Shown here: piece after piece, positions 1 to 36,423 of the stretch
Layout of the letters: every line of letters starts with the position of its first letter
Position numbering within the stretch: position 1 is the first letter of the stretch
Notes under the pieces: model-generated
What the model saw: the letters and a program-made list of their open reading frames with translations, nothing else
What the model was told of the DNA's origin: nothing
The model's database searches: none
Source of the DNA: a virus
Virus record (IMG/VR): IMGVR_UViG_3300043436_000718
Coordinates: 1 to 36,423 of that record
Strand: one strand, 5' to 3'
Length of the DNA: 36,423 nt
Program-made: the position numbers and the translations under genes

Positions 1-135
1 ACCTGGAGTACCAGCGAGCATAGATACTTCTGCTCTACGAAATACTATTTTGTTACTTTCAAATGCACGGAACACAGAGGGCAACGGTTCTCCACCGATG
101 TCTGCTCTACCTACACTGCGTACAAGTGTTCTCAT
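1..135 (-). CDS. DnaB-like replicative helicase, N-terminal fragment (runs off the left edge)
   Basis: The minus-strand frame opens with ATG at 135-133 and stays open to the window edge for 45 codons, reading MRTLVRSVGRADIGGEPLPS and ending ...SMLAGTPG. That end is the lead-in to a Walker A loop (GTPGxGKS), as in phage helicases made only of the RecA-like DnaB core, which unwind DNA at the fork. The ATG overlaps the TGA of the upstream 80-aa gene (ATGA), so the two are translationally coupled; the GAGGAA inside that gene can serve as ribosome site. The Walker lysine and the rest lie outside the window, so RadA/Sak4-type recombination ATPases remain possible. Confidence 0.6.
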   Translation of the reverse strand, partial: MRTLVRSVGRADIGGEPLPSVFRAFESNKIVFRRAEVSMLAGTPG

Positions 136-374
136 TTAAGTTCCTCAGCAATAACCTGAATTGTTGGGCAAGGATATAACCGCCCACCGCAAGCGCAACC
201 AGTTTGAATAAGTCCATCAGTAAATGTTCCTAATACTTTATATTCTTTAGGCTTATGCAATTCAATTACTTTACGTGTCGCTTTAGTACACGCAATAAAC
301 GTAGATGCTTTACCAAAACCATTATCTAATGCAACATCTAGGTCATCAAGTATTGCTATCAATTCATCGTACAT
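132..374 (-). CDS. Small Cys-containing protein of the replication operon, unknown function
   Basis: This is an 80-aa protein starting at ATG 374, placed 7 bases after a perfect copy of the early start-associated sequence (ACTTAAGACAGGAGAA). The N-terminal half is acidic and helical. A CACGG pair at C60/C62 with C69, plus C29, could bind a metal, though spacing does not match a classical zinc ribbon. Its stop overlaps the helicase start, so it probably belongs to the replication module. I do not recognise the family. Confidence 0.75.
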   Translation of the reverse strand: MYDELIAILDDLDVALDNGFGKASTFIACTKATRKVIELHKPKEYKVLGTFTDGLIQTGCACGGRLYPCPTIQVIAEELK

Positions 375-376
375 AA

Positions 377-393
377 TTTCTCCTGTCTTAAGT
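377..393 (-). promoter_or_regulatory. Early start-associated sequence (copy 1)
   Basis: The minus strand reads ACTTAAGACAGGAGAAA just before the ATG at 374. It holds the Shine-Dalgarno core AGGAG and the extra upstream box CTTAAGAC, which recurs before early genes on both strands of the window. Confidence 0.7.
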
Positions 394-397
394 TGGA

Positions 398-435
398 AGA
401 GAGGCAGTCACCTTCCCCTGAATAACTGCCCCTCT
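398..435 (-). promoter_or_regulatory. Intergenic RNA hairpin between the zinc-ribbon and 80-aa genes
   Basis: An 11-base-pair inverted repeat (398-408 with 425-435, one G-U pair in RNA) encloses a 16-base loop. It fills most of the gap between the stop at 464 and the start-associated sequence at 377. No T-run follows on the minus strand, so it looks more like a processing or stability element than a terminator. Confidence 0.5.
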
Positions 436-463
436 ACCAATTCTTACATCAGCGTCTGTTGTA

Positions 464-865
464 TTAGTTCGCTGGCTTGCATTGGTCGGGTGTCCCCTGC
501 GGTGTTGGGCAAGCCCAGAACGCGTAAGGTTTCCCTGTTGTCTTGCTTGTTCCCGAACGGAAGATGCGTGCTCCGTGTTGACAAGTTGGAGTTGACATCC
601 CTCCCGCCCCAGCGGACGGAGGCTGAGTCTGGGCGGTTGAGTAAGTAGGAGCGGGCTGCGATTCTACTGTTGAACCAGTGGTCCCCAAAGGGGCTGTGTT
701 GTATGCACCAGCAATCAACTTCTGCGTGGCTGCAATTTGTGTAGAGAAATCAGCAATGCCCTCTAGCAATACTGATAACTCATCGGATGTATTAGCACGG
801 ATATTAATTAAGTCGCCAACAGGAGTCTTGATAGATACCTGTAACTTCCAATCTTCTATAGCCAT
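464..865 (-). CDS. Protein with C-terminal single zinc-ribbon-like motif, probable DNA-metabolism accessory
   Basis: This 133-aa protein has three parts: an N-terminal ~50-residue domain, a Ser/Thr/Pro/Gln-rich linker (about 55-90) and a Cys/His C-terminus (C95, H97, C119, C129) with the GKPYAFWACPTPQG pattern seen in many actinophage replication-region proteins. The linker plus small metal module would suit a protein acting on or near ssDNA, but this is inferred from position between nuclease and helicase. Its ATG (865-863) directly abuts the TAA of the nuclease fragment (868-866), so translation is probably coupled. Confidence 0.75.
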   Translation of the reverse strand: MAIEDWKLQVSIKTPVGDLINIRANTSDELSVLLEGIADFSTQIAATQKLIAGAYNTAPLGTTGSTVESQPAPTYSTAQTQPPSAGAGGMSTPTCQHGARIFRSGTSKTTGKPYAFWACPTPQGTPDQCKPAN

Positions 866-1474
866 TTATTTTCCTTTTGTGAATTGGCAATGCTCTGTGA
901 GTCCACAGAAATTGCACGATTGTAGGTTCGGTAGAAATATACCAGCCTTGCGTGCCTTGTCAAAGCCATCAACAAAGTATTCAAGTGTGTCCTGTGTATA
1001 TCTACTCAGGTCAATCATCTCTCCTGTCCCCGATTCACGAGACATCCAGTAGTTACCTAGATTGACTTTCACTCCTAGCATCATCTCAACTCCTACTTTG
1101 TAGAAGCCAAGTTGAAGGTCGGACGTTGGTCGTGCACGTGATGTCTTAAGGTCGACAATCACAAGTTGTCCATTAACCTCAAAAATTCTGTCAATAAACA
1201 TCTTCACGGGTACGCCAGCAATTACAGGGTTAAGTTCTAATTCAATAGCCTTAGCCCCTTGAGGTGTTGTCCAGATTTTCCAATCAGGATTATTCTTGCG
1301 CCAAGAGATGTAGTTATCTACCCACTTGGAACCATTGGTATCCCACCATACTGCATCTTCTTTGTTGGGATTTTCTTTTGTTGCTCGTCCAGCACGGCGT
1401 GCTGTATCTAGGTTAAGTCCTTCGGTTTCTTTAGCCCAAGCCTTAGCCCATAAAGGATTAGTTGTCATAGTCAT
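866..1474 (-). CDS. Cas4/RecB-like PD-(D/E)XK exonuclease, C-terminal part (separate frame)
   Basis: The 202-residue reading from ATG 1474 (a longer reading from 1507 is open) carries the nuclease core: an Asp in FIDRIF, then VIVDLKTS as the (D/E)xK motif, followed by LQLGFYKVG, the Qxxx(Y) helix. At the end C187-x2-C190-x5-C196 matches the three C-terminal cysteines of the Fe-S cluster in Cas4/AddB-type nucleases. The fourth cysteine and the N-terminal helices are in another frame at 1458-1643. The two pieces overlap by 17 bases and look like one gene broken by a +1 shift, or two coupled cistrons. Expected role is 5'-3' ssDNA exonuclease in recombination or replication. Confidence 0.8.
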   Translation of the reverse strand: MTMTTNPLWAKAWAKETEGLNLDTARRAGRATKENPNKEDAVWWDTNGSKWVDNYISWRKNNPDWKIWTTPQGAKAIELELNPVIAGVPVKMFIDRIFEVNGQLVIVDLKTSRARPTSDLQLGFYKVGVEMMLGVKVNLGNYWMSRESGTGEMIDLSRYTQDTLEYFVDGFDKARKAGIFLPNLQSCNFCGLTEHCQFTKGK

Positions 1475-1643
1475 ACAACTCTGCTGCGTAATGGAATGCT
1501 CGCCCACCTGCTGACCAAATGCTTGGCTCTTCAGGTACCTTGAGTAATCTACCTAGGTAGTACTGATAACCACAGGTAAGGTAAGTTGTAAATGCTGAGT
1601 AAGATATGTGCTCTGGAAGTTCGTAAGAATCCAGTTTAATCAT
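1458..1643 (-). CDS. Cas4/RecB-like nuclease, N-terminal part (frameshifted from the catalytic part)
   Basis: The 61 residues contain the typical start of this family: ISYSAFTTYLTCGYQYYL with C24, equivalent to the single N-terminal Fe-S cysteine, then the GGRAFHYAAELYD helix. The frame stops at TAA 1460-1458 just as the +1 frame opens with ATGACTATGACA and continues the family's sequence (WAKAWAKETEGL). Neither half would be a complete nuclease alone. The start ATG overlaps the end of the 41-aa gene by 8 bases. Confidence 0.75.
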   Translation of the reverse strand: MIKLDSYELPEHISYSAFTTYLTCGYQYYLGRLLKVPEEPSIWSAGGRAFHYAAELYDYDN

Positions 1644-1761
1644 TATCTAAAACTTCTAGTAGGTAATCTACTTCTTCACGAATAGTCTTGACTTCTTCTG
1701 ATAGTAACCAGATTGAATCATAAAGAACTTCAATTGACTCTTCAAGTTTTCTATTGAACAT
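1636..1761 (-). CDS. 41-aa acidic helical protein, first gene of the left operon
   Basis: The frame from ATG 1761 reads MFNRKLEESIEVLYDSIWLL and ends LLEVLDND. The protein is acidic and amphipathic and probably forms one or two helices or a coiled coil. It is preceded by a start-associated sequence (ACTTAAGACAGGGGAAGAG) and its stop overlaps the nuclease start, placing it first in the minus-strand replication operon. Function unknown. Confidence 0.6.
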   Translation of the reverse strand: MFNRKLEESIEVLYDSIWLLSEEVKTIREEVDYLLEVLDND

Positions 1762-1764
1762 ACT

Positions 1765-1781
1765 CTTCCCCTGTCTTAAGT
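1765..1781 (-). promoter_or_regulatory. Early start-associated sequence (copy 2)
   Basis: The minus strand reads ACTTAAGACAGGGGAAG before the ATG at 1761. One base differs from the copy at 377-393 (AGGGG for AGGAG). Confidence 0.65.
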
Positions 1782-1947
1782 TATTTTATATAGTCCTCCT
1801 GCGGAGGACAGGAGAGTACTCTAACACAGGAGAACTATATAAATCTATTGTAGTATATAATATATATATTATTATATAAGGCGCTCCGCGCCTATATATA
1901 TTATATATGTTATTATATAATTAATTATACACAGACAGGAACACTTA
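1782..1947. promoter_or_regulatory. AT-rich divergent control region with cruciform-forming repeats
   Basis: The gap separates the leftward replication operon from the rightward methyltransferase gene. It contains hairpin 1793-1809 (GTCCTCC, loop TGC, GGAGGAC) and a second hairpin 1879-1893 (AGGCGC, loop TCC, GCGCCT) set in nearly pure TA sequence on both sides (about 1851-1935), so a larger imperfect cruciform is possible. TATAAT-like hexamers occur on both strands, but I could not pair them with a convincing -35. Divergent promoters or a replication origin would both suit the place and composition. Confidence 0.5.
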
Positions 1948-2526
1948 ATGGAAAACGACACGCCGAACTATCCCAACTGGTTCGTTGGGCAGCAGTACAA
2001 CTTTGAGAATCACCTACGCCACCTAGCAGGTCAACCTGACCTTAAGTTCCTGCAGATAGGTGTCTTCACTGGTGATGCCAGCATCTGGCTATGCGAGAAC
2101 ATCCTGACCGATAGGACTTCCTACCTCTACGATGTTGATACGTGGGCTGGGTCCGATGAGGTAGAACACGAGCCATTAAACTTTGATAAGGTCTTCGAGT
2201 TCTACGAAGAACGTATTGCTACGCTGAAATCAACGGTGCGCTTGCGTATGACCAGTGATGAATACTTTGCTGGCAACAATACAATCAGGTTTGACTTCAT
2301 CTATATTGATGGAGACCACACATCCCATCAGGTAGCCAAGGATGCAGACAACGCCTGGAAACTACTGAAGTCTGGTGGCATTATGGCTTTTGATGATTAC
2401 CTATGGGGCAAGGACTTACAACCTGAACTTACACCTAAGCCAGCCATTGATAGATTCCTTGCCAAATATACTGGCGAGTACGAATTACTGTCAGAAGATT
2501 ACCAGTTATGGCTTAAGAAGAAATGA
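1948..2526 (+). CDS. Class I SAM-dependent methyltransferase (Methyltransf_24-like)
   Basis: This 192-aa protein has motif I as FLQIGVFTGDAS (about 35-45), an acidic end of strand 2 (YDVDTW, 61-66), then FIYIDGDHTSHQV (117-129) and the post-catalytic GGIMAFDDY (143-151). The IDGDH pattern is typical of small O- or sugar-methyltransferases rather than DNA methylases: there is no (N/D/S)PP(Y/F) motif. The substrate is unknown; a surface glycan or capsular sugar is a guess that fits the glycosyltransferase in the late operon. It is the only plus-strand gene on the left side and ends against the late-operon terminators. The start follows CAGACAGGAACACTTAATG, a partial start-associated sequence. 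Confidence 0.85.
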   Translation: MENDTPNYPNWFVGQQYNFENHLRHLAGQPDLKFLQIGVFTGDASIWLCENILTDRTSYLYDVDTWAGSDEVEHEPLNFDKVFEFYEERIATLKSTVRLRMTSDEYFAGNNTIRFDFIYIDGDHTSHQVAKDADNAWKLLKSGGIMAFDDYLWGKDLQPELTPKPAIDRFLAKYTGEYELLSEDYQLWLKKK

Positions 2527-2530
2527 CAAA

Positions 2531-2599
2531 AAGACCCCCAAGGAGTAGATTGCTCTACCACTCAGGGGTCTTCGTGTCTTAAAACCGCCTTAGAAGGCG
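2531..2599 (-). terminator. Tandem intrinsic terminators ending the late operon
   Basis: An 8-bp stem (AAGACCCC 2531-2538 with GGGGTCTT 2565-2572) with an inner GTAGA/TCTAC hairpin is followed on the minus strand by TTTTTGTC. A second stem, 2586-2599 (CGCCT/AGGCG), is followed on the minus strand by GGTTTTA. Both lie downstream of the last late gene (stop 2618), so leftward transcripts should end here. The first may also stop rightward transcription from the methyltransferase gene, though its T-run on that side is poor. Confidence 0.75.
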
Positions 2600-2617
2600 T
2601 ATAATCGGTACTCTAGA

Positions 2618-2806
2618 TTACTTACTTCCTCGTCCGAACTCAGGGCTGTTGGTGTCAAGAGCCTTAAGGACTGGACCAGCAAATGCTGCTAGGAATGCAG
2701 AAGCCAAAGCCTTTGGGCTTGTCTCTCCTGCAAGGTATAGTGCTGTCACTGCTGCGAATGCTGCACGGAAGTATGTGCTAGCGATTGCGATTGCTTTTGC
2801 CTTCAT
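2618..2806 (-). CDS. Small hydrophobic protein, holin-like
   Basis: Starting at ATG 2806, chosen for the strong site AAGGAGAAAACAATG, the 62-aa protein has two hydrophobic stretches (about 5-27 and 34-50) around AGETSPK and a polar tail. It directly follows the endolysin gene and ends the late operon. Size and context fit a holin or another small membrane lysis factor. The frame is open further upstream into the endolysin gene, but no good start lies there. Confidence 0.6.
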   Translation of the reverse strand: MKAKAIAIASTYFRAAFAAVTALYLAGETSPKALASAFLAAFAGPVLKALDTNSPEFGRGSK

Positions 2807-2825
2807 TGTTTTCTCCTTAGTTTGA

Positions 2826-3569
2826 TTAAAGGAACTTAATAAGTTCAGCCCAAGTTTTAGGACCAACGATGCCATTGCTGTCAACGATGTCGTGATTGTC
2901 TTGGAACTTGATGACGTTAGCCTTAGTAATGGGACCATAGATTCCATCTGCCTTGAGACCTAATGCCTTCTGAACTATCTTGACTCCTTCACCCTTATCT
3001 CCTGGCGTAATACGCCCTGGAAACTTAGGCTTCTCAGGTACTGGGACCTCTGCTGTTACCTCGTTACCGTTGTAGTTAGGTCTACCCCAACCAACAATGC
3101 TAACAAGAACTTTCTTTTTGTTTGGTTTATATGCACGCACTTGAGCACACACTTCGCCACCATTGCGTTGGCTACCAGACTTTTTTGAAGATGTGTTACC
3201 TTCAATCGTAAGGATAACGCCATCTGCCTCAATGTGGGTACAGATACCAACGTGTGAGATTCTATCTACACCATCTCCAGGGAAATCAAAGTACACAATG
3301 TCACCTGGTTGTGGAGATTGACCGCAGTCAGCCTCAAACCAAGTCTTCATCTTCTTGAATGCTGCAGCACCAGATACTGTGGATACAGTATTAGGTACCT
3401 TAACTCCCGCTTGATTGGCACACCAGTTAATGAATGAGCCACACCAAGGTAGGAAGTTAGCCTTCATAAACTTTCCGTACTTTGTTTCGTTGTCTTTTGG
3501 ACCTTCAATGGTTCCGACTTCTTTCAGAGCAACCTCAATGATTGCTGCTGCCGTTCCCCTGTCAGCCAT
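2826..3569 (-). CDS. Endolysin: CHAP amidase/endopeptidase with C-terminal peptidoglycan-binding domain
   Basis: The 247-aa protein begins with a CHAP domain: PWCGSFINWC (catalytic C43), SHVGIC (H106) and IEGNT (E123). A Pro/Lys linker near 170-185 leads to a PG_binding_1 domain (about 187-247) with KGEGVKIVQKALGLKADGIYG and the closing GPKTWAEL. There is no signal peptide, so export would depend on a holin, and several membrane proteins are encoded around it. Its ATG overlaps the stop of the 115-aa membrane protein. It should cleave cell-wall peptides at the end of infection. Confidence 0.9.
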   Translation of the reverse strand: MADRGTAAAIIEVALKEVGTIEGPKDNETKYGKFMKANFLPWCGSFINWCANQAGVKVPNTVSTVSGAAAFKKMKTWFEADCGQSPQPGDIVYFDFPGDGVDRISHVGICTHIEADGVILTIEGNTSSKKSGSQRNGGEVCAQVRAYKPNKKKVLVSIVGWGRPNYNGNEVTAEVPVPEKPKFPGRITPGDKGEGVKIVQKALGLKADGIYGPITKANVIKFQDNHDIVDSNGIVGPKTWAELIKFL

Positions 3570-3916
3570 TAGTTATATTCCTCATCATCTGGGATTACTT
3601 CTACCGCCACTGCTGCTGCTGCTACTGTCGCTGCTGCTGTTGCTGCATAGCGTGTCTCAACTTCAACATCAGCCACAGTCTTTGCACCCTTATCAACTGC
3701 TGAGAATGCAGCATTGATTTCGTCAAGTGATAGTTTGCCGTCATCCATAAATGCGCGAGCCAACTTTTCTACTACTGCTGCTACGGCTGTAAGACCAGCA
3801 ACAGTTACTGCTGTAATTGTGTCAACGCCAGCGATTGCGCCAGCACCGATTACTGATAGACCGCTTGCTGCAAAGACTGCAACAATACGCATCAATACAT
3901 TATTTAGTGATTTCAT
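3569..3916 (-). CDS. Membrane protein of the lysis cassette with an EF-hand-like loop
   Basis: The 115-aa protein has hydrophobic segments at about 8-30 and 33-48, then DDGKLSLDEINAAF, which resembles an EF-hand calcium loop, followed by an Ala/Val-rich segment (about 88-105) and an acidic tail. The start overlaps the stop of the 56-aa protein (TAATG). Similar holin-like proteins sit next to endolysins in other phages; the role here is inferred from place and topology. Confidence 0.6.
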   Translation of the reverse strand: MKSLNNVLMRIVAVFAASGLSVIGAGAIAGVDTITAVTVAGLTAVAAVVEKLARAFMDDGKLSLDEINAAFSAVDKGAKTVADVEVETRYAATAAATVAAAAVAVEVIPDDEEYN

Positions 3917-4086
3917 TATTCATCCTTTGGGTTACGAGCCTTGTATGTAATTACCCAAACAAGAGTGGTTACTACAATGGCATAGCCGACTACCGTCTTT
4001 GCCGAGCCATCTAATACGACCCAAGCAACAAACATCCCTAACAAGGTCCAAGCCTGGTTAAGGAAATCTGAAAGTATCTTCTTCAT
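3916..4086 (-). CDS. 56-aa two-helix membrane protein, holin candidate
   Basis: The frame from ATG 4086 encodes two hydrophobic helices (about 12-26 and 31-47) joined by the short turn DGSAK, with a charged N-terminus (MKKILSDF) and C-terminus (KARNPKDE). This is the compact class II holin pattern. It overlaps both neighbours by one base (TAATG at each end) and lies just before the endolysin group, so it is a strong candidate for the pore-forming holin. Confidence 0.7.
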   Translation of the reverse strand: MKKILSDFLNQAWTLLGMFVAWVVLDGSAKTVVGYAIVVTTLVWVITYKARNPKDE

Positions 4087-5375
4087 TAAGGTTTTCTCCT
4101 ATACGTGGATGATGCTGCTGCAGCGGAGGCTGCTGCTGCGACTGCTGACTGTGTTGCTATCTGTCCCACGATTACTGCTGCCAAGATTGTTTCAGTTGAT
4201 TCTTGTCTTTCTTCTTCAGACATATCTGCACCAATGTTAGATAGTGCTGTCAATACTTGAGCAGGATTTGTAAATACTTCTGTTAATAACTCTGCTGGAC
4301 TATCAAAGAGTTCAAGTGCTGCAACCACACCAGCGGTAAGTACAACACCATTAGCCAATTCAATTGGCGTATCTGCTGGCAATTCAGATGCTTCAACATC
4401 TTCTGCTTGTACTATTTCTGGTTCTGCAGGAGGTTCTGGCGCTTCCTCTGGTGCAGGTTCTGCCTCAACAGGAGGTTCTTCTGCTTCAGTAGGTGGTTCC
4501 TCTGCTTCAGTAGGTGGTTCTTCTACAGGAGTAGGAGGCTCTTCTACTGGAACAGGTGGTTCCTCCGCAGGTGGCTCTTCTGCTGGCGGTTCCTCTACTG
4601 GTGCTGGAGGTTCTTCGGCAGGAGGCTCAGGTGCAGGTGGTTCAAAGATTGGGATAGGTCTTGGTTGCGGAGCAGGTTCAGGTGCTGGCTCTGGTTGAGG
4701 TTCTGGCTCAGGCTCTGGAGTTGGCTCTGGTTCTGGAACAGGTTCAGGTGTTGGAGGAACTGGTTCAGGTTCTAGAACTGGTGCCTCTTCAACCTCAATG
4801 ATGTTTACTTCTGATAAAGGAACGACAGTTCCATCAGTAAGTACTGCACCTGTTCTTTCATTACCTGCTAGTGGACCATCTACTGCATAACTATAGGCAA
4901 CGGTTCCATCTGTTTGAATCTGTGCAGTAATAATAATACTAGTTGTATCGCCAGTAAAAGTACCGTATGGACGATAGTTACCATCTACCTGAAAGCCACC
5001 TTCACTTACATTGATAATGAAGTGTGTGTCTGGCATCTGTTGAGGTAATACCCACCAGTCTTTAGACTCAATAGATACAGATGGAGTTGTTGGATATGTC
5101 CAATATGTACCATCTGGTCTACCAAATGTTATGACTGAGTTGGTTGTTGCGTAAACATTTTCATAAGTAACACCATCATAAACAACTGATACTGTCAGTG
5201 GAATATGGTAAGAGACATCGTCTCCACCTGGAGTTACAATAGTAGTTACCTCTGGTGGTACTACATCTTCTGCTCTAGCATAAGATAAAAAGAAAAGGTT
5301 TCCTGCAAGTGCTACACAAAATATTGCTAAAAGGTTTCTACTCTTTCTCACAAAGGAGGATGTAGATTTGGTCAA
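4086..5375 (-). CDS. Secreted Pro/Glu-stalk protein with C-terminal hydrophobic anchor
   Basis: This 429-aa protein starts at TTG 5375 (GGAAG six bases upstream), overlapping the holin-like gene by 38 bases. An N-terminal signal peptide ends near YARA/ED (~34-36). A beta-rich region follows (about 40-190), then ~140 residues of PEPEP, EEPPA and EEPPTEA repeats (about 200-335), then a helical region and a hydrophobic Ala-rich stretch ending in YRRKP. Secreted domain, rigid anionic stalk, membrane-like end: this could span the cell wall. It is encoded inside the lysis cassette. I do not recognise a family; a spanin-like, wall-displayed or exclusion protein are all possible. Confidence 0.75.
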   Translation of the reverse strand: MTKSTSSFVRKSRNLLAIFCVALAGNLFFLSYARAEDVVPPEVTTIVTPGGDDVSYHIPLTVSVVYDGVTYENVYATTNSVITFGRPDGTYWTYPTTPSVSIESKDWWVLPQQMPDTHFIINVSEGGFQVDGNYRPYGTFTGDTTSIIITAQIQTDGTVAYSYAVDGPLAGNERTGAVLTDGTVVPLSEVNIIEVEEAPVLEPEPVPPTPEPVPEPEPTPEPEPEPQPEPAPEPAPQPRPIPIFEPPAPEPPAEEPPAPVEEPPAEEPPAEEPPVPVEEPPTPVEEPPTEAEEPPTEAEEPPVEAEPAPEEAPEPPAEPEIVQAEDVEASELPADTPIELANGVVLTAGVVAALELFDSPAELLTEVFTNPAQVLTALSNIGADMSEEERQESTETILAAVIVGQIATQSAVAAAASAAAASSTYRRKP

Positions 5376-5535
5376 CGCGGGCTTCCAATCTATTGACTTG
5401 GTCTTTCACGGAACCGCCCCCGTTTGGTTTCAATTCTTCTAGATAGTGTTTAACCATCCAGCGAACTGCACCAGCAAAACTTGCTACGATAGTTGCTACT
5501 GCTACGGCTATTCCAGCCCAATCTGTTGCACTCAT
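5338..5535 (-). CDS. Small membrane protein with C-terminal coiled coil, holin-like
   Basis: The 65-aa protein has one transmembrane helix (about 5-28), a basic/aromatic edge (RWMVKHY), a flexible NGGGS and a short coiled coil (VKDQVNRLEARVDQIYILL). This layout is common for phage proteins just ahead of lysis genes and often annotated as holin. Its start overlaps the stop of the nozzle-like gene by one base. Confidence 0.65.
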   Translation of the reverse strand: MSATDWAGIAVAVATIVASFAGAVRWMVKHYLEELKPNGGGSVKDQVNRLEARVDQIYILLCEKE

Positions 5536-7520
5536 TATACCGTCCTGATAGTTATCTCAATAACCCCACCAAATCCATCAAAGCGTTTGTCAGGTGGTGT
5601 CATACGGGTGAATGTAACTTGCTCAATGATTGCTTGACGTGACTCAGCGGTAGTTAAATCTTGCCACGTAAGTACGTCACCAGATTCTTCTATCTCTTCT
5701 AGCAGTCTGATTCTTTCAGATGCTCTGCCTTCATAGCCAACCAATGTGTTGTAACGGTCTGTCTCTACATCAAAGCAGTAAACAGGAAAGCGCATTACGC
5801 GCTGACGTGGAGTAGCAATAGTAGCCTTTGCTTGATAGCCCTTGAATACTGGACCTAGGCTAGTCGTTGTAGTATCACGATTAAGAACAAACTTATAAGC
5901 AACATACTCTTGAGCAGTTGCTGGTGTAGATGTAGTAACTTCAATTGGACTAATGGTTGCATCGTATGAGATATGGTCATACTCTGTGCCATTCTTATCT
6001 ACAGTTTCTAATGTCATAGAGCCATAAGTAAAGTCACCACGTCCAAGAAGACGCTTAAAGTTCTTAGGCTCTAGTGTTCCATAGCGAATATAGCCAGTAG
6101 TTATAAATCCAGTAGATGCTAGTGTAGATGCTGACTCAAGATATATTGCGCCCTCTGTAGTGTCATATGCAGTGCAAAATGCAAGTCTATTAGTAGTTCC
6201 AAGAAATGCAACACCTGTTGTATAGTGCTCCGCACTTTGTGTTACCTGCAAGTCCTTAGCATAAGCAAAGCGTAAAGTTTCTATTTCGTTGCCAAGGTCA
6301 ATACGATATAAGCCAGCATCTAATGCACCAATGCCTGCAGCACACCAAATAAATCTATCACGTGCAGCAAAATCATAGCAAGGTTGGGATGTTTCTACAA
6401 TGAGTGGACCATAATTAATGGAGCCATCTTGGTCAGATACAACTGAAGCCCGAACACCTTTGTTAGTACCTATCATCATATAACCTAGGTAGTAGTAAAT
6501 CTTTTCAACTATCTCACCAGCAGGTAATTCTGCAGCCACCACTGCTGATGTAAGGGTAGGCATAACACCAGCGGTTGATAGTGTGTACTTCTGAATGGTT
6601 GAGTAAATACCAGAATGACCCGCTGTATAAATAGCAGGACCAGATGCAGCCACTGATGTGTAGTGGTAGTTAGTATTAGGGTTTGTGTATATAGCAGTAG
6701 GTAAAGCAGTAGCGGTTGTTGTTACTTCATAAACTTTATTATTAACACATAAAACAATACGGTCTTTTACAAACTCCATTGTTGCGTACTGAATAACAAG
6801 TCCAGTTTCAGTGAACATTGGAGATGGAATAGTTGTTGTATTATCAGTTAATGCTTTTTTATACATATGAAGTTTGTTAGCACCACCTGCAACAGCATTT
6901 GACACCCAATAAGCAAAAACACCATCATCACAAATTGCTCGTACTGGTTCAGCACTTCCTGTATTGTAATCAATAAAGTGAGTAACAGTTCCATCAGCAG
7001 CAATTTTATCTACATCGTACTCATCGTGCAGCAATACACCTTCTGTGCTTGACCATTGAATAGAACGAACGTGCTGGTTAGGGTGTTGATGGTCTGTGCC
7101 AGTTACAGCACCAGTAGTCTGATGCGTGTCAACTACATCTTTAAGTAAAGTTACTTGACCTTTGGTCCAGACATCTACGTTCTTGCTATCTGTAAACCTA
7201 TGTGCAACTGTTTCACCAGCAGATGGGTCGTAAAACTTAATGCCTTCGCCACCGTGAAATGATGATTGACTTCTTAACCACCAACCAGTAAGTGATTGCT
7301 CACCTGGTTCTGCTCCATTATCAAACTGGTCTTTCTTATAAGGTGCAGTCTGGCGAATATATGGACGTGCGTCATTGATTGCATAGATAAATGGAAGACC
7401 ACCAACTGCAACGTCATATGCAACGTCAGTGTTTTGCCAAATGGCAGTAGATGAAACTACACCTACGTCAACTGCAATAGACCGTTCGGCTCTTCCTTCG
7501 GTTATGTCACGCCCAGCGAT
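5535..7520 (-). CDS. Tail nozzle/hub-like virion protein with a non-standard (AUC) start
   Basis: The protein is about 661 aa if read from ATC 7520-7518. The open frame extends from a TAA at about 7541 down to 5535, but contains no ATG, GTG or TTG until residue ~163 (TTG 7034). The upstream part is clearly protein-like (IAGRDITEGRAERS, then STAIWQNTDVAYDVA), and a strong GGAGG at 7531-7527 lies 6 bases before the second of two ATC codons. The body is beta-rich with repeated short strands, resembling a beta-propeller, and the C-terminal TFTRMTPPDKRFDGFGGV ends in beta sequence. Podoviral nozzle proteins (T7 gp12 type) have this shape and place before fibres, but identity is inferred. Confidence 0.7.
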   Translation of the reverse strand: MAGRDITEGRAERSIAVDVGVVSSTAIWQNTDVAYDVAVGGLPFIYAINDARPYIRQTAPYKKDQFDNGAEPGEQSLTGWWLRSQSSFHGGEGIKFYDPSAGETVAHRFTDSKNVDVWTKGQVTLLKDVVDTHQTTGAVTGTDHQHPNQHVRSIQWSSTEGVLLHDEYDVDKIAADGTVTHFIDYNTGSAEPVRAICDDGVFAYWVSNAVAGGANKLHMYKKALTDNTTTIPSPMFTETGLVIQYATMEFVKDRIVLCVNNKVYEVTTTATALPTAIYTNPNTNYHYTSVAASGPAIYTAGHSGIYSTIQKYTLSTAGVMPTLTSAVVAAELPAGEIVEKIYYYLGYMMIGTNKGVRASVVSDQDGSINYGPLIVETSQPCYDFAARDRFIWCAAGIGALDAGLYRIDLGNEIETLRFAYAKDLQVTQSAEHYTTGVAFLGTTNRLAFCTAYDTTEGAIYLESASTLASTGFITTGYIRYGTLEPKNFKRLLGRGDFTYGSMTLETVDKNGTEYDHISYDATISPIEVTTSTPATAQEYVAYKFVLNRDTTTTSLGPVFKGYQAKATIATPRQRVMRFPVYCFDVETDRYNTLVGYEGRASERIRLLEEIEESGDVLTWQDLTTAESRQAIIEQVTFTRMTPPDKRFDGFGGVIEITIRTV

Positions 7521-7550
7521 GATACACCTCCAACAAATAGTTTAAATCAA

Positions 7551-7769
7551 TTAAGCGAGTAATAGTTTTGCTTCGTCAGCAGTAATGCCAAGTCGTTCTA
7601 GTAATGCTGCTTTATCAGCAGCCTTGGCTGCTTCTGCTGCAGCCTGTGCTACGTATGCTGCTTGAGCAACTGCCCTTGCTGATTCAAGTTCTTGAAGTTC
7701 TTCTGCTGTTAAAGCAATTTCAGTAATTTCGCCAGTCTGGACATTGTGTTCAATCTTAAATTCGTTCAT
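7551..7769 (-). CDS. 72-aa fibre companion protein (tail-fibre assembly chaperone-like)
   Basis: It reads MNEFKIEHNVQTGEITEIAL, then an Ala-rich helical coiled coil, ending in LLERLGITADEAKLLLA. The beta-hairpin opening and helical tail resemble XkdW/tail-assembly-chaperone-like phage proteins usually placed after a fibre gene. Here it follows the 248-aa fibre by 1 base. Confidence 0.65.
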   Translation of the reverse strand: MNEFKIEHNVQTGEITEIALTAEELQELESARAVAQAAYVAQAAAEAAKAADKAALLERLGITADEAKLLLA

Positions 7770-7770
7770 T

Positions 7771-8517
7771 TTATCCTCCGTATAAGGCGTAGGTGCCTGT
7801 GCCGTTAAAAGTGTGTCCAGCGTGGTTTAGAATTTGTAAAGAAGTAACCGCCGCTGCAGTTCTATAAATTCCACCAAATAAAGCAGTTGAATTTGAAGAA
7901 CTGTTATCCGTAAAACCGCCATAAGAAACTATAGAAGTAAATCCAGATTGCTTGCAATTTGTTAAAATTACATAAAAGAAATTTGCACCACCTGTACTTG
8001 AAATATAACTTCCTGAAGTTAAACTAAATTGAGTTGCATTTGTTAAATTGCTATTATTACCTTTGAGTAAGCCGTATTGGTCATAAGTTCCAGCAGATGA
8101 ACTATTTACTCTTAACCACATATCACAATTTCCTGTTGCAGTTAAGCCCGATAACCTTAAAATTAAAGTATCTTGTGTAAGACTTGAAAGCGTAAGACCT
8201 GTTCCAGTATTAAGTGAACCACTTGCAATAGTTGAAAGGGTTAATGCACCACCTGCTTGAGCCCACTTCAATCCAGTAGCAGTACTAGAGTCAGCAGTAA
8301 GGACTGTATCGTTAGCACCTACAGCAAGACGAGCAACAGTATCTGCTGCAGTAGCAGCAATGATGTCACCCTTAGCGTCTACAAGAGTAGGGTTAATGGC
8401 TGTAGCCTGTGTGATGTAGTCAGGGTGTCCGTGTGTACCAGTACCGATTGGGTACCACACATTGTCTGTAGCATCCCAGGCATAGCCTGGTCTAGGGGTA
8501 TTGCTGACAACAGCCAT
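7771..8517 (-). CDS. Tail fibre/receptor-binding protein, short (248 aa)
   Basis: It opens with MAVVSNTPRPGYAWDATDNV. At about 41-86 lies INPTLVDAKGDIIAATAADT...TGLKWA, a repeat unit widespread in phage tail fibres, followed by a Ser/Thr/Gly/Asn-rich beta region as in distal receptor-binding parts. Its ATG overlaps the stop of the HNH gene (CTAATGGCT), so it looks as if it once followed the 44-aa gene directly. Confidence 0.75.
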   Translation of the reverse strand: MAVVSNTPRPGYAWDATDNVWYPIGTGTHGHPDYITQATAINPTLVDAKGDIIAATAADTVARLAVGANDTVLTADSSTATGLKWAQAGGALTLSTIASGSLNTGTGLTLSSLTQDTLILRLSGLTATGNCDMWLRVNSSSAGTYDQYGLLKGNNSNLTNATQFSLTSGSYISSTGGANFFYVILTNCKQSGFTSIVSYGGFTDNSSSNSTALFGGIYRTAAAVTSLQILNHAGHTFNGTGTYALYGG

Positions 8518-9104
8518 TAGATTTTCTCCTTGATTTTCATATTATGTTTCCTTACATAGTCTAAGGCTGATTGAATCAGCGACTCGTTATCTTTTAAATG
8601 ACCTAATGCAAAGTTGCAATTGTTACATAGCAACCCTCTAACACATTTACCACAACTATCTTTACCTGCACAACATTTCCTGTCGTGGTCAACAGAAAGA
8701 TTATTCTTTAGTTCGCTTTGGTCAGTTAAGCAAATAGCACATTTATTATTTTGTTTTTCAAGAATTTTTGCATAGTCATCAAGATTAATTTTATACTGTC
8801 TTTTTAATCTTGAATTTCTATGAGATATTTTATGACCTATTGTAGGTCTAGCATCCCAACAGGGCTTACAGTATTCAGCCCTAGGTTCGCTAGTCTTGCC
8901 ACCACAAGCAATGCACTTTGCATCACCATTAGTATTGACTAAGTTAATGTAGCAATCTCTGCATAAGCCAGTTTTCTTTTTAGAACGTTTATCCATTTTA
9001 TTACCACATACACAAGTCCAGCGTTTAGTAACGTTAGCCATATGACATTCTTTGCACTTCTTAGCCCTACTACTTAAGACTGAACCACATTGACATTTAT
9101 CCAT
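8517..9104 (-). CDS. HNH homing-type endonuclease (Endonuclease VII fold) with N-terminal zinc fingers
   Basis: The 195-aa protein begins with several CxxC pairs (C4/C6, C17/C20, C31/C33, C48/C51, C64/C67, C79/C82), a zinc-binding DNA-recognition region. The C-terminal catalytic domain has CAIC (122-125), VDHD (138-141), CGKC (151-154) and CNNCNFALGHLKDN (160-173), the Endonuclease VII-type HNH pattern. It lies between fibre genes, does not serve virion assembly, and its composition is more AT-rich than its neighbours. A free-standing homing endonuclease spreading into fibre loci is the simplest reading. Confidence 0.88.
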   Translation of the reverse strand: MDKCQCGSVLSSRAKKCKECHMANVTKRWTCVCGNKMDKRSKKKTGLCRDCYINLVNTNGDAKCIACGGKTSEPRAEYCKPCWDARPTIGHKISHRNSRLKRQYKINLDDYAKILEKQNNKCAICLTDQSELKNNLSVDHDRKCCAGKDSCGKCVRGLLCNNCNFALGHLKDNESLIQSALDYVRKHNMKIKEKI

Positions 9105-9107
9105 AGG

Positions 9108-9134
9108 TTAATTATACCACTGGATTGTAGCCAT
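9108..9134 (-). pseudogene. Eight-codon reading frame, possible 5' remnant of a gene cut by the HNH insertion
   Basis: ATG 9134 starts MATIQWYN and stops at TAA 9110-9108. Its context CTAATGGCT is the same as at the start of the 248-aa fibre (8517) on the other side of the HNH gene. It may be the leftover start of the original fibre gene, or chance. Confidence 0.3.
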
Positions 9135-9268
9135 TAGTTATTCTCCTCTAGGTATTTAAGATATTCCTGATAATCAGAGTTGGCTGGGTCTGGCATAAAT
9201 GAATATCTAAATCCATTTTCCTCATACCAAATAACGTTATTTTCTTCAACTGTATATTGTCTTGTCAT
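9134..9268 (-). CDS. 44-aa acidic fibre companion protein
   Basis: The frame from ATG 9268 reads MTRQYTVEENNVIWYEENGF and ends YLKYLEENN. It starts one base after the 344-aa fibre stop, and its ribosome site (GCGGAGTTATAA) is the end of that fibre gene. Size, acidity and place parallel the 41-aa and 72-aa genes after the other two fibres, suggesting a small cognate assembly factor. Confidence 0.6.
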   Translation of the reverse strand: MTRQYTVEENNVIWYEENGFRYSFMPDPANSDYQEYLKYLEENN

Positions 9269-9269
9269 T

Positions 9270-10304
9270 TTATAACTCCGCATCTAAAGCAACTGAGGCA
9301 CTTGCATTGTTTGTATAACAACCGCCACCGTATCCAAGGGCTTGAGTTGTTGAAGTTCCGCTGTACCAACCAATACAAGAATTAGAAGCATAGTATCCTG
9401 TGAAACTATTAAAACTTCCACCAGTTGGACCTGCGTTTACATACCAATTTGTTCCACTTGCAACAACCAATGTTGGAGCAGTGCGCATATAAGGAAAGTT
9501 AATAACTCCGTCTACCCTAGATGTAGAATAACCATAGCAAGGGCTAATAAATTTTGATGCACCAGAAGCAATCACATTGTAGTAACGCTGACAAGCAGCA
9601 AGTTCACCTTGGATAGTTCCACCTGCACGGCTAAATGGTGTGGCTACTGAGCCAAGTTCTAGTTGAACACCTGTAATTTCAAAATAGTCTGCAGCACCTG
9701 CGGTGCCAACTGGACTGTAAAGAAAGCCCAAAGCAAGTTGAGTTGCTGTGCTAGCAAGTGCTGTAGTTGTTATAGTAAATTTTTGCCAAGTAGTTGTAAG
9801 AACTACTGGTGTTTGATAAACATTAGTTGAGCCAGTAAATCCTGTTAAAATGTTTTGGTCACTGCCAGTACCAGTATACAATGCTGAATAAAGATAACTT
9901 GATGCTTCAGAATAGTTAGCACCTTTGCGGGCATAAAAAGATATTGTTACAATTTTACCAGCAAAAGGTATTGAACTAGCAGATTCAAAACTTTGAAAAG
10001 TATTTATTACAGATGTTCCAGTTTGTGATGCAGTACGTTGAACGCGAGCACAGTATTGAATAAATGGAAGGTTTGTAGTATCACCTGTTGCTTGACGAGA
10101 TACTGTAAAAGCGGTTGATGCACCTGATACGCACTGCCATCTATCTGCTGTATAAGTATTAGCAGTAGTGATAGAACCCGAAGTAGTACCTCTTTGCCAC
10201 ACATCAAACCCACCGTTGATTACTGCGTTCTTACCAGCAATACTAGGAGATACTGGACCACCACTAGCAGTCTGTGTGTCTGCCGTGTTTCTTGAACGAG
10301 CCAT
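9270..10304 (-). CDS. Tail fibre tip protein, 344 aa, paralogue of the long fibre's C-terminus
   Basis: After a ~24-residue lead the protein reads NAVINGGFDVWQRGT, then TADRW, a beta-sandwich region, and [13 protein letters not shown], ending VALDAEL. The same landmarks in the same order form residues ~690-1007 of the upstream long fibre, so this is a near-free-standing copy of the tip module, probably a carbohydrate-binding receptor recogniser. The last codons and stop (GCGGAGTTATAA, 9281-9270) are identical to the end of the long fibre gene. Confidence 0.8.
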   Translation of the reverse strand: MARSRNTADTQTASGGPVSPSIAGKNAVINGGFDVWQRGTTSGSITTANTYTADRWQCVSGASTAFTVSRQATGDTTNLPFIQYCARVQRTASQTGTSVINTFQSFESASSIPFAGKIVTISFYARKGANYSEASSYLYSALYTGTGSDQNILTGFTGSTNVYQTPVVLTTTWQKFTITTTALASTATQLALGFLYSPVGTAGAADYFEITGVQLELGSVATPFSRAGGTIQGELAACQRYYNVIASGASKFISPCYGYSTSRVDGVINFPYMRTAPTLVVASGTNWYVNAGPTGGSFNSFTGYYASNSCIGWYSGTSTTQALGYGGGCYTNNASASVALDAEL

Positions 10305-10305
10305 A

Positions 10306-10431
10306 TTAGTTGCCTCCTAGTTGTCGTGCTTGCTGTTCGTCATAGGTTGATTTAAGACCTGACCAAGTACTACCGTCTTCATTAGTAATGATGACGCACT
10401 CTTGTCCAAATTGATTTGTATATAGTTCCAT
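10306..10431 (-). CDS. 41-aa fibre companion protein
   Basis: The frame from ATG 10431 reads MELYTNQFGQECVIITNEDG and ends DEQQARQLGGN. It begins one base after the long fibre stop and ends one base before the 344-aa fibre start. The GGAG for its translation lies in the last codons of the long fibre. Probable small fibre-associated or assembly protein; no family recognised. Confidence 0.6.
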   Translation of the reverse strand: MELYTNQFGQECVIITNEDGSTWSGLKSTYDEQQARQLGGN

Positions 10432-10432
10432 A

Positions 10433-13400
10433 TTATAACTCCGCACTTACTGCTAGGTATGAATTTGCACCAGTATTGTAAAGTTTATAAGGACGGTATG
10501 CCGTTAATGCTGCAGAACCGTGTGTGTAACGAACATATGTTGCTTGTGTATCTGAACCATCCCAAGTTGTAGTACCAGTTGTATATGTTGTTTGTTCGTC
10601 TGATGCTCCAACTCCAGATACTTCAATAGCCGATGGTGCAGTACGCATTGTTACTGGATGCTGGAAGTATGTTTGAGCAATAGTTGTTGAGTTTGGAGCC
10701 ATACCAAATGCAAGTGGACCACCAGTACCTGTACGGCGAATATAATACCTTTGGCAAGCAGCCAATTCACCTTGAATAGTTCCTGTTGCAGTTTGAAAGG
10801 CTGTGGCGTTAGAACCTGCTTCTAGTTGCATTTGAGATAACTGAATATAGTCATTTGCTGCAATCGTTGTGGAAGTGCCCCCAAGATAAGTTCTGCGACC
10901 AATATCAATTTGCGCGCCCATCGAGGTTGCTGCTGTAACGACCGCTGTAACACCGCTAAATGCGCTTGTAGTGACTGTCTTATATTCCCAAGTGTCTGCT
11001 GCATTGACTGTGAAGGCTACTGCTGTATCTGTGCCACCTGTTTGTCCACCAGTATAAAAACGAACATAATGGCTTCCAGTTAGATTTGACTTATACCAAA
11101 ATGAAAGAGTTACAGATTTTCCAAAGAGAGTTAAAGCATTTGTTGTTTCAATTAACTGAGATACAGCGAACTCAGTAACACTTGTCATAGAAGTGCTTAA
11201 TTGCTGCATTTTAAGTGAGTATTGAGATGCTACTGATGGAACGCTTGTATCTCTTGAAATAGTCACATTTGGACCAGTTCCATTCAATACTGTTTTCCAT
11301 CTATCGGCTGAATATGATGCCGCAGCCGCAGCCGCAAAAGAAGTACCGCGTTGCCAAATATCGAAATTGCCATTAATAATCTTATTCTTACCAGCAGCAA
11401 AGTTATTAGTATTAGCCTGGAACGCATTGTTAACAGCAGACTGAGTGTAGGTATCAGTAGTTGCAATCTGCAGTGGGCAGATAACTTCTACAATATCTCC
11501 AGCCACAGTAGCGGTAGCAAGTGTAATACTTGTACCGTTAGTTGCTGTATACTCAGAACCAGAACGAGAGAGTAGTACACCGTTAAGGAATACTTGCTCA
11601 TATCCTGGGCTATAAGCCAGTGGGATTGAGTAGTCATCATTGCCTGTAAGTACTGTTGTACCTGCAGCAGGTTGTTCAGTCCAGCGTGTGACTACAGTTG
11701 TAGGCGCAGTGCCATCTGTGTCAATCCAGATTTGTCCATCAGTAGGAGATGAAGGTTCTGTTGGTTGTGCGAGAGCACCAGCGACTGCTGCCCAAGATGC
11801 TGTAGTTCCATCTGTTGTTAGGAACTCACCAGCATTGCCTGTCTGACTTGGTAGTGCATCCACAGATGCCCAAGAAGAAGTTGTTCCGTCTGTACTAAGG
11901 AACTTACCAGTGTTGCCAGTCTGACTTGGAACTACATAAGTAGTTGAGTCTGTAGCAACTAAAGTCTTGCTTGATGGAATTGTAGTTCCGTTGATAGATG
12001 TAGCAGTAGCCACACCAAGTACTGGAGTAATCAGAGTTGGAGTGTTATCCATTACAAATGTTGAACCAGTACCAGTCTGGGCAGCAACTGTCGTTGCTGA
12101 ACCAACAGAGGTAATAGGACCAGTTAAGTTACTAGGTGCAACTACTGTTGTATCTACATAACCCTTAGTGGCAGCATCAGTAGATGTTGTAGGAGTTCCA
12201 AGACCAGTTACTTTGTTGGTACCCATCGCTAGGTTGCCAGACATTGTAGAGCCTGACTTAAGAACTACTGTGTCTGAGAAGTTTGCTGTATCTGCAAGAG
12301 CAGCAGCAATCTCATTTAAGGTATCTAGTGTTGCTGGAGCACCATCAATAAGGTTGTTGATAGATGTATCTACATAACCTTTATTTGCTGCATCAGCAGA
12401 CGAGGTTGGTGTATCAAGATTTGTAATCTTTTGACTGTTTACTGATACCGCAGCAGTTGGTGCAGCCATCTGGTCTAAACGGTTAGTACGTACCTGTGTA
12501 TCAAAGTCTGAGATAGTTGAAGCAGCCTGTGTACCTGTGTGGTTAGCACGGGCTAGTGGGTCTGTAGCCAACTTAGATAGGGCAATAGCAGCAGAGGCAT
12601 TAATGTCATCATTGACAATACTGTTAGCGGCAATGGCTGCTGTAATGCTAGCGTTTCCTGTGCCATCAAATGTACCTGATGTACCAGTGACATCGCCTGT
12701 AAGGGCTATTGTACGACCTGTGGCAAGGGCTGTGGCTGTTGCCGCATTACCTGTAGTAGAACCAGATGAGCCAGTCACATTGCCAGTTACATTTCCTGTG
12801 ACGTTACCAGTTACGTCACCTGTAATGTTTCCAGTAAAGGTACCAGCAATAGTTCCAGCACCAGTAATGGTAGGAGCAGAAATTGTTGGGCTAGTTCCAA
12901 GGACGTTAGCACCAGAGCCAGTTGATGTTGTTACACCTGTTCCACCATTGGCTACTGGAAGAGTTCCAGTTACGCCAGTTGTAAGTGGTAGTCCAGTTGC
13001 ATTAGTTAGCACACCAGATGCTGGAGTGCCAAGGGCTGGAGTTGTCAGTGTTGGGCTAGTAAGAGTTTTGTTTGTAAGTGTCTGAGTGTTGGTTGTGCCA
13101 ACTACGGCACCTGTAGCACCGTGTCCAGTTGTAGCCTCAATGTGTGTATTGGCTTCACGGTAATCGCGACCAATAGCCATATGGCGAACTACTGCACCAG
13201 CAGAGTGTGCCTGTCCAGTTGAACCATCAATGCCACGAGTAATTGTCAGCGTGTTAGTGCTGACGGCGGTAACATCTACAATTTCTTCAAGTGCTGTATC
13301 TGGGTCAATTACTACTGTAAAGGTTTCACCAGCAGAGATTGTTACACCACCAAGGAGTGCTGTACCTGACACAACAGTGGCAGATGTACCTGATGAGGTA

Positions 13401-13456
13401 AGTGCGCCAGTCAGCGTTGTCTGCTGAGAGCGTGAGGAGTATTTTCTAGTTGTCAT
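10433..13456 (-). CDS. Long tail fibre, 1007 aa, modular with repeats
   Basis: Modules in order: an N-terminal region likely for particle attachment (1-110); Thr/Gly-rich shaft with [18 protein letters not shown] (212-229); two copies of a unit ending DAANKGYVD / DAATKGYVD (~343-363 and ~415-435), known from trimeric fibres; two copies of PSQTGN(T/A)G(K/E)FL(S/T)TDGTT (510-525, 536-551); then a tip from about 690 with [19 protein letters not shown] and [13 protein letters not shown]. The repeats explain several long spurious antisense frames. It should bind the host surface. The tip is duplicated as the next fibre gene. Confidence 0.9.
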
Positions 13457-13465
13457 TCAGGTTCC

Positions 13466-14404
13466 TTATCGGCGTGAGAAATGAACTCGTGGGGGATAGT
13501 TCTGTTGCTGTGCTTTTGTCTCTTCAGCAAGACGCTGTGAGTACAAGGCATAAAGTTGTTTTGTTGCTGTCTGTGATGCACCGTATGGACGCTTGCTATC
13601 TGTCTCATCAGCCTGTGGGCTAACCTGAGCAGCACGAGCAGGGTCAAGGAATGCAAGCAGACGATAGGCTGCGCCAAGAATTACTACGTCCCGTGTAGAT
13701 TCTGGTAGTCCAGTCTGTGTTACGTAGACTTGTGAGTTAGTTGTAAATGGTGTTGGGTCTGTTGCATAGACAACTTTCACTGTGCGTCCAGAGATAGGAG
13801 CCTCACCTAATGTGATTGTCTGTACTTGGTCAGTCCCAGATGTATAACCAAATGCCTCTGGATTTGCTACTGCATCAAAGTCATACTTACGAATTGGTCG
13901 CCACTCTTTAGATGGACCAATATCTTGCCAGTGTACAGTCAAGATATTCTTGATGTCCAAGTTAGCAAAAGCATAAGTAGATACTGCTGCGTTAAAAGTA
14001 AATGTTGTTGTCTTCATTGCAAAGATGTTTGAACCAAGGGAACGAATAGTGTCGTTGATTGCTCGCTTGATATTAAAGCGTGGGAAGGTAGGAGCAATCG
14101 TTACCTTTGCATCTGCAGCGTGTGTTGCTGCTGTTGTGCCTAGGTATCCGCGACCATAAGGAGCCACTGTCGCTGTATTAGCAACGCGGTCATATGAGTC
14201 AACCCATAGGAGTTCTTCATCAATTTCTACAATACCTTTACCAAGTGATTCAGTTGAACCAAGACTTAAGATTAAAGGGGAAGCAGATGATGAAGTTGTA
14301 GTTGAGACAGCAGATGAGATGTAGGTTGTGCGGTCTTGCTGGAATGTGTAACCAGCGAGGTTGACTTGAACCTCATCCATCATATTGGCTAGGGTAGTTG
14401 TCAA
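13466..14404 (-). CDS. Head-tail adaptor/tail tubular-type protein (312 aa)
   Basis: The N-terminus (MTTTLANMMDEVQVNL) is helical, followed by a beta region with EIDEELLWVDSYD and GRGYLGTTAATH, an RAINDTIRSLG helix, a beta-sandwich middle and a helical C-terminus ending YPPRVHFSRR. Helical ends around beta inserts between capsid and fibre genes are expected of a portal-attached adaptor or gatekeeper. No clear motif proves it. The start overlaps the 91-aa gene by four bases (ATGA). Confidence 0.55.
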   Translation of the reverse strand: MTTTLANMMDEVQVNLAGYTFQQDRTTYISSAVSTTTSSSASPLILSLGSTESLGKGIVEIDEELLWVDSYDRVANTATVAPYGRGYLGTTAATHAADAKVTIAPTFPRFNIKRAINDTIRSLGSNIFAMKTTTFTFNAAVSTYAFANLDIKNILTVHWQDIGPSKEWRPIRKYDFDAVANPEAFGYTSGTDQVQTITLGEAPISGRTVKVVYATDPTPFTTNSQVYVTQTGLPESTRDVVILGAAYRLLAFLDPARAAQVSPQADETDSKRPYGASQTATKQLYALYSQRLAEETKAQQQNYPPRVHFSRR

Positions 14405-14676
14405 GAGGCTATGCTCCTTAATGCGTCAATTGCTGATTTGCCAGTAGTTCCAGCGAGTTCATTACAGATACCATTTAAATCTTTATAAGCAGAAGGTGCC
14501 CTACTAGCACTTGCCTTAATATTCAAGGCTCCAATTATCCCAAGACCAGATGTTCCAGCCCAAGCATTAGCAGCACCTTGTTCATCTTTAAATACTGTTA
14601 TTGCTGGGTAAGTTCCACCATTGGCAAGGCGATTCAGTTCGGCACATAGTGTGCTACCTGCGGTACCTGTTGGCAT
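14401..14676 (-). CDS. 91-aa virion-region protein, unknown
   Basis: It reads MPTGTAGSTLCAELNRLANG and ends SAIDALRSIAS, with an internal near-repeat: ELNRLANGGTYPA at the front and GICNELAGTTGKSAIDAL near the end. Small Gly/Ala-rich proteins of this type occur next to adaptor genes in other environmental phages. Overlap with the adaptor start suggests coupled synthesis and an assembly role. Confidence 0.65.
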   Translation of the reverse strand: MPTGTAGSTLCAELNRLANGGTYPAITVFKDEQGAANAWAGTSGLGIIGALNIKASASRAPSAYKDLNGICNELAGTTGKSAIDALRSIAS

Positions 14677-14678
14677 TG

Positions 14679-15356
14679 TTATCTCCCTTTAGTCATTGCG
14701 TTGTAATAGTGCTCATCAAATGAGAACCGCTTCATATGTGGAGCAGTCACACTTGTATCACACCAGAGTGGAACTCCAGCCTTCTCGCATAGTGCAAAGA
14801 AGTAGATGTCCTCACCTATAAACTTTGTTCCTCTGCCCATCTCCATAAACATCTGAGTATCGGGCATTTCTTTTCTAATCCGTTCAACCACACTGCGGTG
14901 CATTAGGACGTATCCCATACCCGCTGCGCCTACCTGAATCAGTTTATCTTTAGGTAGTGGATGTATTCTGGCTAAACCAAAACCACCATCTTCATTATCA
15001 ACAAACTTAAATATTGTAGGCATTGGAACCATCAAAGGCTCCTCTGGATTATCAGTTGTAAAGTACACGCCAGTCATAATTGGACGCTCATCTTTATCTT
15101 TTTGATTCCAGAGTTTCAAGAAACCCTCTGGGCTAATGACTACATCTGAGTCAACCCAGAGCAACCAATCAGCCTTATTCTTTTCGTACCAATAGTTAAT
15201 GACAGTTTCCCTCTGTCTAGCAATCTGGTTTCCTTGACTGCGTAGAGTAGATTCAAACTTTAGTCCTGACTTAAGGAGTACATCTGTAACTCCCTGCATA
15301 AACTTTCCATCAACCATTCCATTATCGCACCAAGCGATAGATACTGTCTCTTGCAT
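14679..15356 (-). CDS. GT-A fold glycosyltransferase (family 2-like)
   Basis: The 225-aa protein has WLLWVDSDVVISPEGFL with the metal-binding DSD at 69-71, a GAAGMGYVLMHR acceptor/loop region and GEDIYFFALCEKAG followed by APHMKRFSF, all expected of a GT-A glycosyltransferase. It lies among virion genes and starts from the sequence AAGTAGGGGACAATG shared with the peptidase gene. It might glycosylate a capsid or fibre protein or alter host surface sugars. Donor and acceptor cannot be told from sequence. Confidence 0.82.
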   Translation of the reverse strand: MQETVSIAWCDNGMVDGKFMQGVTDVLLKSGLKFESTLRSQGNQIARQRETVINYWYEKNKADWLLWVDSDVVISPEGFLKLWNQKDKDERPIMTGVYFTTDNPEEPLMVPMPTIFKFVDNEDGGFGLARIHPLPKDKLIQVGAAGMGYVLMHRSVVERIRKEMPDTQMFMEMGRGTKFIGEDIYFFALCEKAGVPLWCDTSVTAPHMKRFSFDEHYYNAMTKGR

Positions 15357-15370
15357 TGTCCCCTACTTTC

Positions 15371-15628
15371 TTACCACTTCACCTTATCTGCCCAGTACGC
15401 TGCACTCATCTTGCCTTTGGCAATGTTCTTGGCGTGACGTGCTTTGAAGGAAGCCTGACGTGCTGTTGGCTTCTTATCTCCAGTAACACCTTGCTGTCCG
15501 AAACGAATTGTCTTGACTTGGTCTCCAGACTTAGCGACAACAACGTGTGATTTAGTTGGGTGATTAGGTGTACGCTTAGGCTTATTAAAGCCAGATACTC
15601 CTGCTCGCTTTAGTCGTGAGTCAGCCAT
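15371..15628 (-). CDS. Conserved basic phage protein (DUF6321-like)
   Basis: The 85-aa protein has the characteristic core RLKRAGVSGFNKPKRTPNHP, then VKTIRFGQQGV, ARQASFKARHAKNI and AAYWADKVKW, widespread in aquatic phages. It is strongly basic, so nucleic-acid binding or a minor virion role is plausible. The family number is from memory and should be treated as tentative. Confidence 0.75.
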   Translation of the reverse strand: MADSRLKRAGVSGFNKPKRTPNHPTKSHVVVAKSGDQVKTIRFGQQGVTGDKKPTARQASFKARHAKNIAKGKMSAAYWADKVKW

Positions 15629-15636
15629 TATATTCC

Positions 15637-15834
15637 TTAGTTAGTGTTGTAGTTAGGATAAACGCCAGTCTTCTTAACTGCCTTAGCACGCTTAGCCATA
15701 AGTTCTTTAAGAGCCTTCTCCATACGAGCCTGTTCATCTGCTGGAAGTTTTGCAATCTTACGCATAGGTCCCATTGGCTTTGGGGCAATGCCTAGCATTT
15801 TTTTAATATCTTGTGGATTAGGAAGTGATGGCAT
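15637..15834 (-). CDS. 65-aa basic protein, unknown
   Basis: It reads MPSLPNPQDIKKMLGIAPKP, then a Lys/Ala-rich helix and GVYPNYNTN at the end. ATG 15834 overlaps the TAA of the Lys-rich gene (TAATG). It belongs to a run of small basic genes between capsid and adaptor genes; function unknown. Confidence 0.65.
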   Translation of the reverse strand: MPSLPNPQDIKKMLGIAPKPMGPMRKIAKLPADEQARMEKALKELMAKRAKAVKKTGVYPNYNTN

Positions 15835-15974
15835 TACTTCTTCTTGCCCATCTTCTTAGGCATAGCCTTTTTAGCAGCCTTCTTCATTGGCTTGCCAGTC
15901 TTCTTGGCTTCAGCCTTTGCCATAGCCATACCTTTTGGTGTGTATGCAAATTCTTTCATTCCTACTTTTGGCAT
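15834..15974 (-). CDS. 46-aa lysine-rich protein
   Basis: The frame from ATG 15974 reads MPKVGMKEFAYTPKGMAMAK and ends MPKKMGKKK, with about one third lysine. Similar short basic proteins (MPKVG...FAYTPKG) occur in many environmental phages. It may neutralise packaged DNA or be a minor virion protein. Confidence 0.65.
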   Translation of the reverse strand: MPKVGMKEFAYTPKGMAMAKAEAKKTGKPMKKAAKKAMPKKMGKKK

Positions 15975-15975
15975 T

Positions 15976-16281
15976 TTATACTCCTAGTTCTTTCATTACT
16001 TCAGCGGATTTTTGGTTTATGTCTTTTGCTTTGGGCATACTGTCTGCGTCATAGGCTCTGCCCAAATGCTCTGACGCTTTATGTGCTTCTTCTACGTGAC
16101 GCATAGTGGTACCCGCAGGCTGTATACCTTGTGCTCTAGCATCTCGGTAAGCCTGTAATTCAGCGTTCCACTTCTTGTCTGGTATATCTCGTTTAGCATC
16201 TCCAGAGTTCATCTGAAGACTTGAACCTTTACATCCAAAACAACCTTCTACATATTGTGGATGATATTCCCAGTGTTTCAT
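15976..16281 (-). CDS. 101-aa CxxC-containing conserved phage protein
   Basis: It starts MKHWEYHPQYVEGCFGCKGS; the C14-x2-C17 pair may bind a metal. The rest is helical and charged (KKWNAELQAYRDARAQGIQP, EEAHKASEHLG). The start follows AGTAGGGGACAAATG, a one-base variant of the late start-associated sequence. Function unknown; found downstream of capsid genes. Confidence 0.7.
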   Translation of the reverse strand: MKHWEYHPQYVEGCFGCKGSSLQMNSGDAKRDIPDKKWNAELQAYRDARAQGIQPAGTTMRHVEEAHKASEHLGRAYDADSMPKAKDINQKSAEVMKELGV

Positions 16282-16288
16282 TTGTCCC

Positions 16289-16558
16289 CTACTGTGCTGT
16301 AAAATTTGCCTCTGTAATACCTACACCTGCTGCAATTAATTCTGCTTTTCTTGCATCATCTACTGTGTGGTTATATCCACCTCTGTAGATTACGTCATAG
16401 TCGGCTTGGTCTTCGTCAACTATGTAACGAACTTGAGACCAAGTTGCACCAGACTTGACGATTGTTATTCCTTTGCGTAACTTGGCAAAGTAAAACAAGC
16501 GATGTCCACCAGATGGACCCTCAAGTACATATGGTGTTTGGAATGTATAATTTGCCAT
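16289..16558 (-). CDS. 89-aa protein following the capsid gene, decoration or head-completion candidate
   Basis: It reads MANYTFQTPYVLEGPSGGHR with a beta-rich middle and a short C-terminal helix (DDARKAELIAAGVG). As the first gene after the major capsid protein and its hairpin, it is well placed for a capsid decoration or closure protein; this is inference from position. Confidence 0.65.
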   Translation of the reverse strand: MANYTFQTPYVLEGPSGGHRLFYFAKLRKGITIVKSGATWSQVRYIVDEDQADYDVIYRGGYNHTVDDARKAELIAAGVGITEANFTAQ

Positions 16559-16586
16559 TGTTCTCCCTAATGAACTTACCGATAAA

Positions 16587-16602
16587 CAGGGGTTTCCCCC
16601 TG
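16587..16602 (-). terminator. Hairpin after the capsid gene, probable partial terminator
   Basis: On the minus strand CAGGGG and CCCCTG enclose a GAAA tetraloop, followed by TTTATC. The stem is stable but the T-run short, so it may act as a leaky terminator or 3' stabiliser that raises capsid mRNA over downstream genes. Confidence 0.6.
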
Positions 16603-16618
16603 CCTATCTGTCAATCAA

Positions 16619-17572
16619 TTAAGCGATTGATGAACCAGACTCAATGCGGTATAGTGCTTCTTCACGGTAACGTGCAAAGCCTAGAACGCCGTACCAACCC
16701 ATTGGGCGGTGACGCATCAACTTGTCCACTACTGGACCGATGACTACGTGTGGTTCTTCAGCAACGGCTTCTGCCATTGCTTGCTGTCCTGCGAGGATTG
16801 TGCGGTACACCTTTGCAGATGAAGCACCGTCTGTTGCAGAGTAAAGACGTGGAGACTCTACGAAGTATGCACCTTCGTATGTTCCGATTTCTCCTGCCCA
16901 GATACGGTCTTGTGCAGAACCGTATTGGTTAGGAAGCAACCAACCTGCTGAGCCTGTTTCGGCGCGAAGGTCGTGTGAAACTTCTGGGTGGATACCAGCC
17001 CAGTAGAGTGAACCCTTGCGGGCAGTTGTCTTGTTAGCACGCAACTTTGCAACAGCCTTGCGGATGTTTGCAGAAGAGAGTGTTGCAGCAGCAGTAACTG
17101 TTGCTGTTGATGTTGCAGTTGAACCTGAGTAGATTACGTTTGAACCACCGCGAAGAGTTGTCATCGCGACTGAATCAATAGAATCTGCAAGGTTGAATGC
17201 AATGATGTTAGCGATTGCTGGGTCTACATCAGCGAGGCTGAAGAGTTCCAACGCACGTGTCACCAACACTGAGTTACCATACTCGTTAAGAGTAATAGTT
17301 ACAGATGTTGGTGTAGACATTGCTACTGCATCTGGGTCAGTGTCTTCTGTGAGAGCAGTTGTGGCTGCTGAAAGGTCAACGTAGCGTTGTAGAACAACTG
17401 TTGAACCAGGGATTGATTGGTTTGTTGGGCGCTTATCTGCGACAGAACGAATTAGGGGTTCTGAACGGAGGGCAAACTCCAGAAGACGGTCATACGCCTT
17501 CTGAACTAAACCAGCACCACCAGCGGTACCTCCAAGAGAGGAGGAGCCTGTTGATACGTAGGCGTTAGCCAT
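16619..17572 (-). CDS. Major capsid protein (HK97-like fold, N4-gp56/P22-like)
   Basis: The 317-aa protein lies between a scaffold-like gene and small head genes. TTALTEDTDPDAVAMSTPTS, SVTITLNEYGNSVLVTRALE and WAGIHPEVSHDLRAETG resemble the N4-gp56 group of capsid proteins; the end GVLGFARYREEALYRIESGS is also typical. It has the best ribosome site in the window, GGAGGTGACATATG, fitting the most abundant virion protein. No N-terminal delta-domain is obvious: the sequence begins directly with a Gly/Ser-rich arm, so processing by the peptidase, if any, would more likely concern the scaffold. Confidence 0.85.
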   Translation of the reverse strand: MANAYVSTGSSSLGGTAGGAGLVQKAYDRLLEFALRSEPLIRSVADKRPTNQSIPGSTVVLQRYVDLSAATTALTEDTDPDAVAMSTPTSVTITLNEYGNSVLVTRALELFSLADVDPAIANIIAFNLADSIDSVAMTTLRGGSNVIYSGSTATSTATVTAAATLSSANIRKAVAKLRANKTTARKGSLYWAGIHPEVSHDLRAETGSAGWLLPNQYGSAQDRIWAGEIGTYEGAYFVESPRLYSATDGASSAKVYRTILAGQQAMAEAVAEEPHVVIGPVVDKLMRHRPMGWYGVLGFARYREEALYRIESGSSIA

Positions 17573-17607
17573 ATGTCACCTCCAAGTGACTAGGAACTAT
17601 GATTGTT

Positions 17608-18084
17608 TTATTGTGAGCGGAGGAGAGATAAGATTTCTTCTGCAGATTCTGCATTAGCCAATCTTTGCTCTAGGTTCTCTGCTCGGTCAGGTGTTGTTGC
17701 ACCCTGCGTTACTACATCCTGTTGGCGTAATGCCGCTAGGTCTGCAGTGTTTGCTACGGATGCGTCCTCTGCAGGAGTTAACCCAAACAAATCTCCGTTT
17801 TCATTAAGCCAGTTATTCACTGATTCTTCTGAAACATCGTCAATATCTTTTAGGATTAGTCTTACTGCTTTAGGATTTACACCCTTCTTTTCTAGGACTT
17901 CTTTGACTGTACGCTCACGCTGCGCCTTGGATAAACCCTCAAGTTGCTCAGTGAGTTCTTTAATACGCTTTTCATCAGAACGTTTGGCTTTGCGTAACTT
18001 TTTAAGTAAGTCACTGCCATCCATTTGTGATTCATCTTGTGTATCTAGTTCGTCTTCGTCTTCGTCCCAGTAGTTGTTGCTCAT
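17608..18084 (-). CDS. Capsid scaffold protein
   Basis: The 158-aa protein has a very acidic N-terminus (DEDEDELDTQDE), a charged coiled coil (about 25-60, LLKKLRKAKRSDEKRIKELT) and a helical C-terminus (NLEQRLANAESAEEILSLL), the usual make-up of scaffolds, directly upstream of the capsid gene. ATG 18084 is preferred; an in-frame ATG at 18093 is an alternative and sits closer to GAAGGG. It would guide shell assembly and then leave or be degraded, possibly by the peptidase at 26373-26915. Confidence 0.8.
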   Translation of the reverse strand: MSNNYWDEDEDELDTQDESQMDGSDLLKKLRKAKRSDEKRIKELTEQLEGLSKAQRERTVKEVLEKKGVNPKAVRLILKDIDDVSEESVNNWLNENGDLFGLTPAEDASVANTADLAALRQQDVVTQGATTPDRAENLEQRLANAESAEEILSLLRSQ

Positions 18085-18213
18085 AGCAACCATCCACCCT
18101 TCTATTCGTTGTAGTCGCAAGCCTCAGGTTCCAATCGGGGAATCGGTCTGGCTCTTGCTACCAGTCTTATACGCTGGCGGGGCTGGTGGGTCCGCTCAGG
18201 ATTTTTTATTTGT
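18085..18213 (-). promoter_or_regulatory. GC-rich leader upstream of scaffold and capsid genes
   Basis: This 129-base gap contains a block (about 18110-18195) much more GC-rich than the surroundings. On the minus strand one stem pairs GCAAG with CTTGC around an inner TTCC/GGAA hairpin, and another pairs ACCAG with CTGGT. CCTGAG occurs directly repeated. A leader controlling capsid synthesis or a small RNA is possible. A frame crosses it but has no sensible start or family. Confidence 0.35.
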
Positions 18214-19743
18214 TTATTGCATTCCGCGAACTTGAGAAGCAAATGATTTGCTTCCAATAGTTCCAGAGCGTGTAAGGAAGCGTGCTTCTTCTCTACGAGC
18301 AAGGTCTTCCAGTTTCTTAAGTTCTGCTGCACTCTGGTCAAACGTTGCAGAGATTGCTTGCTCTTGACTATATGCTTTTTCTGGCGCAATACCAGTTTCT
18401 ATAGAAGTCAACTTCTGCGCTTCAGGAAGAATGCGTGCTACTTTACCAAAGGTTCCCATAGATGTTCCATATGTCTGACCCTTAGATACAAGTTCTCCTG
18501 CTGCTTGTTCACCCAATGTAAGTCCTTGCATACCTGCTGCAGCCTGAACACCAGCAGTAGCAACAGTTCTTTCTAGTTGCTTAACACCTTCTGGTCCAGT
18601 AAGGATAGCCTTCGCAAGTGTTGCTCTATCTGCGAATGGTATTGCCTTGGCTACTTGAGCCTTCCATTGTGCTGGAGCATTATCAATTGCGTCAAATACA
18701 TTTGTAATAATATCTGTGCTTTCAGATACTGACTTGCCAGTAGCGAGAACATCAGCAATGAATGTTGAGTTTGCTAAATCACTAAGATTAGAACGATTAA
18801 GAATATCGGCAAGTTTTTCTTCTGACTTTACATACTCTGCAACTGTAGGAACTTCAACAATCTTTCCAGCAGCCTTGAGGTCTTCTAGTTTAAAGATGGC
18901 TGAAAAGCGATTGGTAAACTCTGATAGTGCTGGGTCGGTCCTTGCAGAGCGTAATGCTAAATTGATAGCCTCATCAATGGTTGAACCAGATTTCCAGAAA
19001 CCAGAAATGTATTTATACAAGTCAGCAACATAAGCCTTTGAGCCTTCTTTGTCACCCACAATAAGTTTAAATGTATTAATAAAAGCATCTTGAGCAAGCG
19101 TCTTTCCAGATGCGTTTGTTACAGCACCTGTAATACCACCTGTTGCTGGAGGATTAGCGCCACCTGTGGCACCTACATATTCACCAGACGCACTGTATTG
19201 TCCACCTTCTTCAGGTTGACCAGCAGAGTTATATCCTGCTGACTTTGCTGGAGTGTAAAGTGTTGACCACTCTCTAGCAAGACGTGCTTCAATTTCAGTT
19301 GTTGATAGACCAGATGCTAGGAGTTCTTGACGCTTCTTATCCTGAAGAATTTGCGCCATTCCTGCGGTATTGATAGTTCCATCTGCTTTAGTGACAGACT
19401 TATACTCTTCTGCATTAAGTTGTCCGCTTGTTGGGGTATCGTTAAAGTAACCCATAGCATTGATTCCGCCACGTGATGCAATGTATTCCTTGGTGTAACC
19501 AATCTTCATTGCTTCTACTTCTTTGGCAGCATTGCGCTCTGTACCAGTAATAGTAAGTCCACTGATAGGAGATACCATTCCTACCTTTGTAGCAGCAGGT
19601 GGCTTGGCGGTTCCTATATCTATTGCACCTTTATATGTAACACCGTTAACCGTAACATCTTTTCTAGTTGCACCAAAAAATGGGTCATTAGCAACAGGTG
19701 CTTTGGGTGTTGGTGCTGTGTCTCTATCAAATGCGCCAGCCAT
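18214..19743 (-). CDS. 509-aa virion-region protein, unknown
   Basis: ATG 19743 (MAGAFDRDTAPTPKAP) overlaps the TAA of the 294-aa gene and is preferred over an in-frame ATG four codons upstream. The N-terminal third is low-complexity with Gly/Ala/Thr; the middle is helical (ADILNRSNLSDLANSTFIAD); the end is charged helical (AELKKLEDLARREEARFL). With the 294-aa and 1690-aa proteins it fills the interval between portal and scaffold, where podoviruses may encode internal ejection proteins. Assignment by place only. Confidence 0.6.
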   Translation of the reverse strand: MAGAFDRDTAPTPKAPVANDPFFGATRKDVTVNGVTYKGAIDIGTAKPPAATKVGMVSPISGLTITGTERNAAKEVEAMKIGYTKEYIASRGGINAMGYFNDTPTSGQLNAEEYKSVTKADGTINTAGMAQILQDKKRQELLASGLSTTEIEARLAREWSTLYTPAKSAGYNSAGQPEEGGQYSASGEYVGATGGANPPATGGITGAVTNASGKTLAQDAFINTFKLIVGDKEGSKAYVADLYKYISGFWKSGSTIDEAINLALRSARTDPALSEFTNRFSAIFKLEDLKAAGKIVEVPTVAEYVKSEEKLADILNRSNLSDLANSTFIADVLATGKSVSESTDIITNVFDAIDNAPAQWKAQVAKAIPFADRATLAKAILTGPEGVKQLERTVATAGVQAAAGMQGLTLGEQAAGELVSKGQTYGTSMGTFGKVARILPEAQKLTSIETGIAPEKAYSQEQAISATFDQSAAELKKLEDLARREEARFLTRSGTIGSKSFASQVRGMQ

Positions 19744-20627
19744 TAGATACCCCATCCTAGTGCTCGTGCAAATGACGTAGCACTATCACGACCATTGTCA
19801 ATTGCTTTTAAAGTTCCATCAAATCTTTTATCATTCATTGCTGCAAGAGATGCCTGACCTACAGTTGCAGGTGGCATCTTGCCAACTACTCCATCTGGAC
19901 GAAGTAACTTGTCAACAAATGGGTCATTTAAATCAACTGAATCAGGTTCAACTTCCCAAGCAGCAGCAATAGCATTAATGATTGGTGAATATAGTTGGCG
20001 CGTTGTGGCACCAGGTGTTGAGTCAAATCGTGCTGCTAGTTGTGGATATTCAATCTTTGCTTTTTGTACAAGTTGAGCCTTGTACTCTTCTAGAGTAAGG
20101 TCTCCCATAGCAATCTTCTTTGCTGCAGCCTGTACTTCAGCCTCTGAAACACCACTTAGGTTAAACGCTTTAATTGCAGAGCGAGCCTCTGTAAGGGCAA
20201 CAAGACTCTTAGCACCTAGATTCTTTACATCTGCAAAATTAACTTTGCCCCAGATGTAGTCCTTAGTGAACTGCTTAGGGTCAAAAAAGTTGGGAAAACT
20301 TGTAGAGATAATACTTTGAATAGTCTTCTGTGCATCAGCCGCTGTAGCACCTGGCTTAATCTGGCTGCGAGCAGCCTTGACAACTGTTTCAAGTTGAGCA
20401 TTGGCAGCCTTATTATAAGCAGCAACAAATGATGCTAACTCAGCCTGGGAGAATTTACCAGTGTATTGAATGTCACGAGCAATAGCATCAAGTAATTGTC
20501 TACCAGAAGTCGTTGTAAGTTTAATGGCTTGCTTTGTGGTTGTATCGCTATCCCCGCCACCGCCACCCATTACTGCAATTGCAGCATTGATTGCTGCAGC
20601 AACTTCTGGACTTAGTTCTTTTGTCAT
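19743..20627 (-). CDS. 294-aa helical virion-region protein
   Basis: A Gly-rich stretch (MGGGGGDSD) near the N-terminus precedes a largely helical Ala/Lys-rich body and the end FARALGWGI. Its ATG overlaps the stop of the 1690-aa gene by one base and its stop overlaps the next start, so the three form one coupled block. Candidate internal or ejection protein; no family recognised. Confidence 0.6.
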   Translation of the reverse strand: MTKELSPEVAAAINAAIAVMGGGGGDSDTTTKQAIKLTTTSGRQLLDAIARDIQYTGKFSQAELASFVAAYNKAANAQLETVVKAARSQIKPGATAADAQKTIQSIISTSFPNFFDPKQFTKDYIWGKVNFADVKNLGAKSLVALTEARSAIKAFNLSGVSEAEVQAAAKKIAMGDLTLEEYKAQLVQKAKIEYPQLAARFDSTPGATTRQLYSPIINAIAAAWEVEPDSVDLNDPFVDKLLRPDGVVGKMPPATVGQASLAAMNDKRFDGTLKAIDNGRDSATSFARALGWGI

Positions 20628-23600
20628 TACTTAGAACCTCTCTGAGTAGCATCCTTCAATGTGTCTTCTTCAAAGTATCGTTTGATGATGTCCTGAAGTC
20701 GTGGATGCCAAGTTGGTGTAAATGTATCTAATGTCGCGTTGTATGCTTTTTTCAGTCTAGACTTTCTAGGGTCATTGGCTGGCAAATCTTGATAGACGCT
20801 AACAATTGTATTTCTAATTGCTAGATAGTCACTGACATCAGACCAGAATTTAGTCTTGCCATACTTATTCATAAATGTCTCATCAGAGGCAACTTTATTT
20901 AAACCATAGGCATAGTTAAAAGACTTATCTCCGCGCTCAGGGTCGTTGTACTCTGTCCACCAAACTTCAGATTCATCTCTAAATAATGTCTCTGCTATTT
21001 TTTTACGAGCAGCAAGTAGTTCTGGGTGAGAACGAAGAGACTTACCATCACTTTGTTGTGCCTTTTGTTCCAAAATATCAGTAACCTGATTGTACATTTC
21101 CCAGACTCTGTTTACATTTCTAAGACTTTCTTCCTTTTTGACGCTAATTGCAACTTTGTTTAAAAGTTCTCCGCCAGGAAGTTTAGTATCTGGGTCTTGA
21201 AGTTTTCTATACACGCTAAGGTTAAATTCCTTAGGATTCTGGTCTAGGTCAGCAGTAAGTAATCCAACAAGAGCAGGGTCAACTGTTGCTAGTTCTGCTG
21301 CTAGTTTTTGATTCTCAACAAAGACTCTATTGTAAGCCTTAGATGTTGGTTGAATATAAGCATTAGATGCTGAGCCTTTAAATGTAATTCTATCTAATGG
21401 AAAGTCTGTTCCAACCTTAGATAGGAATTCTGCTCCTGCAAGTTCTTTAGCCTGTGTAATATCAATTCCTTGAGATTGATACTTATTAACCAAAAGACCA
21501 TAAGCATCTTCATATAGTTTCATAGGGCGTGTGTCAGCCTTGGCAGGTATACCAAATAGAGAGTTGAATGACCAGCCAAACTTAACCAAGAAGTTCTCTT
21601 GTGTAGCCTTTCTGATTGCAGCATCGCCAGGATACTTAAGAATCTTCATCTCATCAAGAGTGCGATAGTAATTGTGCACATCTTTATAAGAGTCTAAGAA
21701 GTCTTTCTTACCCTCTGGACCATTTGCATAGTTCCATAAATCATTTGCCCAGCGTGGTACTACAGCCATACTAAGAGATGTCTGTGGTCCGTATGGGAAG
21801 ATAACATCATAGTTAGCACCAAGGTATTCTTTCATTAAATCTTCAGCATCTGGTTGCCATTGGAATACCTTTGCAGTTGCAATGCTTGCATACAAAGATG
21901 GAGTTGGGTAGTTAAGTAAAAATCCAATGCTACGAGCATTTAGACGAATACCTTTACCGCCAAAGAATCCCATAGTATCTGTTGCAGGAACAACAAGATG
22001 TGTAGCCTTTAGTGGGTCATCGGTTGGGATTCCATATTCATCTACACCAAATGACCTAAAGGCTGCTTGGTAATTGTAGAGGAACTGGCTTACACGCTCT
22101 GGACTCTTAAGTGCAAAACGACCATAGCGATAGAAAGCATTAAGAGATGCAGTAGGAAACGCTGTTGCTAGACGAGCAGCATACAGTGCTTTGTTCTGAC
22201 GGCGAATTGTGTAGAATGTCTTTTCGTTTGCTTCAAGCGCCTCACGGCGAGCAGCAGAGCGAATAGAATTTATCTTATCAATATCTACTGTTCCATCTGC
22301 CTTTGTAAACTTAAAGCCTTGCTCAGCAAGAGTGTTTACCTTTTGAGCCAAAGAGTCAGCAAAAAATCTATCAGCAGAAGCCCAACGAATTGGGTTTTCT
22401 GGAGCAGTTAGTTTACTAAATATCCAGTTAGCACCCTTGTTGATTGTCTGTTCTATCTGACCTAGTGTACGTGCACCGAATTCAGATGCTGTGTGTACAT
22501 TGAAATCAAGCGGATGAATAGGACTTAAGTCGCGAGACTTAGGTGATAAAATCTTTTGAAGTTCAATAGATGTAACGTCTTTAGTCAATGCTAATGAACG
22601 AGCCTCAGCATCTGGCAGATAGCGATTAACTATACCAATTCTGTCACGAACTAGATTAGGAATGTTGCCCTCTGTTACGACACCAAATTGATTTAGGTAA
22701 GATGTACCAGCGTCACTGCGTGCCCATTGAATAATCTTTTCTTCTGGTAATCCCTCAAGTGCTTGCTTGATAAGTGGGTCATTGCGTAGAGAACGGTTGA
22801 CATAATAAGCCAACTCTTCAAAATAATTAGGGTCATTAATATAAGTAACAGTTGATGGTCCTCTACGAAGAACCATACCTTGACGTACACCAATAGTTCT
22901 TTCACCTAGGTATGTGGCAGCAACAGTACGTGAGTTACCAAACTCGCTCCTAAATGCAGCACCCATAAGGTTCTCATCAAAGAGTGACTTAATTGGTACC
23001 CATTGACCAGCAATCATACGATACTGTTCTGGCTTGCCATAGTAGCGTGCTTTGTACTTAGCATCCTTACCGAATACATCTGCTTGCTTTACGCGAGCCT
23101 CTCCAAGTGACTTAAGGATGTCGTCAATTACTTGATATTGAAGAGCAATATTCTTATTGGCTGCCAGTATTTCCGCTGCATTTGGAGCAAGCGTATTAAT
23201 CGCTCCTTTTGCTGCGCCAATTGCAGATTTAGCATTAGCAATATCTGAGCCAAACTTTGCCTTAGATGCTGCTGAAGTTTCATTTTCAATAAATGCAATT
23301 CTTCGCTCTAGTCCAGCAATAGTTGGGACTTGAGACATAGTTCCAAAAGGACTGATAGCGTCGCGAAGTTCTAACTCAATATCATCTACAAGTTTTTGTG
23401 TCTTCTTGAGTTGGTCAAGAACAATTGCTTTATTCTCTTGAATAACTTTCGGGCTAAGTTTAATTGTATTTACTTCTGGCTGTAGAAACAATGAAACCTC
23501 TGCTGTTAGTGCATCTAGTTGTGCCACTGCAGCATCTAATTCATTACTGAGGTCTCCTACAGCCTTATTGACGGCACGATATTCTTTGCCTTTGTAAACC

Positions 23601-25699
23601 CTAGACACTTTCCCCATTACACGATTCTTGTTATTAAGCAAGAAGTTCTTGGTCATTGTTGGAACACCTTGAATAACAATGTCCATTCCGTGAGCAAGGG
23701 TTGCGCTTAAGGCTGGCTCAAATAATGAGTTCTTTGGGATGTATGATGGTCTTGCCAATACATCCAGTGTCCAGTACTTGTTGAATGTTTCATAAAAAGC
23801 ATTAATTGTATCAGTTGTTCTAATTACACCAAGTTCAGGACCTGGCTTCTTAAGTGCAAGAATCAATTCTTTTTCAATAAAATTCCAAGGAGCCATACGA
23901 TATGACTCAATCAACTGGCTTTGTGTCTGAGCATCAGTAATTACGCGAGCACCAGTGGCATCCATAGCGTAACCAGTTCTTGCAATTGAGTTAGTAGAGT
24001 TAAGAACCTTATTCTTAATTTCTTGAGTAAAGTTTTTAATCTTTGCTATATCATAGAATCCATTTGAGAACGCAGTAACAAGACCAATCTGGTCATCTAG
24101 TTCTTCAAGTACATTCTTGCGCTGAATGTTTGTCTCAGCATTAGCAAGTTTTTGCTTGACTGAATTGCGAAATTCTGCAGCAGTAATTTTTACTGTAGGA
24201 CTAATTGAGACCATATTGGAACCATTTTTAAATAGGTCTATATCGTCAAAGAAAGCATCTATTTCTTTAAATGAGTCAAATGGTCGTGAACCAGAAAAAG
24301 TAACAAAGCCAAGAGGTTTCTCTGAACCAGTAAATCTAACTATTCTTGTAATAGGACCATTGAGGCTGCCACCTAAAATGCGCTCTTCAATTCTACCGAG
24401 TTTAGAAAAGTCACGTGTTACCGCAGCAGCACGAAGTTTACCAAGACGCTCACGTCCAGCAACGTACGCAGCCTTACCGATAATTGGCTCAGCAGGAATA
24501 TAATCCTTACCCTGCATCAAAGGAGTCTTTGTCTGTGGGTCAAGTAATGAGTCACGGATAAAGCGATACTCAGGTACACGATTGATTGCATCATCAAATG
24601 CTGAGTTCAATCGCTCCCAAGAAATTTCATCAAACTCTGGAAGTTTACCTTCTTCAATAGCCTTTGTCTTGAATACAGAGTTCATATCTGCAATTTCATA
24701 CAAGTCTGCAGGTGCATTCTTTGAAAGTCTATCAAGCGCTGGGAAATATCCCTTATCGGCAAGCAAAAGGTCTCTAATAGTATTTGGGTCAGTAGCACGT
24801 GATATAGGTCCAATAAGACCGCCATTGTTACTATACTTTTGAACCAGTTGACTTACTTCATTAATGTCGGTTGTAGATGCTAAGCGTTGGACATCTGAGC
24901 CAGCAGTAGTTAGGCGACCTGATGCACCGTCACTATTCTTAAATGTAACACCATCATTGATGTCCATTTCAAATTGTGATGACGCCTTGTTCTTTGTGGT
25001 TAATCCAACACCACGAGCAGCAAGATTACCAGCCTTCGCCATTGCACCGAAAGCACCGCCGATAGCAATATTAGATGCTGTAAAGTCAAGAATACCAGTA
25101 AAGTATCTACCTACAGTATTGTCAACAAACGCCCTCTGGATGTCATTATCATTCCATAGGTCAACTTCATCAAGGTCAATACCGCCAGCATTAAATGTTA
25201 TGTCTGCAGCATATTTAATTGGAGTTAGGTCTGACTTAGTAAAAGCCTTACCCATTGAAACTTTTTCAGAGCGGTTATACGCACTGACAATATCTTTGAC
25301 CTGAAAGCCTTTTTCAAATTCATCGCTTGCATATAGAGGTGATTCTATGTCGGTAATTAAACCAAGAGTTGATACTGGACGAGTAATATATGGCGAGATG
25401 ACTTCATCGTGAAGTTTAACTCCAGCCTTAAGAACTATGTCATTACTTGTTGCTTGATTCTTTATAGAGTATTTAAGGTTATCTTTGATAACTTGCTGCG
25501 CTTGCTCCTCAACACCCAACTGGCGGAGCAGCGGAGTCGCTCCAATTTCAACACCAGCGTTTGTGGCAACATTAGAAATAAATTGAGATGGAGACCCTAG
25601 ATTACCAGTGAAGGCATCTTTCCAGTAATCTACTGCGCTACCAAAAGTTTTGCCAACTGGTTTGGCGATATTGTCTAGGAAATCATTCCATAATGACAT
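20627..25699 (-). CDS. Giant 1690-aa virion protein, ejection-protein candidate
   Basis: This is the largest gene, with a clear AAGGAGATAGAATG start. The N-terminus (MSLWNDFLDNIAKPVGKTFG) is amphipathic; a hydrophobic Ala/Gly stretch near 210-225 (ASNIAIGGAFGAMAKAG) could enter a membrane; long helical/coiled-coil sequence spans about 690-860; the rest mixes helical and beta segments with no catalytic motif I can name. It is too far from tail genes to be a typical tape measure and lacks such repeats. Giant proteins near the portal in podoviruses are often packed in the head and injected, but this is inference. Confidence 0.7.
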   Translation of the reverse strand: MSLWNDFLDNIAKPVGKTFGSAVDYWKDAFTGNLGSPSQFISNVATNAGVEIGATPLLRQLGVEEQAQQVIKDNLKYSIKNQATSNDIVLKAGVKLHDEVISPYITRPVSTLGLITDIESPLYASDEFEKGFQVKDIVSAYNRSEKVSMGKAFTKSDLTPIKYAADITFNAGGIDLDEVDLWNDNDIQRAFVDNTVGRYFTGILDFTASNIAIGGAFGAMAKAGNLAARGVGLTTKNKASSQFEMDINDGVTFKNSDGASGRLTTAGSDVQRLASTTDINEVSQLVQKYSNNGGLIGPISRATDPNTIRDLLLADKGYFPALDRLSKNAPADLYEIADMNSVFKTKAIEEGKLPEFDEISWERLNSAFDDAINRVPEYRFIRDSLLDPQTKTPLMQGKDYIPAEPIIGKAAYVAGRERLGKLRAAAVTRDFSKLGRIEERILGGSLNGPITRIVRFTGSEKPLGFVTFSGSRPFDSFKEIDAFFDDIDLFKNGSNMVSISPTVKITAAEFRNSVKQKLANAETNIQRKNVLEELDDQIGLVTAFSNGFYDIAKIKNFTQEIKNKVLNSTNSIARTGYAMDATGARVITDAQTQSQLIESYRMAPWNFIEKELILALKKPGPELGVIRTTDTINAFYETFNKYWTLDVLARPSYIPKNSLFEPALSATLAHGMDIVIQGVPTMTKNFLLNNKNRVMGKVSRVYKGKEYRAVNKAVGDLSNELDAAVAQLDALTAEVSLFLQPEVNTIKLSPKVIQENKAIVLDQLKKTQKLVDDIELELRDAISPFGTMSQVPTIAGLERRIAFIENETSAASKAKFGSDIANAKSAIGAAKGAINTLAPNAAEILAANKNIALQYQVIDDILKSLGEARVKQADVFGKDAKYKARYYGKPEQYRMIAGQWVPIKSLFDENLMGAAFRSEFGNSRTVAATYLGERTIGVRQGMVLRRGPSTVTYINDPNYFEELAYYVNRSLRNDPLIKQALEGLPEEKIIQWARSDAGTSYLNQFGVVTEGNIPNLVRDRIGIVNRYLPDAEARSLALTKDVTSIELQKILSPKSRDLSPIHPLDFNVHTASEFGARTLGQIEQTINKGANWIFSKLTAPENPIRWASADRFFADSLAQKVNTLAEQGFKFTKADGTVDIDKINSIRSAARREALEANEKTFYTIRRQNKALYAARLATAFPTASLNAFYRYGRFALKSPERVSQFLYNYQAAFRSFGVDEYGIPTDDPLKATHLVVPATDTMGFFGGKGIRLNARSIGFLLNYPTPSLYASIATAKVFQWQPDAEDLMKEYLGANYDVIFPYGPQTSLSMAVVPRWANDLWNYANGPEGKKDFLDSYKDVHNYYRTLDEMKILKYPGDAAIRKATQENFLVKFGWSFNSLFGIPAKADTRPMKLYEDAYGLLVNKYQSQGIDITQAKELAGAEFLSKVGTDFPLDRITFKGSASNAYIQPTSKAYNRVFVENQKLAAELATVDPALVGLLTADLDQNPKEFNLSVYRKLQDPDTKLPGGELLNKVAISVKKEESLRNVNRVWEMYNQVTDILEQKAQQSDGKSLRSHPELLAARKKIAETLFRDESEVWWTEYNDPERGDKSFNYAYGLNKVASDETFMNKYGKTKFWSDVSDYLAIRNTIVSVYQDLPANDPRKSRLKKAYNATLDTFTPTWHPRLQDIIKRYFEEDTLKDATQRGSK

Positions 25700-25708
25700 T
25701 CTATCTCC

Positions 25709-25906
25709 TTAAACTCCGAATTGGTTTTTGGTCTTACCACCACGAGGCATTTCCCCAGTAAGCATTTCAATAAAAGAATCTCTGTCATCAACTGAATCCC
25801 AAGGAATAGTTGCAAGAGTCAAAGCAATTGCTGCATTCTCATAACCTAAAGAGTTTGCAAACTTGTCAATGTTGTCGTAAATCCCACCTGGAATCCAAGA
25901 GTTCAT
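25709..25906 (-). CDS. 65-aa protein, unknown
   Basis: It reads MNSWIPGGIYDNIDKFANSL and has the helical core ENAAIALTLATIPWDSVDDR. The ATG overlaps the preceding stop (ATGA), coupling it to the 153-aa gene. Probably a small head-assembly or virion protein. Confidence 0.65.
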   Translation of the reverse strand: MNSWIPGGIYDNIDKFANSLGYENAAIALTLATIPWDSVDDRDSFIEMLTGEMPRGGKTKNQFGV

Positions 25907-26364
25907 TGCATCTTCTTTAACAAGTAAGATAAAAATTGTTTGTATGAATCAGGAGCATCAACGCTGCGTCCCGCTTGCATCATTGCTGGCAAATACTTTT
26001 CAACAATAGCCTTATTCTCAATTGGGCGTTGGTCTTGTCCAATAGATGGAGGAAGGACTTCTGAACCAGGACCTGCACCAAAGTCAACACCTGCTGATAT
26101 TGGTTCTGACGGACGCATTGTTTCATCTAGAAGTGTTGGCATATTCATACCAATGCCACCCATTGATGGAGTTGCTGCTGCTGCCATAGGTGCTGATAAT
26201 TGTTGTTGCATAGTTTCTTGTCCTTGACCGTATGGAAGTCCTGAAATATATTGTGCTGGTTGCTTGCCTGATTGACCATTGCCACCAGTAGCAGAAATAT
26301 TGGCTGGGTTATTCTGTGGTGCTGTAGGGCGGTCTCCGCCACTTCTTCCCTTTACTCCAGCCAC
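25903..26364 (-). CDS. 153-aa Gly/Pro/Gln-rich protein after the peptidase
   Basis: It begins MAGVKGRSGGDRPTAPQNNP, a basic Gly-rich opening like that of many small terminase subunits, then a disordered Gln/Met/Gly region and one C-terminal helical domain (AIVEKYLPAMMQAGRS...LLKKMQ). It has no HTH, so it is probably not the small terminase. A portal-associated or peptidase-processed factor is a reasonable guess. Confidence 0.6.
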   Translation of the reverse strand: MAGVKGRSGGDRPTAPQNNPANISATGGNGQSGKQPAQYISGLPYGQGQETMQQQLSAPMAAAATPSMGGIGMNMPTLLDETMRPSEPISAGVDFGAGPGSEVLPPSIGQDQRPIENKAIVEKYLPAMMQAGRSVDAPDSYKQFLSYLLKKMQ

Positions 26365-26372
26365 AGTGCCTC

Positions 26373-26915
26373 CTACTTAATATGTTTAAATTGAGTTTTT
26401 GATAGATATGGTTTTGCTGTAAATGCTGTTAACTTACTTGCAATTTCCATTGCCTCATAAGCATCAGCACCAGCGTGTAGTGCGCCTAGCGCATACGCTG
26501 CTCCTGAACCTGCTGCGTAAACATTAGTGTCAGATTTAGATACTGAACACTCTTGGTCTACATCAAATATTTCGCCACCGACAGCAATAATAAACTGAAA
26601 GCGCATTTCTTTTGTATCTTCATCAAAGTTGTAGCCATTCTCAGATAAGCATTTACGTAGAGATGGCATAGCCTTGGCAATCATAAAGTGATATAGGTCT
26701 TTATAATCAGCCTTAGAAGGAACTGGTGGTTCCCATATATGTTGTGCTACATCACAAGGTAGAACTTCTCCAGAACCTGCGACTAAAAAGTGTCCCCGTT
26801 CAGCAATCTTCTTAACATCAGGGTGATTGTAAATTCGCCCACTGTCATCAGTTGTCTGACTGTCAGCAACAATTACTGCACTGTCTTTATATTCCAAGCC
26901 GATAATTGTTGTCAT
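26373..26915 (-). CDS. Proteasome/HslV-like Ntn-hydrolase (threonine peptidase) in the capsid-protease position
   Basis: The 180-aa protein starts MTTIIGLEYKDSAVIVADSQ. Removing Met1 exposes a Thr, as in HslV and proteasome beta subunits. Asp18 (Asp17 of the mature chain) sits in the conserved ADSQTT; VKK (34-36) matches the catalytic lysine region; VAGSGEV matches the Gly-rich lysine/serine pocket loop; and GSGAAYALGALHAGADAYEAM equals the GSGxxYA loop and the DA(x)EA helix near the C-terminus. Length equals bacterial HslV. It lies directly after the portal, where tailed phages normally encode the prohead protease, and no other protease gene is seen there. The start carries AAGTAGGGGACAATG. 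Fold assignment is fairly sure; the assembly role is inferred. Confidence 0.85.
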   Translation of the reverse strand: MTTIIGLEYKDSAVIVADSQTTDDSGRIYNHPDVKKIAERGHFLVAGSGEVLPCDVAQHIWEPPVPSKADYKDLYHFMIAKAMPSLRKCLSENGYNFDEDTKEMRFQFIIAVGGEIFDVDQECSVSKSDTNVYAAGSGAAYALGALHAGADAYEAMEIASKLTAFTAKPYLSKTQFKHIK

Positions 26916-26929
26916 TGTCCCCTACTTAA

Positions 26930-28711
26930 TTATAACCTTGCTGTTGTTGATGCTCTTCCGCTTGTTCTTCCAGATGCACTTAGGCTTGCTAGAATCGTTT
27001 GAATATCTGGTGTTGCTTCTTCCTGTGGAGCCATTGGTGCTTCTTCTGGAAGAGCGCCTCCTGCTGGAACGCCAGTGGGAGCAGGGGACGGTTGCTCAAC
27101 CTGAGTCGGTGCCCCAGCAGGAGGAACTGGTTGCTGCGGAGTGAATGTGGCTTCAATCGCGTCTTCTAGTGCTTGACCCTTTTGACGAGCCTTGATAACC
27201 GCAGCAATCTTATTTACCATATCTGATGGGTCTTGTCCCTGAGTTGCCATCGCAGGAATTGCTTGAGCCATAGCGGTAATGCCTCCAAGGAGTGCAGTAC
27301 GCATATTCTCAATTTCAATCTTTTCAAGTTCTTGTGTAACGTTTACAGTGAATGGAAGTTCACGCATTGCCATATCCTTAGAGATAAGACCGCCACCCAA
27401 TGCCTGAAGCATAAAGATAAGTCCCTGTGCTGGATTTAATCCAGCCAACATTCCATAACGAACATCTGCAGAATAATCTTGCTTGATGTCCTTTGTTGGT
27501 TTGTATGTAATTTCATAAGGTGAACCAGAGTCAACGCCACGAATTGTCTTCTCTTCTGGGAAAATCATTTCGTCTACTTCAAAGCAGATTGAAATTACAT
27601 CACGAAGAGTTGCAGCAAAGATGGCTTGTGCTGATTTAACTTGTGTATCAAAGGCTCCCATAAGAGCCTGAACGCCTTGTCCAGTGACGATAGAAGCATC
27701 AATGTTTCCTGTACGTCCTTCAGGATAACGTGTGCCTACACGAAGTTCTTGATTAAGTTGGGCTTGTTCAGTGAACGCACCTTGTGGAAGTGATAGTTCT
27801 ACACGGCGCACACCTGCTGGATTTGAAGTACGGATAACCGCATCTCCACCCAACTGGAGTTCTTGTACATCTTGTGGAAGTACAATAGGAGCCTGTACAG
27901 ATTTCTCTGCAGCCTCCATAGCAAGCAAAGCAAAACGATTGCGAAGCAATTGAATGCCAAGTACATCGTCAAATTGTCCACGTAGTTCACCATCAATAGA
28001 TGGCTTACGTGCAACAACAACCATCATTTTACCAAGAGGATTGTTAGCACGTGAAAGAACTAAGTCGCCCTTTGATGGGATGTAAATAACTGACTGGTCT
28101 TTGTCGTAATAGCGAATCATCTCAACCTGGTGATTGAGGTCTTGCTTGTAGCCGTAGCCGCCTAGCAATTCTCTTTCATACTCAGGAAATTGTGAAACAA
28201 GTTCGCCTAGTGTCAGTGTGTATCGTTTTGCAAATGCAACACAGCGTCCATAGCGGTCAAATTCTGGGTAAGCCCCAATAGGATTTTCTATGCGGATGCG
28301 TGGCAGTTTGCTTTCTTCGTCTAATTCAATAATGAAAGGGACGAAACCATATGTTATGTACCAGTCGGCTCCTGAGTACATTTGGACCGCGAGGTCAGAA
28401 TGCTGAAAATAATTAGAAGCAATGCGAGTTCTCTTGTCCGCGAAACTACGAGCACGGTCATTAACCGCATTCGCTGCCGAGCAGTTGACGGCTGGTAGTG
28501 GTGCCATAACTTCGGATAAGTCGCGGGCAACAATGTCAATAAAATTCGCAACGACATTTGCGTCTACTCCATCTGGAAAGAAGTCAGGATAGACTTCGGC
28601 AATCTTTCCTTTACGGACAGCAAGAACGTCAAGGTTGCGAGAATCTCTCTCGTTATTGCGATAGCGCAGAGCAAGAACTCGTGCTGCAATCTGTTCCATT
28701 GTTAAAGCCAT
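26930..28711 (-). CDS. Portal protein
   Basis: The 593-aa reading from ATG 28711 (MALTMEQIAARVLALRYRNN) is preferred: ATAGGAC lies upstream and it starts 7 bases after the terminase stop, whereas a longer frame overlaps the terminase. The order terminase-portal, the size, the helical N-terminus, the central beta region (GFVPFIIELDEES, RIENPIGAYPEFDRYG), the long helix region and the Pro/Ala/Gln-rich C-terminal tail fit a portal. It forms the dodecameric DNA entry ring at one capsid vertex. Confidence 0.85.
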   Translation of the reverse strand: MALTMEQIAARVLALRYRNNERDSRNLDVLAVRKGKIAEVYPDFFPDGVDANVVANFIDIVARDLSEVMAPLPAVNCSAANAVNDRARSFADKRTRIASNYFQHSDLAVQMYSGADWYITYGFVPFIIELDEESKLPRIRIENPIGAYPEFDRYGRCVAFAKRYTLTLGELVSQFPEYERELLGGYGYKQDLNHQVEMIRYYDKDQSVIYIPSKGDLVLSRANNPLGKMMVVVARKPSIDGELRGQFDDVLGIQLLRNRFALLAMEAAEKSVQAPIVLPQDVQELQLGGDAVIRTSNPAGVRRVELSLPQGAFTEQAQLNQELRVGTRYPEGRTGNIDASIVTGQGVQALMGAFDTQVKSAQAIFAATLRDVISICFEVDEMIFPEEKTIRGVDSGSPYEITYKPTKDIKQDYSADVRYGMLAGLNPAQGLIFMLQALGGGLISKDMAMRELPFTVNVTQELEKIEIENMRTALLGGITAMAQAIPAMATQGQDPSDMVNKIAAVIKARQKGQALEDAIEATFTPQQPVPPAGAPTQVEQPSPAPTGVPAGGALPEEAPMAPQEEATPDIQTILASLSASGRTSGRASTTARL

Positions 28712-28718
28712 TGTTGTC

Positions 28719-30587
28719 CTATCCGTATTGTTCAGACCATTGGGAGGCGAATGCCTCATCTAAATTAAGTGACCCTCTGTTTGACTTTTGTGCACGAGTA
28801 GCCCAACGGTTCTGTGCATATTGACCTACGCGACTTGATGTTTGCATTAACTCACGGATGCGGATGACCGCAAACCAGAGAGCCATTACGCAGTCGGTAG
28901 GGTTTCTAGTATCAGGCTTCCACGTAATAAGTTGCTGTACTAGCGCCTTAAGACCTTCAGAGCCTTCATTGCTTGGTAATTCAATTAAGTTGTTATCTTG
29001 GAAGCGACCATCACGGGTGTTTCCAAATAGCGTAGCCATAGATGCCACACCAAAAGAAGTGTCCCACTTGTTCTTGCCAGTGAAGTGTGAGTTCAACTGG
29101 CAGCCATATGAGGCTAGAAAGTTTCGCAAGTTATCATCTAAGGCGTAAGCCTTCTGATGAGCGTTGATTTCAATTCTTAGTTCTTGTGGGCGGTACTTCT
29201 CAACCCACTCTTCAATTAAAGTCTGAATCTTGGCTGGCGTAGGCTCAGTCATATTGATGCAGTCAAGAATATAAATCTTGCCATCACTACGATTGTATGT
29301 TGCTACTACTGCAGCCGTTGCACCTGCCATAGCAGGGTCAAGACCGATAATGGTATAACCAGATTCTATATGTCTTGGATGACCTGGAGTTCCTTCTTTG
29401 AGAGGTCCACGCTTACGCATTCCGTTGACTGAACCTGCGACACAAGTTGGTGAGAAGATAGAGTCTTCTTGCACGTCTTCTTGTTGGTAGACCATAGCCC
29501 AGACAGATGGCGCAACTTCAGAGCGTCTCTTAAATAAAGAGGGTCCATCCCATTTCGGATAAAGTCCATCAGGTCCTGCCTCGTCAATTTCATTTTCTTG
29601 TAAATTAGATTTAGCCCACAACGTCTTCCAGTTTTCAGGCTTCTCATCAAATTCAAGAACGGCTGGCATAGCACAGTAAGTGAAAGGGGTCTTGCCACCT
29701 GACCATTGTCCTGGGTCACGAATCATTTTATAAAGGTCAATGGGCGCGACACGGGTTCCTACGATAAGCAGTTTTCCGTGCCGCCCCAAACGTGTGATAA
29801 CTTCCTTCTGAAGCCATTCAATTTGCTTCTCCCACTCGTGGGCATTTGAGTTCATCACAACATCGTCTAGGATGATTAGGTCAGCGCGAGCACCGTAAAT
29901 CTGTGAACCAAATCCAAGAGCCTGAACCGTTGGGTCCTTTTCGCCTGAATCACGTCCCGTTCCTAGGTAAATCATATCTGCTGACCATTGGGTTGCATCA
30001 GCCTTATATCCGCCATTAGGACCGAAGGCGGTCTGTAGTTTGATATAGGCGGGGTGGCTTAGGCGGGTCTTAATCGCACCTAAGAATTTTCTAGCCATAC
30101 CCTGAGTCTTAGAGACAATGATGACTCTGGCATTCGGGTTGGTCACTATGTTGTACAAAACGTAGTTGGTTGTAATCGTAGTTGACTTGGCGTGCTCAGG
30201 GGGTACGTTGATAAGTACACGCTTCGGGTCGCCAGGCTCATAGGTAATCCCAGGTGGCAACCAAGATGGCTCACGACCTTCAATCAGGTCTAGCCAGTCA
30301 AGTTGGTGTTCAAAGAGTTTGGCGTCTAGGAACTGCTCACAGAAGTCGGGGAAGGATATGTTCTTCAAATCCCCAAGGTCTGCAATTACACCCTTACCCG
30401 CTAGGCGGGCTTTGTCGGCTCGTTCCTTAAAGGCTGGGTCATTCATAGACCATTGCCTAAAGGTCACATCGTTTCTACCAACGGATGCCATAGCAGCCGT
30501 AATAGTCGAACCCTGACCTAATTGGATAAGAACTTTCTCCTGGGCTTCGCCCTTTGGGATGTTCTGAATTCCAGGCTTACGTCCCAT
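28719..30587 (-). CDS. Terminase large subunit with N-terminal HTH-like region
   Basis: The 622-aa packaging motor has an ATPase part with the Walker A-like NVPPEHAKST (127-136), Walker B LIILDD (237-242) and coupling motif VGTR (276-279), then an RNase H-like nuclease with D417 (GLDPAMAG), E473 (RIEINAH) and D565 (NPTD). Residues ~14-60 resemble a helix-turn-helix as in small terminase subunits (ITAAMASVGRNDVTFRQWSM). No separate small-subunit gene is seen, so the DNA-recognition function may be fused. It is the first gene of the late operon. Confidence 0.93.
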   Translation of the reverse strand: MGRKPGIQNIPKGEAQEKVLIQLGQGSTITAAMASVGRNDVTFRQWSMNDPAFKERADKARLAGKGVIADLGDLKNISFPDFCEQFLDAKLFEHQLDWLDLIEGREPSWLPPGITYEPGDPKRVLINVPPEHAKSTTITTNYVLYNIVTNPNARVIIVSKTQGMARKFLGAIKTRLSHPAYIKLQTAFGPNGGYKADATQWSADMIYLGTGRDSGEKDPTVQALGFGSQIYGARADLIILDDVVMNSNAHEWEKQIEWLQKEVITRLGRHGKLLIVGTRVAPIDLYKMIRDPGQWSGGKTPFTYCAMPAVLEFDEKPENWKTLWAKSNLQENEIDEAGPDGLYPKWDGPSLFKRRSEVAPSVWAMVYQQEDVQEDSIFSPTCVAGSVNGMRKRGPLKEGTPGHPRHIESGYTIIGLDPAMAGATAAVVATYNRSDGKIYILDCINMTEPTPAKIQTLIEEWVEKYRPQELRIEINAHQKAYALDDNLRNFLASYGCQLNSHFTGKNKWDTSFGVASMATLFGNTRDGRFQDNNLIELPSNEGSEGLKALVQQLITWKPDTRNPTDCVMALWFAVIRIRELMQTSSRVGQYAQNRWATRAQKSNRGSLNLDEAFASQWSEQYG

Positions 30588-30678
30588 TAAATTTGCCCCT
30601 TAAATCGGTCATATAACGCTACCGTTAAAACGGCATAACTCTGGCTGTCTACCTACGAAGTAGGTTATATATTTATAT

Positions 30679-30708
30679 ATTATATATAACGAACGAGCGT
30701 AGTCCCAA
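30679..30708 (-). promoter_or_regulatory. Candidate late-operon promoter
   Basis: On the minus strand TTGGGA (30708-30703) and TATAAT (30684-30679) are separated by 18 bases, about 95 bases ahead of the terminase start. The -10 is perfect; the -35 matches four of six. TA-rich sequence nearby weakens the case. Confidence 0.35.
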
Positions 30709-30815
30709 ACGAAGCGAGTTCGTTTAGAACTACTAAGAATATTAATTCTTATATATAAGATAACCCGTTGGAAACGGGTAAACCGAACACTTATTATTAA
30801 AATATTTTAAAAAAG

Positions 30816-30834
30816 TTGCCCTCTGGGGCAAAAG
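30816..30834 (-). terminator. Leftward intrinsic terminator upstream of the late promoter
   Basis: TTGCCC and GGGCAA (30816-30821, 30826-30831) form a stem; on the minus strand it is followed by CTTTTTTAAAA. It would stop leftward transcription coming from the early side before the terminase gene, or act as an antitermination checkpoint. Confidence 0.5.
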
Positions 30835-30960
30835 TGCTGGTCAGAAGGTATATTATATAGCCCCCTTATTATATAACAGAAATTTTTTACCTGAGTATAT
30901 ATATATGTATGTTGTCGGATTTAATAAGCCTACCCTCAAATCCCTAGGATTCTCGGTAAT

Positions 30961-30981
30961 CCTCAACCCTCAACCTCAACC
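30961..30981 (+). repeat. Tandem CCTCAAC repeats (iteron-like)
   Basis: CCTCAAC CCTCAAC CTCAACC follow each other without spacing, with a further CCTCAAA just upstream (30943-30949). Part of the repeat also pairs with GAGGGTT at 30983-30989. Confidence 0.5.
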
Positions 30982-31109
30982 AGAGGGTTAGACATTCCTT
31001 TTCTGACTTAAGACTTAAATAAATGTTCTTCCAAGGGAATTAAACAACACTATTGTTGCGTAATTCAGGGGTTGATTGCGGGGTGGACTATCCCCCCGCT
31101 CAATCTCAA

Positions 31110-31125
31110 GGGGGGGGGGGGGGGG
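31110..31125 (+). repeat. Run of 16 G residues
   Basis: An uninterrupted G16 follows TCCCCCC (31091-31097) by 12 bases, so a C6/G6 stem can form. Homopolymers this long are unusual in a compact phage genome. The true length may vary or be misread. Confidence 0.7.
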
Positions 31126-31132
31126 AAGATGG

Positions 31133-31161
31133 TTGAAGATTCAATAGTTGAAAGTTCAACT
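31133..31161. promoter_or_regulatory. Two tandem operator-like dyads
   Basis: TTGAA-ga-TTCAA (31133-31144) and AGTTGAA-ag-TTCAACT (31146-31161) share half-site and spacing and lie one base apart. They could bind a dimeric regulator controlling the early operon. Confidence 0.5.
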
Positions 31162-31238
31162 ACTTTAAATTGTCGACAAATCTACATTCTAACCCCAGAA
31201 ATCTCACCCCTATTTCTCACCCCTAAAAGGGCGTGGAG

Positions 31239-31250
31239 AGTTGTACAACT
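31239..31250. promoter_or_regulatory. Perfect 12-base palindrome AGTTGTACAACT
   Basis: It lies 65 bases before the first early gene and is followed by GTGCAA. Half of it (GTACAACT), with a nearby GTGCAA, reappears at 33645-33661 before the 65-aa gene, hinting at a shared operator. Confidence 0.45.
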
Positions 31251-31314
31251 GTGCAAATGAGAGTACCCTCACCTTGTGAGCGTAAAACTTGCGCTCAAGA
31301 CAGGAGAAGAAGAA

Positions 31315-31995
31315 ATGAACAAGACAGCAACAATCAAGAAGACAGGTGCAGAAGACATCTTCCAATCACCCGCCAAGAGTGAAAACCTTTCTTTCATTCT
31401 TAAGGCGTTAGAAGATGCACACGACCTAATCCAAAAGAAGACAGGTGCACCCCGCGCCACGATTTCAATCGGTCGCTCAGATAAAGTTCACGGACACTTC
31501 ACACCTTGGACACCTTGGCAGAATCAAGAGGAACAATTTCACGAGATTTTCTTAAGTGCCTCATCATTTCCACGAGGTGCCCGCGCCACGCTTGGCACTC
31601 TTCTCCACGAGATGGCGCACTCATTAGATACAAAAGAGGAACGCCAAGGAACGAGCGGAGACGGCTACCACAACAAGACTTTTAAGAAGACCGCAGAAGA
31701 GGTTTTTGGATTAGAAATCAAGCAAGTTAAGGGCAAGGGATGGACGGACACAAATGTGCCAGATTCTTGCGTGGAGATGTGGCAAGAGGCACACGACCTA
31801 ATCGAGGAGGCTTTAAAACTCACCGCCTCCAGTGACCTCTCAATCAAGCCAAAAGGACGCAACAAAAACAACAAGGTTGCGGTGTGCAATTGTGGAGAGA
31901 AGATTCGCCTAAGTCTTAAGACATACAACAACTGCAAGCCGTTTTGCTTAGAATGTCAGAGCGCGTTTATCCTAGAAGAGGAGGATGGCGAATAA
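31315..31995 (+). CDS. SprT-like zinc metalloprotease domain protein
   Basis: The 226-aa protein starts at ATG 31315 after CTCAAGACAGGAGAAGAAGAA; a GTG frame 13 codons earlier would put that ribosome site inside the gene. LLHEMAHSLD gives the HExxH zinc site (H98, E99, H102) and GDGYHNKTF the third ligand (H119), as in SprT/Spartan proteins. A C-terminal zinc ribbon follows (C191, C193, C207, C211, C214). The eukaryotic relative Spartan degrades DNA-crosslinked proteins; the phage role is unknown. It is the first gene of the early plus-strand operon. Confidence 0.88.
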   Translation: MNKTATIKKTGAEDIFQSPAKSENLSFILKALEDAHDLIQKKTGAPRATISIGRSDKVHGHFTPWTPWQNQEEQFHEIFLSASSFPRGARATLGTLLHEMAHSLDTKEERQGTSGDGYHNKTFKKTAEEVFGLEIKQVKGKGWTDTNVPDSCVEMWQEAHDLIEEALKLTASSDLSIKPKGRNKNNKVAVCNCGEKIRLSLKTYNNCKPFCLECQSAFILEEEDGE

Positions 31996-32010
31996 GTCTT
32001 AAGACATAAA

Positions 32011-32056
32011 GCCCCCGCACCGTATTGACGGCGCAGATTCAAGACCTAGCGGGGGC
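32011..32056 (+). ncRNA. Intergenic stem element 1 (GCCCCCGC ... GCGGGGGC)
   Basis: Eight-base perfect arms (32011-32018, 32049-32056) enclose 30 bases with an inner CCGT/ACGG hairpin. It begins 15 bases after the SprT-like gene stop, right after GTCTTAAGACATAAA, and ends 40 bases before the next ATG. No T-run follows. It is related to the elements at 32261 and 32660. Confidence 0.5.
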
Positions 32057-32096
32057 ACGCGAGGCAACACCGCCAAGCACTAGCACAGGAGAACAA

Positions 32097-32252
32097 ATGA
32101 ACACACGCAACTCATCAGATGTAATCGTCAATCTGCCAGTGATGACATTTGAAACCGAGACTCTTCCATATCTTGCCGAGTTAATCGCCGAGGGTTTAAA
32201 GTCTCGCGGGATTCTTGTAAGCAAGGACGAGGTGACGATTAAGAAAGTCTAA
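32097..32252 (+). CDS. 51-aa protein, unknown
   Basis: ATG 32097 follows GCACAGGAGAACAA; a longer TTG frame runs through stem element 1 and is rejected. It reads MNTRNSSDVIVNLPVMTFET and ends KDEVTIKKV, with a central helix (LPYLAELIAEGLKSRGI). Early small gene with no recognised family. Confidence 0.65.
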   Translation: MNTRNSSDVIVNLPVMTFETETLPYLAELIAEGLKSRGILVSKDEVTIKKV

Positions 32253-32260
32253 GCAAGACC

Positions 32261-32301
32261 GCCCCCGCCGAGAGGGTACGGATTCACAATCCAACGGGGG
32301 C
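32261..32301 (+). ncRNA. Intergenic stem element 2 (GCCCCCG ... CGGGGGC)
   Basis: Seven-base arms (32261-32267, 32295-32301) enclose 27 bases containing the hairpin GGATT-CAC-AATCC. It starts 8 bases after a stop codon and ends 48 bases before the next ATG. The right arm is followed by AC as in elements 1 and 3. Confidence 0.5.
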
Positions 32302-32349
32302 ACAAGTTAGGAAGAAAGTATCTTCCGACTTAAGACAGGAGAAAAAGAA

Positions 32350-32652
32350 ATGACACCTCAAGCACTAGGCGCGATGATTAAGCGGACAGGAATTACAAAA
32401 TCGGCAAGCCGTAAAGGTAATTTCTACAACTACTACACAGAGGGTTACAGATTGACCCGTCAACACGGAAACAAATATACATTTGATTATGTGGGGCGGT
32501 TAGAGTTAGCAAGACGCACCGATGCAGAGCGGGAACGCCTAGCAGAAAGACGGAGCGAGGCTATGCAAAAGGTTCTTACACTCTTAGAGAGCAAGGGCAT
32601 AAAGGCAGAAATATTAGATGATATTTTATGGATTACTTTGGAAACAAATTAA
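32350..32652 (+). CDS. 100-aa basic/helical early protein, unknown
   Basis: The start is marked by a perfect start-associated sequence (ACTTAAGACAGGAGAAA, 32328-32344). The protein reads MTPQALGAMIKRTGITKSAS, then RKGNFYNYYTEGYRLTRQ, a basic region that may bind nucleic acid, and a charged helix ELARRTDAERERLAERRSEA. Function unknown. Confidence 0.7.
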   Translation: MTPQALGAMIKRTGITKSASRKGNFYNYYTEGYRLTRQHGNKYTFDYVGRLELARRTDAERERLAERRSEAMQKVLTLLESKGIKAEILDDILWITLETN

Positions 32653-32659
32653 AGACACA

Positions 32660-32708
32660 GCCCCGCAACCCTTGACAGAGGGCGCAGTGAGCGAGACACT
32701 AGCGGGGC
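32660..32708 (+). ncRNA. Intergenic stem element 3 (GCCCCGC ... GCGGGGC)
   Basis: Seven-base arms (32660-32666, 32702-32708) enclose 35 bases with an inner CCCT/AGGG hairpin. CTAGCGGGG...CACGC at its right arm nearly copies element 1. It starts 7 bases after a stop and is followed by GTCTTAAGACATAAAGGAG before the next gene. Confidence 0.5.
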
Positions 32709-32765
32709 ACGCAGTACCGAGACAGGGAGAAAGTCTCTCAGTCTTAAGACATAAAGGAGAAAGAA

Positions 32766-33092
32766 ATGCTCAACACAACACAGGAACAAATGAAAGAAGA
32801 AGTGCTCAACGAAATCAACAACAACGGCGAAGACCTTGACGAAATCAGGGACAACAGCGGGGAATGGGTGGACAATTATGTCCCTATTTACAACAATCAA
32901 ATCATTAAAGAGTGGCAAGATATGCCCTCCGAATATGATGACAGAGGAGCGCAAGAGTTAGGGATTAGCGAAGACGCAACAATCCTAAACAGAATGACTC
33001 TTGACCTTTACCTTTATTACAGCGACCAATTCGCCGAGGTATTGGATGAGGTTGAAGAAGAACTACAAGAAAAAGAAACAGCAAACGCATAA
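32766..33092 (+). CDS. 108-aa acidic early protein, unknown
   Basis: It reads MLNTTQEQMKEEVLNEINNN and is strongly acidic throughout (DLDEIRDNSGEW, EVLDEVEEELQEKE). Very acidic small early proteins may act as DNA mimics, for example anti-restriction or antirepressor factors, but nothing specific identifies it. The start follows GTCTTAAGACATAAAGGAGAAAG. Confidence 0.65.
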   Translation: MLNTTQEQMKEEVLNEINNNGEDLDEIRDNSGEWVDNYVPIYNNQIIKEWQDMPSEYDDRGAQELGISEDATILNRMTLDLYLYYSDQFAEVLDEVEEELQEKETANA

Positions 33093-33123
33093 ACCAACTA
33101 ACGACTTAAGACAGGAGAAATAA

Positions 33124-33264
33124 ATGATTGACTTAATGATAGTAATTACCTTTATCCTATCAGCATTTGGGGTGATGGCACTGGGTGAGTGGGTCTATGA
33201 CGCACACCAGCGAGGAATGGAACGAGTAAGAAAGTATGACTTAAGACAGGAGAATAAGCGATGA
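33124..33264 (+). CDS. 46-aa single-pass membrane protein
   Basis: The frame from ATG 33124 encodes MIDLMIVITFILSAFGVMAL as a transmembrane helix, then a basic tail ending KYDLRQENKR. It has a perfect start-associated sequence at 33104-33119. The last codons (YDLRQE) are themselves the start-associated sequence of the next gene, and the TGA overlaps its ATG. Confidence 0.65.
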   Translation: MIDLMIVITFILSAFGVMALGEWVYDAHQRGMERVRKYDLRQENKR

Positions 33265-33416
33265 ATAAAATCAAGCCGTACACAATAGAGGAACTAATGC
33301 AAGAAATGTTTGAAGACAACTTCTCACATCTTGAACTTGTTGATTCAATGGGTGGGGATTGTGACTGCCACATTCACATAACTATGAACACAGTGATGAA
33401 ATACTGGGGTGAGTGA
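33261..33416 (+). CDS. 51-aa protein with CDCHIH motif
   Basis: It reads MNKIKPYTIEELMQEMFEDN; GDCDCHIHI (32-40) could bind a metal. The start follows ACTTAAGACAGGAGAATAAGCG and overlaps the upstream stop; its own stop overlaps the next ATG (TGATG). Function unknown. Confidence 0.65.
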   Translation: MNKIKPYTIEELMQEMFEDNFSHLELVDSMGGDCDCHIHITMNTVMKYWGE

Positions 33417-33595
33417 TGAATGACGTGATGTATTGGAGTGAACTTGCAGACTTAAGACATACAACACAAGTTGAAAAGTTTGGTTGGTGTTCTTGTGAAG
33501 AGCAGGAACAATTCCCTTATGACGATTGTCCGCGAGTTGTTTATTGTGGCGATTGTTTGCAACCACTGAATGAGTGCGGACACTTCAAGTCTTAA
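33416..33595 (+). CDS. 59-aa zinc-ribbon miniprotein
   Basis: ATG 33416 is chosen (a GTG one codon earlier is possible). CSC (25, 27), then C38, VVYCGDC (44, 47) and NECGH near the end form a likely zinc site. Its stop codon lies inside the perfect palindrome AAGTCTTAAGACTT. Function unknown; one of several similar Cys-rich early proteins. Confidence 0.65.
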   Translation: MNDVMYWSELADLRHTTQVEKFGWCSCEEQEQFPYDDCPRVVYCGDCLQPLNECGHFKS

Positions 33596-33600
33596 GACTT
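33587..33600. promoter_or_regulatory. Perfect palindrome AAGTCTTAAGACTT
   Basis: This is the longest symmetric version of the recurrent GTCTTAAGAC box. It is not placed directly before a ribosome site here, but lies ahead of the promoter-like sequence at 33627, which suggests a protein-binding site rather than only a translation signal. Confidence 0.5.
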
Positions 33601-33626
33601 ATGACCGACATCACAAACAAATGTAC

Positions 33627-33655
33627 TTGACACGACTATATGATTGTGCAATAGT
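33627..33655 (+). promoter_or_regulatory. Candidate internal early promoter
   Basis: TTGACA (33627-33632), 17 bases, then AATAGT (33650-33655, four of six matches) lie in the only sizeable gap (33596-33684) of this gene run, 30 bases before ATG 33685. GTGCAATAGTACAACT overlapping the -10 recalls the 31239 palindrome. Confidence 0.45.
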
Positions 33656-33684
33656 ACAACTACCAACAAGAACAGGAGAATGAA

Positions 33685-33882
33685 ATGAAAGTAAAAACAA
33701 ATAGAGTCTTTGCTTACATAGCAAACTCAGATGGCACTCGCGGAAGTGGCGAAATGATTTGCCCTAAGTGTGCGCTAGATGTACCAACACCTCTTGAAGG
33801 GTGTCACTCAAACGATTACTCTTATGGATACGAAGTGCTGGGTTGTAACTGGTGTGGCGAAACCCTCAACACACCATTCTAA
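33685..33882 (+). CDS. 65-aa zinc-ribbon miniprotein
   Basis: Two CxxC knuckles (CPKC at 26-29, CNWC at 54-57, the latter followed by GE) are about 25 residues apart, with another C at 40, a classic zinc ribbon. It starts after AACAGGAGAATGAA. Such proteins may bind RNA polymerase or DNA; this one is unassigned. Confidence 0.7.
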   Translation: MKVKTNRVFAYIANSDGTRGSGEMICPKCALDVPTPLEGCHSNDYSYGYEVLGCNWCGETLNTPF

Positions 33883-33911
33883 ATTAACTACTTAAGACAG
33901 GAGAAAAGTAA

Positions 33912-34220
33912 ATGCTACCAACAGAGACACTAGATGCAGTAACAACGGGACGAAAAGGATTTACCTATGACGAGGAAGGAAACTTCCGAAGCGCAGGTGG
34001 TCGTGAAGCGATGGACTTATTCATACTTATCAGTCTGCGTTCTTACTTAAGACTTGAAATCAAAACAGGTATGAAGATGACAGCAAAAGCAAGCACACTA
34101 AAGAAAGCAAATCAAATGCTTGGAACTAATTACAAGCGCAAGCAACAAGCACTGGACCATCTTGAAGCAGTGCTAGTAATGGCAGGAGAAATACCCAACC
34201 CACCGAAGGAGGAGAAATGA
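33912..34220 (+). CDS. 102-aa early protein, unknown
   Basis: It reads MLPTETLDAVTTGRKGFTYD with a helical middle (REAMDLFILISLRSYLRLEI) and a basic helical C-terminus (KKANQMLGTNYKRKQQALDH). A perfect start-associated sequence lies at 33890-33905, and another CTTAAGAC is embedded in its coding sequence (34046). Function unknown. Confidence 0.7.
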   Translation: MLPTETLDAVTTGRKGFTYDEEGNFRSAGGREAMDLFILISLRSYLRLEIKTGMKMTAKASTLKKANQMLGTNYKRKQQALDHLEAVLVMAGEIPNPPKEEK

Positions 34221-34348
34221 TAACTAAAGACTTGCTGATAGAGGCGTTATGGATAGCAAAAGATAATTACGATTTTGACAACGAGGACAGTAAAGCAGAG
34301 GCAATACAACAATACATAAAGGAGTTATCTGATGAGCGCAGTATGTAA
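34217..34348 (+). CDS. 43-aa acidic protein
   Basis: The frame from ATG 34217 reads MITKDLLIEALWIAKDNYDF and ends YIKELSDERSM. AGGAGGAGAA lies directly upstream and the start overlaps the previous stop (ATGA). Its end overlaps the next gene by 17 bases. Function unknown. Confidence 0.6.
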   Translation: MITKDLLIEALWIAKDNYDFDNEDSKAEAIQQYIKELSDERSM

Positions 34349-34451
34349 GAAATGTGGATGGTCACTATCTAATCCTGAATGGGGTTGTGTTGATTGTGGC
34401 TGGGAAGAATACAACGACTTAAGACAGAAAGTTGAGGGACAAAATGCGTAG
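34332..34451 (+). CDS. 39-aa zinc-ribbon miniprotein
   Basis: The frame from ATG 34332 reads MSAVCKKCGWSLSNPEWGCV then DCGWEEYN: two CxxCGW knuckles 11 residues apart make a minimal zinc ribbon. It ends NDLRQKVEGQNA, where NDLRQ is encoded by another CTTAAGACAG copy just before the next gene. Confidence 0.65.
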   Translation: MSAVCKKCGWSLSNPEWGCVDCGWEEYNDLRQKVEGQNA

Positions 34452-34692
34452 TCCACAATGGAAAATCTACACAGCAGAGGGCGAGTATGTCGCTAGCACT
34501 AAGCACACAGAGGGCGCAAGTCTTCTAATGGATTTGTACGGCGAAGGAGCAACGATTCGCTACGACCACCGCAAAATTGTATGGACTGAGGGGCTTGACG
34601 GAAACGCAGCGCAGTCATATGATTCAACAGCAGAACTAATTCGTACAAGATTGTACGGAGGAACACTAATCAAGACAGGAGCAGAACAATGA
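34444..34692 (+). CDS. 82-aa early protein, unknown
   Basis: ATG 34444 (after GAGGGACAAA) is preferred to an upstream TTG. It reads MRSPQWKIYTAEGEYVASTK with a small alpha/beta pattern and ends TLIKTGAEQ. It overlaps both neighbours by a few bases. No family recognised. Confidence 0.65.
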   Translation: MRSPQWKIYTAEGEYVASTKHTEGASLLMDLYGEGATIRYDHRKIVWTEGLDGNAAQSYDSTAELIRTRLYGGTLIKTGAEQ

Positions 34693-34910
34693 GCAAGGAA
34701 TATACATATGTAATTGTGTATAAAGAAGGCGAAGGATGGGACATAGATACAGAGTCAGAAGAGCAGTTCTTCCCTAATGGTACTGTCTATGACACAGAGA
34801 CACGAGAGTGGGAATATGGATACCAAGGTGACGGCGAATACAACGCTAACGAGAGAGCCATTACCGAACAATTGTGCAAAGCCCTAGCGATTATGAATGG
34901 AGAGGACTAA
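34689..34910 (+). CDS. 73-aa acidic early protein, unknown
   Basis: It reads MSKEYTYVIVYKEGEGWDID with a beta-rich first half and a helical end (AITEQLCKALAIMNGED). The ribosome site ATCAAGACAGGAGCAGAACA is a divergent start-associated sequence within the previous gene. Confidence 0.65.
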   Translation: MSKEYTYVIVYKEGEGWDIDTESEEQFFPNGTVYDTETREWEYGYQGDGEYNANERAITEQLCKALAIMNGED

Positions 34911-35092
34911 TGAGTAAGACTTTACTTGATGAGATAGAAGAACTAGCACAGAAGATTGTATCTATTGACTTAAGTCCTAAACAAAAGTGCAGATATATTG
35001 TGGTTACAGAAGTTGTAAGTGAGGTAGACCCAGCAGTATTCAAGTACTTTAATGGAACACGTTTAATCTCTAGCACTAAGGTAGATGACTGA
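34910..35092 (+). CDS. 60-aa early protein, unknown
   Basis: ATG 34910 overlaps the TAA of the previous gene (TAATG) after GGAGAGGAC; an upstream TTG frame is rejected. It reads MSKTLLDEIEELAQKIVSID, a helix followed by beta strands. GACTTAAGTC is embedded at 34967-34976. Function unknown. Confidence 0.6.
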   Translation: MSKTLLDEIEELAQKIVSIDLSPKQKCRYIVVTEVVSEVDPAVFKYFNGTRLISSTKVDD

Positions 35093-35301
35093 TGAGTGAG
35101 CCAATGTGGATGAGTGGCGACCCCGCAACATTCTCTGATTCATTTGATGATGTTTATGAAGTGGAGTGTGATTGCAATTGGATAGGAGAAGTTGATTGTA
35201 AAAAGGAATACAGCAACGGAGTTACGTTTATCTATGCAGAGTGGACGTGTCCACAATGCAAGGAAGAACACACGACAGAGAGGGACTTTGATAGTGACTG
35301 A
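35092..35301 (+). CDS. 69-aa zinc-ribbon miniprotein
   Basis: It reads MSEPMWMSGDPATFSDSFDD, then ECDCNWIGEVDC and, after a beta stretch, WTCPQCKEEHTTE, giving a probable zinc ribbon. The start overlaps the preceding TGA. Function unknown. Confidence 0.65.
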   Translation: MSEPMWMSGDPATFSDSFDDVYEVECDCNWIGEVDCKKEYSNGVTFIYAEWTCPQCKEEHTTERDFDSD

Positions 35302-35530
35302 GAAACAATTTCAGATAAGTTACAAGGTTGAAGGTGTAAGGGTAGTCAATGTCTGGTTGCCAGAGGGCACGGAGTTGCCCCATATATGGAATGCGATGAC
35401 GCCCGAACACCAAGATGAATGGTTGTATGCACACGAAGGTAGAAGTACAGTTGCCTACGAAGACATCCACTATTCACAAGCCGAAGCCGTACTAGAAGTA
35501 CGCCGTCTTAAGTCGGTAAGTAATGGGTGA
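35294..35530 (+). CDS. 78-aa early protein, unknown
   Basis: A GTG start at 35294 overlapping the previous stop is favoured, giving MTEKQFQISYKVEGVRVVNV; a TTG two codons upstream is possible, and the far longer upstream frame only reads through the zinc-ribbon gene. AGAGGGAC is the ribosome site. It contains AMTPEHQDEWLYAHEG and a C-terminal helix. Confidence 0.6.
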   Translation: MTEKQFQISYKVEGVRVVNVWLPEGTELPHIWNAMTPEHQDEWLYAHEGRSTVAYEDIHYSQAEAVLEVRRLKSVSNG

Positions 35531-35879
35531 TTACATCATAAGAGACTGGCACAACGAAGCACTATGCCAACGACATCCTGACCCTGATATGTGGCACTAC
35601 GAGAACTCAATGTTCCAAGATGAACAACAACTTGAAGTCTTAAGAAGTGTTCAAGCAATTGAAGTATGCCACGATTGTCCTGTTAGAACTGAGTGCTTAG
35701 CACAAGGAATGGAAGATGAGAACATCGTCTACAACGGTGGCAGTGGCAGTATTTGGGGTGGATTATTGAACTCTGAGCGGTATACCCTGAAAACTGGGCG
35801 TGTCGGGAGCAGGAGATTGCAGTCTGAAGAGCGTCATAGAACTGCTGTAAGGAGAAAAATTGGTAGACTTAAGGTATGA
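35523..35879 (+). CDS. WhiB-family iron-sulfur transcription regulator
   Basis: The 118-aa protein has four cysteines in WhiB order: C15 (EALCQRHPDPDMW), then C49-x2-C52-x5-C58 (CHDCPVRTEC), followed by GGSGSIWGG, the G(I/V)WGG turn, and a basic C-terminus (KTGRVGSRRLQ) for DNA contact. WhiB proteins bind a 4Fe-4S cluster and the RNA polymerase sigma factor. In phages they may redirect or silence host transcription. It is the strongest host clue in the window. Confidence 0.93.
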   Translation: MGDYIIRDWHNEALCQRHPDPDMWHYENSMFQDEQQLEVLRSVQAIEVCHDCPVRTECLAQGMEDENIVYNGGSGSIWGGLLNSERYTLKTGRVGSRRLQSEERHRTAVRRKIGRLKV

Positions 35880-36298
35880 AAATGAGAGTCATAGCAGTAT
35901 CCATACTGGTAATTCTATCTGTATCTTTCCCTATCAACAAGGCAGTTGATGTGGAGTTTAAGGTTACTAAGCACCACGATAAACCACCTATCCAAACTAA
36001 GGCTACGATGGAGCAGAAGCGAGCCAACAAGATGATGGCTATGCGCTTTGCGAGTGCGGGTTGGGGTTGGGATAGAGAGCAACGCAGATGTGCTTTCAAA
36101 ATCTTCACGAAAGAGAGTCGCTTCGACCATCTAGCCAAGAACCAACAAGGCAGTAGTGCCTATGGAATTGGACAGGTATTAAAGGAGAAGTCCTCTGACC
36201 CAGCGATACAATTATTGCGAGCCTATAAATATATTGAGCATAGGTATGGCACACCGTGTCGTGCGTGGCAACACCACTTAAGACACAACTGGTACTGA
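35876..36298 (+). CDS. Secreted lytic transglycosylase (SLT/lysozyme-like)
   Basis: The 140-aa protein has a signal-like N-terminus (MKMRVIAVSILVILSVSF), a variable linker, and a goose-lysozyme/SLT core: IFTKESRFDHLAKNQQGSSA with catalytic E80, then YGIGQ (96-100) and RYGTPCRAWQHH. C72 and C128 may form a disulfide. It overlaps the WhiB stop (ATGA). It lies in the early operon, far from the endolysin, so wall remodelling during infection or superinfection exclusion fits better than final lysis. A start at ATG 35882 is possible. Confidence 0.85.
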   Translation: MKMRVIAVSILVILSVSFPINKAVDVEFKVTKHHDKPPIQTKATMEQKRANKMMAMRFASAGWGWDREQRRCAFKIFTKESRFDHLAKNQQGSSAYGIGQVLKEKSSDPAIQLLRAYKYIEHRYGTPCRAWQHHLRHNWY

Positions 36299-36423
36299 TG
36301 TTAGACCTTAGAGGTAAACCTTTATTTACCTGTGTCTGTGGTTGCAAGATGTGGATTGTGACTGTAATGTGGGATGAAGATGATAGAACTGTGGGCTGGT
36401 ATGACCTGCAACAAGAGTGCAAG
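36298..36423 (+). CDS. Small CxC-containing protein, N-terminal fragment (runs off the right edge)
   Basis: ATG 36298 overlaps the transglycosylase TGA and the frame is open for 42 codons to the edge. It reads MLDLRGKPLFTCVCGCKMWI, then VMWDEDDRTVGWYDLQQEC. CVCGC followed later by a Cys is the first half of a zinc-binding protein common in actinophages. The rest is outside. Confidence 0.7.
   Translation, partial: MLDLRGKPLFTCVCGCKMWIVTVMWDEDDRTVGWYDLQQECK

Follow-up and report, generated by a model that had tools for sequence, protein, structure and literature searches.

A proteasome-like threonine peptidase encoded behind the portal gene of a phage clade is probably an exchangeable accessory enzyme

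The stretch of DNA analyzed here (the window), a 36.4-kb IMG/VR virus record of 36,423 nucleotides, encodes directly behind its portal gene a proteasome-like threonine peptidase that, judging from its sequence, would be catalytically competent and of the bacterial and phage "group I" kind, on the side of BPH, HslV, and AAH. Near-identical phages carry at this place a very different peptidase or an unrelated small gene; the gene is therefore probably an exchangeable, accessory single-gene cassette and not a tool for maturing the shell. Together with the enzyme class, the reading that we hold with slightly better than even confidence is that of an accessory peptidase that would act independently of an ATPase, be made with the late genes, and probably be directed at the host. 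The kind of enzyme is already known: phage proteasome homologues have been published (Fuchs 2021, PMC8665760), and phrog_1040 genes occur in many phages. What appears new, on the other hand, is the constant locus at which alleles are exchanged; the post-portal slot, the exchange of alleles, and the replacement by an ORF of ~80 aa were not found in the part of the published literature that was covered. No function is known for the widespread phage proteasome homologues, and when Fuchs, Alva, and Lupas surveyed the phage homologues PPH and AAH in 2021, they reported neither a function nor a telling gene context (PMC8665760). In the present clade, by contrast, which numbers hundreds of metagenomic members, the gene keeps to one place and is exchanged with the precision of an ORF. 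Such ORF-precise exchange is strong evidence against a function in capsid maturation and suggests that selection is host-specific. A first-pass annotation of the window had proposed an Ntn threonine peptidase serving as the prohead protease; the enzyme class stands, as does the lack of a detectable HslU/Clp ATPase, whereas the role in capsid maturation is contradicted by natural comparisons among relatives.

The peptidase ORF (26373-26915, minus strand) is real, encoding 180 aa from an ATG start at 26915. Its translation bears out the Thr directly after Met1 and the four landmarks noted earlier, with Thr as residue 2 and ADSQTT, VKK, AGSG, and GSGAAYAL following in this order along the chain. 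The protein passes the curated Pfam cut-off for PF00227 (28.1 bits against 22.4) and matches phrog_1040, "peptidase HslV family," with an E-value of 5.6e-29. Thr1, Asp17, Lys33, and the oxyanion Gly47 of the proteasome (PMC8665760) correspond to T2, D18, K36, and G49 of the peptidase, which also has the motif G136-S137-G138. The earlier assignment of Thr1, Asp17, and the Lys region is upheld by the relatives of the post-portal family, in which T2, D18, K36, and G49 are invariant (210/210), so that no loss of Thr, Asp, or Lys is seen, and T2, D18, and K36 are kept in 7/7 distant homologues as well; the catalytic Lys is K36, the adjacent K35 being variable. The gene is under purifying selection, with a median dN/dS of 0.09-0.12 across three allele classes. 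Structure prediction and a fold search returned the HslV/20S beta type of fold that had been anticipated: the AlphaFold2 model (pLDDT 92.9, pTM 0.88) is a proteasome-beta-like sandwich with helices H1-H4 all present, it has 972 PDB matches at E <= 0.001, and the best Foldseek match in the PDB is the beta-proteobacterial proteasome homologue BPH (5ovs, E 4.5e-11), followed by HslV and 20S beta. A profile built from 26 relatives likewise places BPH first (5ovu, full length, E 2.8e-13) and HslV next.

BPH (PDB 5ovs, 5ovt, and 5ovu) is thus the closest relative by both profile and fold. Like the peptidase, it has no propeptide and no known unfoldase, and the acidic stretch at residues 93-105 of the peptidase, after helix H2, recalls the acidic pore loop of BPH (PMC8665760); the two differ in that identity is ~20-24% at a TM-score of ~0.7 and that the peptidase is phage-encoded. 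HslV (ClpQ) shares the fold, the Thr1/Asp17/Lys33 set, the GSG motif, and the short subunit, but the peptidase scores only 17.5-20.2 bits against NCBIfam equivalog cut-offs of 137-158. The HslU/Clp-type ATPase domain PF07724 had no match in 10 records including the window, in line with the earlier remark that no HslU-like ATPase is visible, and a true HslV working with HslU was rejected on these cut-offs together with the missing PF07724. A weak PF00004 match in relatives belongs to a RecA/DnaB-like ATPase of ~270 aa which occurs in phages with and without the peptidase and is therefore not its partner; this AAA candidate was rejected. PPH and AAH (PMC8665760) are, like the peptidase, phage-encoded group I proteins with no known function and no ATPase, but PPH has ~140 aa and lacks helix H2, whereas the peptidase has 180 aa and a helix at residues 74-92 in the H2 place. 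That the protein is not a protease, being instead an Ntn amidohydrolase or a protein ligase like archaeal connectase, seems very unlikely: connectase does show that ligases exist among proteasome homologues (PMC8665760), and of the equivalents of Ser129 and Asp166, neither of which is strictly conserved, the latter would fit such a change of activity, but the AlphaFold2 model has helices at the H1-H2 places, unlike connectase, and both profile and fold lie closest to BPH and HslV.

Members of phrog_1040 are found in T5-like, Asteriusvirus, Vibrio, and Aeromonas phages, and a search with the member from Psychrobacter phage D'Alembert returned 204 phage records. In the annotated examples examined (AAS21, D'Alembert, and DSL-LC01), the phrog_1040 gene is found at a distance from the head genes; the neighbor of the homologue is thymidylate synthase in both AAS21 and Pumpernickel. 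AAH turned up in no actinobacteria-specific phage in the 2021 survey, which also reported no telling gene context (PMC8665760), in contrast to the fixed post-portal locus in actinobacterial-looking phages described here. Gene 135 of the cultured actinobacterial Microbacterium phage Pumpernickel (NC_073468, 88181-88540), next to ThyX, is a relative of the peptidase despite that survey result. No relatives were found in bacterial genome contigs, with either the portal or the peptidase alignment as query, and no phage of the window's clade carrying the peptidase was found in culture.

The late genes of the window lie on the minus strand in the order terminase, portal, peptidase, proteins of 153, 65, 1690, 294, and 513 aa, a scaffold-like protein of 170 aa, the major capsid protein (MCP) of 317 aa, and then adaptor and tail genes, and in the relatives, too, the peptidase gene sits in the head operon between portal and scaffold/MCP. 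The large terminase subunit (28719-30587, minus strand; phrog_38, 2.2e-68) is followed by the portal (26930-28759, minus strand; phrog_104, 3.2e-28), the conserved upstream border of the slot. The peptidase had been described as lying directly after the portal, and only 14 nt (26916-26929, minus strand), holding a Shine-Dalgarno-like AGGGG, separate the portal stop from its start; the gap is 13-20 nt in nearly all relatives of the spacing table. The downstream border is a low-complexity protein of 153 aa (25903-26364, minus strand; phrog_8200), kept with or without the peptidase. The nearest named kin of the portal are Streptomyces podoviruses (44% identity), and the window also encodes a WhiB-family regulator (35523-35879, plus strand; PF02467, 9.6e-11), so that the host is probably an actinobacterium.

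The placement behind the portal is nearly constant across the relatives, most of which are metagenome contigs not proven to be complete, with near-copies and overlapping contigs included in the counts. Two scans with peptidase queries, limited to the best 80 loci each so that their frequencies are not population frequencies, gave a homologous portal in 160/160 loci and direct adjacency in 79/80 and 79/80; the portal frame found at the two exceptions (L068 and L244) ends early. Portal-query searches were added to avoid the bias of starting from the peptidase. Among the best loci for the portal of L219, 56 carry the peptidase, in all 56 cases as the portal's direct neighbor, and a further 17, though they have room for it, lack it; among those for the portal of the window, 70 carry it, 68 of them adjoining the portal, and 6 do not. 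To the question whether homologues always follow the portal, the survey answers that nearly all of these relatives have the gene there, whereas the copies of AAS21, D'Alembert, and DSL-LC01 lie away from the head genes. At 23 portal loci of the window's clade that were read and have no peptidase, an unrelated ORF of ~80 aa occupies the slot, and none of the 202 peptidase carriers checked also has this ORF. This ORF has an acidic tail (MAARKKP...DDEDDD) and follows the portal in L301-L325, L362, L363, L367, L392, L398, and L399. A different ORF of 84-92 aa (..LITEWADYDGTRYLHTEVSEAMTPWNA..), with no family match, overlaps the peptidase stop in some carriers (L088, 20534-20785; L219, 6467-6742).

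Clustering at 50% identity divides the post-portal peptidases into four classes, and among 175 phages, portals more than 98% identical can be paired with peptidases only 31% identical. For example, the DNA of L246 and L269 agrees at 92-97% identity across ~18 kb and their portals are 99.3% identical, whereas their peptidases share 31% identity; the largest gap in their alignment downstream of the portal spans 8240-8772 of L246, where the peptidase ORF occupies 8232-8783, and the alignment has further gaps, of which the longest lies between the terminase and portal genes. In two other pairs, L228/L271 and L274/L237, similarity is interrupted at these two borders as well. In these pairs, the portals of which are 98-99% identical, the exchange breakpoints lie within ~10-15 bp of the ends of the peptidase ORF. 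On a tree of 130 portals, with the four peptidase classes, the small ORF, and the Streptomyces type as states, at least 21 state changes are needed against a least possible number of 5, and the presence or absence of the peptidase alone needs 3.

These comparisons bear directly on the proposal that the peptidase is the prohead protease, acting as a self-compartmentalized barrel in the procapsid that would cleave scaffold or capsid protein. The position directly behind the portal in almost all carriers and the invariant catalytic residues are what such a protease would show, and the claim that the operon has no protease of the S14 or S78 type is supported for S78, ClpP, and S49, none of which was found in 15 records. 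Carriers and non-carriers lack these three alike, however, so the peptidase is not singled out as their replacement. Phages that encode a separate scaffold, such as P22 and phi29, in many cases mature without a protease. The window has such an arrangement, with a likely scaffold gene of its own (17608-18120, minus strand; assigned by position and by weak matches to phrog_648 and PF14265) directly before an MCP that has no delta domain (16619-17572, minus strand; phrog_1357, 1.1e-80; PF13252), and the Dennebes gene at the position of this scaffold is annotated as a scaffolding protein. Three natural comparisons led us to reject the proposal. First, the Streptomyces podoviruses (Beephvirinae, including Immanuel3, Dennebes, and Abafar) share with the window the order of terminase, portal, capsid, and large-protein genes (TerL 46%, portal 44%, and MCP 53-55% identity, the N terminus of the window MCP coinciding with that of Immanuel3), and carry a scaffold gene of their own, but have no proteasome-like gene, their slot holding gp4-gp6, which are small hypotheticals; a peptidase match was found in 0/70 of their loci and in none of 14 whole records, the three of these phages searched for S78, ClpP, and S49 lack them as well, and Abafar, without the peptidase gene, makes podoviral virions (PMC11536984). 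Second, relatives of carriers with scaffold and capsid starts that are 95-97% identical carry no peptidase: G029, a near-complete 39.9-kb contig (not proven complete), has no copy, although its scaffold protein shares 95.3% identity with that of the carrier L199 and the DNA of scaffold and MCP gene start is 96.6% identical, and the MCP of L325, which has the small ORF, is 93.7% identical to that of the carrier L247. Third, alleles 31% identical have been swapped under unchanged portals (98-99% identical) and scaffolds. In addition, D'Alembert has its distant peptidase homologue alongside an annotated head maturation protease. A prohead protease is accordingly highly improbable.

The peptidase also lies at the border of a variable block running from the 153-aa to the 513-aa protein, which includes the 65-aa ORF (25709-25906, minus strand), where the variable part between slot and scaffold begins, a protein of 1690 aa (20627-25699, minus strand; phrog_10618) that is probably an internal or ejection protein, and proteins of 294 aa (19743-20627, minus strand; phrog_6654) and 513 aa (18214-19755, minus strand; phrog_8424). 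The whole block (18214-26364 in the window) is replaced wholesale between L199/L200 and L405 while portal, scaffold, and MCP stay the same. The position of the peptidase gene would suit an enzyme that is virion cargo or processes ejection proteins, acting on or with this block and working at entry, as would the ct2KA10 records, in which both peptidase and block have diverged. Yet the 1690-aa protein is wholly different among phages that share a peptidase; even where the peptidases are 93% identical, the block from the 153-aa to the 1690-aa protein can lack detectable similarity between carriers, and L246 and L269 have blocks 96.8% identical in DNA with different peptidases. The peptidase is therefore not matched to the ejection proteins; co-evolution of the two, at which the ct2KA10 records hinted, was rejected on the same grounds, and we regard a role at entry as very unlikely.

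The reading we prefer is that of an accessory, host-directed peptidase, the host-directed part being held at about even confidence. Removal of the initiator Met would expose Thr1, the subunits would probably assemble into a ring, either closed or partly closed, and this predicted ring would, with no need of an ATPase, cut proteins that are unfolded or flexible, much as BPH has been proposed to work without an unfoldase (PMC8665760). Because the slot is fixed between the portal gene and the 153-aa gene, production with the late genes is expected. The slot gene is replaced again and again by a far-diverged allele or by the ~80-aa gene against a constant background of portal, scaffold, and capsid genes, so that no virion protein is bound to it by descent; since allele exchange is typical of genes facing the host or its defenses, the target may be a host protein or a host-encoded anti-phage protein. 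On the other hand, the exchange may stem from frequent neutral recombination at conserved flanks, and head proteins with loose specificity can also be exchangeable. A generic enzyme of late proteostasis, in the form of an uncapped peptidase clearing unfolded virion proteins, spent scaffold, and peptides, helpful but neither required nor substrate-specific, would agree with the BPH-like character without unfoldase, with the acidic stretch, with the place among head genes, and with the tolerance of allele exchange. It is nonetheless unlikely, as it leaves the exchange of far-diverged alleles between near-identical phages unexplained and makes replacement by an ~80-aa protein without protease signature hard to see. 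A bolder form of the host-directed reading, possible but rather doubtful, is that the place behind the portal is a "weapon slot" for a single gene, in which each swapped peptidase allele or ~80-aa protein would destroy or block a different host or anti-phage protein; if this is true, a proteasome homologue would for the first time have a defined role in the conflict between phage and host. Since the matched phage pairs differ over many kilobases in little apart from the peptidase, they allow a direct test of its function.

Elsewhere, the window encodes a protein resembling SprT-like metalloproteases (31276-31995, plus strand), with an HExxH motif and a PF10263 match below the cut-off, and an Endonuclease VII-like gene (8517-9104, minus strand) between tail fiber genes.
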